DNA of 57,307 nucleotides from an uncultured Methanobrevibacter sp. (GTDB taxonomy: Archaea > Methanobacteriota > Methanobacteria > Methanobacteriales > Methanobacteriaceae): the NCBI RefSeq assembly GCF_902764455.1, contig NZ_CACWVY010000028.1, positions 1 through 57,307 of the forward strand. The letters run 5' to 3'. Position numbers and translations under genes: made by a program. Under the pieces are notes generated by a model. The model had not been told where the DNA came from. It did not search any database and saw only the letters and a list, made by a program, of their open reading frames with translations. The number at the start of each line of letters is the position of its first letter. Position 1 is the stretch's first letter. Shown in pieces: positions 1 through 57,307 of the stretch.

Positions 1-343
1 TAAGCAACTTCAAACTCTTAGCAACAACATTATACCTCATAAACTAAACCACCAATAAAACAAATAAACTACAAAATAATTCCACATACCAACAATAATT
101 AATATACCCCATAATAAAAAATATTATTTGCCCAAGAGCATTTGATAAGAAATAACCAACAAAAAAATTAAACAAAAAAAGGTAAAAACTTTAAGAAAAA
201 CACTATAATATTGAACTATCTCGACTTCTACAAAGTTATGTAGTTCAATTAATTTTTCTTCAATTCAAAAGCATATTATATTTTGATGGGAATAATTAAA
301 TACTATAAAAATCTTATAGTTATATGTTATCTTATTTTGTTTA
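1..343. other. AT-rich leader region without a recognisable gene
   Basis: I see no credible coding region here. The stretch is very rich in A and T. A perfect 8-bp inverted repeat, TTGAACTA at 211-218 and TAGTTCAA at 241-248, encloses 22 nt and is followed by a T-rich run. It could be the 3' end hairpin of a gene lying upstream of the window, or a regulatory palindrome. A TATA-like sequence (ACTATAAAAA, about 302-311) sits roughly 35-40 nt before the tRNA gene and is the likely promoter for the tRNA and truD. Confidence 0.5.
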
Positions 344-417
344 GCCCTGGTGGTGTAGTTTGGATAACACATGGGACTGCGGATCCCATTCCCCGGGTTC
401 AAATCCCGGCCAGGGCA
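344..417 (+). tRNA. tRNA-Arg (anticodon GCG)
   Basis: A full cloverleaf can be drawn. The acceptor stem is GCCCTGG (344-350) with CCAGGGC (410-416), and the discriminator is A417. The D stem is GTGT/ACAC. The anticodon stem is TGGGA/TCCCA with loop CTGCGGA, giving anticodon GCG at 379-381. The T arm is CCGGG-TTCAAAT-CCCGG. The CCA end is not encoded. truD starts 21 nt downstream on the same strand, so the two may share a transcript. This is one of three arginine tRNA genes in the window. Confidence 0.96.
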
Positions 418-438
418 TTATTATTTTCCGTGATTATT

Positions 439-1695
439 ATGTTAAATGCTAATACTTATGTAACTAGCCAGAAAGGTATTGGTGGAACTATCAGATACCA
501 ATATGAAGATTTTTATGTTGAGGAAATTCCTGAAGTCATCCCTGAAGGCGAAGGACCTAATGTTTATGTCTGGATTGAAAAATTGGGAAGGACTACATTG
601 GATGTTGTTTTGGATATTGCCCGTGATCTTCATATTTCAAGAAAAAGAATGGGCTTTGCAGGAATGAAAGATAAAAAAGCCATTACTCGCCAGTGGATTT
701 GTATTGCAAATATGGATTCTGAAGAGCAGCTTAAACAGGTTGAAAACCTGGAGATTTATAAAACTGATTTTTTAAAGGTTGTCCGTGGACGCAAAAAACT
801 TAGGATGGGTCAGTTAAAAGGAAACAAGTTTAAGATACTGATTCGTGATTTGGATGATATAGAAGAAAGTGCAGAAATTGCAAATGAGGTTTTAAGCCAA
901 CTTGAAAGCACAGGCGTTCCAAATTACTTCGGATGGCAGAGGTTCGGAAAACCAAGAACAATAACTCATCTGGTCGGTGAGGCATTGGTTGAAAACGATT
1001 TAAAAAAAGCAGTCAGCATTTACATTGGAAATCCTCAGGGTGATGAGGGTGAAGATAATCAAATGGCCAGAAAAGCATTTGATGAAGGAAATCTTGAAGA
1101 ATCCCTTAATCTGATGGGAAAAGGAATGCGTTATGAAAAGATGATGATTAAGGAATTGATTAGGGATTCCAAAAAAGGTGAGCTTACTGACAAATCATAT
1201 ATGAATGCGCTTCATGCACTTCCAAAACCGCTTCAGAGGATGTTTGTTCATGCTTATCAGTCTTATCTCTTCAACGAAGCCGTAAGCAATAGGGTGGAAA
1301 TGGGTATTGACAAATATATCGAAGGAGATATTGTCATTGATACAGAAGAGCACATTGTTCGAGATAAAAGTCCTGAAGAGTTTCAGGAATTAATCACAAA
1401 TTTTAAAGCAAATCCGACCTGTCCGTTATTCGGTACAAAAGTTCCGTTTGCAGACGGTGAAGTTGGTGAGATGGAAAAGAACATATTGAAAAAATATAAT
1501 CATACAAAAGAGGATTTTGAAGTTCCAAAAATGCCACGTTTAGGAAGTCATGGACTTAGACGTCAAATGCGTTTCCAGGTATGGGATGCAAAGGCAGTTC
1601 CAACAGATGAAGGAGTTTTATGCGAATTTTCTATAGATAAAGGTTCTTACGCTACTGCAGTTTTAAGAGAAGTTATGAAAAAGGATGTAATTTAG
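439..1695 (+). CDS. truD: tRNA pseudouridine(13) synthase TruD
   Basis: TruD converts U13 in the D-stem region of tRNAs to pseudouridine. The protein is about 418 residues, normal for archaeal TruD. The family signature [15 protein letters not shown], with its catalytic Asp, lies near residue 75. The second signature [12 protein letters not shown] is near residue 160, and the conserved [15 protein letters not shown] segment is near residue 270. The open frame extends upstream to 283, but that would run through the tRNA-Arg gene. I therefore chose ATG 439 (GTG 430 is an alternative), which gives [19 protein letters not shown], a typical TruD N terminus. The next gene begins 8 nt after the stop, so it probably heads a small operon. 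Confidence 0.93.
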
Positions 1696-1703
1696 GTGTT
1701 TTT

Positions 1704-2093
1704 ATGATTGATTGTAGAAGTATTGCAAAAGGAAAAGGAAAAGGAGAATTGATTGTCTCATCAGAACCTATCAGTTTTTTAGGCGGGGTAAATCCGGAAA
1801 ATGGTGAAATAATTGATCCTAATCATGAATTAAAAGGAGAAATCATTAAGGATAAAGTTCTATTTATTCCTGGAGGAAAAGGCTCTACCGTTGGTTCTTA
1901 TGTTATTTTTCAAATGATGAAGAACAATACTGCTCCAAAGGCAATTATTTGCATTAACGCCGAGCCTATTATAGCTACAGGTGCAATAATGTCTGATATT
2001 CCTATGGTGGACTCCCCAGCAGATACCAAAGACTTGACAACAGGTACTTTAGTAGAAGTTGACGGGGATAACGGAACAATAGAGCTGTTATGA
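1704..2093 (+). CDS. Phosphomevalonate dehydratase small subunit (aconitase X swivel, DUF126)
   Basis: This 129-residue protein matches the swivelling domain of aconitase X (DUF126). In archaea the two-subunit aconitase-X enzyme is known to dehydrate 5-phosphomevalonate in the modified mevalonate pathway to isoprenoid lipids. The glycine-rich segment [14 protein letters not shown] near residue 55 holds the conserved Ser of the family. [21 protein letters not shown] is also typical, as is the closing V-D-G-D-N-G-T-I end. The large, iron-sulfur-carrying subunit is not in this window, so the partner must be encoded elsewhere. The gene lies between truD and an amidohydrolase with spacings under 10 nt, so it is probably co-transcribed. 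The family is certain; the exact substrate is inferred. Confidence 0.85.
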
Positions 2094-2102
2094 GGGGATA
2101 TT

Positions 2103-3317
2103 ATGCAGACCCTGATTGAAAACGTTAATGTTGTTAATCCGTTTGAGGAAGTCAAAACTTCAATGAGTGTATTGATTGAAGATAATCTGATTAAGGAAAT
2201 TTCTCCTTCAGTAAATACAAAAGCTAATGTTAATGTTATTGATGGTCAGGATAATTACCTGCTTTCCGGTTTTATAGACTGCCATGCTCATATTTTTGCT
2301 AAAGGATTCCACAAGGAGGAAAACATGGCAAATCCATTGGGAATTCATTTTTATAATGCGGTTCCTCATGCACTTCAAACAATTAATGCCGGAGTTACAT
2401 CAATTAGGGATTGCGGATCAGCTGATTTAAGCTTTAAATTGGCACAGCAAAGAAAACTCTTCATCGCTCCTAAAGTTTATTTATCAATTACTCCTCTGGT
2501 CATGACAGGAGGACATTTTGATTTGCTTTTACCGTCCGGTTTTGATATGGAGATAATCTATCCTGGTTTTCCAAAGGGAAGATGTGACGGTGTTGAAGAA
2601 GTCCTTAAAAAGACCCGTGAGGTAAAAAGAGCGGGCGCTGATTTTATTAAGGTTATGGCAAGCGGAGGAGTTTTAACAACCAATACTTCACCTGAATTTG
2701 CACAATTCAACAAAAAAGAATTAAAAACAATTGTTAATGAAGCTAAAACCAATGATATGAAAGTATCAGCTCATTGTCATAGCTTAAAAGGCATGAATAA
2801 TTGTATTGATGCAGGATTTTCATCCATTGAACATGGTACATTTATAGATAAAAAGACAGCTCAGAGAATGGCTGAAAAAAATGTCAGTCTGGTTCCGACA
2901 TTGCTTGTTCACCAGTTCTTATATAAAAACGGTTTTCCTGACTGGGACAGTTATGCTGAAGAAAAAACCGCTAAATTAAAGGAAATTGTTAAAGTTCACA
3001 AGGAAAATGTTGCCTGTGCCTATGAACAGGGGGTAAATATTTTAATGGGAACAGACAGCGGTGTTATTCCTCATGGCCATAATCTGGAGGAATTGACTCA
3101 TCTGGTTGATATTGGAATGAGTGAAGATGAAGCTGTAGCAAGCGGAACTGTCAAAGCGGCACAATTTTTAAATCAGGATAATTTGGGTCTTGTTCGAAAA
3201 AATTACATTGCAGATTTAATTTTAGTCAATTCAAATCCTTTGGATGATGTTTCTGTTTTAAGTGATAATGATAATATTTTAAAGGTTTTCCAAGACGGAA
3301 TTGAAGTAAAAAACTGA
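2103..3317 (+). CDS. Metal-dependent amidohydrolase (imidazolonepropionase/prolidase-like)
   Basis: A 404-residue member of the amidohydrolase superfamily (TIM barrel plus small beta domain). Metal-binding marks are visible in order: FIDCHAHI (His61 and His63), the lysine of FIKVMASGGV near residue 180, SAHCHS near 220, SIEHGTFI near 240 and the aspartate of MGTDSGVIPHG near 315. The closing segment with ADLILVNSNPLDD is the usual return strand of the small domain. Relatives hydrolyse N-acyl or dipeptide-like C-N bonds, and the substrate here cannot be told from sequence. It starts 9 nt after the dehydratase subunit stop and is the last gene of this small operon. A T-rich non-coding stretch of about 150 nt follows. 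Confidence 0.85.
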   Translation: MQTLIENVNVVNPFEEVKTSMSVLIEDNLIKEISPSVNTKANVNVIDGQDNYLLSGFIDCHAHIFAKGFHKEENMANPLGIHFYNAVPHALQTINAGVTSIRDCGSADLSFKLAQQRKLFIAPKVYLSITPLVMTGGHFDLLLPSGFDMEIIYPGFPKGRCDGVEEVLKKTREVKRAGADFIKVMASGGVLTTNTSPEFAQFNKKELKTIVNEAKTNDMKVSAHCHSLKGMNNCIDAGFSSIEHGTFIDKKTAQRMAEKNVSLVPTLLVHQFLYKNGFPDWDSYAEEKTAKLKEIVKVHKENVACAYEQGVNILMGTDSGVIPHGHNLEELTHLVDIGMSEDEAVASGTVKAAQFLNQDNLGLVRKNYIADLILVNSNPLDDVSVLSDNDNILKVFQDGIEVKN

Positions 3318-3468
3318 TTTTGATATAATTATACCTTGAAATCATGTAAAAAGGCCTATATTTTCTTAAGATTTCATCGGACAATCTTCTAATGTTACTT
3401 ATTTTAGATAACTTTTAATATGTTTAAAAATTAAATATTCTTTCATTAATGGAAAGGGTCGTGATTTT

Positions 3469-5961
3469 ATGGTAAAACATAAACATATGGATTTGCCGAT
3501 TGAAGGAATGCATTGCGCTTCCTGTGTTTTAAGTGTAAACAAAACATTTGGAAGGGTTGAGGGAGTAGAAGAAGTTGATGCGGACCTTGCGGCAAATAAA
3601 TTACATATTACTGTAGACACTAAAAAAATTTCCTATGAGGAAATGGAAAGACTGGTCAGGAATTTAGGTTTTGAACTTCACTCTGATGAAATGACTTTAA
3701 GAATTCAGGGCATGCACTGCACTTCATGCACAATGAATGTCGAGAATTTTTTAATCAGACTGGACGGTATTTTTGATGTTAAAGCTGATTTAACTTCCCA
3801 AACTGCAAAAATCAGATATGACTCTTCAAAAGTTACACTTGATGAAATTGAAGAGGTAATCAATTCTTTAGGTTTTGAACTTTTAGGCGTGGAAGGTCAA
3901 ACAGAAATTGATGAGGAAGCAATCTATCAGCAGGATTTAAAAGAAAAACGAAACAGGATTATTGTCGGTTTAATATTTTCAGCTATTTTAATGATTTTAA
4001 TGTTTAGCGGATGGGATCCTTTAATGGGACTCACCCACAGCATTCATGAAGCAACAGGATTGAACATATCCTCAATGGGGCTGCTGTCCCTGATTGTAAG
4101 TATCGCACCATTTTTATATGTTTCTTTACCTATTTTAAAAGCCGGAATCAACGGTTTAAGACATAAAAATTTGAATATGGATGTAATGTATTCAATGGGT
4201 ATTCTGGTTGCATATATTTCAAGTATTTTCGGAACATTCGGAATTGTTTTAGACCATACTTTCATGTTTTATGACTCAGCTGTAATGCTTCCGTCATTTT
4301 TAATGATTGGAAGATATCTTGAAGCCAGAGCTAAAAAACGAACATCCGATTCCATACGTGAATTAATCGGCCTTCAGCCAACAGTTGCAACAGCAATTGA
4401 AGTTGATGAAAATGGTGAAATTATTTCTCAAAAAGAGGTATCCATTGCAGATATTGTAGTCGATGATTTGCTTCTTGTAAAACCTGGTGAAAAAATTCCT
4501 GTTGACGGTGATGTTGTTGGGGGAGAATCCTATGTTGATGAATCAATGATTAACGGGGAACCGATTCCTAAAGTTAAAAAGGACGGCGAGGAAGTATTTG
4601 CCGGAACCATAAATCAGGATGGAGTCCTTCATATTAGGGCTAAAAAGATTGGAAAGGAAACTGTTTTATCAAATATCATTCGTCTTGTTGAAAAAGCACA
4701 GTCTTCAAGACCTCCTGTTCAAAAATTCGCAAATACAATCGTGTCATATTTCATTCCGGTCATTTTAACAATAGCTATTGTTGTATTCCTGATTTGGTAT
4801 TTCGTACTTGGAGCTTCACTTTTATTCTCACTTACCTGTCTGATTTCAATTTTAGTGGTTGCCTGTCCTTGTGCATTGGGACTTGCCACACCGACTGCAG
4901 TTACTGTTGGTGTTGGAAGGGCAGCGGAATTTGGTATTTTAATCAAAAACGGAGATACCTTGGAAAATGCAGGTCAGATTGATGTTGCCGCTTTTGACAA
5001 AACAGGAACAATAACTGAAGGAAAACCTGAAGTGGATGACATTATTCCTTATGGAATTTCAGATGAGGAATTAATCAAGCTTGCAGCCAGTGTTGAACAG
5101 AATTCAACCCATCCTATTGCAAAAGCTATTGTAAATAAGGCTAAGGAATTGAATTTGGATTTAAATCAGACTACTGATTTTGAAAATGTAACTGGAAAAG
5201 GTTTAAAGGCCAAATTAAATGGCAGTGATGTTTATGCAGGTAATCTCGCACTGATGCAGGCAAATGGCATTGATGTTTCAGATGAGCTGGTTGACAGGTA
5301 TCATGAACTTGAAAGGCTTTCAAAAACTATTATCTTTTTAGCACAGGATAAATCTGTAAAAGGTATTTTAAGTCTGTCTGATAAGATTAAGGCTAATTCC
5401 AAAAGAACAATCGATGAACTGCACAAGATGAACATTGAAACATATATGCTGACAGGAGACAATGAATCCACCGCACTTAATGTGGCAAATGAAGTAGGTA
5501 TTGACAATGTCCGTGCTGGAATCTTACCTGAAAACAAACTGGATATAGTCAAGCAAATCCAATCAAATCACACTAGAAAAGTTTTATTCGTTGGTGACGG
5601 TATTAATGATGCTCCAGCATTAACTCAGGCAGATATTGGTGTAGCTATGGGTAATGGAACAGATATTGCAATGGAAAGCGGTGACATTGTTATTATGGAA
5701 GGCGATTTGGAAAATGTGGTTGCTGCAGTTCAATTTTCTAAAAAGGTAATGAGAAGAATTAAAGAAAATATATTCTGGGCATTCGCATACAATACAATTT
5801 TAATTCCAATAGCCGCAGGGGTTTTATATCCTGCATTCGGAATAACATTTGAACCTGCTTTGGCCGGTCTGGCAATGGCATTGAGTTCTGTAACAGTTAT
5901 AACATTATCATTAATGCTTAAAAGATATGTTCCTGAAATAAAAAGAGAAAAAAGGAATTAA
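3469..5961 (+). CDS. copA: Copper-translocating P-type ATPase (CopA type)
   Basis: This 830-residue P1B ATPase exports Cu(I) across the membrane. Two N-terminal heavy-metal-binding domains carry GMHCASC (residues 13-19) and GMHCTSC (near 81-87). The transmembrane metal site is CPC (466-468, in VACPCALGLATPTAV), which points to Cu(I) or Ag(I) rather than Zn or Cd. The phosphorylation motif DKTGTITEG begins at Asp510. The nucleotide-domain HP pair is in STHPIAKA, and the hinge is GDGINDAPAL. The actuator loop reads MINGEPIP where most relatives have TGEP or SGEP, so Asn replaces the Thr/Ser. ATG 3469 follows a purine-rich site. The stop overlaps that of the convergent Yip1-like gene by 4 nt. 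No copper regulator or chaperone gene is adjacent. Confidence 0.93.
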   Translation: MVKHKHMDLPIEGMHCASCVLSVNKTFGRVEGVEEVDADLAANKLHITVDTKKISYEEMERLVRNLGFELHSDEMTLRIQGMHCTSCTMNVENFLIRLDGIFDVKADLTSQTAKIRYDSSKVTLDEIEEVINSLGFELLGVEGQTEIDEEAIYQQDLKEKRNRIIVGLIFSAILMILMFSGWDPLMGLTHSIHEATGLNISSMGLLSLIVSIAPFLYVSLPILKAGINGLRHKNLNMDVMYSMGILVAYISSIFGTFGIVLDHTFMFYDSAVMLPSFLMIGRYLEARAKKRTSDSIRELIGLQPTVATAIEVDENGEIISQKEVSIADIVVDDLLLVKPGEKIPVDGDVVGGESYVDESMINGEPIPKVKKDGEEVFAGTINQDGVLHIRAKKIGKETVLSNIIRLVEKAQSSRPPVQKFANTIVSYFIPVILTIAIVVFLIWYFVLGASLLFSLTCLISILVVACPCALGLATPTAVTVGVGRAAEFGILIKNGDTLENAGQIDVAAFDKTGTITEGKPEVDDIIPYGISDEELIKLAASVEQNSTHPIAKAIVNKAKELNLDLNQTTDFENVTGKGLKAKLNGSDVYAGNLALMQANGIDVSDELVDRYHELERLSKTIIFLAQDKSVKGILSLSDKIKANSKRTIDELHKMNIETYMLTGDNESTALNVANEVGIDNVRAGILPENKLDIVKQIQSNHTRKVLFVGDGINDAPALTQADIGVAMGNGTDIAMESGDIVIMEGDLENVVAAVQFSKKVMRRIKENIFWAFAYNTILIPIAAGVLYPAFGITFEPALAGLAMALSSVTVITLSLMLKRYVPEIKREKRN

Positions 5962-6815
5962 TTGGTTAAATCAATTAATTCTAATTTTAATTTTCCTAAT
6001 TTTGGTGCAAGGAAGTTATAAAATATTGCAGTTAGTGCACCTGAGGCAAATGCAACAATAAATCCGATGATTATATTGATGATTAGAGCGGTGATGTTTC
6101 CGCTGCCTCCCATTGAAATAACCAATGAAAGCAGGCTTAGAATACCTCCAATAATACCAAAAACAATACTGAATCTTTTCACGTTGACTGAATCAATTGC
6201 AGTATATCCGTTTTCTTTTGATAAATTTACGATAATTCCTCTTCCGCTGTTTGCAAGTATGTTGTAGATGTAACATCCAAGCAATATGAAGACAAATGAT
6301 ATGATAAAAGTACCGAATATAATCATTGCAATTACTATAGGCTGGCTTAGGACTAGCATGAACTGGTAAAGTCCGTATGCAAGAATTTGCTGGCCTGATA
6401 ACATTAAAGTTTGGATAACTGCATTAATTAACAGTGGAAATATAAACACTGAAGCTAAATACAATAAAATCATTTGTATTGTCAATATCATTGAAACAAT
6501 GATTGCAGTTGTAGCAGGTGATATTTTAATGATTTCCTTTTCATCTTTAAAAGCTATTTGAATTATATTAAGTTTTTTTCCTAATGTATTGTAAAGAAAA
6601 CCTTGACAGAATGTGTTGTAGGTGGTGTACATTAATGTTCCAACAACAAGTGTTGAAATCAGATAAATTGAAACGCCTAGTGCATTCGGACTTGTAATTC
6701 CAATAGCTATGGTCATGATTATTGAAGATATTATTGAAAACAATACTGCAATTGCTGTTGCAATTATTGTATATGAAGATAATTCTATTGACCTTAATTC
6801 TTTTACGCTAACCAT
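5958..6815 (-). CDS. Yip1-family polytopic membrane protein
   Basis: A 285-residue protein with a short soluble N terminus and about five hydrophobic segments separated by short loops. The order and spacing of segments resemble the archaeal and bacterial Yip1 domain family, whose molecular role in prokaryotes is unknown. No catalytic motif is visible. It ends convergently with the copper ATPase (4-nt overlap). Its start codon at 6815 lies 9 nt after the purB stop, so it is probably the second gene of a purB transcript. The family call rests on overall look and length rather than a diagnostic motif. Confidence 0.6.
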   Translation of the reverse strand: MVSVKELRSIELSSYTIIATAIAVLFSIISSIIMTIAIGITSPNALGVSIYLISTLVVGTLMYTTYNTFCQGFLYNTLGKKLNIIQIAFKDEKEIIKISPATTAIIVSMILTIQMILLYLASVFIFPLLINAVIQTLMLSGQQILAYGLYQFMLVLSQPIVIAMIIFGTFIISFVFILLGCYIYNILANSGRGIIVNLSKENGYTAIDSVNVKRFSIVFGIIGGILSLLSLVISMGGSGNITALIINIIIGFIVAFASGALTAIFYNFLAPKLGKLKLELIDLTN

Positions 6816-6824
6816 TTATTTCAC

Positions 6825-8174
6825 CTAGAACCAGTCTTTTGATTTTTCAAGCAGTTCATTGATGATTATTTCAATGGATCCGACATATGTGTGAGGGTCC
6901 ATGATTTTTTCAACATCATCTTCAGTCAGGTATTTTTGAACTTCTTCGTCTTCTAAAATTAATTCACCCAATAATAGTTTTTCTTTATTGGCTTTAATTG
7001 CGTTTTTCCTTACAATTCCGTATGCAGTTTGTTTTCCCATTCCTGCACGGGTAAGTTCTGCCATTAATCTTTCAGCCATGATTAAACCATTGGTCAGGTT
7101 TAAGTTTCTTTCGATGTTTTCATCGTAGAAAACTAAGTTGTTCATTAATTTTATTGTTAAATTGAGAATGTAATCGGTTAAAATGCAGCTTTCCGGAAAC
7201 ATTATCCTTTCACATGATGAATTTGTCAAGTCTCTTTCATGCCAAAGAGGGTTATTGTCCAAGGCTGCGTTAACGTAGGATTTAACGATTCTTGCAACAC
7301 CACAGATTCTCTCAGCAGTAATTGGGTTCATTTTGTGAGGCATAGTACTGCTTCCAACCTGTTTTTCAGGATCAAAGAATTCACCGACTTCCATAAGTTC
7401 GGTTCTTTGTAAGCTTCTGATTTCTAATCCGATTTTATCTAATGTACTTGCGATATTAGCTAAAACACTAATGAATTCTACATGGTTGTCTCTTTGAACA
7501 ACCTGATTTGTAATGGTTGCAGCAGGAAGGCCTAAAATTTCTGCAACTGTCTTATGGATTTCCCATCCTTGTTCGCCTAATGCGGCAGTTGTTCCCACAG
7601 CACCGTCCATCATTCCAATACATACATTTGCTTCTGCATTTTCTAATCTTACATATTGTCTGTGGAGTTCATCTGCCCATATACCGAATTTCATGCCGTA
7701 TGTGGTTGGAAGCGCATGCTGACCATGGGTACGTCCGATACATACTTTCATTTTATTTTCTTCGGTTAGTTTAAGCATTATTTTAGTTAATCTTTCTAAT
7801 TTTTCTTTCAATACTTCAATTGAATCTTTTATAAGTAAGGAATTTGAACTGTCTACAATGTCATTGGAGGTAGCTCCAAAGTGGACATATTCTCCTGCAC
7901 CGTTTTCACATACTTCTGTAATTGATTTTGAAAGAGCAGCAATATCGTGATTAGTTTCTGCTTCAATTTCTTTCATTCTTTCTAATTTTACAAAATCAGT
8001 ATTTGCTTTTGCTGCAATTTCATCAGCAACTTCCTGTGGAATTATTCCAAGTTTTCCTTCAGCTTGAGCCAATGCGGATTCTACATCTAACATTTTCTGC
8101 AGCTTATTTTCTTCTTCCCAAATATTTTTCATTTCGGGAGTTCCATACCTAAATTCGATTGGATGAATAGCCAT
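6825..8174 (-). CDS. purB: Adenylosuccinate lyase
   Basis: PurB acts twice in purine synthesis: it cleaves SAICAR to AICAR, and adenylosuccinate to AMP, releasing fumarate each time. The 449-residue length fits the short archaeal/bacterial class. The superfamily signature GSSTMPHKMNPI near residue 275 carries the mobile catalytic loop. GRTHGQHALPTTYG near residue 143 holds the second active-site His, and FGATSNDIVDSSN near 98 binds substrate. The N terminus MAIHPIEFRYGTPEMKNIW is typical. It is transcribed away from the XRE regulator and is followed closely by the Yip1-like gene. Confidence 0.95.
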   Translation of the reverse strand: MAIHPIEFRYGTPEMKNIWEEENKLQKMLDVESALAQAEGKLGIIPQEVADEIAAKANTDFVKLERMKEIEAETNHDIAALSKSITEVCENGAGEYVHFGATSNDIVDSSNSLLIKDSIEVLKEKLERLTKIMLKLTEENKMKVCIGRTHGQHALPTTYGMKFGIWADELHRQYVRLENAEANVCIGMMDGAVGTTAALGEQGWEIHKTVAEILGLPAATITNQVVQRDNHVEFISVLANIASTLDKIGLEIRSLQRTELMEVGEFFDPEKQVGSSTMPHKMNPITAERICGVARIVKSYVNAALDNNPLWHERDLTNSSCERIMFPESCILTDYILNLTIKLMNNLVFYDENIERNLNLTNGLIMAERLMAELTRAGMGKQTAYGIVRKNAIKANKEKLLLGELILEDEEVQKYLTEDDVEKIMDPHTYVGSIEIIINELLEKSKDWF

Positions 8175-8195
8175 ATTTTATCAACTCATAAAATT

Positions 8196-8275
8196 TAAAT
8201 TACTATATTATATATTTATTCAGTCTTTATAATTAAATTTTTTAATAAATATACAAAAGTTTATATATACAATTT
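8196..8275. promoter_or_regulatory. Divergent promoter region between purB and the XRE regulator
   Basis: The 150-nt gap between the divergent genes contains two TATA-like stretches. TTTATATATAC at about 8260-8270 is placed for rightward transcription of the regulator. An AT run around 8200-8216 is placed for leftward purB transcription. A small helix-turn-helix protein encoded directly beside the gap could act here, but I cannot identify an operator. Confidence 0.4.
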
Positions 8276-8327
8276 TTAAAGAAATTATATCAACCCCTAT
8301 GACTGGATGTCATGGGAGGCTGAGTAT

Positions 8328-8531
8328 ATGGAAACAAAAATACGGCTATTACGCCAGAAAAAGGGTATTACTCAACAGGAGTTGGCTGAATCTGTTGGAG
8401 TAACTCGCCAAACAATCAATGCTTTAGAAAATGCTCGTTATAATCCTTCCTTGATGTTGGCCTATAAAATTACAAAGATTTTGGGAAAAAATTCAATTGA
8501 AGACGTTTTTGTACTTGATATGGATGATTGA
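8328..8531 (+). CDS. Small XRE/Cro-type helix-turn-helix regulator
   Basis: A 67-residue DNA-binding protein, essentially one HTH domain: [20 protein letters not shown] followed by [13 protein letters not shown]. It belongs to the small YozG/Cro-like group ([17 protein letters not shown] start) that usually regulates its own operon or a neighbour. The frame stays open back to ATG 8307. I chose ATG 8328 because a good ribosome-binding site, GGGAGG at 8314-8319, lies 8 nt before it, and because the shorter protein starts where the family does. The CPBP protease downstream may be co-regulated. The target is unknown. Confidence 0.85.
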
Positions 8532-8622
8532 ATAAAGATTTTGAACGATGCTCAAGATTTGTTAATGTTAATCTATATGCTTAAATTTTTTTTAATGTAT
8601 GAAATAATTTACATTTGATATC

Positions 8623-9393
8623 ATGTCCCAGTTTAATGACAGGCTTAAACGTATAAAAATAAAAAATCTGGCTATTTTTATTATAATTGCTTATCTGGTA
8701 TTGTTTATTTTAGGAAAAACCATCGGATTCATTAATGAAAAATGCTTTTATGTGTTTATCTTGTTATATTTTATTTTTGAATTGAGGGATTTTTCTCTAG
8801 ATTTTAAAGATGATTTTTTTAATGTCTTTTCGGATGTTTCGATTAAAACTATTTTATTGATTGTAACTGCCAATATTTTCTTTTCTTATGGAATGCTCTA
8901 TCTGTCTTATTTGCTGATTAATCATTTTCCATTTTTAAACTTTTTAGTGAATTTTTCCGTTCCTTCAATGTCTATACTTTCTTCACTGCCGGTTATTGGA
9001 GTTTTTGTAATGACAGTTGTTTTATCTCCAATAGTAGAAGAGTTGATATTTAGGGGGGTTTTGTTAAATAAGCTGAAGCTGATTGTTCCAACATTATTTG
9101 CAGTTTTAATTTCTTCACTCCTCTTCGGTGCCCTTCATAGTTTCGGAAGTATATTTTCAGCTTTTATTTTTGCAGTCTGTATGGCAATATTATATCTTAA
9201 AACGGAAAATATCTGTGTTCCTATTTTGGCTCACTTTTTAAATAATTTATTTGCCGAAATAATCAGATTGGTCGATGTTAATGAGCTTTTGTTCACTGAT
9301 GCTAATGTGGTGATGATTGTTTCTGCATTGGCAATAATATCAGCAGTTATATTATTCATTTCAATTTTCACTGAATTGAATAATATTAAATAA
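8623..9393 (+). CDS. CPBP-family intramembrane metalloprotease
   Basis: A 256-residue polytopic membrane protein with the three CPBP (CaaX protease and bacteriocin-processing, Abi) motifs. These are EELIFRGVLL (two Glu and Arg) near residue 145, LLFGALHSF with His near 170, and ILAHFLNNLF with His/Asn near 210. Members are glutamate/histidine-dependent proteases in the membrane; some process prenylated or bacteriocin-like peptides. About seven hydrophobic segments are visible. It follows the XRE regulator by about 90 nt and precedes a small membrane protein by 23 nt. A second, unrelated CPBP gene lies at 44148-45014. The substrate is unknown. Confidence 0.85.
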   Translation: MSQFNDRLKRIKIKNLAIFIIIAYLVLFILGKTIGFINEKCFYVFILLYFIFELRDFSLDFKDDFFNVFSDVSIKTILLIVTANIFFSYGMLYLSYLLINHFPFLNFLVNFSVPSMSILSSLPVIGVFVMTVVLSPIVEELIFRGVLLNKLKLIVPTLFAVLISSLLFGALHSFGSIFSAFIFAVCMAILYLKTENICVPILAHFLNNLFAEIIRLVDVNELLFTDANVVMIVSALAIISAVILFISIFTELNNIK

Positions 9394-9416
9394 TAAAAGA
9401 TTATAGATATTTTAAC

Positions 9417-9815
9417 ATGGATTTAAGAAAAATAGGAATTGTTTTAATATTTATCGGACTATTTGTCACAATATTGTTTTTGGGCGATGAGAGGATTTTC
9501 GTTCCTGCTCTGACCTTAACTGTTCTGGGATTTTTCGTAACTGTTCTCGGATTTGTTGTTGAAATCAGAAAAAGGAAAATCATTAATGATCAGCTTGACG
9601 AGGATATCGGAACAATTATCCAACCTTTAATTACAAAGTATTCCAATTTGAATAAACAGTATCGCAGTGAATTTGAAGGAGAGGAATACGCTCAAAAAAG
9701 ATTGCAATTGAATAAGGATTTGGAAAAAGAGCTTACAGAAAAAATTCCTTATTTGGAAAGCAGGGAAATCAAAAAGATTGTCATTCAGTTTTCCAAGGAA
9801 CAGGATAAAATGTAG
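9417..9815 (+). CDS. Small membrane protein with cytoplasmic helical tail, unknown function
   Basis: I do not recognise this 132-residue protein. Two hydrophobic stretches (about residues 7-22 and 30-48) form a hairpin. They are followed by a charged, probably helical tail rich in Lys, Glu and Gln. It starts 23 nt after the CPBP gene on the same strand and is likely co-transcribed with it. The downstream gap contains a T-rich run and then the trp promoter. Confidence 0.6.
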   Translation: MDLRKIGIVLIFIGLFVTILFLGDERIFVPALTLTVLGFFVTVLGFVVEIRKRKIINDQLDEDIGTIIQPLITKYSNLNKQYRSEFEGEEYAQKRLQLNKDLEKELTEKIPYLESREIKKIVIQFSKEQDKM

Positions 9816-9842
9816 GCATATTTTTTTTAAAATTTTTTTTAA

Positions 9843-9890
9843 TGTACAAAAAATGACAACAAGGTTTTAAATAGTACATTATATAAATAA
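9843..9890 (+). promoter_or_regulatory. trp operon promoter with TrpY-type TRP boxes
   Basis: TGTACA at 9843-9848 matches exactly the TRP box bound by the methanogen tryptophan repressor TrpY (known in Methanothermobacter). A one-mismatch copy, AGTACA at 9873-9878, abuts the TATA element TTATATAA (about 9879-9886). Repressor bound there would cover the TBP/TFB site. Counting about 25 nt from the TATA centre places transcription start close to the trpE ATG at 9907, so the mRNA may be leaderless or nearly so. No trpY gene is visible nearby. Confidence 0.6.
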
Positions 9891-9906
9891 TTTGTTAAGT
9901 GATAAA

Positions 9907-11403
9907 ATGTTTTCCCCAAGTTTAGAAGATGTAAAAGAAATTTCGAAAAATAAAGAGTATAGGCGTATACCAATATCCTATGAACTGTTTTCAGATATTG
10001 CAACTCCTATTGAAGTTTTAAGAGTTTTAAAAGGATTCAGTAAGCACTGTTACATGCTTGAAAGTATAGAAGATTCACAAAACTGGGGAAGATACACATT
10101 TTTAGGTTTTGATCCGCTTTTAGAGTTTACATGTCAGGACGGAACTGTAACAATCAGAGGCAGCGAAAATTTTGATGAGCTGACTGATGATGAAAAGGTA
10201 ATTGAAACCGATAATCCAAGTGAAATCATCAGGGATTTAGTAGATAAAAACAAATCTCCTAAAATTGATTACCTGCCTCCATTTACCGGCGGTTTTGTAG
10301 GATATTTTGCTTATGACTATATAAAATATGCGGAACCTTCACTTAATCTTGATGCCCAAAATCAGGATCAGTTTAAAGATATAGATTTAATGCTCTTTGA
10401 TAAGGTCATTGCATTTGACAATTTCAAACAGAAAATCATTCTGATTGTCAATATGAAAACTGATAATCTGGAAGAGAGTTATAAAAAAGCATGTGATGAG
10501 TTAAAAGACATGGCAAATCTGATTAAAAATGGTAAAAAAGCTGAAATGGAACCGTTAAAGTTAAAATCAGATTTCAAACCTGCATTTTCACGTGAAAAAT
10601 ATTGTGACATGGTCACAAAGGCGAAAAGTTATATTAAAGAAGGAGACATTTTCCAGGTTGTTCTGTCAAACAGAATCGAAGCTGATATTTCCGGAAGCCT
10701 GTTTGACACATACAGGGTATTGAGAACCACCAACCCCTCTCCATATATGTTCTATTTTTCAAGCAATGATATTGAAATAGCCGGAGCTTCACCTGAAACA
10801 TTAGTCAAACTGACAGATAAGAAGCTATTTACTTTTCCTCTTGCAGGAACCAGGCCTCGCGGAAAAACCGAAGATGAGGATTTAAGGCTTGAAAAGGAAT
10901 TGCTTAGTGATGAAAAGGAACTTGCAGAGCACAACATGCTGGTTGATTTAGGCCGTAATGATATTGGAAGAATATCTGAAATAGGTTCTGTTAATGTTGA
11001 AAAATATCTCTCAGTTGAAAGGTTTTCTCATGTAATGCATATAGGATCTACTGTAAGCGGAACATTAAGAAGTGATTTGGATTCTCTTGTGGCTATAGAT
11101 TCAATTCTTCCTGCCGGAACATTGTCAGGTGCTCCAAAGTTAAGGGCATGTGAGATTATCAATGAACTTGAAAACAATAAGCGCGGAATTTATGGGGGAG
11201 CTATCGGTTATGTTGATTTGAGCGGAAACATTGACACCTGCATTTCAATCAGAATAGCATTTGCAAGAAATAATAAAGTTTTCATACGTTCCGGTGCGGG
11301 AATTGTTGCAGACAGTGTACCTGAAAAGGAATTTGAAGAATGTTTAAACAAGGCGGCGGCAGTAATCAATGCATTAAAAACAGCAGATGGAGGGATAGAA
11401 TGA
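9907..11403 (+). CDS. trpE: Anthranilate synthase component I
   Basis: TrpE makes anthranilate from chorismate with ammonia supplied by TrpG, the first step of tryptophan synthesis. The protein is about 498 residues. The N-terminal half carries the feedback motif YMLESIEDSQ (the LES element that binds tryptophan). The C-terminal chorismate-binding domain shows IKEGDIFQVVLSNR, PLAGTRPRGKT and GAPKLRACEII. I preferred ATG 9907 (MFSPSLEDVKEIS) over the in-frame TTG 9892, because the TATA element lies just upstream and transcription probably begins near 9907. The stop overlaps the trpG start as ATGA. It is the first gene of a seven-gene operon. Confidence 0.95.
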   Translation: MFSPSLEDVKEISKNKEYRRIPISYELFSDIATPIEVLRVLKGFSKHCYMLESIEDSQNWGRYTFLGFDPLLEFTCQDGTVTIRGSENFDELTDDEKVIETDNPSEIIRDLVDKNKSPKIDYLPPFTGGFVGYFAYDYIKYAEPSLNLDAQNQDQFKDIDLMLFDKVIAFDNFKQKIILIVNMKTDNLEESYKKACDELKDMANLIKNGKKAEMEPLKLKSDFKPAFSREKYCDMVTKAKSYIKEGDIFQVVLSNRIEADISGSLFDTYRVLRTTNPSPYMFYFSSNDIEIAGASPETLVKLTDKKLFTFPLAGTRPRGKTEDEDLRLEKELLSDEKELAEHNMLVDLGRNDIGRISEIGSVNVEKYLSVERFSHVMHIGSTVSGTLRSDLDSLVAIDSILPAGTLSGAPKLRACEIINELENNKRGIYGGAIGYVDLSGNIDTCISIRIAFARNNKVFIRSGAGIVADSVPEKEFEECLNKAAAVINALKTADGGIE

Positions 11404-11984
11404 TACTTTTAATAGATAATTATGACAGTTTTTCATATAACTTATACCAGCTGATTGGTGAAGTCAATTCTGATATTAAAGTCGTAAGAAACGATAAAAT
11501 AACAGTAGAAGAGATATCAGATTTAAATCCTGAATGCATTATTTTATCTCCGGGACCTGGAAAGCCTGAAAATGCGGGAATTTGTATTGAAGTGGTATCA
11601 CATTTCCATGATAAAATCCCAATTTTAGGCGTTTGTTTAGGCCATCAAGCTATTTGTGAGGCTTTTGGAGGTACTGTTTCCCATGCTTCCAGACTGATGC
11701 ATGGAAAATCCTCAAAAATTTCACTTGATTACGATTATATTTTCAAAGGATTGCCAACTGAGATAAGTGTTGGAAGATATCACTCTTTGAGTCTAGTTAA
11801 GGATACTCTTCCTGATTGTCTTGAAATCATTTCAAAGGCAGGCGATGACGGTGAAATCATGGCTGTAAGGCATAAGAATTTCAATGTTTACGGTCTTCAG
11901 TTTCATCCGGAATCAATTTTAACTCCGGACGGATTGACAATTATTAGTAATTTTTTAGAAAAAGTAGAAAGGGGAATATTATGA
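11400..11984 (+). CDS. trpG: Anthranilate synthase component II (glutamine amidotransferase)
   Basis: TrpG hydrolyses glutamine and feeds ammonia to TrpE. The 194-residue class I amidotransferase has its nucleophile in GVCLGHQAI (Cys) and the His/Glu pair in FHPES. The oxyanion loop SPGPGKPENAG and the N-terminal LLIDNYDSFSYNL are typical. The start ATG 11400 overlaps the trpE stop (ATGA), which implies translational coupling. The open frame further upstream lies inside trpE and was not used. It overlaps trpD in the same way. Confidence 0.95.
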   Translation: MILLIDNYDSFSYNLYQLIGEVNSDIKVVRNDKITVEEISDLNPECIILSPGPGKPENAGICIEVVSHFHDKIPILGVCLGHQAICEAFGGTVSHASRLMHGKSSKISLDYDYIFKGLPTEISVGRYHSLSLVKDTLPDCLEIISKAGDDGEIMAVRHKNFNVYGLQFHPESILTPDGLTIISNFLEKVERGIL

Positions 11985-12988
11985 TTAAAGAAGCTATTTT
12001 AAAAGTATATAAACATCAGGATTTAACTTATGAAGAGGCATATCAGACAATGGACGAAATCATGAGCGGTGAAGCAAGCGAAGTTCAGATGAGTGCATAC
12101 TTAACCGCAATGTCAATGAAAGGCGAAACAATAGATGAAATTACAGCATCTGCCGAAGCGATGAGAGCTCATTGTGTACGTTTGCTTAATGACCAGGAAG
12201 TTTTGGAAATTGTTGGAACAGGCGGTGACGGTTCAAATACATTCAATATTTCCACAACCTCTGCTATTGTTATTTCTGCAGCAGGAGTTCCTGTGGCAAA
12301 ACATGGAAACAGGTCCGCTTCAAGCAAATGCGGTGCTGCAGATGTTTTGGAGGAGTTGGGGGTAAATATTTATATCGAACCCGAAAAAAGTTTAAATTGT
12401 CTTAAGGAGATAAATTTGTGTTTCCTCTTTGCTCAAAATTATCACCTGTCAATGAAATATGTTGCAGGGGTACGTAAGGAACTGTCAATCAGAACAATCT
12501 TCAATATATTGGGGCCATTGACAAGCCCTGCCGGTGCTTCCATGGAAGTGCTGGGGGTTTATGAGAAAGATTTGGTTGAACCTCTTACTGATGTTTTAAA
12601 GAATCTGGGCGTTAAGTCTGCTCTGACAGTCTATGGAGTCGACGGAATGGATGAAATTTCTGTAAGTGATAAGACATCAGTTTGTGAGCTTAAGGACGGC
12701 AAAACAATGTCTTATGAAATTTCACCGGAATATTTCGGAATGGAAAAGGCATCAAAAGAAGATCTTGTCGGCGGAGATGCAAAGGAAAATGCCAGAATTA
12801 CCCGTGCAATACTGGCTGGTGAAAAGGGACCAAAAAGAAATGCGGTTTTATTAAATTCGGCTGCAGGTTTATATGTTGCAGGTAAAGTAGAATCATTGCG
12901 TGACGGTGTGGAACTGGCAGAAGAAATCATTGATTCAGGAAAGGCACAAAAACAACTTGAAAGATTTATTGAATGTACAAACAGATGA
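11981..12988 (+). CDS. trpD: Anthranilate phosphoribosyltransferase
   Basis: TrpD transfers phosphoribose from PRPP to anthranilate. The 335-residue protein has the PRPP loop GTGGDGSNTFNIST near residue 80 and KHGNRSASSKCGAADVLE near 107, both diagnostic of this family. The N-terminal helical bundle with GEASEVQMSAYLTAM is also typical. It overlaps trpG by 4 nt and trpC by 4 nt. Its place directly after trpG differs from the trpEGCFBAD order described in Methanothermobacter, where trpD is last. Confidence 0.95.
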   Translation: MIKEAILKVYKHQDLTYEEAYQTMDEIMSGEASEVQMSAYLTAMSMKGETIDEITASAEAMRAHCVRLLNDQEVLEIVGTGGDGSNTFNISTTSAIVISAAGVPVAKHGNRSASSKCGAADVLEELGVNIYIEPEKSLNCLKEINLCFLFAQNYHLSMKYVAGVRKELSIRTIFNILGPLTSPAGASMEVLGVYEKDLVEPLTDVLKNLGVKSALTVYGVDGMDEISVSDKTSVCELKDGKTMSYEISPEYFGMEKASKEDLVGGDAKENARITRAILAGEKGPKRNAVLLNSAAGLYVAGKVESLRDGVELAEEIIDSGKAQKQLERFIECTNR

Positions 12989-13770
12989 TTAAAATGTTGG
13001 ATGAAATAGTTGAAAAAACTAAAGAAAGACTGGAAGAGTCAAAACAGACAAAATCATTGGACGAACTTAAGCAAGAAGTTAAAAAATTAGAAATTACTCA
13101 GGATTTTCCTTTTAAGAAAGCTTTAAGCGGTGATGAAATTTCAATCATTGCTGAAGTAAAAAGAGCTTCACCGTCAAAGGGCATGATTGTGGAAGATTTT
13201 GACTATGTATTCATTGCCAGGGATTATGAGGATGCAGGAGCATCTGCAATTTCCGTTCTTACAGAACCTTATTTTTTCAAAGGTTCAAATGATTATCTAA
13301 AAGAAATATCACAAAATGTCAGCATCCCTATTTTAAGAAAGGATTTCATCATTGATGAATATATGATTTGGGAGGCTAAAGCCCTTGGTGCATCTGCAAT
13401 TCTTCTGATTGTTTCTATTTTATCTATCGTTGAATTAAAGAAATTTTTGGATTTGGCACATGATTTGGGTCTTTCTGCAATTGTCGAAACTCATGACGGA
13501 AATGAAATCAGAACTGCACTTAATGTAGGGGCTGAAATCATAGGTGTCAATAACAGGGATTTGACAGATTTCACAGTAAACATAGAAAACAGTATCAACC
13601 TACGTAGATGTGTCAGTGGCGATGTTATATTTATTTCTGAAAGTGGCATTAAAACACCGGAAGATGTAAGGAAATTAAAAGAAAATAATGTTGATGCAGT
13701 TTTAATAGGCGAAACTTTAATGAAAAGTGATGATAAAAAGGCACTGATTTCGGAGTTGAAAAATGGTTAA
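12985..13770 (+). CDS. trpC: Indole-3-glycerol-phosphate synthase
   Basis: TrpC closes the indole ring, turning CdRP into indole-3-glycerol phosphate. The TIM-barrel protein of about 261 residues shows the family marks IIAEVKRASPSKG (catalytic Lys), SVLTEPYFFKGS, PILRKDFIIDEY and IGVNNRDL, and ends with FISESGI and AVLIGETLM. The frame is open from 12973, but I chose ATG 12985, which overlaps the trpD stop as ATGA like the other junctions of this operon. ATG 12994 is also possible. It overlaps trpF by 8 nt. Confidence 0.94.
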   Translation: MIKMLDEIVEKTKERLEESKQTKSLDELKQEVKKLEITQDFPFKKALSGDEISIIAEVKRASPSKGMIVEDFDYVFIARDYEDAGASAISVLTEPYFFKGSNDYLKEISQNVSIPILRKDFIIDEYMIWEAKALGASAILLIVSILSIVELKKFLDLAHDLGLSAIVETHDGNEIRTALNVGAEIIGVNNRDLTDFTVNIENSINLRRCVSGDVIFISESGIKTPEDVRKLKENNVDAVLIGETLMKSDDKKALISELKNG

Positions 13771-14362
13771 GATTAAAATCTGCGGATTAAGACGTTTGGA
13801 AGATATTGAAATAGTAAACAAATACAAACCTGATTATATAGGTTTTGTCTTTGCAGATTCCAAAAGAAAAGTGTCTCATGAACTTGCAGCAGAAATGAAA
13901 AGTAATTTAAGGGAAGATATAATTTCTGTTGGAGTTTTTGTAGATGCTGATGAAAGTGAGATTTTAGAATTGTATGAAATGGGTGTTATTGAAATTGCAC
14001 AGCTTCATGGCAGTGAAAGTGAAGATTATATTAATTATTTAAAAGAAAATACTAATGATAAACTAAAAATCATTAAAGCTATTGAAATGTCTGAAGATGA
14101 GGACCTGTCAGGATATGCCGATTCATCTGCAGATTATCTGCTTTTTGACAGTGGAAAAGGAAGCGGCAAAACCTTTGACTGGCGTTTGATAAGAACGGAT
14201 TTAAAAAAGGAATTTTTCCTGGCAGGGGGAATAAATTCACAGAATGTTAAAAAAGCCATTGGAGAGTTTAATCCTTATGCAGTTGATTTAAGTTCAAGTG
14301 TTGAAACTGATGATTACAAGGATGAAGATAAGATTAAGGAAATTATGGAGGTTATAAGTTGA
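13763..14362 (+). CDS. trpF: Phosphoribosylanthranilate isomerase
   Basis: TrpF isomerises phosphoribosylanthranilate to CdRP. The 199-residue barrel begins with [14 protein letters not shown], whose Cys is the catalytic base. It shows [20 protein letters not shown], a catalytic Asp in [25 protein letters not shown] and AVDLSSSVE. It overlaps trpC by 8 nt and trpB by 4 nt, so expression is surely coupled. Confidence 0.94.
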
Positions 14363-15543
14363 ATAACGGAAGATATGGTGAATATGGAGGACAATACATA
14401 TCTGAAACATTAATGAATGAGTTATTGTACTTGGAAGAGCAGTATAATCATTACATGAATGATCCTGAATTTGTAGAAGAGCTGAATACCTTACTGAAAG
14501 AATATGCCGGAAGGCCTTCTCTATTATATTACGCTAAAAGAATGACTGAAGACCTTGGTGGGGCAAAAATATATCTGAAACGTGAAGATTTAAACCACAC
14601 TGGGGCTCATAAAATAAATAATGTTCTCGGACAGGTTTTACTTGCTAAAAAAATGGGTAAAACAAGAGTGATTGCAGAAACCGGTGCAGGTCAGCACGGT
14701 GTTGCAACAGCTACTGCAGCAGCACTTTTGGATATGGAATGTGAAGTGTTCATGGGTGAAGTTGATACCAAAAGACAGGCTTTAAATGTGTATAGAATGG
14801 AATTGCTTGGAGCAAAAGTCCATTCTGTAAAATCCGGAACAAAAACACTGAAAGATGCAGTAAATGATGCATTCAGAGATTGGATTGCCCGAGTTCATGA
14901 TACCAATTATGTAATAGGTTCCACAATGGGACCTCATCCATTTCCAATGATTGTTCGTGATTTTCAGGCAGTAATAAGTGCCGAAGCTCGCCAGCAGTTT
15001 TTGGATATTGAAGGCAGACTTCCGGATGCGGTCATTGCATGTGTCGGTGGTGGAAGTAATGCAATGGGTGCATTTTATAATTTCATAGATGATGAGAATG
15101 TTAAACTGATTGGATGTGAAGCCGGCGGAAAAGGTGTAGACACACCATATAATGCAGCAGCACTGACAAATGGTAAAATCGGAATATTTCATGGAATGAA
15201 ATCAATTTTTAATCAGGGTGATTATGGCCAGATTGCTCCGGTTTATTCCGTCTCAGCGGGACTTGACTATCCGGGTGTAGGTCCCGAACATGCTTATTTA
15301 AGAGACACTGGAAGAGCAGAATATGTGCCGATTAATGATGAAGAAGCTGTTGAGGCATTTGAATATTTATCCAGAATGGAAGGAATTATTCCGGCTATTG
15401 AAAGTGCCCATGCGGTTGCTCATGCCATGAAAATAGCTCCGGAAATGGACAAGGACGATATTATAATGATTTGCCTATCCGGAAGAGGAGATAAGGATGT
15501 CAGATCTATTGCAGAATACAGGGGAGTTGAGTTAAATGAGTAA
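14359..15543 (+). CDS. trpB: Tryptophan synthase beta chain
   Basis: TrpB joins indole and serine to make tryptophan using PLP. The 394-residue protein is the TrpB1 type found with TrpA. The PLP lysine is in [13 protein letters not shown], the phosphate-binding loop is VGGGSNAMG, and [16 protein letters not shown] is the substrate loop. It begins with TTG at 14359, which overlaps the trpF stop as TTGA. A GGAGG-like site at about 14347 supports this start and the resulting [16 protein letters not shown] terminus matches the family. It overlaps trpA by 8 nt. Confidence 0.95.
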
Positions 15544-16309
15544 AATAGCTAATGCATTTAAGGATGGAAAAGCATTCATCGGATTTTTAACTGCAGGAGA
15601 CCCGACAATAGAAAAGACTGTTGAATATATTTTGGCAATGGTTGATGCAGGCTGCGATTTGGTTGAAATAGGCATTCCATTTTCAGACCCTATGGCAGAA
15701 GGTGTTGTAATTCAGGACGCTAATGTAAGGGCACTTAAGCACAATACAACAACTGATGACGTATTTGATATTGTAAGGCGTGTTCGTGAAAAAACAGACG
15801 TGCCACTGGTATTTTTAACTTACATCAATCCGGTTTTCTTTTACGGTTATGAAAAATTCTTTAAAAAATGCGGTGAATTGGGAGTGGACGGAATAATCTC
15901 ACCTGATTTGCCTTATGAGGAAAAGGGAGAAATTAAAGACATTGCCCTAAAAAATGATGTCGATGTAATTTCACTGATTGCTCCTACCTCAAAGGAAAGA
16001 ATTCAAAAGATAGCCTCTGATGCAACAGGATTTATTTATGTAGTTTCATCATTAGGTGTTACCGGAATGCGTTCAGAGATAAAAACTGATTTAAATGCCA
16101 TTTTGGCCGATATCAGAGATGTTTCTGATTTGCCGCTTGCAGTAGGTTTTGGAATAAATACTCCAGAACAGGCTTCAGAAATAGGTAAGATTGCAGATGG
16201 TGTTATTGTCGGAAGTGCTATTGTCAAAATTATTGAAGAATACGGTGAAGATGCTAAAAATCCGCTCATGGAATATGTTTCCAGCATGAAAAAGGCATGC
16301 AATGAATAA
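15536..16309 (+). CDS. trpA: Tryptophan synthase alpha chain
   Basis: TrpA cleaves indole-3-glycerol phosphate to indole and passes it to TrpB through a tunnel. The 257-residue barrel shows [15 protein letters not shown], then [15 protein letters not shown] with the catalytic Glu, [13 protein letters not shown], and [12 protein letters not shown] with the catalytic Asp region. The phosphate-binding end is [10 protein letters not shown] and VIVGSAIVK. It is the last gene of the trp operon; no further gene follows on the transcript before the pcn promoter. Confidence 0.95.
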
Positions 16310-16381
16310 TTTATACTAAAAAGATAAACTTATTAAATATAAAAAATAAATATAAACATATTACTTATTAGAGGATTATTT

Positions 16382-17116
16382 ATGTTTAAAGCAGAATTAA
16401 GTGATTCTAGTATATTAAAAACAAGTTTTGATGCTATTTCATCAATTGTTGATGAAGTACAGATTCAAACTGATAGTGAGGGCATGAGATTAGATGCCCT
16501 AGACCGTAGTCACATAACTTTCGTTCATTTAGAACTTAAAGCAAGTTTATTCGATGAATTTATTTGTGATGTTCCTGAAAAAATCAATATTGATACAGAT
16601 GAATTTATGAGAGTTTTAAAACGTGCAAAATCTCAAGACAGAGTTTTAATGTCTGTAGATGAAGGTAATTTCATTATTACTTTCGAAGGAGATGCAACAA
16701 GAACTTTCAAAATAAGATTAATTGATATGGAATATGATAACCCTGTTCCACCTCAAATTGAGCATCCAACTTCATTTAAAGTTCGTTTCTCTATCTTAAA
16801 AGATTCTATCAACGATATTGACATCTTTTCAGACAAAGTTGCTTTCCAGGTTGATGAAGATTATTTCATTGCATCTGCTGACGGTGAATTTGGTGATGCA
16901 AGCATCAAATATCTCCACGGTGAAAACATCCAAGAACATGCAAAATCTTTATTTTCATTGGATAAAATCAGAGAAATGCTTAAAGCAGATAAATTTTCAG
17001 AGGAAGCTGAAATCGGCTTAGGTACCGACATGCCGTTAAGTTTAACTCTTAACATGGTCACCGGTGACGGTAAACTAAGTTTCTTGCTTGCTCCTAGATT
17101 AGAAACAGATGAATAA
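16382..17116 (+). CDS. pcn: DNA polymerase sliding clamp (PCNA)
   Basis: PCNA forms a ring trimer that tethers replicative polymerases and other factors to DNA. The 244-residue length is normal. The N-terminal domain has [19 protein letters not shown], and the interdomain loop begins near [19 protein letters not shown]. The C-terminal [10 protein letters not shown] is the usual clamp end. A TATA-like AAATAAATATAAAC at about 16344-16356 and a GAGGAT ribosome-binding site at about 16372 precede ATG 16382. It is followed by a GINS subunit, so replication factors cluster here. T-rich sequence after the stop (17117-17155) may terminate the transcript. Confidence 0.95.
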
Positions 17117-17177
17117 TTTTTTTCATTTGTTTATCCTTTTTTTATTTTCAAAAACACTACATTAGAGATGGTATTAA

Positions 17178-18047
17178 GTGGATTCCTTTTATCAAGATTT
17201 ACGTAAAGTTCAGAAAAAAGAACGTAATAACGGTACATTAGCTCGTGTAGAAGAAACTTTTTACAATGATATTCACGAGTATTTGGACGGCTTGAGAAAA
17301 CAGGCTATTGAGGATCCATTTTCCAATGCACACGGCACACTCAAACAGGCGCAAATCATAGCTACTGAGATTTGTGAAAGACGTGAGAAAAAAATATCCG
17401 AAGCTGCCGTAGTAAATATTCACAGGTCATATCATCTTTTTACCGGAAAACCAAAATTTGATTTGGTTGATACAACCCCACTGAACCTGACTCCTGAAGA
17501 GGAAAAATTCTATTATTCCCTGATTGATACATTGAAAAATCACAGGTCAAATATCTCTCTGGAAAAATTGTCTGAAGATGAAAAGAAATCGACTGAAATT
17601 AAAGCTTCAGAAATTCAAACCAATACTTTAGATACTCCAAAAGAAACTCCAAAAAGTGATGATGAAGTTTTAAACAGGTTGGATGAAATCAAAAAAGCCA
17701 AACCTATTGTGGATGAGAAAAGAGAACCTGTTGAAAAGCAGATTATAAAATCACAACAAAATAACGCCGAACCGGTAATGCCTAAAAAGGAACCTGCGGC
17801 TCCGGCAAATATTGAAGACAACCCTAATGCAGGTGATGAAGTTGAAGAATTTTATGATTTGGAGTCACAAAAAATAGCCAAAGACACCGAACTGGTCACA
17901 ATGCTTGTTTTTGATGAGGTTGGTGCTATTGTAGGTGTTGATGAAAAGGTTTATGGTCCGTTCAGACCACAAGACCTGGTAACTTTACCGATGGTCAATG
18001 CAAAAATATTTTTCAAAAATCGCAAAGGTCGCCAGGTAAAAATCTAA
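17178..18047 (+). CDS. GINS complex subunit (Gins51/Sld5-Psf1 type)
   Basis: GINS joins MCM and Cdc45/RecJ-like protein in the replicative helicase. The N-terminal ~105 residues are the helical A domain (FYQDLRKVQKKERN, ICERREKKISEAAV, YHLFTGKP). The last ~55 residues form the small B domain, with VYGPFRPQDLVTLPMVNAK near the end. Between them lies a long charged Lys/Glu/Pro-rich linker of about 125 residues with no clear fold. The A-then-B order marks the Gins51 class, which can form homotetramers in some archaea. The start is GTG 17178, 61 nt after pcn. The neighbour supports a replication role. Confidence 0.85.
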   Translation: MDSFYQDLRKVQKKERNNGTLARVEETFYNDIHEYLDGLRKQAIEDPFSNAHGTLKQAQIIATEICERREKKISEAAVVNIHRSYHLFTGKPKFDLVDTTPLNLTPEEEKFYYSLIDTLKNHRSNISLEKLSEDEKKSTEIKASEIQTNTLDTPKETPKSDDEVLNRLDEIKKAKPIVDEKREPVEKQIIKSQQNNAEPVMPKKEPAAPANIEDNPNAGDEVEEFYDLESQKIAKDTELVTMLVFDEVGAIVGVDEKVYGPFRPQDLVTLPMVNAKIFFKNRKGRQVKI

Positions 18048-18281
18048 TTTTCCATTAACTTTATATAATTTGTTAGATATATTTAAATAACATATCTATT
18101 TGTGATACTAAAAAATTATATCTTATATAATTTGGATTTCTGCTGTATGTAGACTTGATGCGTTACAATGCAGTTTTAATCTCTAACATTTTTTAATTAA
18201 AATTCAGTTTAGATAAAGTTATGAATAGATTTACAATGATTTATTGATTAAGCACTTTAAAGTGTATAAAACGGTGAAAAA

Positions 18282-18560
18282 ATGAAAATACCAAAAGAAA
18301 AAAGAACATACTGTCCTCATTGTAAAAAACACACAGTACATGAAGTTCACACTGCTAAAAAAAGAAAAGCTAGTGAATTAACCTGGGGACAAAGACAATT
18401 CAGACGTGTAACTGCTGGATACAGAGGTTATCCAAGGCCTTTACCTGCTGGTAACAAACCAGTTAAAAAATTAGACTTAAGACTTAAATGCAAAGAATGT
18501 GGAAAATCTCACATCAAACAATCTTTCAGAACAGGAAAACCTGAATTTGTAGCAAAATAG
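18282..18560 (+). CDS. rpl44e: Ribosomal protein eL42 (L44e)
   Basis: A 92-residue large-subunit protein near the tRNA E site. The zinc ribbon pairs are YCPHCKKHT (residues 11-14) and CKECGKSH (near 71-74). The segment [23 protein letters not shown] with its basic character is typical of L44e. A GGTGA ribosome-binding site lies 5 nt before ATG 18282. A perfect 12-bp palindrome (CACTTTAAAGTG, 18253-18264) sits just upstream. It heads a translation cluster with rps27e, eIF2-alpha and nop10. Confidence 0.96.
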
Positions 18561-18569
18561 GTGATTAAC

Positions 18570-18749
18570 ATGGTTAGTAAAGGTAGAGGAAACTTTTTAA
18601 AAGTTAAATGTTTAGATTGTGACAATGAACAAGTAATATTTGATCGTGCTGCATCTGATGTAAAATGTATTATTTGTGGTAAAACCCTTGTCAAATCTCG
18701 CGGTGCTAAAGCAAAAATCACCGCACACATTGAAAAAGTTTTAAACTAG
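18570..18749 (+). CDS. rps27e: Ribosomal protein eS27 (S27e)
   Basis: A 59-residue small-subunit protein with a zinc ribbon: CLDCDNEQVIF and CIICGKTLV. The frame is open from GTG 18561, but GGTGA at 18560-18564 is better read as the ribosome-binding site for ATG 18570, giving the standard MVSKGRGNFLKVKC start. It lies 9 nt after rpl44e, a pair conserved across archaea. It ends with KITAHIEKVLN. Confidence 0.95.
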   Translation: MVSKGRGNFLKVKCLDCDNEQVIFDRAASDVKCIICGKTLVKSRGAKAKITAHIEKVLN

Positions 18750-18814
18750 ATTTCTAGTTTTTAACTTATTTTTTACTATTTTTTTAATAATTTTTATATA
18801 ATGTTGGTGAGAGT

Positions 18815-19612
18815 ATGGTAAGAAAAAGTCAAGAATGGCCTGATGAAGGGGAACTTATTGTAGGTACAGTTTACAAAGTTCTTAATTATGGGGCTTTCGC
18901 TAAATTAGAAGAATATCAGGGTAAAGAAGCTTTTATTCATATTTCTGAAGTATCTTCTGGTTGGGTTAAAAATATTAGAGATCATGTAAGAGAAAACCAA
19001 AAAATTGTTTGCCGTGTTCTCCGTGTAAATCCTAAAAAAGGACATGTTGATGCTTCCTTAAAAAGAATCCGTGAAGATCAAAGGACTAAAAAAATCCAAC
19101 ATTGGAAAATTGAGCAAAAAGCTGAAAAATTCTTAGAATTGGCTGCTAAATCCTTAGATAAAGATTTAGATACTGCTTATGATGAAGTAGGTTATGAACT
19201 TATGGACATCTTCGGTGATGTTTATGGTGCTTTTGAAACCGCTTCTGATGAAGGTGCTGAATCACTTACTGAAGAAGGAATTCCACAAGATTGGGCAGAT
19301 GCCATCACTGAAGTAGCTAAGAAAAATATTACTCCTCCTGAAGTTCACATTAGCGGATATGTTGATATTGAAACTTTTGTGCCTAACGGAGTTGAAATCA
19401 TTATTTCTGCACTTAAAGCTGCTGAAGACAATGGTGACGATGAGGAAGAAATCAAAGTCCAATGTGTAGGCGCACCTAGATATAGGATTACTGTAAAATC
19501 TACTGATTATTTATTGGCTGAAAAAGCACTTAAAGCTGCTGCTGATAGATGTATTGCAGTTGTTGAAGAATCTGAAGGAAACGGTTCATTTTTAAGAGAA
19601 TTAGATAATTAG
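18815..19612 (+). CDS. Translation initiation factor aIF2 alpha subunit
   Basis: The alpha subunit of archaeal initiation factor 2, which with beta and gamma brings initiator tRNA-Met to the ribosome. The 265-residue protein starts with an S1 RNA-binding domain (about residues 12-85, with [19 protein letters not shown] and HVDASLKRI). A helical middle domain and a C-terminal alpha-beta domain ([19 protein letters not shown]) follow. GGTGAGAG before ATG 18815 is a strong ribosome-binding site. It continues the rpl44e-rps27e cluster and is followed at once by nop10. Confidence 0.95.
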
Positions 19613-19618
19613 ATTCTT

Positions 19619-19786
19619 ATGAATATGAAAATGAATAAATGTCCTGAATGTGGTATTTATACTTTAAAAGATGCTTGCCCTAAATGCGGAGGCAAGCTTA
19701 AAGTAATTTATCCTCCGAAATTTTCAGTTGAGGATAAATATGGCAAATATCGAAGAATATTGAAAAAAGAATCAATGAAGGAGTAA
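19619..19786 (+). CDS. nop10: H/ACA ribonucleoprotein component Nop10
   Basis: A very short gene (51-55 residues). Nop10 helps Cbf5 and Gar1 in guide-RNA-directed pseudouridylation of rRNA. The zinc ribbon is complete: [19 protein letters not shown], followed by [20 protein letters not shown], which is diagnostic of Nop10. Three in-frame ATGs (19619, 19625, 19631) are possible; the last gives the minimal MNKCPECG start and I cannot choose firmly. It starts 6 nt after the eIF2-alpha stop and ends 5 nt before the PAC2 gene, a gene order widely conserved in archaea. Confidence 0.93.
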
Positions 19787-19791
19787 TCCAT

Positions 19792-20562
19792 ATGCAAACT
19801 ACAGAAATAACTATCTTGGAAGATATTGAATTAGACAATCCTATATTTATAGAAGCATTACCTGGTCTTGGACATGTCGGTAAATTAGCTGCTGACCATA
19901 TGATTGATGAATTGGGAGCAACTAAATTTGCTGAAGTTTATTCTCCAACTTTTCCTCCTCAAGTTCTTGTAAAAGAGGAAGGAATCATTGAAAACATGTT
20001 TAATGAGTTATATTACCTAAAAGATGTCGGTGAAGATAATCTGGATTTGATTTTACTTGTAGGTAATACTCAGGCATTATCTCCTGAAGGCCAGTATCTG
20101 GTATGTAAGGATCTTTTAGAATTTGTTAAAGGATATGATATTGATAGAATTTACACACTTGGTGGAATGGTTACAGGACCTACCGTAGAAAATCCTAGAG
20201 TTTTCGGTGCAGCTACTGATGAAGCTTGTGTTGAGCTTTTAAAAGAAGCAGAAATCGAAATCAGATCCAATGATGGTGGAATTGTTGGCGCTTCCGGATT
20301 ATTCTTAGGTTTAGCCACACGTCAAGGAATCCAAGGGTCCTGCCTTATGGGTGAAACTCCTGGTTATTTTATTGATGCTGAAGCAGCAGAAGCCATATTG
20401 AAAAAATTGTCCCATTTACTTAATTTTGAAATCAATGTTGATAAATTAGAAGAAAGAGCTGAAGAAACTAGACAAATGATTGCTAAAGCTCAGCAAATGG
20501 AACAGGATTTAATTAATAAGGCTAACGCTGGAAATGCTGATGATTTAAGATATATTGGATAA
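19792..20562 (+). CDS. Proteasome assembly chaperone (PAC2) family protein
   Basis: A 256-residue protein of the PAC2/PbaB-like ATP-grasp-related family, thought to help assemble or bind the archaeal proteasome. Family marks are [21 protein letters not shown] near the N terminus, [22 protein letters not shown] and [26 protein letters not shown] (split here by a few residues of variation). The C-terminal helix is rich in Glu, Gln and Ala. Its position after nop10 matches many archaeal genomes. The function is inferred from the family. Confidence 0.85.
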
Positions 20563-20593
20563 GATTCCAATATATTAATTTTACTTTTTTTTT

Positions 20594-21142
20594 ATGAACG
20601 TTATTGTTGTTCCTGACACTTCAATGATTGTTATTCCATTGATTGAAAAGAATGGACATAGTTATTTGTCTCCATCGAATTTTTCCAGATATGACAATAT
20701 GGACATTTGTGATGGTAATCTTAGTTTTGATAATCTAATCAATACCTATTGTTCAAGTGAACTTCCTTCAGGAGTCAGAGGAAGACTCTTTCTCTTTTCC
20801 CGCATAATAGATAAGGCTGATGCGGCAATTGTCATAGGAAAAAGGCCTGAAAATTATGACAGGATGTATAATGCATTAAATGACTTGATTTTGTTTGGCG
20901 GAAATTCCTGCAATAATGCACATAGTCTTGCAGTCAAAATAGTGCAGGATTTAAATATTCCTACATTAAAACTCAAATATCCTGTAAATCAAAAGGAAAT
21001 AATAGAATTAATAGATAAAACAAACTGTTTTTTAAGGGATTTGAATGATTCCAATCATGATAATTTAGGCGTAAATTTAAAGCCTAAAAAAGAAAAGATG
21101 CCTGTTTCGGATGTGGAAACTGTCCTGAAAAAGTTAATATAA
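20594..21142 (+). CDS. Conserved methanogen protein of unknown function (DUF2100-like)
   Basis: A 182-residue soluble protein beginning MNVIVVPDTSMIVIPLIEKNG. It has alternating hydrophobic strands and helices and a central IIDKADAAIVIGKRPENYDR segment that looks like part of a Rossmann-type fold. No catalytic motif is obvious. I recall similar proteins in Methanobacteriales filed as DUF2100, but I cannot verify the match. It lies 31 nt after the PAC2 gene and 22 nt before the EndoQ-like gene, so it probably shares their transcript. Confidence 0.5.
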   Translation: MNVIVVPDTSMIVIPLIEKNGHSYLSPSNFSRYDNMDICDGNLSFDNLINTYCSSELPSGVRGRLFLFSRIIDKADAAIVIGKRPENYDRMYNALNDLILFGGNSCNNAHSLAVKIVQDLNIPTLKLKYPVNQKEIIELIDKTNCFLRDLNDSNHDNLGVNLKPKKEKMPVSDVETVLKKLI

Positions 21143-21164
21143 TAATAATTTCTAACAATTAACC

Positions 21165-22352
21165 ATGTTAATAAATGCTGATTTTCATGTTCACAGCTGT
21201 TTTTCAATGGCATCCTCAAAGGACATGCTGATAAAAAATATGGCCCCAAAATCTAAACTGAAAGGCCTTGGGCTTTTAGGTACTGGAGATGCTTTTCATC
21301 CGGGATGGCTTGACATTATTGAGGAAAGTACCACTTATTCTGGGGATGGAATATACTCCTCACAGGACATGGATTTTGTTTTGACAACGGAAGTGGAGGC
21401 TAAAAACAAGATTCATCATCTGGTAATCATTCCTGATATGGATATAGCAAGGGAACTGTCAGACAAGTTGCCGTCTAAAAATAAAAATCAGGACGGACGG
21501 CCAAAAACCCAGTTGAGCGGTGCTGAGCTTTTGGACTTGGTTCGCCAGTATGATTGTCTTATTGGTCCTGCACATGCATTTACTCCATGGACTGGAATGT
21601 ACAAATCATTTGACAGCATTTATGACTGTTATGCTAAAAAGCCTGATTTTGTAGAGCTTGGATTGTCTGCTGACACTTTTATGGCAGATACTGTTCGTGA
21701 ACTTAAGGATTTTCCGTTTTTGACAAATTCCGATGCACATTCCCCATGGCCTCACAGGTTAGGTAGGGAATTTAATCAAATTGAGCTTGAAGATATATCA
21801 TACTCTTCAATAAAAAAGGCAATAAAAAACAAGGATATTAAAGCAAACTACGGTTTGATTCCAAACCTTGGAAAGTATCACATGACTGCATGTACCAAAT
21901 GCTATAAACTTATTGATCCGGTTATTGCAAAGGAAAATAAAATGAAATGCAGCTGCGGAGGAAGAGTTAAAAAAGGTGTTGATTTCAGGATATCTGAAAT
22001 ATCTGACTATAATGAGCCAAAGCATCCTGATTTCAGGCCTGAATATGTTCATTTGATGCCTCTTGCCGAATTGATTTCCACTGTTTATGATAAGGGGGTT
22101 ACAACCAAGACTGTTCAGGGAAAATGGCAAAATCTCATTGATGCTTTTGGGACTGAAATAGATGTTTTGATTAATGTTTCTATTGCAGACATTGAAAAAA
22201 TAGATTCCAACGTTTCATTGGCTATTGAAGCATTCAGAAACAGAACCCTTGATATTGTTCCTGGCGGTGGGGGAAAATATGGGGAAATTTCCTTTAATAA
22301 ATCCTTGAAAAAACCTGAAAGTGAAAAAATAGTTACTTTGGATAATTTTTAA
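21165..22352 (+). CDS. EndoQ-like PHP-domain DNA endonuclease
   Basis: A 395-residue member of the endonuclease Q family, which nicks DNA 5' to deaminated bases such as uracil and hypoxanthine. The N-terminal PHP metal site is visible in NADFHVHSCFS (His-x-His), GTGDAFHPGW and LTTEVEA, then PAHAFTPWTGM and TNSDAHSPWPHR. A zinc ribbon with CTKCYKL and CSCGGRVKKG follows near residues 245-270, as in EndoQ. The C-terminal region has PGGGGKYGEI. It is the last gene of the rightward block before the two leftward tRNAs. A role in repair of deaminated DNA is inferred from the family. Confidence 0.82.
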   Translation: MLINADFHVHSCFSMASSKDMLIKNMAPKSKLKGLGLLGTGDAFHPGWLDIIEESTTYSGDGIYSSQDMDFVLTTEVEAKNKIHHLVIIPDMDIARELSDKLPSKNKNQDGRPKTQLSGAELLDLVRQYDCLIGPAHAFTPWTGMYKSFDSIYDCYAKKPDFVELGLSADTFMADTVRELKDFPFLTNSDAHSPWPHRLGREFNQIELEDISYSSIKKAIKNKDIKANYGLIPNLGKYHMTACTKCYKLIDPVIAKENKMKCSCGGRVKKGVDFRISEISDYNEPKHPDFRPEYVHLMPLAELISTVYDKGVTTKTVQGKWQNLIDAFGTEIDVLINVSIADIEKIDSNVSLAIEAFRNRTLDIVPGGGGKYGEISFNKSLKKPESEKIVTLDNF

Positions 22353-22362
22353 AAATTAATAA

Positions 22363-22436
22363 CGGACTTGGAGGGATTTGAACCCTCGATCTTAAGATTA
22401 GGAGTCTTACGCCCTTCCAGACTAGGCTACAAGCCC
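22363..22436 (-). tRNA. tRNA-Arg (anticodon CCT)
   Basis: On the reverse strand the acceptor stem is GGGCTTG with CAAGTCC (one G-U pair). The anticodon stem is TAAGA/TCTTA with loop CTCCTAA, so the anticodon is CCT (complement of 22400-22402). The T arm is GAGGG-TTCAAAT-CCCTC and the discriminator is G. It reads AGG. It lies 58 nt downstream of tRNA-Arg(TCT) on the same strand, probably on one transcript. Confidence 0.95.
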
Positions 22437-22494
22437 ATAAAATTATTGATATTTGTAAAAAAATATTTTAAAAAAAGTTAGTTTGTATTGAGAG

Positions 22495-22568
22495 CGGACC
22501 CGCCGGGATTTGAACCCGGGGTCTTCGGATTAGAAGTCCGACGCCCTATCCAGCTAGGCTACGGGCCC
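22495..22568 (-). tRNA. tRNA-Arg (anticodon TCT)
   Basis: On the reverse strand the acceptor stem is GGGCCCG with CGGGTCC. The anticodon stem is TCGGA/TCCGA with loop CTTCTAA, so the anticodon is TCT (complement of 22532-22534). The T arm is CCGGG-TTCAAAT-CCCGG and the discriminator is G. It reads AGA (and AGG by wobble). Its D arm is nearly the same as that of the neighbouring tRNA-Arg(CCT), which suggests the pair arose by tandem duplication. Confidence 0.95.
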
Positions 22569-22655
22569 CACATATACAACAATAATAATTCTATTTTTCT
22601 TATTATATATATTTATCTATTATATTAAAAAAATAAAAGAAAAGGATTAAATTAT

Positions 22656-23213
22656 TTATCCTCTATCTACGCTACCTGTAGCATCATTAATCATAATGCT
22701 GTCAACACTATTTCCATTTTCATCAAAGATTGTAGCGTACCAATATCCGCCGGAATAATAAACGCTTCCAGCATAACATCCTGGTTCTCCAACAGCACCA
22801 TTTGCAATACTTTGAGCTGAAGAGTAGGATAAATGGGTACTACTTGAGCTTGAACTGGAGCTAGAGCTTGAGCTTGAGCTTGAGCCTTGACTTGAACTGG
22901 AACTAGAACTGTAACCAGAGTCACTGCTGCTCGGTCCATTGTAAATTGGATTACCTCCTGAACCTCCAGATGATCCGGAACCTGCGCCGCCGCTAGATCC
23001 GCTGCTTGCTCCACCATTTGTTGTTGCTACAGAGCTACTACTTGTATTTAATTTTGTGGTGTTGTTTCCAAGTCCGTCCCCAGTATTACTAGCTGACATA
23101 CTTGATAAATCAGAGAATATTGGACTGTTACTGTTTGTTATACCATACGCTGCAACTGCCGCTGCAATACATAACACAATAATTACGGAAATTATAATAT
23201 TTGCTTTATCCAA
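22656..23213 (-). CDS. Membrane-anchored or secreted protein with poly-serine linker
   Basis: A 185-residue protein of unknown function. Residues 5-24 form one hydrophobic segment, a signal anchor. The next stretch is rich in Ser, Thr and Asn, then Gly/Ser, and ends in an almost pure serine run (about residues 100-125). The last ~55 residues (SAQSIANGAVGEPGCYAGSV and GGYWYATIFDENGNSV) look like a small PepSY-like fold. The start is TTG 23213, supported by GGAGGG (complement of 23220-23225) 6 nt away; no ATG fits. The serine run is coded by repeats of an AGCTCA-like hexamer, so its length may vary between strains. Confidence 0.75.
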   Translation of the reverse strand: MDKANIIISVIIVLCIAAAVAAYGITNSNSPIFSDLSSMSASNTGDGLGNNTTKLNTSSSSVATTNGGASSGSSGGAGSGSSGGSGGNPIYNGPSSSDSGYSSSSSSSQGSSSSSSSSSSSSSSSTHLSYSSAQSIANGAVGEPGCYAGSVYYSGGYWYATIFDENGNSVDSIMINDATGSVDRG

Positions 23214-23246
23214 TTTTTTCCCTCCTTTAATTATATATTATATAAT

Positions 23247-23330
23247 ATAAGTGATTTAATTTTTATGTATTATATATGTTTCGATATTTGTTTTACAACA
23301 TCACTTATTAATAATAAAAATCATATATAA
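23247..23330. promoter_or_regulatory. Divergent promoter with 9-bp inverted repeat upstream of frhA
   Basis: ATAAGTGAT (23247-23255) and ATCACTTAT (23300-23308) form a perfect 9-bp inverted pair, 44 nt apart, in the 158-nt gap between the poly-Ser gene and frhA. TATA-like CATATATAA (about 23322-23330) lies right after the second half-site and is placed for frhA. The half-sites may bind a regulator of hydrogenase expression or of both genes. In such AT-rich DNA a chance match is possible. Confidence 0.35.
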
Positions 23331-23371
23331 TTAATGTTAGTTTCTAATTGCTAATAATTGAGGTGACATAT

Positions 23372-24598
23372 TTGAAAGATAGAGTAGTTATATCCCCTAC
23401 AACTCGTCAAGAAGGCCATGCCGAATTGGTCATGGAAGTTGATGATGAAGGGATTGTTACAAAAGGTATGTATTTTAGTATAACTCCTGTTAGGGGTTTA
23501 GAAAAGATGGTTCTTAACAAAGCTCCTGAAACAGCACCTGTTTTATGTCAAAGAATTTGTGGAGTATGTCCAATACCACATACTTTAGCATCCACAGAAG
23601 CTATTGACATGGCATTAGGTATTGAAATTCCTGAAGCAGCTAAACAGTTAAGAAGAGCTACTTTAGCAGCACATAACATTAACAGTGCAGCTATTCACCA
23701 CTTTTTAGTCGCAACAGACTTTGTACCTGAAAACTTATTCGCTGCTGCTGTTGACAGCGTAAGTGAAGTAAGAAAAACCGTACAATATGTTGTAGACATG
23801 TGTGCTGGTGAAGGTATCCACCCATCTGATGTAAGAGTAGGTGGAATGGCTAGAAACATTACTCCATTTACTAAAGAAAGATTAATCGAAAGAATGACCG
23901 CTTTCAAACCAAAACTTGAAGAACACATTGAATTAATCAAAAACTGTGTTGCTGAAAGTGCTGAAAAATTAGGCATTCCAGAAGATTTAGGTGTAGTAAA
24001 CCAACCATTACTCGCAGTTCACCCAACTTACGGTGTAAATGACTTTGATATGGACGCATTTTCCGAAGTTTTACCTGAAGCATGGTATGATGACCCTGAA
24101 ATCGGTAAAAGAGGATGTTCCGTTATTCCATTAATTAACGGCGAAAATGTTGAAACAGGTCCTAGAGCAAGAATGGAAAAATATCAAGGATTCAAAGGTA
24201 AAGGTGTTATCGCACAACACGTAGCTCGTGCAGACGAAATGTTGAAAAACTATGATGCATGTATGGAAGCTTTAGATGCTATTGATCCTGCTGCTCCTGC
24301 TAATGTAAGTTACGATAAAAGAGGTACTGGTGAACTCGGATTCGGTATTATCGAAGGTCCTAGAGGAACCAATGCTCACATGGCAAAAGTTGTTGAAGGT
24401 AAAATTAAATTTTACTCTGCAATTGTACCAACTACTTGGAACATTCCAACTATGGGTCCTGCAACTGAAGGATTCCATCACGAGTTCGGTCCACATGTAA
24501 TCAGAGCATACGACCCATGTTTATCATGTGCTACTCACGTAATGGTAGTTGACGATGAAGACAAATCCATTCTTAAAAATGAAATGGTGAGAATCTAG
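23372..24598 (+). CDS. frhA: F420-reducing hydrogenase alpha subunit
   Basis: FrhA is the NiFe-centre subunit of the hydrogenase that reduces coenzyme F420 with H2 in methanogenesis. The N-terminal nickel motif is RICGVC (Cys63 and Cys66 with this start) and the C-terminal one is DPCLSCATH (Cys383, Cys386). After that His come 19 more residues that should be removed by the FrhD protease on maturation. I chose TTG 23372, 5 nt after AGGTGA (23361-23366), giving [19 protein letters not shown]. The longer frame to 23348 would include the ribosome-binding site in the gene. It is the first gene of frhADGB. Confidence 0.95.
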
Positions 24599-24616
24599 TA
24601 ATATTGGAGGAATTGA

Positions 24617-25186
24617 ATGCCTTACGATTCGGATATAATCGTTATCGGTTGTGGAAATGTATTGTTTAAAGATGATGGATTTGGTCCAATCATTATAAAT
24701 CTTTTACAGAAATATACAAATGATACTAACGATTATTACGACCCGGCTGTTACTGCATATGTTGAGAATGAATTTGATAAGGATATTTTAAGTCAGATTG
24801 AAAAAAAATTTGAGGGCATAACATTACCGGATTCAGTTCAGTTCGTTGATGGAGGAACAGCGGCTCCAACAAACTTTTTCCCATTGTATACTGAATATAA
24901 CTGGAAAAAACTTATTGTTGCAGACGTTGTCGAATTTGACGCAGAACCTGGAACAGTTGAAACATTTGATCCGAATATTATGCAAAAGGGAAAGTATGAT
25001 AATCCTCATGGAATGACTGTAGAGGAACCTCTTCAAGAAATATCTCAAAAATGTGAAGTTGTTGTTGTGGGTTGTAAACCTGCCGAAATTCCAACTCCGG
25101 ATGTAGATATGGGTTTATCAGAACCTGTAATTAAGGCAGTTCCAAATGCTATTGATCTTATTTTAAAAGAAATTGGGGTAAAATAA
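24617..25186 (+). CDS. frhD: Hydrogenase maturation endopeptidase FrhD
   Basis: FrhD belongs to the HycI/HyaD family and cuts the C-terminal tail from FrhA once nickel is inserted. The 189-residue protein starts with the nickel-sensing motif [17 protein letters not shown]. It has FVDGGTAAP near residue 75, [15 protein letters not shown] and [13 protein letters not shown], all typical. GGAGG at about 24606 precedes ATG 24617. Its stop overlaps the frhG start (TAATG). Its place between frhA and frhG is the standard order in methanogens. Confidence 0.93.
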
Positions 25187-26028
25187 TGTTTGATAAATTG
25201 AAAAAAGCTTTTGGCGGTTCAGAAGAACCAAAAGCACCAAAAGTAGAGGAAAAAGTTGAAGCTGCTCCTGCAGAAACCAAAGCACCTGCAGAAGAACCAA
25301 AAGCTGCTTCCGCAAAACCACGTATTGGTTACATTCACTTAAGTGGTTGTACTGGTGATGCAATGTCTTTAACTGAAAACTATGATATTTTATCTACTGT
25401 TTTAACTGACATGATTGACATTGTATACGGACAAACTTTAGTCGACAAATGGATTCACGGTACTTACGCAGAAGAAATGCCTGAAATGGATTTATGTTTA
25501 ATTGAAGGATCCGTTTGTTTACAAGATGAACACAGTGTTCATGAATTATTAGAAGCAAGGAAAAAATCTGGTTTAATTGCTGCATTTGGTTCATGTGCTA
25601 TGACCGGTTGTTTCACCACATTTGCTCGTGGTGGTCAACAAGCACAACCTAAACACGAATCTTTCTTACCAATTAGTTCCTTAGTTAAAGTAGATTTAGC
25701 ACTTCCTGGTTGTCCTGTAGCTCCAGAAATGATTGCAAAAGCAGTTGTTGCTTTATGCAACGGAGATATGGAATACTTACAACCTGCTATTGATAAAGCT
25801 GCATGTGATGCAGGATGTGGTTGTGATGTATTAACCAACATTATCCGTAACGGATTATGTACTGGTTGTGGAACTTGTGCTCTAGCTTGTCCAACAAGAG
25901 CTATGGGCTTCGCTGAAGGTAGACCTAGTTGTGATAGGGACAGATGTATTAAGTGTGGATCTTGTTATGCAATGTGTCCAAGAGCTTGGTTGCCTATCAA
26001 AAGAATTAAAGAGGAAACAGGACTTTAG
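25186..26028 (+). CDS. frhG: F420-reducing hydrogenase gamma (small) subunit
   Basis: FrhG carries the three iron-sulfur clusters that pass electrons from the FrhA NiFe site to the FAD of FrhB. It has 280 residues. After a Pro/Ala/Glu/Lys-rich N-terminal arm (about residues 10-45) comes the proximal cluster motif [11 protein letters not shown], where Asp58 stands at a position that is Cys in most NiFe small subunits. [16 protein letters not shown] and LPGCPVAPE give other ligands. Two ferredoxin motifs are at the C terminus: [15 protein letters not shown] and [12 protein letters not shown]. The start overlaps frhD, and frhB follows after 5 nt. Confidence 0.94.
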
Positions 26029-26033
26029 GAGGA

Positions 26034-26891
26034 ATGGATATGGTATTAGGTACTTACAAAGAAGCACTATCTGCAAGGGCTACTGACAGCAAAATTTTAG
26101 ATGTATCCCAAGACGGAGGAATTGTTTCAGCATTACTCTGTTACGCAATTGATGAAGGAATCATTGAAGGTGCAGTTGTAGCTGGAACTCCTGACGACGA
26201 TTGGAGACCAATTCCTACTGTAGTAACTTCTTCTGATGAAGTAATTGCAGCTGCAGGAACTAAATACTCAATGTCCCCAACTTTATCTGCTTTAAAAGAA
26301 GCAACCCGTCAATACGGTTTAGAAAAAGTTGGTGTAGTCGCAACTCCATGTCAAACCCAAGGTTTAAGAAAAGCACAAGCTTATCCATTCGCTAGATTTG
26401 TCGCTGACAAAATTAAATTAATCGTCGGTATCTACTGTATGGAAAACTTCCCAATGGCTTCTCTTGACACCTTTGCTACCGCAAAATTAGGATTTGACAG
26501 CTTAACTGATGCTACTAAAATGGATATTGGTAAAGGTAAATTCTGGTTAACCAAAGATGGTGAAGATAACGGTTTAGCTATTAAAGAAACTCACGGATAT
26601 GAACAAGCTGGATGTAACATCTGTATGGACTATGTTGCTGAATGGTCTGATGTATCCACCGGTTCTGTAGGATCTCCTGACGGATGGTCCACTGTATTAA
26701 CAAGAACCGATGCTGGTGAATCCGTATTCAAAGCTGCTGTTGACGCTGGTTTAATTGAAACAAAACCAATGGATGAAGTAAAACCAGGTCTTCCTTTACT
26801 TGAAAAATTAGCTAAAGGTAAAAAAGACAAAAACGGCGCAGAACGTGAAAGAAGAGCAAAAATGGGATTACCACTTCCTGTGGAATACTAA
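26034..26891 (+). CDS. frhB: F420-reducing hydrogenase beta subunit (F420/FAD binding)
   Basis: FrhB binds FAD, one 4Fe4S cluster and coenzyme F420, and hands hydride to F420. The 285-residue protein shows [19 protein letters not shown] and [15 protein letters not shown] near the N terminus. [22 protein letters not shown] and [15 protein letters not shown] are cluster and flavin regions seen across the FrhB/FdhB family. ATG 26034 is preceded by TAGGAGGAATGG. It closes the frh operon, and a T-rich run (about 26900-26930) follows as a likely terminator. Confidence 0.94.
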
Positions 26892-27000
26892 TTCCGCTTC
26901 TTTCTTTTTTTATTTTTTTTAAACTATTTTTTAAATTAAACTTTAAATATTATAAACCTCAAATATAATGTAGTATTATTTTAACATTGGAGGTATTGAT

Positions 27001-28002
27001 ATTAAATTAAATAAATTTTTTATTTTCTCATTAATGGTTATTGTTTTATTTTCAATAACTGCCAGTTTTGCTGTTGATGAAAATTCGACACAGATGGCTG
27101 CCGATATTCAAAATGAAGATATTATTGAAGCTGAAAATCAAAATGTCGTTATGAAAACTAGTGATCAGTCAGCACTTTCCGTTGATTATTCAGATGTTGT
27201 TCATGACAATTCAAGCTTTATTGTTCCGGGCAAGGTTACAAAAAGGTATAATGGAATGATAGAATATTCTGCAACTTTTTTGGACAGCGATAAAAAACCT
27301 TTGCAAAATACTGTTGTATACTGTGGTATTGATTCAGTCCTGCTTGGTGTTAATGCAACTACTGATTCCAAGGGTGTTGCTTTGTTTTTACTGCCTACTC
27401 AAAAGGGTAACCACACATTATATCTCATGAATACTGTGGCCAGCGATATCACTTCAGATACTGTTTATGTTTTTGATGTGTTAACTGGAAATAAGAATTT
27501 CAATCTTTACTTTAACAGCGGCAAATCATATACTGTAAGGGTTTATGGAGATGACGGAAAACCTGTTAAAGCAAACCAAAAAGTCACTTTTACAGTAAAC
27601 TTTAAAAAACACACTGTAAAAACAGATAAAAACGGTTATGCAAAATTAAAAATTAATTTTCAGCCTGGATCATATCTGGTAACAGCCCAATATAAGGATT
27701 ACATGGTTGCCAATAAAATCATAGTTAAGCCGACTGTAATCCCATTAACACAATTCGGTTCCAAACAGCTTGGAAAAACATTCAAATATAAGGTTAAATT
27801 GCTTAACAACAAGGGAAAACTTTTTAAAAATAAGAATGTTAAAGTCAAATTCAATAAAAAGACTTATGTTTCAAAAACAAATAAAAAAGGAATTGCAACA
27901 TTTACTTTAAAAACTCCTTTAAATCCTGGTCTGTATAATATTGTCTCTTCATACGGCAAGGCTAAGGCAACTGCCCAGTTATATAGATATGTAATAAGGT
28001 AA
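27001..28002 (+). CDS. Secreted protein with adhesin-type Ig-like C-terminal modules, probable ATT start
   Basis: About 333 residues: a signal peptide, a non-repetitive domain, then two Ig-like modules with NGYAKLKINFQPGSYLVTA and NKKGIATFTLKTPLNPGLYN. These modules resemble the Lys-rich C terminus of the giant adhesin at 31350. The first ATG (27034) leaves MVIVLFSITASFAVDE, a signal peptide without a basic start and with no ribosome-binding site nearby. A perfect GGAGGT at 26989-26994 instead points to ATT 27001, which would give IKLNKFFIFSLMVIVLF, a complete signal sequence. I infer initiation at ATT. It is probably a cell-surface protein. The function is unknown. Confidence 0.7.
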   Translation: MKLNKFFIFSLMVIVLFSITASFAVDENSTQMAADIQNEDIIEAENQNVVMKTSDQSALSVDYSDVVHDNSSFIVPGKVTKRYNGMIEYSATFLDSDKKPLQNTVVYCGIDSVLLGVNATTDSKGVALFLLPTQKGNHTLYLMNTVASDITSDTVYVFDVLTGNKNFNLYFNSGKSYTVRVYGDDGKPVKANQKVTFTVNFKKHTVKTDKNGYAKLKINFQPGSYLVTAQYKDYMVANKIIVKPTVIPLTQFGSKQLGKTFKYKVKLLNNKGKLFKNKNVKVKFNKKTYVSKTNKKGIATFTLKTPLNPGLYNIVSSYGKAKATAQLYRYVIR

Positions 28003-28024
28003 AGGAGTTTTAACTCCTTTTTTT
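28001..28024. terminator. Bidirectional terminator hairpin between the Ig-like protein and map
   Basis: AAAGGAG (28001-28007) and CTCCTTT (28014-28020) form a 7-bp stem with a 6-nt loop, followed by a T run on the + strand; the reverse strand also has Ts after the stem. It overlaps the stop codon of the gene to its left and ends at the stop of map, so it can serve both convergent genes. Confidence 0.65.
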
Positions 28025-28940
28025 AGATTGTTGTAACTGTACAACCCTCTTTTTCAATAATTAATGTATGCTCTTTTTGACTTACAAAGCAGTCCTGTTT
28101 TTCACGCAGCGGAGCATATGGATAAATCGCCATTGCCTGGGATAACTGTTTAAGAGCAATTGATCCTTTTCTTTCTCCGAATTCGTCTGTAATCCATCTT
28201 CCTGAAAACGGAACATATCTGTGATTGCTTTGGATATACTTCAATACTTTTTGAGTACTTTTCATCCTGAAGGGTTTATTTGCCATATATGAAAAGATAT
28301 AGTGGCCCGGAGCATCATTGACATATCCTTCACCATTTGTTGCAAAGGGTTCAATTGCTACGGCCTGGCCTTCTTCTAAAATATAACTGTCATTGTTGTT
28401 GTAATTTGGAATTGATATTCCTGCATGGAGGTTATATTGTTCCAGACTGTGTCCCATCAGATTAAATATTGGATTCAGGTGATATTCTGATATAGCTTCG
28501 TGAACTGCTTCACCGATTTTTGAAATTTCAATGCCTGCTCTTGCAGTTGCAATTGCGGCTTCAAGGCCTGCAGCTGATGCTTCGATTATTTCTTCATGCA
28601 AGTTTATTTCATCCTGGGTATAGTTTTCGTCCATGTTTCCACTGGCAAGAACAGTTACTGCAGTATCTGCTATATATCCATCAATCATTGCTCCAAGGTC
28701 TAATTTTACCATATCCCCTGCTTTGAATTTTGTTTTATCTCCTGCAGGGGAAGTGTAATGGGCGGCATATTCATTGATTGATACATTGCATGGAAATGCA
28801 ATTTCAGCGCCTGCCTTTAAAATTTCACTTTCTACATAATTTACTAAGTCTAAAACTAAAGCTCCGTCTTTAATCATTTTTGAAGCTTCGCTTCGAATTT
28901 TTGAAGTTAATTTTCCAGCTTCTATATAGGATTCTATCAT
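28023..28940 (-). CDS. map: Methionine aminopeptidase, type 2
   Basis: Removes the N-terminal methionine from new proteins. The 305-residue length fits archaeal type 2 enzymes. Metal ligands are seen in KLDLGAMIDGYIADTAVTV (two Asp), LMGHSLEQYNLHAG (His), AIEPFATNGEG (Glu) and the C-terminal VSQKEHTLIIE (Glu). The type-2 helical insert lies between residues about 190 and 260. The gene is single and convergent with the Ig-like protein. Confidence 0.95.
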   Translation of the reverse strand: MIESYIEAGKLTSKIRSEASKMIKDGALVLDLVNYVESEILKAGAEIAFPCNVSINEYAAHYTSPAGDKTKFKAGDMVKLDLGAMIDGYIADTAVTVLASGNMDENYTQDEINLHEEIIEASAAGLEAAIATARAGIEISKIGEAVHEAISEYHLNPIFNLMGHSLEQYNLHAGISIPNYNNNDSYILEEGQAVAIEPFATNGEGYVNDAPGHYIFSYMANKPFRMKSTQKVLKYIQSNHRYVPFSGRWITDEFGERKGSIALKQLSQAMAIYPYAPLREKQDCFVSQKEHTLIIEKEGCTVTTI

Positions 28941-29042
28941 AAATTTTAACCATCCTTGTTAAATAATTAATTTTATATCTGATAAAGTTAATATAATATT
29001 TTATTTAATATAAACTAGTTTATAAAAATTGGAGGTTATTAT

Positions 29043-29450
29043 ATGGATTTTCCTACAATACCTGACCAAATGTTTTATTTGATCATTTTGGTTATTGTTG
29101 CTATTGTATTGATTATCATTGTTTTCCAATGGAGAAAAGTCTCACAATCCAAAAATTCAATTTTAATACTTGAAAAAGAAATTGAACTTAAAAAAATGTC
29201 CATGGTGGAAAAAGACATTGAATCTAAAAGATTAATGGATAATCCAATTCCATTACCACAAGAGCAACAAGACAGTCTTTCAGCTATTAGGCAATCAACC
29301 ACTGAAGTCAGAAGCAATGTTGGTTACTTGCATTCTGAAATCAACGAAAGATTAGCCAGACTCGAAGCTGAAACCGAACAAAGAAAATTAGAAAAAATGC
29401 TTAAAGAGATTGAAGCTAAAGAAGCTAAACTCAAAAAAATGAATAAATAG
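29043..29450 (+). CDS. Membrane-anchored coiled-coil protein, unknown function
   Basis: A 135-residue protein with one N-terminal membrane helix (about residues 10-28, LIILVIVAIVLIIIVF). A charged helical region with heptad-like spacing follows and ends in a Lys/Glu-rich tail (EKMLKEIEAKEAKLKKM). GGAGGT at about 29031 precedes ATG 29043. It is followed after 8 nt by another protein of the same plan, so the two probably form a complex at the membrane. I recognise no family. Confidence 0.65.
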   Translation: MDFPTIPDQMFYLIILVIVAIVLIIIVFQWRKVSQSKNSILILEKEIELKKMSMVEKDIESKRLMDNPIPLPQEQQDSLSAIRQSTTEVRSNVGYLHSEINERLARLEAETEQRKLEKMLKEIEAKEAKLKKMNK

Positions 29451-29458
29451 GTGGTAAA

Positions 29459-29977
29459 ATGGATGCTATGGAAGCTGTTGCAATTATAATTTTAATTCTA
29501 GCTATTGTAGTTTTAGTATACTATTATTTATTGAATAGTCCTGCAACTATGAATAAGTTACGAGGTTATGTACCAACCACTGCAGATGCGCACATGAATG
29601 AGATTTTAGGCGGATCTAATGGCGATTCTGGTTATGATTTATCTAAAGAAGGTGAAGTTCAAGAAGAAAATAAGAATTCAATGAGTAAAAGAATCAAAGT
29701 TAAATTAAGTGACATTGACTTGAACACTGATTCCTTTTCCAATAAGATTGATACTTTTTTAGATGAAAAAAGTGACGAATTAATCAAAAATTGGTCTTTA
29801 GCGACTACAAATGATTTGGAAGAGCTTGAATCTAAATTCAGTGAAACTACTGCTAATGTAGACAGTTTGGATAAAAGTTTCAATGAATTTAAAAAATCTT
29901 CTGAAGAATTCCAAAAAGCTACTGAAGAAAAATTAAATGACTTGGATAAAAGAATTGAATCATTAGAAAATAATTAA
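29459..29977 (+). CDS. Membrane-anchored coiled-coil protein, second of pair
   Basis: A 172-residue protein with one N-terminal membrane helix (about residues 5-24). A short linker and a long helical region rich in Glu, Lys, Ser and Asn follow, with a strong coiled-coil look at the C terminus (EELESKFSETTANVDSLDKS and DLDKRIESLENN). It sits 8 nt after the similar upstream gene, with GGTG before ATG 29459. The pair could act as a scaffold. No known domain was recognised. Confidence 0.65.
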   Translation: MDAMEAVAIIILILAIVVLVYYYLLNSPATMNKLRGYVPTTADAHMNEILGGSNGDSGYDLSKEGEVQEENKNSMSKRIKVKLSDIDLNTDSFSNKIDTFLDEKSDELIKNWSLATTNDLEELESKFSETTANVDSLDKSFNEFKKSSEEFQKATEEKLNDLDKRIESLENN

Positions 29978-30071
29978 ATTTATTTTCTTTGATTTTCTTC
30001 ATTTTATAGAAAAGTTTATATATTATCTAAATTATACCTATTATATAGTTGTATTACTACTTTTATCTTAT

Positions 30072-30146
<75 letters not shown>

Positions 30147-30163
30147 CTTTTAATTAATATTTT

Positions 30164-30420
30164 TATGGCAAGTTAAAGACAGCTGCTGGTTTTTTAAACT
30201 AAGGAAACTCCGCCCATCACACAGAACTACGGCGTTGAAAAACGTATACTGAGAAGTATGACTCTGGAGCAGAAACGACACGGCTTTTAATGGTAGACGA
30301 TGATATTTAATTGAGGACATTAAAAAGAGCAAAGGTGCCGATGACAAACTGTATGAGGCAAGGTAGCACGCTAAGATGAATGCTGTTAAACAGAAGGTGG
30401 GTTACTCTTAACATGCCATA
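30164..30420 (+). ncRNA. rnpB: RNase P RNA (archaeal)
   Basis: This RNA is the catalytic part of RNase P, which trims tRNA 5' ends. The ends pair to form helix P1: TATGGCAaGTTAA (30164-30176) with TTAACaTGCCATA (30408-30420). Conserved RNase P regions are visible: AAGGAAACTCCGCCC near the 5' end, GACTCTGGAGCAGAAACGAC in the middle, GAGGCAAGGTAGCACGC, and the CR-V region ACAGAAGGTGGGTTAC near the 3' end. It is about 257 nt, usual for Methanobacteriales. It lies on the same strand as, and close behind, initiator tRNA-Met. Its 3' end is duplicated at 44041. Confidence 0.9.
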
Positions 30421-30431
30421 AATATTAATTA
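30401..30431 (+). repeat. Attachment-like direct repeat, left copy (3' end of RNase P RNA)
   Basis: The 31 bp from GTTACTCTTAACAT onward, covering the 3' arm of helix P1 and 11 bp beyond the gene, recurs at 44041-44071 with one change (G30415 becomes A). The left copy is part of the intact RNA gene. Direct repeats of an RNA gene 3' end are the usual footprint of site-specific integration. Confidence 0.7.
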
Positions 30432-30432
30432 G

Positions 30433-30487
30433 TCTATTTTTTTTCACTGTTGTGTACTTTCAAAAGATTAATATTACTTATTTTTAT
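30433..30487 (+). repeat. Dispersed intergenic repeat, copy A
   Basis: The sequence from TCTATTTTTTTTCACTG through CTTTCAAAAGATTAATATTA to TTTTTAT is repeated at 42552-42604 with only a few changes and a 2-nt shorter T run. A weaker third copy lies at 45081-45121. It sits directly after the RNase P RNA 3' end and before the mntA remnant. It is too short for an insertion sequence and has no ORF. Confidence 0.7.
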
Positions 30488-30512
30488 ATAATATATTACT
30501 TGGTGATTCATT

Positions 30513-30804
30513 ATGATTTATTCTAGAACAAATTAAACAAATTGCTATCCCTATTGTTAGTGAATATGGTATCGCTAGATTAGGTATTTTCGGGTCATAT
30601 GCTCGAGGAGAAGCAAATGAGGATAGTGATTTAGATTTTATAATGGATACAGATGGTTTAATTGGAATGATTCAATATAATGCTATAATTCGTAAATTAG
30701 AAGAGAAATTTGGATGTCATGTTGATATAATTACTACTGGATGTTCTGATAGGGAGTTTTTAACTAGAATCCAAAAAGAGGAGGTTTTAATTTATGAACG
30801 GTGA
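30513..30804 (+). pseudogene. MntA-type nucleotidyltransferase antitoxin, frame broken at its start
   Basis: From 30520 on, the frame codes for a minimal nucleotidyltransferase: LEQIKQIAIPIVSEYGI, then GIFGSYARGEANEDSDLDF, which carries the GS-x(n)-D-x-D catalytic motif of MntA. The protein ends IQKEEVLIYER. The ribosome-binding site GGTGA (30502) fits ATG 30513, but that ATG is one base out of frame and reads only seven codons. In the coding frame a TGA stands at 30514. Removing one base in ATTTATTC would restore M-I-Y-L-E-Q. Either the gene has a one-base insertion or it starts at ATT 30520. It overlaps the hepT remnant by 11 nt, the normal operon plan for this toxin-antitoxin type. Confidence 0.75.
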
Positions 30805-31128
30805 TGATAAAGAGAATTGAAATGATTCTGCATTATACTGTGATAAAATAGATAGTCATATTGAATATTTCGGTGATGATAAAGAATTGTTTTTGGAGAA
30901 TATTCATTATCAGGATGCATGTGCTTTAGTAATTATTCAAATTGGAGAACATGTTGATAGATTATCTGATGAATTCAAAAATAGTCATTCTGAGATTCCT
31001 TGGAGAGAAATTAAAGATATGAGAAATTTACATGCTCATAACTATGAATCTGTAATGTATGATATTTTGTGGGTAACTATTAAAGGGATGTTCCTGAACT
31101 TCGGGAATATCTTGAAAAATTAATCTGA
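30794..31128 (+). pseudogene. HepT-type (DUF86) HEPN toxin, disrupted
   Basis: HepT is a HEPN-fold ribonuclease toxin that MntA inactivates by AMPylation. The frame opens at ATG 30794 (MNGDDKEN), meets an in-frame TGA at 30818-30820, then continues ALYCDKIDSHIEYFGDD with the normal family body. It keeps the HEPN active motif in MRNLHAHNYE (R-x4-H). Near the end, TIKG is followed by a one-base deletion at about 31087-31090. Adding the base back gives DVPELREYLEKLI and a stop at 31126. One stop plus one frameshift indicate a dead gene, unless translation restarts at TTG 30887, which would still lack the proper ends. Confidence 0.75.
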
Positions 31129-31186
31129 TTTTGTTGAAAGTTAAGGTAGTTTTTAACATTAACTCATATGTAACCCACACGATTTT

Positions 31187-31211
31187 AAGTGACTTTTTCT
31201 TAACATACCAT
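31187..31211 (+). repeat. Degenerate third copy of the attachment-like repeat
   Basis: AAGTG followed by CTTAACATACCAT (31199-31211) matches the same two blocks in the right copy at 44034-44059, including the A that differs from the RNase P RNA gene. The middle has diverged. It lies between the hepT remnant and the giant adhesin. On its own a 13-bp identity in AT-rich DNA is weak, so the call is tentative. Confidence 0.4.
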
Positions 31212-31349
31212 GATTGATTATTTTTTCATTTTACTATTTTTTAAAACTTTTTTCTTGATAAAAATAAATATTCATTGTTTAATTTAATCATAAAGAATTT
31301 AATATCATAAATAATAAACATTTACATAATTATTGTGGATGTGTTAAAC

Positions 31350-34300
31350 ATGAATTTTAAGAGAATAATTTTAATTTCATTAATTCTATGTTTCTTGTCG
31401 TTTGCTTGTGTATCGGCAAGTGAAAATCAGACATCAATAGAAAATTCTAATCTTAATGCTGTTGGTGTGGTTGATGAGGATATTAATGAATATGATAACG
31501 TTATGTTTGCTGGAAAAAATGCTTCTGATGGTCGTGGTGTTGTCTCTGGGGAATTGCTTTCCAGTAGTAATGTTGATGATAAAAATACTACACTTTGTGA
31601 GGCCGTTGGAGAAAATGCTTCTGATGGTTGTGGTGTTGTCTCTGGGGAATTGCTTTCCAGTAGCAATGTAAATGATAAGTTGTCTGCTTCAAAGATGGGG
31701 ACCCGTGATGAATTGAATAATTTGGTTCTTGCTGCTAAAGAGGGTTCAACAATAACATTGGATAAGGATTATGATTTTTTAGGGGCTGTAAAACCTATTG
31801 AAATAACTAAAAGCATTGTAATTGATGGTAATGGACATACAATTACTCTTGGATATAATAATGCTTTTAATTTAGGAGATGGAGGAGCCATAATTGCTGA
31901 TGGGCAGTGTCCTTTTATAATTTCCAATTGTAAATTTATAAACTGCTCTAGAGGAGGTGTTGCAGGTGCAATTTCAGCACAGGCGAAATATAACTCCCAA
32001 ATTATTGATTGTACTTTTAAGAGATGTTATGCTTTTGGAGAGATGAAAACTGTTAGATGGGAAACCTCAGCCACTATGGTATCTACTGCATCCAGTTCTG
32101 GCGGTGCAATTTCAATTTCTGATTTGGTCACTGTTAAATCTTGTAGATTTGAAGATTGTTCGGCTGGAAATGGTGGTGCAATAAATGCATATGGTAAATG
32201 TCAAATACTTGATTGTGTTTTTGTTAAAAATCACGCAGGAAGAGCCGAATGTCTGCAGTCTTATGAGCATGGTGGTGCCATTTATCTTAAGGGTGGATCA
32301 GGTGCTTTAGTTAAGGGATGCACATTCAATGAAAATTCTGCTGGACGTTTTGGAGGCGCAATATCAATAGCTGCTAATGATGTTAGAATTGAGGATTGTG
32401 TTTTTAATTCTAACTATGTGGATGATAGCGTAAAACAAAAAGGTGGTGCAATATTTGTAGAATCAGATTCCAAGATTGGCGACACTGGTTTTCAAATAAC
32501 TCGGTGTACATTCAACAATAATGGATATGACGGCAATAAACATTACTGTAAATATGGTGGTGCAATATATTTTGATGAGAGAATTATTGTTGGGCATATT
32601 TCATATTGTAATTTTACAGGCAATGGTGCTTCAAAGGAGGGTGGTGCAGTCTATGCTTCATCTGATAGCAAATTCCTTAATTTTAAAGGATGTCTATTCA
32701 CCAAAAATAGAGTTGAAAAATATGGTGGAGGAATATATCTTGATTCTAAATCTTCAACCATAGTGGATTGTGCATTTGTCGAACAGCCTAATGCAATATA
32801 TTGCGACAATAAAGAATGCACTATTAAATTCTCCGCATTTTTAAAAAACAGCAATTATGACGTCTGGTCCACTAAAGAGATAAATATTGCGAACAATTGG
32901 TTTGGAAATACTATGGATAACAGGTATTACGATTTGGCTAAACTCAAAGGCAAAGCAGTTAACCTTAATAATAGGGAAAATTTGTATCTGGTTGCCACAT
33001 CTATGGATAAAAACTATCATGATGGACAGGAATCCACTGTTGATTTGAACTTCAGATATATGCGTGATTCTCCTACATCTGACAGTAAATTAGCTCCCTT
33101 TACTAATCCGGCGATTCGTTATGTTGTTAGTGGAGTAAATGCAAGGGCGGTTTCCGATAATCTTTATTTGGCAAACGGTAAATCCTCTTTTAAATTCTTG
33201 GCAGATCCTTTTACAAGTACACCTTCTATTACTGTGGATTGTTATGGTGCAAAACTGACTTTAAAGTTCAAGACAAATCCATATTCATTCACCGCTCTTC
33301 AGGTTGTTGTTAACAATTGTCAAAATAGAGTTTTAAATCTGGTTCATAATTATACTCGTGACAAATCTATCGATGGTGACATGGTCGTAACTATTTCAAA
33401 AGACCTAGTGATTAATGGTAACGGTTTTACTTTGGATTCAAAAAATAGTGGTGGAGTCTTTTTTATGAGTAACCGTCCTAATGTGGACATAAATAATTTG
33501 AACATTGTTAATAGTAAATCAAAGTGGGGTTCGGCCATTTGGGGTTATATAGATAATATGTCAGTCAATAACTGCAGGTTCATTAATTGTTCAGCAAAAT
33601 TTGAGGGGGGTGCGATTAATCTGGTTGGAAAAGTGCTTACAATAACCAATTCCACTTTCATTAACAATACGGCTGATGAAAATGGGGGCTCTTTGATAGT
33701 AATGGGTATTAATACTGTAATTAGGGATTGCATTTTCATTAATTCCAATTCTGGTATGGAGGGATGTTTCATTTATCTTCACGCTAGCAGCAGATTAAAT
33801 CTCACAGATTCCATATTGTTAACCAATTCAACATCAAATTATATTTCTAAGCCGGAGGGTGAATCACTACGATGGAATGTTTCAGCTAACATTGAGAACA
33901 ATTGGTTTGGCGGTACAAATGAGGATATATTAAAGAATTATGACATGCTTCGTGTGTTCCCTGTTAAGAGTTTGCTTTATCTGAATATCACACCTTCTCT
34001 CTATGATATTCCTGTAGGAGACAGTTCAAATATCACTCTTAAGTTTTACTCATATGATTTGAACTCAAGACAGGGGGTTCCGTTATCACGCGTCAGAAAC
34101 ATGAAATTTGGCGTTAGTCTGTTGGAAGAAGGAGGGACACTCAGCTCCGATTCAATCATGCTGACCAATAATGAGGGGAGTGTGGTGTATACTTCAAGTT
34201 CTGATGGTGAAATGCCTGTTGAAATCGATTATGAACTATTCAACCATGTACTCTCTCTTAATCAGTACCATGAAGGTTCTTTCACAGACCTTAAGCATCT

Positions 34301-37300
34301 GATTAGCAATTCTGGGGATGTTATAAATCTCACTAGGGATTATACTTTTTCTGTGATGTTCGATTATATGTTGATGGATGGTATTTACATTAATAAAGAT
34401 TTGACAATCAACGGTAATAACCATGTTATCGATGGTGACGGATGGGCTAGAATATTTAATATAGACGGACATAAAGTTGTTTTAAATAATATCACCTTTA
34501 TTAACGGTTATACTCCGGATAATGGTGGTGCGATTCAAACATCATCTCAAACTTCTTTGTCTATTAATTCCTGCAGATTCGAAAACAATTCTGCAAAAAA
34601 TGGTGGTGCAATTTATCTTAAATCCTATGAGAAGGTAAACATAGAATTTTCTGTCTTTAAAAACAATACTGCCAGTGCAAAAGGGGGTGCAATCTATTAT
34701 TATGGAGATTATCGAAGCAATACATTTTGCAACATAACAGGTACTTTTACAAATAACAAAGCATCAGATGACGGAGGTGCAATATATTTAATTGATGTGG
34801 CAAAATATCATCTTAAAGGTAATTTCACAAACAATGTCGCAGGAAAGAATGGTGGTGCAGTTTGTGCAGATGTCGCTCTTGCTATTTCAACATTTACCAT
34901 AGACGGTATTTTTGATTCAAATGCTGCAGCATACGGTGGTGCTGTTTATAGTTTTAATCCATTCGGTAACTTTACAGGAATCTATCAAAATAACAGGGCA
35001 TCCAAAGATGGTGGAGCAATTTATACAAACAGGTCCATATCATATTCCGGAAGATATAATCGTATCAGCGGAGAATTTTACGCCAATACTGCAAATGAGC
35101 AGGGAAGTGCAGTTTGTACAATGAATCTCAAACATAACGACATAGATTTATACAATTCCATTTTTATGAAAAATCATGGAAAATCCACAGTATATTCATC
35201 AGGTTATAGTTATCTTAATGTTCATGACTCCATTTTTGTTGAAAATATTGATAACAGAGTATTTGATACATCCCAGGTAGAGGTCGTTGACGGTCGTCTT
35301 AAAGCTTATAATAACTGGTTCGGCAATACTGTTGATAATTTTGATAGAAAGCCTTCTGTCGGTCCAAGAGTTTTATTGAATGATTGGATGTATGTAGATG
35401 TAGATTGCGGTAAAAGCGAAACCGATCTTAAATCTAAAAATAACATTATTTTTACATTGAAATCATATAACGCAAAAAAAGGAACAGTTTCAGATTATGC
35501 TGGCAACTTTAAACTTAATTTAAGCTTAAAATCAGGCACCGGCAACTTCAGTAGTGATTCCTTTATTTTAGGCAATGCCTCTGTTAAAGTTACATATGTT
35601 GCGAATGATTATGGTGAAAATACAGTTGTTGTTTTGGCAAATCTGTCAAAATATTCCCATAAGACATACGAAATTAAATATAATGTAGTTGAGCATCCTA
35701 GCGATTCATTTTATGCATTACAATATGAAATAGATCATATGAATGGAAATATCCTTAACTTAACTAATAATTATGCGTTCTATCCGGAAAGTGATGCTCC
35801 AAATGGAGTAAAAATTAACAAATCCATAACCATCAACGGAAATGGGTTTATCATTGACGGTAAAGACAGCTCCCGCATCTTTGATATTTCAGCAGACAAT
35901 GTTGTTCTGGAAAATGTCTCCCTAATCAACGGTAATGACATCAACGGCAGTGCAATATATGCTGAAGGCAACAATATCATAATAAGGAATTCCATTTTAT
36001 TGAATAACACTGGTGCGGTTATCTACGCTGTAAACTCGTTAAATGCAAATTACAACTGGTGGGGAAATACTGTAGACACTTTCAATAGGAAGGCCAATGT
36101 TAGTGATAATGTTGTTGTGGGCAATGCCCTATTTGCGAGTTTCAATGCAGATTCAAATATTATTGGTGCAGGCAATAGAACAACACTTACTTTAGATTTA
36201 ACTAATTTATATGATTTCAATTCAAAATCAAATTCAACTTATGATGGACTTAACCTATTTTCATTTGATTTTGAATCAGTTGACGGAAATATTAATGTCA
36301 CTTCAGATAAGATAAAAAAAGGAAAAATCTCTGTTTTATTTGAAGCTATTGGACCTTTTTATGGTGAAATTTATGCAAAATACAGAAATGTGGAGTTAAA
36401 ACATGAATTTGAAATAATTTATGATGACGATTCATTCACCGCTCTCTATACTTTGATAAATAAAACCGTTGTTAATGGTGTTGTTAATCTGACACATGAC
36501 TATAACTTTTATTATTATGATGTTGATTATGTCAGAAGCATCCCGATAAATAAGGCAGTGACAATCAATGGAAACGGATTTGCTATTAATGGAATGAATC
36601 AATCCAGCATATTTAATATATCTGCAGACAATGTCTCATTAAGTAATATTAATTTCTTGGATGCAATAAATGCCGTTGAGTGGGTTGGAAACAATGGGTC
36701 AATAAGCAATATTTCAGTGAATAATGTGGACTCCGCATTAATCTATTGCGGTTCTAACCTGGTTGTAAGGGATTCAAATTTCACCCAGGCCAGAATGTAT
36801 TCACTATATCTGGAAGGTTCAAATCATGTTGTTGACGGTTGTGAATTTGTAGATAATTCAGGATCTTCAATAATTGGATATGACGTATGCGATTTAAATA
36901 TTGATGATTCAGTATTTAACAATAATGGGCCTGATTCAAGCATTGTTGATTTTTCCTGGTGTAAAGATGTAAATATCACAGATTGCATATTCAATAATCA
37001 TAATAATCGATCCATTAATATTTTGCAGGGGTCAACTGTTTATTTGGCTAACAATACTCTTTCCGCATCAGATTATATTTTCAACGACGGAACTATTCTT
37101 TCAAAGACCTTTGCTCATTTGGATAATGTCAATTTAAATCATATGGTTGGTGACGTGATTTTATTAAATGCCACAATATATGATGATAATAATAATATCA
37201 TTTTAGTTGATGAGTTTAATTTCAAAATTAACGATGAACTTTTTGCAGCCGAGTTTTATATGGATGCATACGAGTACTTATGGAGATTATCAAATGGGTC

Positions 37301-40300
37301 TTGGATTGTTGTTGCGGATATAGATGAAGAATCCTTTGTAAATTGTACTGTCGACTCACTGGTAGTTAATGCATTAAAATATAATTCATCCGTTATAATT
37401 ACAAGTATTAGTGATGTTGTTTATGGTGAAAATGTAAAAATCGGTTTTGAGTTTGAAAACAGTACTGCAGTTCTGGTTACAGTTACCTTTAACTCAGAAG
37501 TGATATTCAATGAAACTGTAAAGGTCAATAACGTTTCCATTCCTAATTTGGGATCCGGATTTTATAATGTAGTAATCAGTACTTTAGAAAATGAATTTTA
37601 TCGTTCAAGCAGTGTTGCTTCAGATTTCAGAGTTAATAGAGCAGGTTCTTCATTAATTCTCGAGGAGATACTCGACACTTATTACGGCAAAGATATAATT
37701 GTTAATTTCACTGTTGAAAACAGAACCAGTGTTGTCGCTTCAATTTATAATATTGATACCAAGGAGTTTATTATCAACGACGTCGTTGAAGGTAATTTAT
37801 TTATCCTAAATAATTTGCCTGTAGGTTCATATGCAGTAACATTAACCAATATCATGGACATAAATTATAATCCTAGCGGAGATTATGCTGCATTCAATGT
37901 TTTAAAAGTTAATTCATCCATAATTCTTGATAATAAAACAGAATATATTTATGGCAATGTTGCAATCAGTTATGATGTTGATAATTTAACCAATGTTACT
38001 GTAACTGTTGTTGATTTGGAAAGTGGTGATGTATATAATTTCACAACTACAAACTCAACCATTAATCTTGATTGGGATGTTGGTTCCTATCAAATTACTG
38101 TGGTCAATATGGGAACTGAGAATGTTTTCGCCAGTCAGGATTCAAAAACATTCCTTGTCCTACCTGCAAATTCATCTGTTGAAATAGATGACATTGGTGA
38201 TGTGTATTATGGAGATGACATTGAAATTTACTTTGATGTAATCAATGCTACAAATGTTACTGTTATTGTAAAGGATGAAAACAATAGGGCTATTTATAAT
38301 AATAATACTAATGAAAGCTATTTTGATCTTTCAGATTTGGCTGTAGGTAAATACACTGTAGAAGTTTATAATTCAGGTTCCAATAATTTCAACCCTAGCA
38401 ACGACACTAAAACATTTTACGTATTGAAAGTCGGTTCATTAATAGAATTCAATTATTTAAATGTAACCTATTATGGAATGCCTTTCAGATTGGATTATGA
38501 TGTAGAAAACGAAACATTATTAAACCTCTGCATTTATGATTCCAAAGGATTTGTCATTTTTAATAAAAATTTCAATGAAATTAGTGAACTTCCAGAAGAT
38601 ATGTCTAATTTGACTGAAGAAGCTTATTTAGGTTATTATTTCTTTATTTATAGAAATTTAACAGTTGGAAACTATACTTTTGAGTTTACAAATCTGGGCA
38701 ATTCCAATGTCAGTGGAAATAAGGTTAACGGTAGTTTTGAAATTATAAAGGTCCCTTCCTATGTTGAAATTCTTGTTGATTCAATTGTATATGGCGATGA
38801 TTTGGAAGTCTACATTGATGTTGTTAATGCTACAACCGTAAATATTATGATTAAAAATGATGTTGGAGCTATTGTTTATGATGAGAACATAACTAGTTCT
38901 CCAGTCATTGTCAGTGATTTGATTCCGGGCAATTATACAGTTATTGTTACTAATTACGGCACTGAAAATGTAATTGGAAATTCATCATCTGAAGAGTTCT
39001 GCGTGTATAAGCTCAATTCCACTGTTAAATTGAATAATATCTCCGATATTTATTATGAAGATGCAGTTTTAATTGAGTTTGATGTTGAAAATAAAACTGT
39101 TGTAAATGTCAGAATCCAAAATCAAGATGGTGAAGTTGTCTATGATAATAATGTAACTTCTGATGTGCTTCTGATTCCTAATTTGAATGTTGGAAATTAT
39201 ACTCTAACCGTTACAAATATGGAAGCATTTAATATTAGTGAAAGCGCTGATTCAAAATCATTCAGAGTTTTAAAAAGAAGCATTAACATCACGGTAGCTG
39301 TTGAAGATAATGTGTATGGTGAGTTAAGTGTTATTAATGTAATTTCTGATATTGATGGTATGTTGTCTGTTAATTTAGGCAATCAACAATTGCTTGTTGG
39401 TGTAATGGATGGTCATGGAAAGGTCATGATTAATCTTGATGCGGGAAATTACACTGCTCATGTCAATTATACTGATGATAACTATGACATTAACATGACT
39501 GGCTGTTCATTTACCGTATATAAAGCTGATGTTGATTTAAGCGTTGAGGTTTTAGATAAGGTTTATTCTGCTGATGTTGATGGTAATGTGTTTGCCAGTC
39601 TTGACGGGGAGTATACTGTTGTTATTGGAGATTATAGTGTTCCTGTGACTGTTTTGAATGGTGTTGGTGCATTTGATGTTGGTGTTTTAAATGTTGGAAA
39701 CTATACTGTTCGTGTGATATTTGCCGGAAATGATAATTATAACTCCAATGTTAATAAAAGCGCTTTTGAGGTTACTCAGTCTGAAACCAATTTCAATATT
39801 GTTGCTAATGAAAGCAATATCACTTATGGAAATTCAATAAATGTTACTCAAAGTCTTCCTGGTGATGCAACAGGTACTATAACTTATTCCTTTGCTAATG
39901 GAACTGTAATTAATGTTTTAAATGTTGATGAATCATTTGTTTTATCTGGTCTGGATGTTGGATCTTATGTGGTTTATGCTAATTATTCTGGTGATTCTAA
40001 TTATGCTCCTGCAAGGGACAGTTTAACAATTGATGTCAATAAGGCCGTTAATAATATTCTTGTATTTGGTCAGGATGCGACATATCTTGGGAATTCAACT
40101 ATTACTGTTGTGGCTGATGTTGATGGGGAATATTATGTTGGTGTTGGCGATAAAATAGTTGTTGTTATTGTTTCAAATGGTATTGGAGTGAATACAATAG
40201 CTTTAGATGTTGGAACTTACTCTGCTGATGTCGAATACATTAACGCAAATTATGTGAATAATGTCACAAGCATTCCGTTTACTGTTGCTAAATCGGATGT

Positions 40301-42092
40301 TAATTTAAGCGTTGAGGTTTTGGATGTCGTTTATTCTGTCGATGTTGATGGTAATGTATTTGCAAGTCTTGACGGTAAATATGATGTAATCATTGGTGAT
40401 ACTTTAAAAGTTGTGAGTGTTAAAAATGGTATAGGTACTTTTAATTTTGGTGTTTTGGATGTTGGAAACTATACTGTTCGTGTGATATTTGCCGGAAATG
40501 AAAACTATAGTGCAAATTCAAACGTTTCAACTTTCAAAGTTACTTCTACTGGCACTAAATTTAATGTTATTGCTAATAGTACAGAAATAACTTATGGAGA
40601 AGCCATTAACATTACTCAAAGTCTTCCAGTCAATGTAACAGGCAATGTAACTTATGGATTTGCAAACGGAACAATAATCAAGGTCCTTGATGTTGGAGAA
40701 TCATTTGTTTTATCAGGATTGGATGCAAAATCTTATGTAATTTATGCTAATTACTCTGATTCCAATTACCCTTCCGCACTTGATAGTATAACAGTTGTGG
40801 TTAATAAAGCGATTAATAATGTTGTAGTGAGTGCAAACAGTGTTACATGTCCTGATAATGTTACAGTCAATGTTAAAGCAGACATTGATGGAATTTATAT
40901 TGTTTCTGTTGGTGGAAATTCCTTTGAGGTTAATGTTGTAAACGGTAATGGAAGTATTAGTGTCTCTTTAGGAGTTGGAGATTACAGTACTCTCACTTAT
41001 TCTGATAATCCTAATTATGAAACTAATATTCAAGAGGCTAAATTCAATGTATTGTCTGTTGAAGATTATGACTTTGGTTTCAATATGATTGATAAGACTG
41101 TCATTTTCCATGCTCCGAGTGATGCTACTGGAAATTTAACTCTTGTTGCAGGTAACACAACATATGTTGCCCGTTTAGAAAATGGTACTGCGGAGATTAC
41201 AGCCAATGAATTGATAGAAGGATCAAATGTTGTTGGAATCGCTTATTCAGGTGATAGTAAATATGCGCCAAGAAGTTATTCAAGCATTTTTGTTGTCAAT
41301 ACAATGATTGTAACTTCTGATATGACTCGCGGATATAATAGTGGTGTTGATTATCAGGTTAAAATCGTTGATAATAATGGAAATCCATTGAAAAATAAGT
41401 ATGTGACATTCACCATAAATAATAGAAAATACATTTCTAGCACCAATGAGAATGGTATTGCTAAACTCAATGTTAAACTTCGTGTTGGAACATATAATGT
41501 AATAGTCAATTTAGATGGTGGTAAAAATGTTACAAAGAAACTTAAGATAGTTAAAAGAATTACAGGCAATAAGAATGTTGTAAAATATTACAATAGCAAC
41601 TTTAAATATAAATTTAAAGTTATTGGTAATGATGGTAAGGCTGTTGGTAAGGGAGTAAAGGTAACTGTAAAAATTGGTAAAAAAACCTACAGGCTCAAAA
41701 CAGATAAAAAAGGTTACATTACTATCCGGTTAACTAAAAAATTCACTCCTAAAAAATATACTATAAAAGCAGCTTACAAAGGATATTCTGTTAAAAATAA
41801 GATTAAGGTTAAGGGCGTAATATTCAGTAAAAAAACAGTCAAAATCAAGAAATCTTCAAGAAAACTTGTCTTGAAGGCAAAACTTAAACAAGGTAAAAAA
41901 CTCCTCAAAAATAAAAAAGTGATATTTAAGTTTAAAGGTAAAAAATACAAAGTTAAAACCAACAAAAAGGCAATAGCTAAAGTAACCATTAAACGAAATG
42001 TCATTAAAAAGCTGAAGGTAGGTAAAAAATATAGATTCAAAGTAACTTACCTGAAAAGTAGTATAAATAGAACAGTTAAAGTAAAAAGATAG
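31350..42092 (+). CDS. Giant secreted adhesin-like protein (beta-helix and Ig-like repeats)
   Basis: About 3580 residues. The signal peptide is FKRIILISLILCFLSFACVSA. I chose ATG 31350 over the in-frame GTG 31335, which lies before the basic n-region. Five right-handed beta-helix regions (about residues 125-515, 650-850, 970-1320, 1455-1567, 1695-1930) show repeats of the kind C-x-F-x-x-N-x-A-x-x-x-GGAI. Four of them end in N-x-W-(F/W)-G-(N/G)-T (near 514, 849, 1320, 1567), followed by an Ig-like domain. Residues about 2010-3317 hold some 15 Ig-like units of ~85 residues. The last ~260 residues are very rich in Lys and Gly-Lys turns and may bind the cell wall. No sortase-like or membrane anchor is visible. 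It is probably a surface protein for contact with host or partner cells. Confidence 0.88.
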   Translation: MNFKRIILISLILCFLSFACVSASENQTSIENSNLNAVGVVDEDINEYDNVMFAGKNASDGRGVVSGELLSSSNVDDKNTTLCEAVGENASDGCGVVSGELLSSSNVNDKLSASKMGTRDELNNLVLAAKEGSTITLDKDYDFLGAVKPIEITKSIVIDGNGHTITLGYNNAFNLGDGGAIIADGQCPFIISNCKFINCSRGGVAGAISAQAKYNSQIIDCTFKRCYAFGEMKTVRWETSATMVSTASSSGGAISISDLVTVKSCRFEDCSAGNGGAINAYGKCQILDCVFVKNHAGRAECLQSYEHGGAIYLKGGSGALVKGCTFNENSAGRFGGAISIAANDVRIEDCVFNSNYVDDSVKQKGGAIFVESDSKIGDTGFQITRCTFNNNGYDGNKHYCKYGGAIYFDERIIVGHISYCNFTGNGASKEGGAVYASSDSKFLNFKGCLFTKNRVEKYGGGIYLDSKSSTIVDCAFVEQPNAIYCDNKECTIKFSAFLKNSNYDVWSTKEINIANNWFGNTMDNRYYDLAKLKGKAVNLNNRENLYLVATSMDKNYHDGQESTVDLNFRYMRDSPTSDSKLAPFTNPAIRYVVSGVNARAVSDNLYLANGKSSFKFLADPFTSTPSITVDCYGAKLTLKFKTNPYSFTALQVVVNNCQNRVLNLVHNYTRDKSIDGDMVVTISKDLVINGNGFTLDSKNSGGVFFMSNRPNVDINNLNIVNSKSKWGSAIWGYIDNMSVNNCRFINCSAKFEGGAINLVGKVLTITNSTFINNTADENGGSLIVMGINTVIRDCIFINSNSGMEGCFIYLHASSRLNLTDSILLTNSTSNYISKPEGESLRWNVSANIENNWFGGTNEDILKNYDMLRVFPVKSLLYLNITPSLYDIPVGDSSNITLKFYSYDLNSRQGVPLSRVRNMKFGVSLLEEGGTLSSDSIMLTNNEGSVVYTSSSDGEMPVEIDYELFNHVLSLNQYHEGSFTDLKHLISNSGDVINLTRDYTFSVMFDYMLMDGIYINKDLTINGNNHVIDGDGWARIFNIDGHKVVLNNITFINGYTPDNGGAIQTSSQTSLSINSCRFENNSAKNGGAIYLKSYEKVNIEFSVFKNNTASAKGGAIYYYGDYRSNTFCNITGTFTNNKASDDGGAIYLIDVAKYHLKGNFTNNVAGKNGGAVCADVALAISTFTIDGIFDSNAAAYGGAVYSFNPFGNFTGIYQNNRASKDGGAIYTNRSISYSGRYNRISGEFYANTANEQGSAVCTMNLKHNDIDLYNSIFMKNHGKSTVYSSGYSYLNVHDSIFVENIDNRVFDTSQVEVVDGRLKAYNNWFGNTVDNFDRKPSVGPRVLLNDWMYVDVDCGKSETDLKSKNNIIFTLKSYNAKKGTVSDYAGNFKLNLSLKSGTGNFSSDSFILGNASVKVTYVANDYGENTVVVLANLSKYSHKTYEIKYNVVEHPSDSFYALQYEIDHMNGNILNLTNNYAFYPESDAPNGVKINKSITINGNGFIIDGKDSSRIFDISADNVVLENVSLINGNDINGSAIYAEGNNIIIRNSILLNNTGAVIYAVNSLNANYNWWGNTVDTFNRKANVSDNVVVGNALFASFNADSNIIGAGNRTTLTLDLTNLYDFNSKSNSTYDGLNLFSFDFESVDGNINVTSDKIKKGKISVLFEAIGPFYGEIYAKYRNVELKHEFEIIYDDDSFTALYTLINKTVVNGVVNLTHDYNFYYYDVDYVRSIPINKAVTINGNGFAINGMNQSSIFNISADNVSLSNINFLDAINAVEWVGNNGSISNISVNNVDSALIYCGSNLVVRDSNFTQARMYSLYLEGSNHVVDGCEFVDNSGSSIIGYDVCDLNIDDSVFNNNGPDSSIVDFSWCKDVNITDCIFNNHNNRSINILQGSTVYLANNTLSASDYIFNDGTILSKTFAHLDNVNLNHMVGDVILLNATIYDDNNNIILVDEFNFKINDELFAAEFYMDAYEYLWRLSNGSWIVVADIDEESFVNCTVDSLVVNALKYNSSVIITSISDVVYGENVKIGFEFENSTAVLVTVTFNSEVIFNETVKVNNVSIPNLGSGFYNVVISTLENEFYRSSSVASDFRVNRAGSSLILEEILDTYYGKDIIVNFTVENRTSVVASIYNIDTKEFIINDVVEGNLFILNNLPVGSYAVTLTNIMDINYNPSGDYAAFNVLKVNSSIILDNKTEYIYGNVAISYDVDNLTNVTVTVVDLESGDVYNFTTTNSTINLDWDVGSYQITVVNMGTENVFASQDSKTFLVLPANSSVEIDDIGDVYYGDDIEIYFDVINATNVTVIVKDENNRAIYNNNTNESYFDLSDLAVGKYTVEVYNSGSNNFNPSNDTKTFYVLKVGSLIEFNYLNVTYYGMPFRLDYDVENETLLNLCIYDSKGFVIFNKNFNEISELPEDMSNLTEEAYLGYYFFIYRNLTVGNYTFEFTNLGNSNVSGNKVNGSFEIIKVPSYVEILVDSIVYGDDLEVYIDVVNATTVNIMIKNDVGAIVYDENITSSPVIVSDLIPGNYTVIVTNYGTENVIGNSSSEEFCVYKLNSTVKLNNISDIYYEDAVLIEFDVENKTVVNVRIQNQDGEVVYDNNVTSDVLLIPNLNVGNYTLTVTNMEAFNISESADSKSFRVLKRSINITVAVEDNVYGELSVINVISDIDGMLSVNLGNQQLLVGVMDGHGKVMINLDAGNYTAHVNYTDDNYDINMTGCSFTVYKADVDLSVEVLDKVYSADVDGNVFASLDGEYTVVIGDYSVPVTVLNGVGAFDVGVLNVGNYTVRVIFAGNDNYNSNVNKSAFEVTQSETNFNIVANESNITYGNSINVTQSLPGDATGTITYSFANGTVINVLNVDESFVLSGLDVGSYVVYANYSGDSNYAPARDSLTIDVNKAVNNILVFGQDATYLGNSTITVVADVDGEYYVGVGDKIVVVIVSNGIGVNTIALDVGTYSADVEYINANYVNNVTSIPFTVAKSDVNLSVEVLDVVYSVDVDGNVFASLDGKYDVIIGDTLKVVSVKNGIGTFNFGVLDVGNYTVRVIFAGNENYSANSNVSTFKVTSTGTKFNVIANSTEITYGEAINITQSLPVNVTGNVTYGFANGTIIKVLDVGESFVLSGLDAKSYVIYANYSDSNYPSALDSITVVVNKAINNVVVSANSVTCPDNVTVNVKADIDGIYIVSVGGNSFEVNVVNGNGSISVSLGVGDYSTLTYSDNPNYETNIQEAKFNVLSVEDYDFGFNMIDKTVIFHAPSDATGNLTLVAGNTTYVARLENGTAEITANELIEGSNVVGIAYSGDSKYAPRSYSSIFVVNTMIVTSDMTRGYNSGVDYQVKIVDNNGNPLKNKYVTFTINNRKYISSTNENGIAKLNVKLRVGTYNVIVNLDGGKNVTKKLKIVKRITGNKNVVKYYNSNFKYKFKVIGNDGKAVGKGVKVTVKIGKKTYRLKTDKKGYITIRLTKKFTPKKYTIKAAYKGYSVKNKIKVKGVIFSKKTVKIKKSSRKLVLKAKLKQGKKLLKNKKVIFKFKGKKYKVKTNKKAIAKVTIKRNVIKKLKVGKKYRFKVTYLKSSINRTVKVKR
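31515..31676 (+). repeat. N-terminal 96-bp-spaced duplication in the giant adhesin
   Basis: The segment coding NASDGRGVVSGELLSSSNVD (from about 31518) is followed 96 bp later by NASDGCGVVSGELLSSSNVN (from about 31614). The nucleotide match over ~60 bp is almost perfect (a few substitutions), so the duplication is recent. It lies between the signal peptide and the first beta-helix. Confidence 0.85.
39523..40512 (+). repeat. 256-residue repeat unit in the Ig-like region of the giant adhesin
   Basis: Two nearly identical blocks start with SVEVLDxVYSxDVDGNVFAS (about 39541 and 40309, 768 bp apart) and include GNYTVRVIFAGN. Each block leads into a FNIVAN/FNVIAN unit and a third Ig-like unit before the order repeats. 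So the repeating element is a trio of Ig-like domains, with DNA identity high enough to allow recombination. Confidence 0.8.
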
Positions 42093-42114
42093 GGATGTCT
42101 CACCCTATTTTTTT
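42090..42114 (+). terminator. Terminator after the giant adhesin
   Basis: TAGGG (42090-42094) and CCCTA (42103-42107) form a short stem with an 8-nt loop, followed by a run of seven Ts and further T-rich DNA. The stem overlaps the adhesin stop codon. Confidence 0.6.
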
Positions 42115-42437
42115 AATTTTTTTTAATAAAGTGCAGTATTTTGTTTGCTTCTTTTTTTAAAATAGTTTTTTTGTTAATTCTTATCATTTAATTTGGCGTA
42201 ATTTTAAGGATTATGGGATGTTTGAAAGACCTTCCTGGAGCTATGTATATAAGGGCACAATCTGATTCTGTCTCTTTTTATTTTAATTTTTGGGTATTAG
42301 CTTTTTCGATGTTGTATTCGCATAATAATCCTATATATATATCTAATTTTAATTTTTTAGTGCTTTCAGTATTTCCATTGTCGTTTATATGTCTTTATAT
42401 TTTCTGTAACTTTTAATCTTCTAAATCAAGTATGTCA

Positions 42438-42560
42438 TTAATTTTCATTATTTATAAATGGTTTTTGTTTTTTCCCAATTCTGACTATATCTGAAGGAAT
42501 AACTCCAAATTCTTTATATATTTCATCAAATACAGTATCGTATTGATTATATCTATTTTT
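42438..42560 (-). pseudogene. C-terminal remnant of an unidentified gene
   Basis: On the reverse strand about 40 codons read KNRYNQYDTVFDEIYKEFG then VIPSDIVRIGKKQKPF and a double stop. Composition and amphipathic pattern look like real protein, but there is no start, and the frame closes at 42561, within repeat copy B. I interpret it as the tail of a gene cut off at the repeat boundary. The family is not recognised. Confidence 0.4.
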
Positions 42561-42604
42561 TCACTGTTGTGCACTTTCAAAAGATTTAATATAACTTATT
42601 TTTA
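42543..42604 (+). repeat. Dispersed intergenic repeat, copy B
   Basis: The core TCTATTTTTTCACTGTTGTG (from 42552) plus CACTTTCAAAAGATTTAATA matches copy A at 30433-30487 nearly base for base. The preceding TTGATTAT also matches copy C at 45081. It lies between the gene remnant and the AAA ATPase promoter. Confidence 0.7.
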
Positions 42605-42751
42605 TTCAATTTAATTTCTTGGATATCTACCATATTTTATTGCTTTCATTATGTAAAATTGATTTTAATTGGTTATTAGATAATTTTAAATACATTAAAT
42701 TATACATTAACTATTAACTTAATCTATTTTGATATTTTATAGGTGTTTTGC

Positions 42752-43954
42752 ATGGATATTTCAGAAAAAGAATCTTTATTTCAACCTGGTCAACCTGTAA
42801 GTCCAGATAGGTTTGAAGGTAGGGAAGATATTATTAAAGAGATTTTAAAATATTTTCCAGCTGTTAGGTCTGGCAATCCTCAGCATTTTTTCATCACTGG
42901 AAAAAGAGGCATGGGTAAAACCTCTTTAGCTAATTATATTTCTGATTTTGCTCATAATAATTATTCAATGGTTACAGCACATATTATGAATGATGGGGTT
43001 CATGATATTGATGAATTGGTTGTTCAAATAATTGAAAGAGTTTTAAATGCCATTAGGCCTGAGAAGTGGTCTAGTAAGATTTTTAATCTCATTGGCAATT
43101 ACATAGATTCTGTTGGTTTTGGTGGATTAAACATCAAATTTAACCCTCCAAAAGATGAATTAAAGAATATTAAAGATAATTTAGCATTTTATTTGTCTGA
43201 TCTGGTAAATAATTTTAAGGATAAGGATGGGTTATTTATTGTAATCGATGATATCAATGGATTGTCTGAAACATCTGAATTTGCTAATTGGTATAAAAGT
43301 TTTGCAGATACTCTTGCAACTTCAGTTAAAAATGTGCCCATTTGCATAATGTTGACTGGTTATCCTGAAAAATTCAGGAGATTATATGACCATAATCCTT
43401 CTGTAAATAGAATATTCCACACTCATGAACTGAAGGCTTTATCAGATGAGGATGTTGAAACTTTCTATACTGCAATTTTTTCTTTATATAATATGGATAT
43501 ATCATCTTCTGCTTTAGATAATATGACTAAATATTCTTCTGGAATGCCAACAATGATGCAAGAAATTGGTGATGCGACTTTTTGGAAAGATACGGATGGG
43601 TATATTGATAATGATGATGCTTTTGGTGGGATAATAGAAGCTGGAAATAGAATTGGTTTGAAATATTTGCAGCCATTACTTGAAAATAAAATTAGAAGTG
43701 AAAACTATTTATCTTTATTTAAGAAAATTGGTAAAAAATTAGCTGCATCTCCAAACAGCACTTTTACTAAAAATGAATTTGAGGATGTTCTAAACGAATC
43801 AGAATCAAATGTATTTAAAGATTTCATCAGTCGATCAAGAAAATTGGGAATAATTGAACTGGCTAGTTCTAAAAGACAGGGAGAATATCAATTTACAAAT
43901 CAACTGTATCCAATTTATTTTTTAATTCAGTCGGTTTTAGAAGAACAAGAATAA
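42752..43954 (+). CDS. AAA-type ATPase with C-terminal winged-helix region
   Basis: A 400-residue ATPase of the archaeal STAND/Orc1-Cdc6-like group. Walker A is GKRGMGKTSLANY near residue 50 and Walker B is LFIVIDDINGL near 165. An arginine-rich sensor region follows (FRRLYDHNPSVNRIFHTHELK). The last ~120 residues (NEFEDVLNESESNVFKDF then SRKLGIIELASSKRQGEYQF) look like a winged helix. ATG 42752 follows AGGTG by 6 nt; the GTG 42743 in frame overlaps that site. Similar proteins occur as solitary genes in archaeal islands. The role is unknown; DNA binding or defence is possible. Confidence 0.7.
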   Translation: MDISEKESLFQPGQPVSPDRFEGREDIIKEILKYFPAVRSGNPQHFFITGKRGMGKTSLANYISDFAHNNYSMVTAHIMNDGVHDIDELVVQIIERVLNAIRPEKWSSKIFNLIGNYIDSVGFGGLNIKFNPPKDELKNIKDNLAFYLSDLVNNFKDKDGLFIVIDDINGLSETSEFANWYKSFADTLATSVKNVPICIMLTGYPEKFRRLYDHNPSVNRIFHTHELKALSDEDVETFYTAIFSLYNMDISSSALDNMTKYSSGMPTMMQEIGDATFWKDTDGYIDNDDAFGGIIEAGNRIGLKYLQPLLENKIRSENYLSLFKKIGKKLAASPNSTFTKNEFEDVLNESESNVFKDFISRSRKLGIIELASSKRQGEYQFTNQLYPIYFLIQSVLEEQE

Positions 43955-44033
43955 ATATATGCTCATATACAGTATTTTTGATATTGTTGGAAATTTAGAG
44001 GTAATTCTTGAAATTTTACTAACTTGGATAATT

Positions 44034-44071
44034 AAGTGCAGTTACTCTTAACATACCATAAATATTAATTA
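44034..44071 (+). repeat. Attachment-like direct repeat, right copy
   Basis: GTTACTCTTAACATACCATA and the next 11 bp (44041-44071) copy the 3' end and flank of the RNase P RNA gene (30401-30431) with one mismatch. No other part of the RNA gene is present here. AAGTG at 44034 matches the degenerate copy at 31187. It lies 193 nt of non-coding DNA after the ATPase region begins and before the CPBP gene. Confidence 0.7.
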
Positions 44072-44147
44072 TTTTCTTATTTTAAGTAATTTCAACAGTT
44101 TTAGAATTATTTTTATATGGTGGAGGGATATAAATTTAAATGAGATT

Positions 44148-45014
44148 ATGTTGGATAGAATTAAATATTTTGCAGATAATTCTGAAACATTAAAGCAAGC
44201 ACGCATTAACGTTGAAGAAATCTCACCTATAAAAGAAATAGGAATTTTTATCGCTTTATTTTTAGTGTTATGTGTCTTTTTGCTTATATTTCAGTATATA
44301 TTCTGGATTTTCAGTCCAATTAATGAGGCTACGTTTTTTTCTTTGGGAGGATTTATAGCTGTTCCTTTTGTTATATATTTCTTTGTTACTAAAATAGAAA
44401 AACGCAGTTGGAGAAGCATTGGATTTTCTAAAGGAAATGCATTTTTTTCAACATTAAAAGGTTTAATAATTGGTTTTTTAATGTTTTCGGCAATTGTTGC
44501 AGTAGGGATGCTTCTTGGACAATTCACTTTTGACGGATATGATTTATCTTCACTGGTTTATATAATTCCATGTTTTGTAATATTTGTAATCCAATGTTTT
44601 GGTGAAGAAATATATACTCGCGGATGGACAATGACTTATTTTTATAAAAGGCATAGCATATTTCTTTCAATACTGATAAACAGCATAATTTTTCTAATTC
44701 CTCATTTATCTAATCTGGGTATTGATTTGGTATCTATTGTCAATATTTTCATCATCGGTATTGTATTTGCGGTGATGTTTTTGAGATTTGACAATATTTG
44801 GATTTGCTGCGGTGCTCATACAGCATGGAATTTTTCACAGGGAATCATATACGGATTTAATGTAAGCGGCATATCAACTCCGACATTATTGAAATGTAGT
44901 CACACGGGTCAAAATTTAATTAATGGTGGTGTTTTTGGACCTGAATCAGGTTTAATTGCAACTTTTGTAATCATTATTGCATTAATTTTAGTTGTTTATT
45001 GGCCTAAACATTAA
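44148..45014 (+). CDS. CPBP-family intramembrane metalloprotease
   Basis: A 288-residue polytopic protein with CPBP motifs CFGEEIYTRGWTMT (Glu-Glu and Arg), FLIPHLSN (His) and CGAHTAWNFSQG (His, Asn). About eight hydrophobic segments are visible. A cytoplasmic N-terminal segment precedes the first one. It differs strongly from the CPBP protein at 8623. A strong GGAGGG (44122-44127) lies 20 nt before ATG 44148, unusually far. A 17-codon open frame beginning at ATG 44140 fits that site better and overlaps the gene start, so a short upstream ORF may be translated first. The substrate is unknown. Confidence 0.82.
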   Translation: MLDRIKYFADNSETLKQARINVEEISPIKEIGIFIALFLVLCVFLLIFQYIFWIFSPINEATFFSLGGFIAVPFVIYFFVTKIEKRSWRSIGFSKGNAFFSTLKGLIIGFLMFSAIVAVGMLLGQFTFDGYDLSSLVYIIPCFVIFVIQCFGEEIYTRGWTMTYFYKRHSIFLSILINSIIFLIPHLSNLGIDLVSIVNIFIIGIVFAVMFLRFDNIWICCGAHTAWNFSQGIIYGFNVSGISTPTLLKCSHTGQNLINGGVFGPESGLIATFVIIIALILVVYWPKH

Positions 45015-45080
45015 AAATTTTAAAATATTTGAATCCTGTCTTTGTTTATATGGCCCTATGATTTTAGATGCTTTTGACAA

Positions 45081-45121
45081 ATTGATTATTTTCTATTTTT
45101 TTACATTTGTGCACTTCCAAA
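45081..45121 (+). repeat. Dispersed intergenic repeat, diverged copy C
   Basis: ATTGATTATTTTCTATTTTT then TGTGCACTTCCAAA matches copy B (42543 on) with several changes. It lies between the CPBP gene and the convergent TetR gene. A small stem TTTGTG...CACAAA is formed at its end. Confidence 0.45.
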
Positions 45122-45178
45122 CACAAAATTCAATTAAAGATTTTGTGCCCTATCTTCAAAGATTAAAAAAATACTTTT

Positions 45179-45781
45179 TTACTGGCATTCGATGGCCTGC
45201 CAAGTCATTTCAAAGTTTCTCTCAAAAATTAAATCAATATCATCATTTGGGAAATTTAACCAGAAATATTGAGTTCCCATATACATGATATACAAAGATT
45301 CTACAATGTCTTTAGTTGTGAAGTCATTAGAGATTTCATTTTGCCTTTTGCCATCTTCGACAAGGCCGGTTAAAAATTTTCTAACATCATTTCCTGTTTG
45401 TGAAACTATGCTATTAACATCATCATTTGCATAGCCAATTCCAGTTAAAAGAAGTACTACACTGGCATAATTGATTTTTTCATCTATGCTTTCAATTTCC
45501 ACACCATTTATGTAGTGATGTAACACATGACACAATGTGTCATGGATTCTGTCCTTTGATGAACCTTCGAGGATGATTTTATCAAAATCGACTTTAATAT
45601 AATCCACCATATACTTTTGAAGAATTGCTTCAAATAATTTGCTTTTATCTGAAAAATGATAATATATGCCGCCTGTTGTAAGTCCGGTATAATTTCGAAT
45701 TTCACTGATTGAAATATCAACTGATTCTTTCTCCAATATTAATTTCAGCGTTTTTTCAACAATCAAATCTTTGGTGTTCAT
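45179..45781 (-). CDS. TetR-family transcriptional regulator (1)
   Basis: A 200-residue TetR/AcrR repressor. The N-terminal HTH reads SISEIRNYTGLTTGGIYYHF followed by SDKSKLFEAIL, the normal TetR start. The C-terminal ligand domain is helical with the conserved tail KDIVESLYIMYMGTQYFW. It is a clear paralogue of the next gene (MNTK start, GGIY.HFS and IVESL.IMYMG.QY are shared). It starts 31 nt after that gene ends, on the same strand. The ligand is unknown. Confidence 0.9.
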   Translation of the reverse strand: MNTKDLIVEKTLKLILEKESVDISISEIRNYTGLTTGGIYYHFSDKSKLFEAILQKYMVDYIKVDFDKIILEGSSKDRIHDTLCHVLHHYINGVEIESIDEKINYASVVLLLTGIGYANDDVNSIVSQTGNDVRKFLTGLVEDGKRQNEISNDFTTKDIVESLYIMYMGTQYFWLNFPNDDIDLIFERNFEMTWQAIECQ

Positions 45782-45812
45782 CTAACCACATCATGTTTCT
45801 CAGTTTAATTAA

Positions 45813-46421
45813 TTATTCCCTGAATCTTATCTTTTCCCATTCCAAATTAAAATTATCTTCAAAGTCCTGAATCATATCATCAATTAAATATACTTCCCAT
45901 TTATATTGAATTCCCATGTACATGATAATCAATGACTCTACAATGTCCTCGGTTGAGAGGTCCTGTCTGATTTCCCTGTTTTTTTGACCTTCCTCAATAA
46001 TTTCTGTGAAAAAATCCTTAAATTCTTTTAAAATACAATGGCTCAACTCCGCATAATTTTCATAAGCAAATACCTCTCCGGTTAAAACCAGCAATAATGA
46101 TCTGTAGTCTATATCACCATCAATCGATTCAATCTTGATTCCGGTTTCTTTTTGCCTGAAAATTTCAGCCATGACATCATGGATTTTTTCTTTTGCATTA
46201 CCATTTATCTGTCTGAGTTTGTCTATATTAAATCTGTAATAATTCATATAATATTTTTCAATAAGTTCATCGTATATTTCTTCCTTATTTGAAAAATAGT
46301 GATATATTCCACCAATTGCAATTCCGGAGGATGCACTTATTTCTCTAATAGAAATCAGAGAGTCTTGTTTTTCTATCATTAATTTTAAAGTATTTTCTAA
46401 AATTAACTGTTTTGTATTCAT
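45813..46421 (-). CDS. TetR-family transcriptional regulator (2)
   Basis: A 202-residue TetR/AcrR regulator: SIREISASSGIAIGGIYHYF and SNKEEIYDELIEKYY form the HTH and its following helix; EDIVESLIIMYMGIQYKW matches its paralogue. It is the first gene of the two-regulator unit. Its upstream gap carries two operator-like repeats (46464 and 46516 ends), so it probably represses itself and its partner. The giant adhesin gene on the other side of the gap is a possible further target. Confidence 0.9.
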   Translation of the reverse strand: MNTKQLILENTLKLMIEKQDSLISIREISASSGIAIGGIYHYFSNKEEIYDELIEKYYMNYYRFNIDKLRQINGNAKEKIHDVMAEIFRQKETGIKIESIDGDIDYRSLLLVLTGEVFAYENYAELSHCILKEFKDFFTEIIEEGQKNREIRQDLSTEDIVESLIIMYMGIQYKWEVYLIDDMIQDFEDNFNLEWEKIRFRE

Positions 46422-46463
46422 ACATTAAATAATTTATATTTTATAGTTATTAAATGATATAGA

Positions 46464-46516
46464 GAACGAACGTTCGGTTGAAGTGTAAAATTAATTTTAA
46501 GAACAAACGTTCTGTT
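46464..46516. promoter_or_regulatory. Tandem TetR-type operators
   Basis: GAACGAACGTTCGGTT (46464-46479) and GAACAAACGTTCTGTT (46501-46516) share the pattern GAAC-N-AACGTTC-N-GTT. The first contains the perfect palindrome CGAACGTTCG. Their centres are 37 bp apart. They lie 43-95 bp before the second TetR gene and about 55-110 bp before a TATA-like TTTATAAAAC (46571) that should serve the adhesin. AACGTT-centred palindromes are usual TetR sites. Confidence 0.65.
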
Positions 46517-46658
46517 ATATTGGAAAATAAAAACTAAATTTATAGTTTTAATTCCTCAAACAACAATAAGTTTATAAAACAATAAACTGAGAAATATTAT
46601 TGAGTAAATTTTTTGAATGAATATTCTATAATTACTTACAAATTTGAGGTATTTTAAA

Positions 46659-49600
46659 ATGAAGAAAAAAACGATAGGGATATTGCTGATAATCCTTGTA
46701 TTGTTTATAAGTATCGGTGCAATTTCAGCGACTGATGCTAATGAAACATTAATGGAAGAAGTCAGTGATACAGACGTGGCAGCAACTTCAGTTGCTGTTG
46801 ATGAAGACAACGCTATTTCGCCGGAGAGTGAAAGTGGCGGAGATGTTGAAATTAATGTAACTGATAGTCGAGATGAAAATCATAAGGTGGGAGTTGCATC
46901 CTCTGCTTCAGATGATGTGCTTTCCGCTGCAAATGATGATTTGCTTAAACACAGTAGTAAAAATTTTTACTATGATGGTACTGGTGAATGGTATTATGAT
47001 TTGGAAGATGCCTGGTCTGACGCTGAAAATCATAAGGGAGGAACAATAAAGGTTTTGGCAGGTTATTATAAATACTCTGATGATGATGATGATTTTGAGT
47101 ATAAAGTTAATACAGCAGTAGCTATAACACTCCAGCCATACGGCAACGGCCCAGTAACTTTTGATGGAAGTGGAAGTGGTTGGTTCCTTCGTGTAACTAA
47201 TAATAATGTAAAGGTCACAATCAATGACATTACCTTTAGAAATATGAAGGCACGTGATGGTGGTGCTATTGAAGTTGAAGATGGAGCACAATTGACCTTG
47301 AACAGGTGTATATTTGAAGAAAATCATGCTAATAGCGATGGAGTTAGTTATGGATTAGGTGGTGCCATAAATGTGGATGAAGGTTCACTTAAAGCCACAG
47401 ACTGTAGGTTCATAAACAATAAGGCTGATAGATACGGTGGAGCCATCTGTATTGAAGATGGCGGTTCAGTTGAACTTATAAACTGTTATTTTGAAGGAAA
47501 TAAAAAGGGCTCTGATGAACCAAACGATTTTGATGATTATAGTATAGATAGTGGTAAAAGTGCAGATTGGAGTTTTGAAAATTGTCTATTTATAGGACAT
47601 GGTTCCCTTGAAATTGAAGTAGACGCTCCTACTCAATCAGTCACAATAACACCTGACGTTGATGATGATGTAAATTTAGTGGTTTTATATAAAGATGGTT
47701 CTTATTATACTGATAAACCTTGGGCTAATCTCCATTCTGTAGAATTCACTGATCTTGAAACAGGAACATATACTGTTTACATGATGAAAGATAGTGACAA
47801 AAGATACAGTTATTCTGGAAATATTTTTACTATTTCAGACTCTTATTTTATTTTAGACGATAAGGACGCATTTGGAAGTTTAAGTGCAGCTGTTAATGCT
47901 ATTCCTAATGGTGGAAGTGGAGTAATTACTGTTGAAGCCGGAACTTACACAGGTTCTTCTAATTTTAACGTGCAGATTAGAAATAAAGTAGTAACAATTA
48001 GGCCTAAAATTATTTCCGAATATGAGGATACTGTCACTTTTTCAAGTAATTCTCAAAATTATCTGTTGGACGTAGGTGCTAATGCCCAACTTATCCTAGA
48101 AGATATAACTATAACCGGTAAATTTTCAAATGCAGCATTAATATTCACTAGCAATTTGGAGTCTTCAATTACAGATTGTGAATTTAATAATATTAAAAAT
48201 TCTCAAAACCAACCTGGAACTCCAATTGATGCCCAAAATTCAAAACTGGCACTAAATGATACAACTTTTGATTTAAACGGCCACATTATCTTAAAAAATA
48301 CTGTTGCAACTATAGATGAATGTACTTTCACCAACAATACTGGTGAACAGGGAGGAGCAATTAATGCAAATCCTTCTTCAGATTTAACTATTACAAGCTC
48401 CGAATTTACCCGTAATGATGCAACAACTGAAGGTGGTGCAATATATGCAACTAATCTTAAAATTGAAGACACTACATTCATGCTAAACACAGCTGAAACT
48501 GGAGGAGCTATCTATATAACCGACAGCAGCGACAGACTCGTTAATATTACTACCTGTGTTTTTGATTCCAATATTGCAACTAATCAGAGGAACATATTCT
48601 CCAAATCACCTACAAGGAAATTTAATTTAGAGTTCAATGAATATGATTTGAATTTAACAATGACTCAAAAAGATGCTTCATATGGTAGTGAGTATATTCT
48701 TAATGGTAAATTTGACTGGGGTTCAAATTTAAATAATACTTTTACTCTTTTATCAGGAACCATAGATGATGAGAATGTTTTCGGAGATTTGCTTACTGTT
48801 GAAGATAACAAATTTAATATAAATCTTGGAGTGCTGAGTGGTGGAACACATGAATTAGCCATGGAAGGAATGTATACTCAGGGAGACAGTAATGACCATT
48901 TCTATACTCACGTATATTATTCTGATTTAAATGGAAACGAATTCTATCTAACAAACCCTGCATATCTAAAAGTAGTGATTGCAAAAGCTAAAATATTATT
49001 GAATCTTGAAGTAAAAAATGTATTAATACCTGAAATACCTGTTTTAAATCTTTATGCTAATTGGGATAATAATTACACAATTTTCATCGGAAATAAATAT
49101 TATAAGCTTGAAGTTGTAAACGGTAAAGGCAGTATGCAGCTGACAGGTCTTGATTTAGGTAATTATTCAGTTGTTGCTATGCGCGATGCTGATGAAAACT
49201 TTGATCTTGCTATGAATTTTACTACTTTTTCAGTGAGTAAAACATACAGCAACTTCCTCGTCGTAAGTACAAATGTGGAATATGATACTTTAGCACAGGC
49301 TGTAGCCAATTCCGGCAATGAAGATACAATATATGTTAAAAACGGCACATATAAAGACACAAAAGTAGTAATATCCAATAAGACTTTAGATATTATTGCA
49401 CTGGAAACTGTGGTCTTTGATGCTCAGGGCGGCGATGCGAATTTCATAATTGTAAACGAAAATGCTGAAGTCTATATTTATGGTATAGCATTCAGAGGAA
49501 TTCACAACAGAAATACAAATTATGGAGCTATAGTCAATCACGGAGATCTTTCACTAGATTCATGTAATTTTACAGACAATAAGATTACAAAAACATCATT

Positions 49601-52600
49601 TGCTGGAAATGGTGGAGCAGCTATATTTAGTGACGGAGAATCACTGGAAATTGACAACTGTAATTTCATAAACAATGTCGCTCCTTTAAAAGTAAGTACT
49701 GCAGCAGTCACATCATTGGGTTATGAGGATATTTCAATCACAGATTCCAAATTCATAAACAACACTGCACGTGAAGGAGGAGCAGTTCACTTTAAAAACA
49801 TAGCTCAATTTGAATCAGCAATCTATTCATGTGATTTTGAACAGAATACTGCTGTTAAAGGATCTGCAATATATGTCGGAAACAATTCAAGATATACATC
49901 TGTAAGTCTATCTAATTTCGTTAAAAACAACATCAAAAATAGTTTAGGAGAAAAAGCCCAACTTGAAGGTGGAGTAATATATGTCAATGGAAACACTACC
50001 GAGGTAACAATTGACATAGGATTATCCAACTTTGAAAACAACGCCAACAAAGATGTGGACGGAGGAGTCTTATGTCTTGACGGAAGTTCAAATGCATTCA
50101 TTGAAGGCTGTACCTTCAATAACAATAGCGGTAAGTTGGGATCTGCAATTTTAATCAAAAACCCTAATAATGAAAAACTCACATTGATTATAGATAGCAG
50201 TACCTTTACAAATAACCATGCAACAACTGGAGCCGTTGCAACCTCTCCTAAAGTTACAGCACTCATTGAAGAGTGTATTTTTATGAATAACACTGGAGAA
50301 AACAGACATGTTTACAGCAACGGATTTACCGTGGCTCATGATACTGTTTTTGAAGTTAGCGATACTAACTTAAAAGCGTCAACTGTTTCATATGGTAATG
50401 ACTCAATAATCAAAGGTACAGCAGATCCTGGTGTCAATATCTACACATTAGCAAACTTAACCGTTGATGGTGAAAATGTCACTGCAGAAATTAAAAACAA
50501 TGCATTTACCTATAATGCAGGTGTATTGAATCATGGAAAACATACCGCTGTTTTAAACAATATTGTAGATATGAACAATAATACCTACTTGATGGACAGC
50601 ATAAGCATAACTTTCAAAGTTAACCGTATAGGCATTGAATTAAATGTTTCTGTTGACAATATTACCTATGGTGAAACCCTGAAAGTCGTTGAAACATTGC
50701 CTTCCACTGCTTCAGGTAGAATAAGTTATCAATTGAATGGAAAAGAATACACAAAAGATGAACTCGAATCATTGAAATTAGATGCAGGAAAATATACCTT
50801 AGTAGCTACCTACAATAATGAAGATTACGCACCTTCATCTTCCACCATCAATTTTGAAGTATATAAAGCCAATCCGACCATTTCTGTAGAGGATGTGGAA
50901 GTAGAAGATAATGGTACCGTTATTGTAAACATAAAAACAAATGTTCCATCAATCTATACAATAGAAATTGGAGATTACAAAACTGATAAATATGTTAACG
51001 GTAGCAGAGCTGTCGAAATAGATGAAATATTTGAACCTGGAACCTACACAATCAAAGTCACTTCACAGGAACGTGTAAACTACAAATCAAATTCCACTGA
51101 GGCTACTTTGAAAGTCACTAAAAATATTCCGGTAGTCACATTAAATGCCTCCAATAAAGTCACATCTCCAAATGAGGCTATTGTCGGTGTTTCAGCTCCG
51201 GAAAATGCAGTAGGAAATATCACCTACACAATAACAGATTCAAATAAAAACATTGTTAAAACCCTAACCCAATCCTGCAGAGACGATTTAATCGTTTCCG
51301 ATTTGGATGACGGAGACTATGAAATCAGTGCAGTATTTGAAGGTGATGATTTATACTATTCAACCAGCAATATCAAAATGGCTCCATTATCCATTATGAG
51401 GTCCGCAAGTAATGTAAATATTCTCAGCGAGGATGAAGATGACTATGATGATGAATATAACTATCCATTTATATACCAGGAAGATGAAGATTCAGATTAT
51501 GAATATTATGAAACCCTGGAAGAAGCAATAGATGCGGCTTCATTAATGGGAGGAATCATTACAGTTAGAGGAGGAACCTATTCTTACGAAGATGGAAACG
51601 CCGGTATTGATATTGAAGGAGAATTAGAAATAACAATCAGAGCATTTGAAGGCGAAGAGGTTATTTTTGACTGTCAACATGAAAGTGACTTCCTGTATTT
51701 ATCATATGATACTGAAGTTGAGATAATTGAGACAGTTCCACCTATTCCTATCGTATATACTACAGAAGGCCCTACAATTACTCTTGAAAACATTACCGTA
51801 ATCAACGGATATGCCAACAGTGATGGTGGAGTTATCGAAATGGATGCGGGTACTTTAACATTGCTGAACTGTAATTTCTACAATAACGAAGCTGAATATG
51901 GTGGAGTAATATATATCGGTTCAGTTACTTCAGACCAGGATGCAGATGTCATTGCATATAACACTACATTTATAAACAATATTGCAAGATCTGAAGGTGG
52001 AGTAATCTATATTTCAGAAGGTCTTGAACAGTTCGTATCAGCTTCATTTTACGCATGTACATTTTTAGACAACTACCAAGGTGAAGATGATGAGAGAACT
52101 ATGAATTACTTTGCTGGTGATGCTGTTGATGAAATAGTTAAGAAAGCTTGTATATTTAACGCTAAGGATACAGTAAATTGGTCAATGGATAAAATCAACC
52201 AGACAGTAACTGTTATCGGTACATCTACTGATATCTTCGATTCAATCGTTTTACTGTACTTCGATCATATACCATTATACTCAATTTACAATAACGGTTC
52301 CCAAACATTTAATGTCACTTTCGAGGATGTAATGGGCGGAAACTACACCATAGGTGTAATGAATGACCATGACTTAAATACATATATCTTTAAAGATGCA
52401 TCATTTGAAATGATAGTGCCAAACTTCATCATATCCGCAGATGAGGTATATGAAAACTTAACTGACGCTATTGGCAATGTTACAGATAATGGTATTATTT
52501 ATGCAAATGCAAATTATCATATTGATGAGAATATGGAAATTGACATTAGCAAATCTTTCACACTTACCAACTTCAGAGACCGTATGGTTGTTTTCGATGG

Positions 52601-54005
52601 AAACAGCACAAATTGGTTCTTTACAGTGGCTGAAGGATGTAATGTTGTAATTGAAAACATTGAGTTTGTTGATGGAGGCATAAAAGATCATGCATCAATT
52701 GAAAATTACGGCAGTTTAACACTTAAAAACTGTTCTTTCACAGGTTTTGAAACCGAGACAATCATATACAATTCCGGTTCCTTAAATATAACAGACGGTG
52801 TATTTTCACTTAATTCCATTAATAATGCTATTGTTTTAAATAATGGAAAATTATTCATCGACGGAGCTGAATTCTCAAGCAATGTCATAAATACAAATTC
52901 CGTAGTGTACAACAATGGAGAAGCAGAAATTGTCTCTTCCAACTTCACAGAAAACATCAATAACGGAAATGGTGGTGCAATATATAATAAAAATAAATTA
53001 TCTATTAATGGCACTGTTTTCAATGAAAATGAAGGTAAAAATGGTGGAGCTGTTTATAATGAAGGAACATTAGAAGTCTTAAACTCTACTTTTGAAGATA
53101 ACACTGCAAATGGATATGGTGGTGCAATTTTCAATGACGGTAAAGCAAACATATATAATTCATCATTTAGTGGAGGATTCAGTGAAAAGGACGGAGGTGC
53201 CATTTACAATAATAATATATTGATTGTAAATAATTCCACATTAGTTGCAAATACCGCAACAGGCAATGGTGGGGCAATCTACAACAACAAAACCTTGAAA
53301 CTTGCAGAATCATTCTTTGGAATTAACTTCGCTTACGAGTATGCAAACATTTACAATGCAGGCGATGTTCAAGAATTTAGTAATAACACATTCGATTTCT
53401 ATGATGTGATATTATACGTACCGGATGGAGAATACGGCATCCCTACAACAATTACAGGTACACTTGATCCTCAATTCAACATGGACCTTCAATTAATATT
53501 ACCTGGATTTGTTAACTATAAAGATGCTGAAGTCGCAATTACAGATGGTATATTTGAATATAATACTGGTATTTTACCAAAAGGCGCTTATGACGTTATA
53601 TTAAATGAAGTCATTTATGATAAAAACGGCAACGTTTATTATGGTGAAGCAATAAGAGACAGGCTTATCGTAAATAAGGCGAATGTCTACATAAATCTGA
53701 CTGTAGAGGACATTATCCTTAAGAATGCAGATAAAGGTACACCTGTTTTAAAAATCAACGCAAGTAAAAACGGAACATTCCAGCTTCTGTTCAATAATAG
53801 GCTTTCAACTTTCACTATTGCTGACACTACAGCTGAAATAACATTGGACAGTGTTGGAGAAGGAAACTACAGCGTAATGGTTGTCCGTGAAGGTGATGAA
53901 AACTATAATATATGGGCAATTTCATTGTCAACAGTACTGGTGGAAAATTCGATACATTGGTTGAAGCTATCCGTAATTCTACAGATGAAGACATTATTTA
54001 TGTAA
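46659..54005 (+). pseudogene. Giant adhesin-like protein, N-terminal part up to a frameshift
   Basis: The frame codes for about 2448 residues. ATG 46659 follows GAGGT by 8 nt and opens a signal peptide (KKKTIGILLIILVLFISIGA); the TTG 46644 in frame is less likely. Beta-helix regions with C-x-F-x-N-N and GGAI-type turns (about residues 90-310, 400-650, 867-1224, 1607-1814 and 1924-2240) alternate with Ig-like domains. An acidic stretch rich in Asp, Glu and Tyr lies near residues 1590-1625. At about 53919-53921 the frame slips: after NYNIWAIS the original frame reads out-of-family sequence to a stop at 54003. The true protein clearly continues in another frame (next entry). The broken gene may be phase-variable, recently inactivated or a sequencing error. 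Confidence 0.8.
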
Positions 54006-57000
54006 TGGAAGGAAGTTACAGTAATCTAGGTAATCTCGGAGTGAGTATTTTAGGTAAAAAATTAAGCATAATTTCACTTGGAGAGGTTATTTTTGATGCA
54101 AATTCAACAATATTAATGTTTATAGCAGTTAATGAAGGCTCTGATGTTACCATATGTGATGCAATATTCACTGGATTTGATAATAGGTATAAAGAGACAG
54201 TCTTTTTGAATAGAGGTAATTTGACTTTTGACGGATGTACCTTTGTCAAAAATAATTTAGTTAACGACACTCATGCAGGGACTAATTCAGAACCATTTAA
54301 AGGATTAATATACAGTGAAGGAAATTTAAGTATTGTTAACTCTGAATTTTATGACAATAAAATATACCACACTTACCTCGTCAATAGTAAATCTGACATT
54401 ATCATTAATGAATCAACATTTGAAAACAATACAATCGACAGTTGGGGCCGCCTCATTAATATAACTAATGCGAATTCAGCAAAAGTCATATCAACTGAAT
54501 TTGTTGAAAACACATTAGGATCAGGTGAAGTCATTTCTGTTGAGAGATGTAATGATGTTCTCATCAATGCTGAATTTTACGATAATACTAAAGGATGGGG
54601 TATCTTTGCAAGGAATAATTCTAACCTGAATATTGAAAATTCAATATTTACAGGAAATTCATTTAGTCGTATAATCGAAACAAGGAACAATGTTCAAAAT
54701 AGTATTTCAGGATGTACATTCAGTAACAATACTGTTAATTATATTGTTTTAAGTGAAGACAAAAATCTGTCCGTTTCAGAATCCTCATTTTTAGCCAACA
54801 CACTTTCAGACAACCCACGTTCAGGCGAAAGTGCATTATTCATTGGATCAGATGTGAATGCTAGTGTCAACGGATGTGTGTTTGCAGAAAATAAGGGAGG
54901 CGATTGCAGAAACATCTATAGTGAGAACCCTAATGTGAACATTACCCATACAACCTTTGATACTGAAAACGTCGATTATGCTGTTAGTGATATTGACTAC
55001 GGACAAACTGAAATAATTAATGGTACTATTGATATTGGTACAAACTTCGACTTCAATGTCAATTTAAACATTAACAACAAAGTCTATCCAGTCAAAGTAA
55101 CTAACAATAAATTCACCCTCACTTTAAGCAATCTAACAGGTGGAGACTACGATGTGGTATTAAATGCACAAAACGATGATTCAAACACATTTGTATTTAA
55201 TCAAAAAACTAAAACATTCACTGTAAATCGTATAGATCCTGGATTAAAAGTTACAATATCAAATATTACTCAGGGTGAAAAATTAGAAGTTAATGCAACA
55301 CTCATCAATAATGCTACCGATAAGATTCTCTATCAATTGGATGGAAAATGGTATAACAAGACTCAGCTTGAAAATCTCACATTGACCCATGGTAACTATT
55401 TAGTTGCAGCATCATATGGTGGAAATAAAAACTACTATCCAGTCGGTATACCAGTTTATGTGGAAGTTTACAAAACCACTCCAAACATAACTGTAAGTGA
55501 TGCTGAAGCTAACTATGGTGAAGATATTGAAATTAATGTAAAAGTCGACGTTGCTGATTATTATACCGTATTTATAAACGACAGCTACGATGATGCAGTT
55601 TCATTGTATATTGACGGCAGCGGAACATTTACAGTTCCAAGTAAAAACTTCAAACCCGGTAAATATGAAATCAAAGTTTATAAAATTGAAACTGACGACT
55701 ATAATGAAGCATACGGCTATGCTAATTTAACAGTTAATGAAAATATCGGAATTTTCAACCTATCTAACGATACTATTTATTATGGTGAAAATGCAACTGT
55801 TCATGTGAAAGTTCCAGAAAATGCATATGGAAACATTACCTACACTGTATATGATTCCAATATGAATCCTGTTTACACTATCACACAATCCTGTCTCGAA
55901 GAACTTGTTGTTCCTAATTTGTATGTCGTAGACAATGTTGGAAAATATCTGGTCACAGGTACTTATGAAGGTGATTCCTACTACACCAATAAATCCGTAG
56001 TCTATCCTGGCGTAGTATTAGTCATTCCAAAAACTGTAGAATTAAACATTACTGTATCCAATATAACCTACGGCGAAAAAGCAGTAGTTACTGTTGGTGC
56101 AGATGCTGACGGTGAATATCTCGTTTATGTCGGTAATGAAACTTATAAAGTTAATGTTGTAAACGGTACCGGAAATGTTTCAGTTCCTGGCTTGACTGTT
56201 GGAAGTTATACTGTTAATGCAACTGCAATTGACGGGAATTATTCCGCATTTGAAGAAGCAGTATTTGAAGTAACAAGTAAACAGATTTCCGTTGTTGTTT
56301 CTGTTGAGGATATTACTTATGGTGATAATGCTACTGTTGTTGTTCAGGCAGATGTTGACGGTGAATACATTGTAAGTATTAGAGGTGAAAACTATACTGT
56401 ATCTGTTAATGATGGAGAAGGAGTTAAATATATTCCTGATTTAACTGTTGGTAAGGATATTTTTGTTTCTGTAACTGTTGTTGACGGTAACTACAGCGCA
56501 TATAATACCACAACATTCAATGTAAATAAACAGGACACTCCAATTGAATTGGATGTCGCAACTGGAGAAAACAATGTGACAATGACTGTTACTGTTGATG
56601 AAGCAGCAACCGGTCTTGTCAAATTCCAAGTAACTGGTCCAGAAGAATACACTCTCTATGTCGATGTAATTGATGGTAAAGCGGTTCTTCAAGATATTCT
56701 TGAAACTGGTGATTATACAGTAATCGCAACCTATATGGGTGATTCCAGATTTAATACTAACATTACCTCTGAAGAGTTCACTCTCAAAGGTCACATTAAG
56801 AAAGATACGCCTATTACTGCTAGTGCTGAAGTGGTTGGATACAGAGTTACAGTGACTGTGAATGTTGATGAAAATGCTACCGGATTTGTACGGTTAGCTG
56901 TTGGCGGTACTGTTGCTAATATTGAAGTAGTTGATGGTGTCGCAAAATTAACTACTAATTTACTTCCAAATAGTTACTTTGTTGAGGTAACTTATCTTGG

Positions 57001-57307
57001 TGATGATAACTTCAATATGAACAGTACTAGTGTGACATTTACTGTGGAAAATACCACTATCGATCTTAACATTGATGTTTATGAAGATGCTGCATTGGTT
57101 ATGGTTGATATAAACGAATCTGCAACAGGACTGGTTAAATTCTATATGGTAGGTAAAGAAAGCGGTGAAGAATATACTATGTACATGGACGTTATTAACG
57201 GTCATGTGGAAACATTCACCAACAGCATCGAACCTGGAAACTACACCGTAGTTGCAACATACATGGGCGATTCAGTATTCAACACCAACACTACATCCAA
57301 AGACGTT
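53921..57307 (+). pseudogene. Giant adhesin-like protein, continuation after the frameshift, open at window end
   Basis: Reading the frame of position 53921 gives FIVNSTGGKFDTLVEAIRNS, then a sixth beta-helix (to about 54970) with repeats such as SISGCTFSNN and VNGCVFAENKGGD. From about 55000 there are Ig-like repeats: ISNITQGEKLEVNATLINN, VEDITYGDNATVVVQADVDG and GDYTVIATYMGDS. I read no stop codon in this frame up to 57307, more than 1100 codons, so the gene continues beyond the window. One added T in the TTT at 53919-53922 would join it to the upstream frame as W-A-I-F-I-V-N. There is no start codon or ribosome-binding site of its own. Confidence 0.8.

Follow-up and report, generated by a model that had tools for sequence, protein, structure and literature searches.

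A conserved promoter-like region ahead of toxin-antitoxin operons and certain AAA-ATPase genes of Methanobrevibacter

A short intergenic repeat in an uncultured Methanobrevibacter is very probably an archaeal promoter region, conserved over about 44 bp, that serves toxin-antitoxin (TA) operons and some AAA-ATPase genes across the genus. This reading rests on sequence conservation, gene association, orientation and spacing, from which we infer both transcription from the motif and its regulation. One copy of the motif heads the remains of an MntA/HepT pair lying directly after rnpB, and two further copies lie in the same accessory segment.

Results

The motif and its copies in the window

The window, the whole stretch of 57,307 nt that was analysed, holds three copies of the repeat, here called A, B and C. 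Repeat finding places them in one family over 30 nt, with A 90% and C 87% identical to B; all three are intergenic, as a sequence-only reading of this DNA had maintained, and all are on the + strand. They lie among the following features:

30168..30416, + strand: rnpB, the archaeal RNase P RNA gene, with an apparent 32-nt gap; its 3' end is an apparent insertion hot spot
30436..30476, + strand: motif copy A; GTGTAC where B has GTGCAC, TATA-like part 1 base shorter than that of B
30517..30801, + strand: remnant of MNT (MntA-type nucleotidyltransferase antitoxin); 88% identity, query residues 3-97
30794..31125, + strand: remnant of a HepT-type HEPN toxin, found by tblastn
31168..31226, + strand: distal attachment-like repeat in decayed form, made up of the GTAACCCAC arm and a copied rnpB 3' end; it closes the MNT-HEPN cassette on the right
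31335..42092, + strand: 3585-codon ORF, second unit of the array
42554..42594, + strand: motif copy B, a candidate intact orphan promoter element; top score among the matches listed for this genome
42743..43954, + strand: AAA_16 ATPase (Pfam) behind B
44033..44075, + strand: a second distal copy of the rnpB 3' end with its flank, in which no left arm can be recognised
44148..45014, + strand: Rce1-like CAAX protease, last unit before C
45094..45121, + strand: motif copy C, diverged and partial, an upstream block without the BRE/TATA-like half, between two convergent genes
45179..45781, - strand: TetR-family regulator, right flank of the extra segment

The claim that A and B are nearly identical was borne out. 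The CACTGTTGTGCACTTTCAAAAG core occurs exactly at 42562-42583 and with 1 mismatch at 30445-30466, 100 shuffles of the window that preserved dinucleotides gave no match to it, and the likeness of A and B extends over the AAAAGATTTAATATA part, missing from C. A sequence model built from 15 training sequences, with A and B included and C excluded, scored B at E 8e-14, A at E 4.1e-10 and C at E 4.5e-4, the next-best place in the window reaching 0.12. C, described earlier as a diverged copy, is real yet partial.

A 28-nt pattern built from the three copies and allowing up to 3 mismatches found just these three places in the 2.75-Mb genome, and more diverged copies lie at C17:808 and C62:8467 of the same genome. 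The sequence-only reading held that copies confined to three sites, with no conservation in relatives, would imply a simple local duplication; the near-identical form is limited in this way within the genome, but the motif is conserved in relatives. Exact matches numbered 6 in species genome contigs (3 Methanobrevibacter and 3 bacteria) and 0 in viral contigs, and phage records gave 6 weak matches, the best at 41 bits.

Association with TA and ATPase genes across the genus

A genus-wide model search of relatives, Methanobrevibacter included, returned 74 strong matches (E<=1.1e-5) in 37 of 67 genomes. Gene-context counts cover 71 of these matches. A TA or AAA gene follows downstream on the same strand in 61 of the 71 (36 MNT-HEPN, 19 zeta TA, 1 VapBC-like and 5 AAA ATPase), and no such gene lies on the other side of the motif in any of the 70 matches with sequence there. 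The MNT share is partly circular, because MNT upstreams made up most of the model's training set; that set held no zeta or VapBC-like loci, and with the 15 training loci left out, 46 of 56 matches still precede TA or AAA genes. Representative downstream genes carry the Pfam domains NTP_transf_2, HepT-like, HEPN, Zeta_toxin, PIN, AAA_16 and AAA_14. The remaining 10 of the 71 matches, 2 of them at contig ends, have no TA or AAA gene within 400 nt, and seemingly ordinary genes stand behind some matches, such as a sugar nucleotidyltransferase (G083) and an RPA-like protein (G082).

At rnpB itself, the motif precedes orthologous MNT genes in G009, G035, G067 and G069, and a decayed one in G026; MNT genes away from rnpB are also preceded by it. 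The motif is not universal: among the 43 MNT loci for which upstream sequence was available, 21 outscore the top of 1075 shuffles, 1 of them at an atypical distance.

Architecture of the putative promoter

Most copies share an upstream block with the consensus GTGTTTTTTCATAAAGTCGCACTT, of which A and B have a GTGCAC variant. The block is joined to a BRE/TATA-like stretch whose consensus over 71 matches, GAAAATATTTATTATT, consists of an A-rich BRE-like box and then an AT-rich TATA-like part, which typically lies about 57 nt ahead of the start codon. Measured distances from the TATA-like position to the start codon were 54-62 nt in 45 of 52 cases, the 7 outliers falling at 33, 45, 47-50 and 87 nt. 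Information content is approximately 1.1 to 1.35 bits per base inside the motif versus 0.04 to 0.12 just upstream, in rows anchored on the motif itself. Searching with the upstream block alone, TATA omitted, gave 54 matches in 30 of 67 genomes, and a reversed-letter control gave 0.

Archaeal BRE/TATA promoters with an upstream regulator site are a known type, and the motif resembles them in its TATA-like part, A-rich BRE-like box, conserved block and narrow start distance; it differs in that its block is common to several TA types and to ATPases. The TATA-like part is where the basal machinery would be recruited. As the upstream block occupies the zone where archaeal regulators commonly bind, the site is most likely a regulated promoter. 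The available text of the open-access literature on MNT-HEPN systems, on Methanobrevibacter TA modules and promoters, and on shared TA operators does not name the motif.

Copy A and the decayed MntA/HepT pair

Copy A is the predicted promoter of a decayed MntA/HepT cassette directly after rnpB. The frame of the MNT remnant is open, but ATG, GTG and TTG are absent where its orthologues start; the HEPN remnant is interrupted by an in-frame stop near residue 9 and shifts frame near residue 97, and its RX4HXY motif is still legible as RNLHAHNY. In G009, the orthologous antitoxin matches PF01909 and the toxin PF01934. The genes behind A and their orthologues resemble the HepT-MntA (type VII) system in their NTP_transf_2 and HepT-like domains, in RX4HXY and in the placement of MNT beside HEPN. 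They differ in that the window's own pair is broken and the G009 proteins, at 38.1 and 27.6 bits, fall below the NCBIfam MntA/HepT equivalog cut-offs of 60.

The accessory segment at rnpB

The region 30450-45175 is missing from relative G065, so that the 14.7-kb span from A to C is absent there and rnpB directly adjoins the TetR gene; this gene therefore flanks the extra segment on its right. Presence in one genome and absence from the other is observed; we infer insertion rather than loss. Cassette ends at rnpB are marked by a different repeat, which bears a putative hairpin and copies the rnpB 3' end. Over the 11 pairs of this hairpin, 75.5% of cells were paired versus 30-35% when slid, and double changes numbered 13 versus 5.0 in shuffles, but double-change pairs and further pair types, at 350 and 462 of 500, were not above shuffles. 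Pair 8-27 was unpaired in 14 of 19. The 3585-codon ORF, which its repeats lead us to label as putatively adhesin-like, has a homologous stretch 3.4 kb after rnpB in G085.

Archaeal integrons have been reported (PMC9668308). The rnpB neighbourhood may resemble an integron cassette array in its successive small cassettes ending in a hairpin-capable repeat, and in a tyrosine recombinase gene that follows rnpB in three genomes: a PF00589 protein in G066, with 96-98% homologues in G006 and G082. It differs in that the target here is rnpB and the hairpin repeat is distinct from the 50-bp repeat. The window's genome contains no homologue of the G066 protein at E<=1e-15, and in the open-access literature we found no paper on integration or attachment at rnpB, the gene for RNase P RNA.

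Copies B and C

B is not the ancestral promoter of the ATPase gene behind it, because all seven homologues of that gene (53-93% identity) lack the motif. DNA homology with the 93%-identical relative begins at 42638, past B. At 22 more distant ATPase loci the motif was present in 5 and absent in 15, with too little upstream sequence in 2. A search at E<=1 found no MNT or HEPN remnants beside B or C. Both are putative orphan promoters in the insertion hot spot, most likely relics of lost or replaced modules.

Other readings of the repeat

The sequence-only reading also offered a recombination site, a miniature element, and a terminator or regulatory RNA. As an attachment site, A and C would be direct repeats that a 14.7-kb element left on integrating, with B as an internal junction. 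A and C do bracket a segment absent from G065, where rnpB lies directly before the TetR gene; in G076 the motif follows the hairpin repeat by 12 nt; and the upstream flank of C resembles the rnpB flank, ranking 9 of 11454 overlapping window positions (15 with a shorter query). With the same two queries, however, the flank before B ranks 341 and 1067 of 11454, only about 9 of 74 strong matches are rnpB-linked, and the cassette-end repeat is another sequence. We rejected the motif as attachment site in favour of the rnpB 3'-end repeat with its hairpin arm, and consider the integration reading improbable.

A role in ending transcripts, with the T-run of A terminating rnpB, seems more doubtful still, despite the start of the A motif 20 nt after rnpB and its eight Ts. 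T-rich sequence without the motif follows rnpB in other genomes, the copies show no stable fold (z versus shuffles 0.47, 0.62 and -1.11), and no Rfam family matched at E<=1 between 30420 and 45180. An RNA element was rejected because Rfam gave no match and A and B folded no better than their shuffled versions; the "regulatory" part of the earlier suggestion stands, as a DNA promoter or operator. Copy A may act both as the end of rnpB and as the start of the gene that follows. A small mobile element, of the miniature inverted-repeat kind or another, would suit a short, dispersed, intergenic motif near accessory DNA, but we give it hardly any credence: the upstream boundary is sharp, the start-codon spacing narrow and the orientation single, the RNA folds tell against it, and the 25 of 31 pairs listed include no inverted arms of at least 24 nt at any of the three copies.

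Discussion

If the repeat is a promoter, the question becomes what reads its conserved block. The usual description of TA modules has each one control its own promoter. It is quite possible, though somewhat short of probable, that the motif is an operator read separately by each module's own antitoxin without any shared regulator, and that descent together with the exchange of promoter pieces keeps it similar between loci. Different MNT genes stand behind near-identical promoters at the same spot (G001 versus G009 and G019), the pattern expected from promoter exchange. In Shewanella, the MNT antitoxin of the SO_3165-SO_3166 MNT-HEPN operon is reported to bind its own promoter, with palindromes near that promoter (PMC4621449). 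The motif likewise heads MNT-HEPN operons; here, however, similar predicted promoters also head other types of module. Self-regulation is harder to reconcile with the variety behind similar blocks, where MNT families, a zeta-type module, a VapBC-like pair and AAA ATPases are all found, their proteins falling into different Pfam families.

More tentatively, the modules may form a TA regulon, in which one dedicated, non-TA regulator would read the common block in front of all four kinds of module (MNT-HEPN, zeta, VapBC-like and AAA-ATPase), firing or silencing them jointly; captured cassettes, such as those at rnpB, would join by carrying the promoter.

A promoter block common to unrelated TA types in one archaeal genus would permit a direct test of group command over TA and ATPase modules. 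For methane-making archaea of the gut, a seemingly reusable on-switch before unrelated TA pairs raises the question of whether self-poisoning modules share one control system. The motif would also provide a sequence handle for TA or defence genes that have gone unrecognised in methanogens of the gut and rumen; candidates are those behind the 8 unclassified matches away from contig ends.

Copies A, B and C and their surroundings

Repeat finding joined copies A, B and C of the dispersed repeat into a single family across 30 nt, and a pattern match located the motif core at two of them:

30445-30466, + strand: motif core, copy A
42562-42583, + strand: motif core, copy B

No core match arose in 100 shuffled windows, and a 28-nt pattern built from the three copies (up to 3 mismatches) found three sites only in the 2.75-Mb genome, all of them A, B and C. 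A motif model trained on 15 copies, including A and B and excluding C, scored C at E 4.5e-4 within the window as against 0.12 for the next-best place; C is therefore a real but partial copy, and the sequence-only reading of A and B as copies with C diverged holds. C lacks the TATA-like half.

The window's RNase P RNA gene (rnpB), preceded by a tRNA, lies at 30168-30416 and belongs to the archaeal family, which identifies the window as archaeal. Copy A sits between rnpB and a gene pair encoding a nucleotidyltransferase antitoxin (MNT) and its HEPN toxin partner, copy B precedes an AAA_16 ATPase gene, and on either side of copy C are a CAAX protease gene and the TetR gene convergent with it. A search for remnants of MNT or HEPN around B and C came up empty at E<=1. 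A stem of 9 bp with a loop of 8 nt is predicted at 45122-45147, directly after C and inside the convergent CAAX protease/TetR gap. The genome's single RNase P match lacks 32 nt kept in four aligned relatives; as rnpB-bearing contigs in two further genomes (G001 and G025) stop where that same stretch ends, an assembly fault is possible.

Distribution of the motif and the genes behind it

The model matched at E<=0.01 in 58 of 67 genus genomes, in a run whose filters could lose weak matches; this speaks against the simple local duplication that the sequence-only reading tied to three sites without conservation in relatives. At E<=1.1e-5 there were 74 matches in 37 genomes, 71 of which were examined (G081:C4, G002:C16:89331 and G035:C236, given as genome and contig, were left out). 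A toxin-antitoxin (TA) or AAA gene lay on the motif's strand no more than 400 nt downstream at 61 of the 71 (MNT/HEPN 36, zeta TA 19, VapBC-like 1, AAA 5, copy B counted among the last), and on the other side of the motif at none of 70. Removing the 15 training loci left 46 of 56 (MNT/HEPN 22, zeta 19, VapBC-like 1, AAA 4). The remaining ten matches comprised two where the contig stops (G087:C15, G065:C22) and eight with other genes. Among the products of these genes are a DUF4062 protein and one whose integrase match falls below threshold; three more, named by sequence reading alone, are a sugar nucleotidyltransferase, an RPA-like protein and an acyltransferase-like fragment. Three of five zeta-class loci read in detail (e.g. 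L190, L179, L222) have a ~65-residue protein ahead of the zeta-toxin-like gene; it had no Pfam or NCBIfam match and may be that toxin's antitoxin. Pfam confirmed the zeta-toxin domain in one of the detailed loci.

An order-wide sample of 149 genomes gave matches at E<=1e-5 in 36, of which 34 belong to the window's genus. The motif is not universal among such TA genes: within one MNT family (n=44), 43 loci had upstream sequence and 21 of these scored above the best of 1075 shuffles, one (L154) with the motif at an atypical distance. Exact core-pattern matches in three bacterial contigs (L138, L139 and L140; Kaistella, Erysipelotrichaceae, Clostridia) may be chance.

Layout of the probable promoter

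With rows anchored on the motif itself, conservation was 0.04-0.12 bit per base over the 70 nt upstream and ~1.1-1.35 within the consensus, GTGTTTTTTCATAAAGTCGCACTTTGAAAATATTTATTATT; downstream it was 0.64, dropping to 0.06 bit per base. The labels BRE and TATA, like the start of transcription to be expected, come from general archaeal biology. The TATA-like position lay 54-62 nt from the start codon in 45 of 52 measured loci, with seven outliers at 33, 45, 47, 48, 49, 50 and 87 nt. By itself the upstream block gave 54 matches in 30 of the 67 genomes, and its letters reversed, as a control, gave none. Behind this block, L240 (G072) and L254 (G090) carry a small gene of ~90-110 residues (LDEVLDLLENLDESQIKESRHF...), possibly an unrecognised TA component; the L254 form had no Pfam match.

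This layout reads as a promoter with an upstream regulator site, and position, orientation and breadth strongly support the motif as a predicted promoter/operator of TA modules. A putative common regulator possibly reads it; at least as likely, each antitoxin autoregulates its own module separately, for which one published account provides a bacterial MNT precedent (PMC4621449).

The motif behind rnpB and ahead of ATPase genes

Searched with a 26-nt pattern allowing up to 3 mismatches, 5 of 61 genomes proved to carry the motif, one of them the window's own. Of the four relatives' loci, three include rnpB; the fourth (G001) begins where its contig does, with sequence like the rnpB 3' end ahead of the motif. 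Sequence downstream of 60 of 61 RNase P matches, several too short to tell, was read and scanned. The core lies 34-46 nt past rnpB in the window's genome, G009, G035, G067 and G069, and a decayed form follows rnpB in G026; each has an orthologous MNT gene behind the motif. The motif heads a different MNT family in G001 and, in G034, an MNT-type gene close to where the contig ends. In G019 it stands 1048 nt from rnpB, before a diverged MNT that shares 58% identity with the G009 one. Some related MNT genes away from rnpB carry recognisable versions.

Copy B was ruled out as the ancestral promoter of its ATPase gene, because seven homologues at 53-93% identity lack the motif and DNA homology with the 93% relative begins at 42638, past B, taking in ~100 nt before the gene. 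Among 22 more distant ATPase loci, five (38-40% identity) carry the motif 45-46 nt before the start, 15 do not and two offer too little sequence. Intact B could nonetheless act on the gene behind it.

An apparent array of insertions after rnpB

The first gene past rnpB in G066 encodes a 599-residue Phage_integrase protein, a tyrosine recombinase (L066 16744-18540), and near-identical recombinases come first past rnpB at G006:C1:59080-60876 and G082:C5:54565-56361. Fragments follow rnpB in G014 and G088, and partial or distant homologues are present elsewhere. At E<=1e-15 no homologue turned up in the window's genome. The islands behind the recombinase in G066 and G006 close with an MNT-HEPN pair (in G006 the called gene is the HEPN).

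At 19 sites past rnpB in 15 genomes, from a search seeded with 15 sites, the rnpB 3' end is copied together with a complementary arm, making the site hairpin-capable; further partial sites exist. The 19 sites were aligned (A3); past rnpB the window has one of them and a further copy of the rnpB 3' end:

31168-31226: rnpB-3'-end repeat site, one of the 19
44033-44075: copy of the rnpB 3' end, left arm not recognisable

The repeat that closes the units past rnpB, GGTAACCCAC..GATTTT..GTGGGTTAC, is hairpin-capable and joined to the rnpB 3'-end copy. At least 91 matches to it were listed genus-wide, 78 on rnpB's contig (rnpB ends counted) and 13 elsewhere, in some cases perhaps on a contig that is a broken-off continuation. 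Cassettes recur in differing positions: an 86-residue protein (G075, G066, G007), an LtrA protein (G087, G031) and a DUF2115 protein (G019, G066). In its successive repeat-ended units, with similar units reordered among species, the array resembles an integron; a search of the open-access literature turned up nothing on rnpB serving as a target of this kind.

In G065 the TetR gene immediately follows rnpB and the window's 30450-45175 is absent; G065 may have lost this segment, rather than the window having gained it. Taken together, this absence, the hairpin-repeat sites and the recurring cassettes place A, B and C within an apparent array of insertions. The motif was thus rejected as an attachment site, the recombination-site option of the sequence-only reading: the hairpin repeat with its rnpB 3'-end copy marks the unit ends, and the motif would be cargo, a promoter carried within the array.
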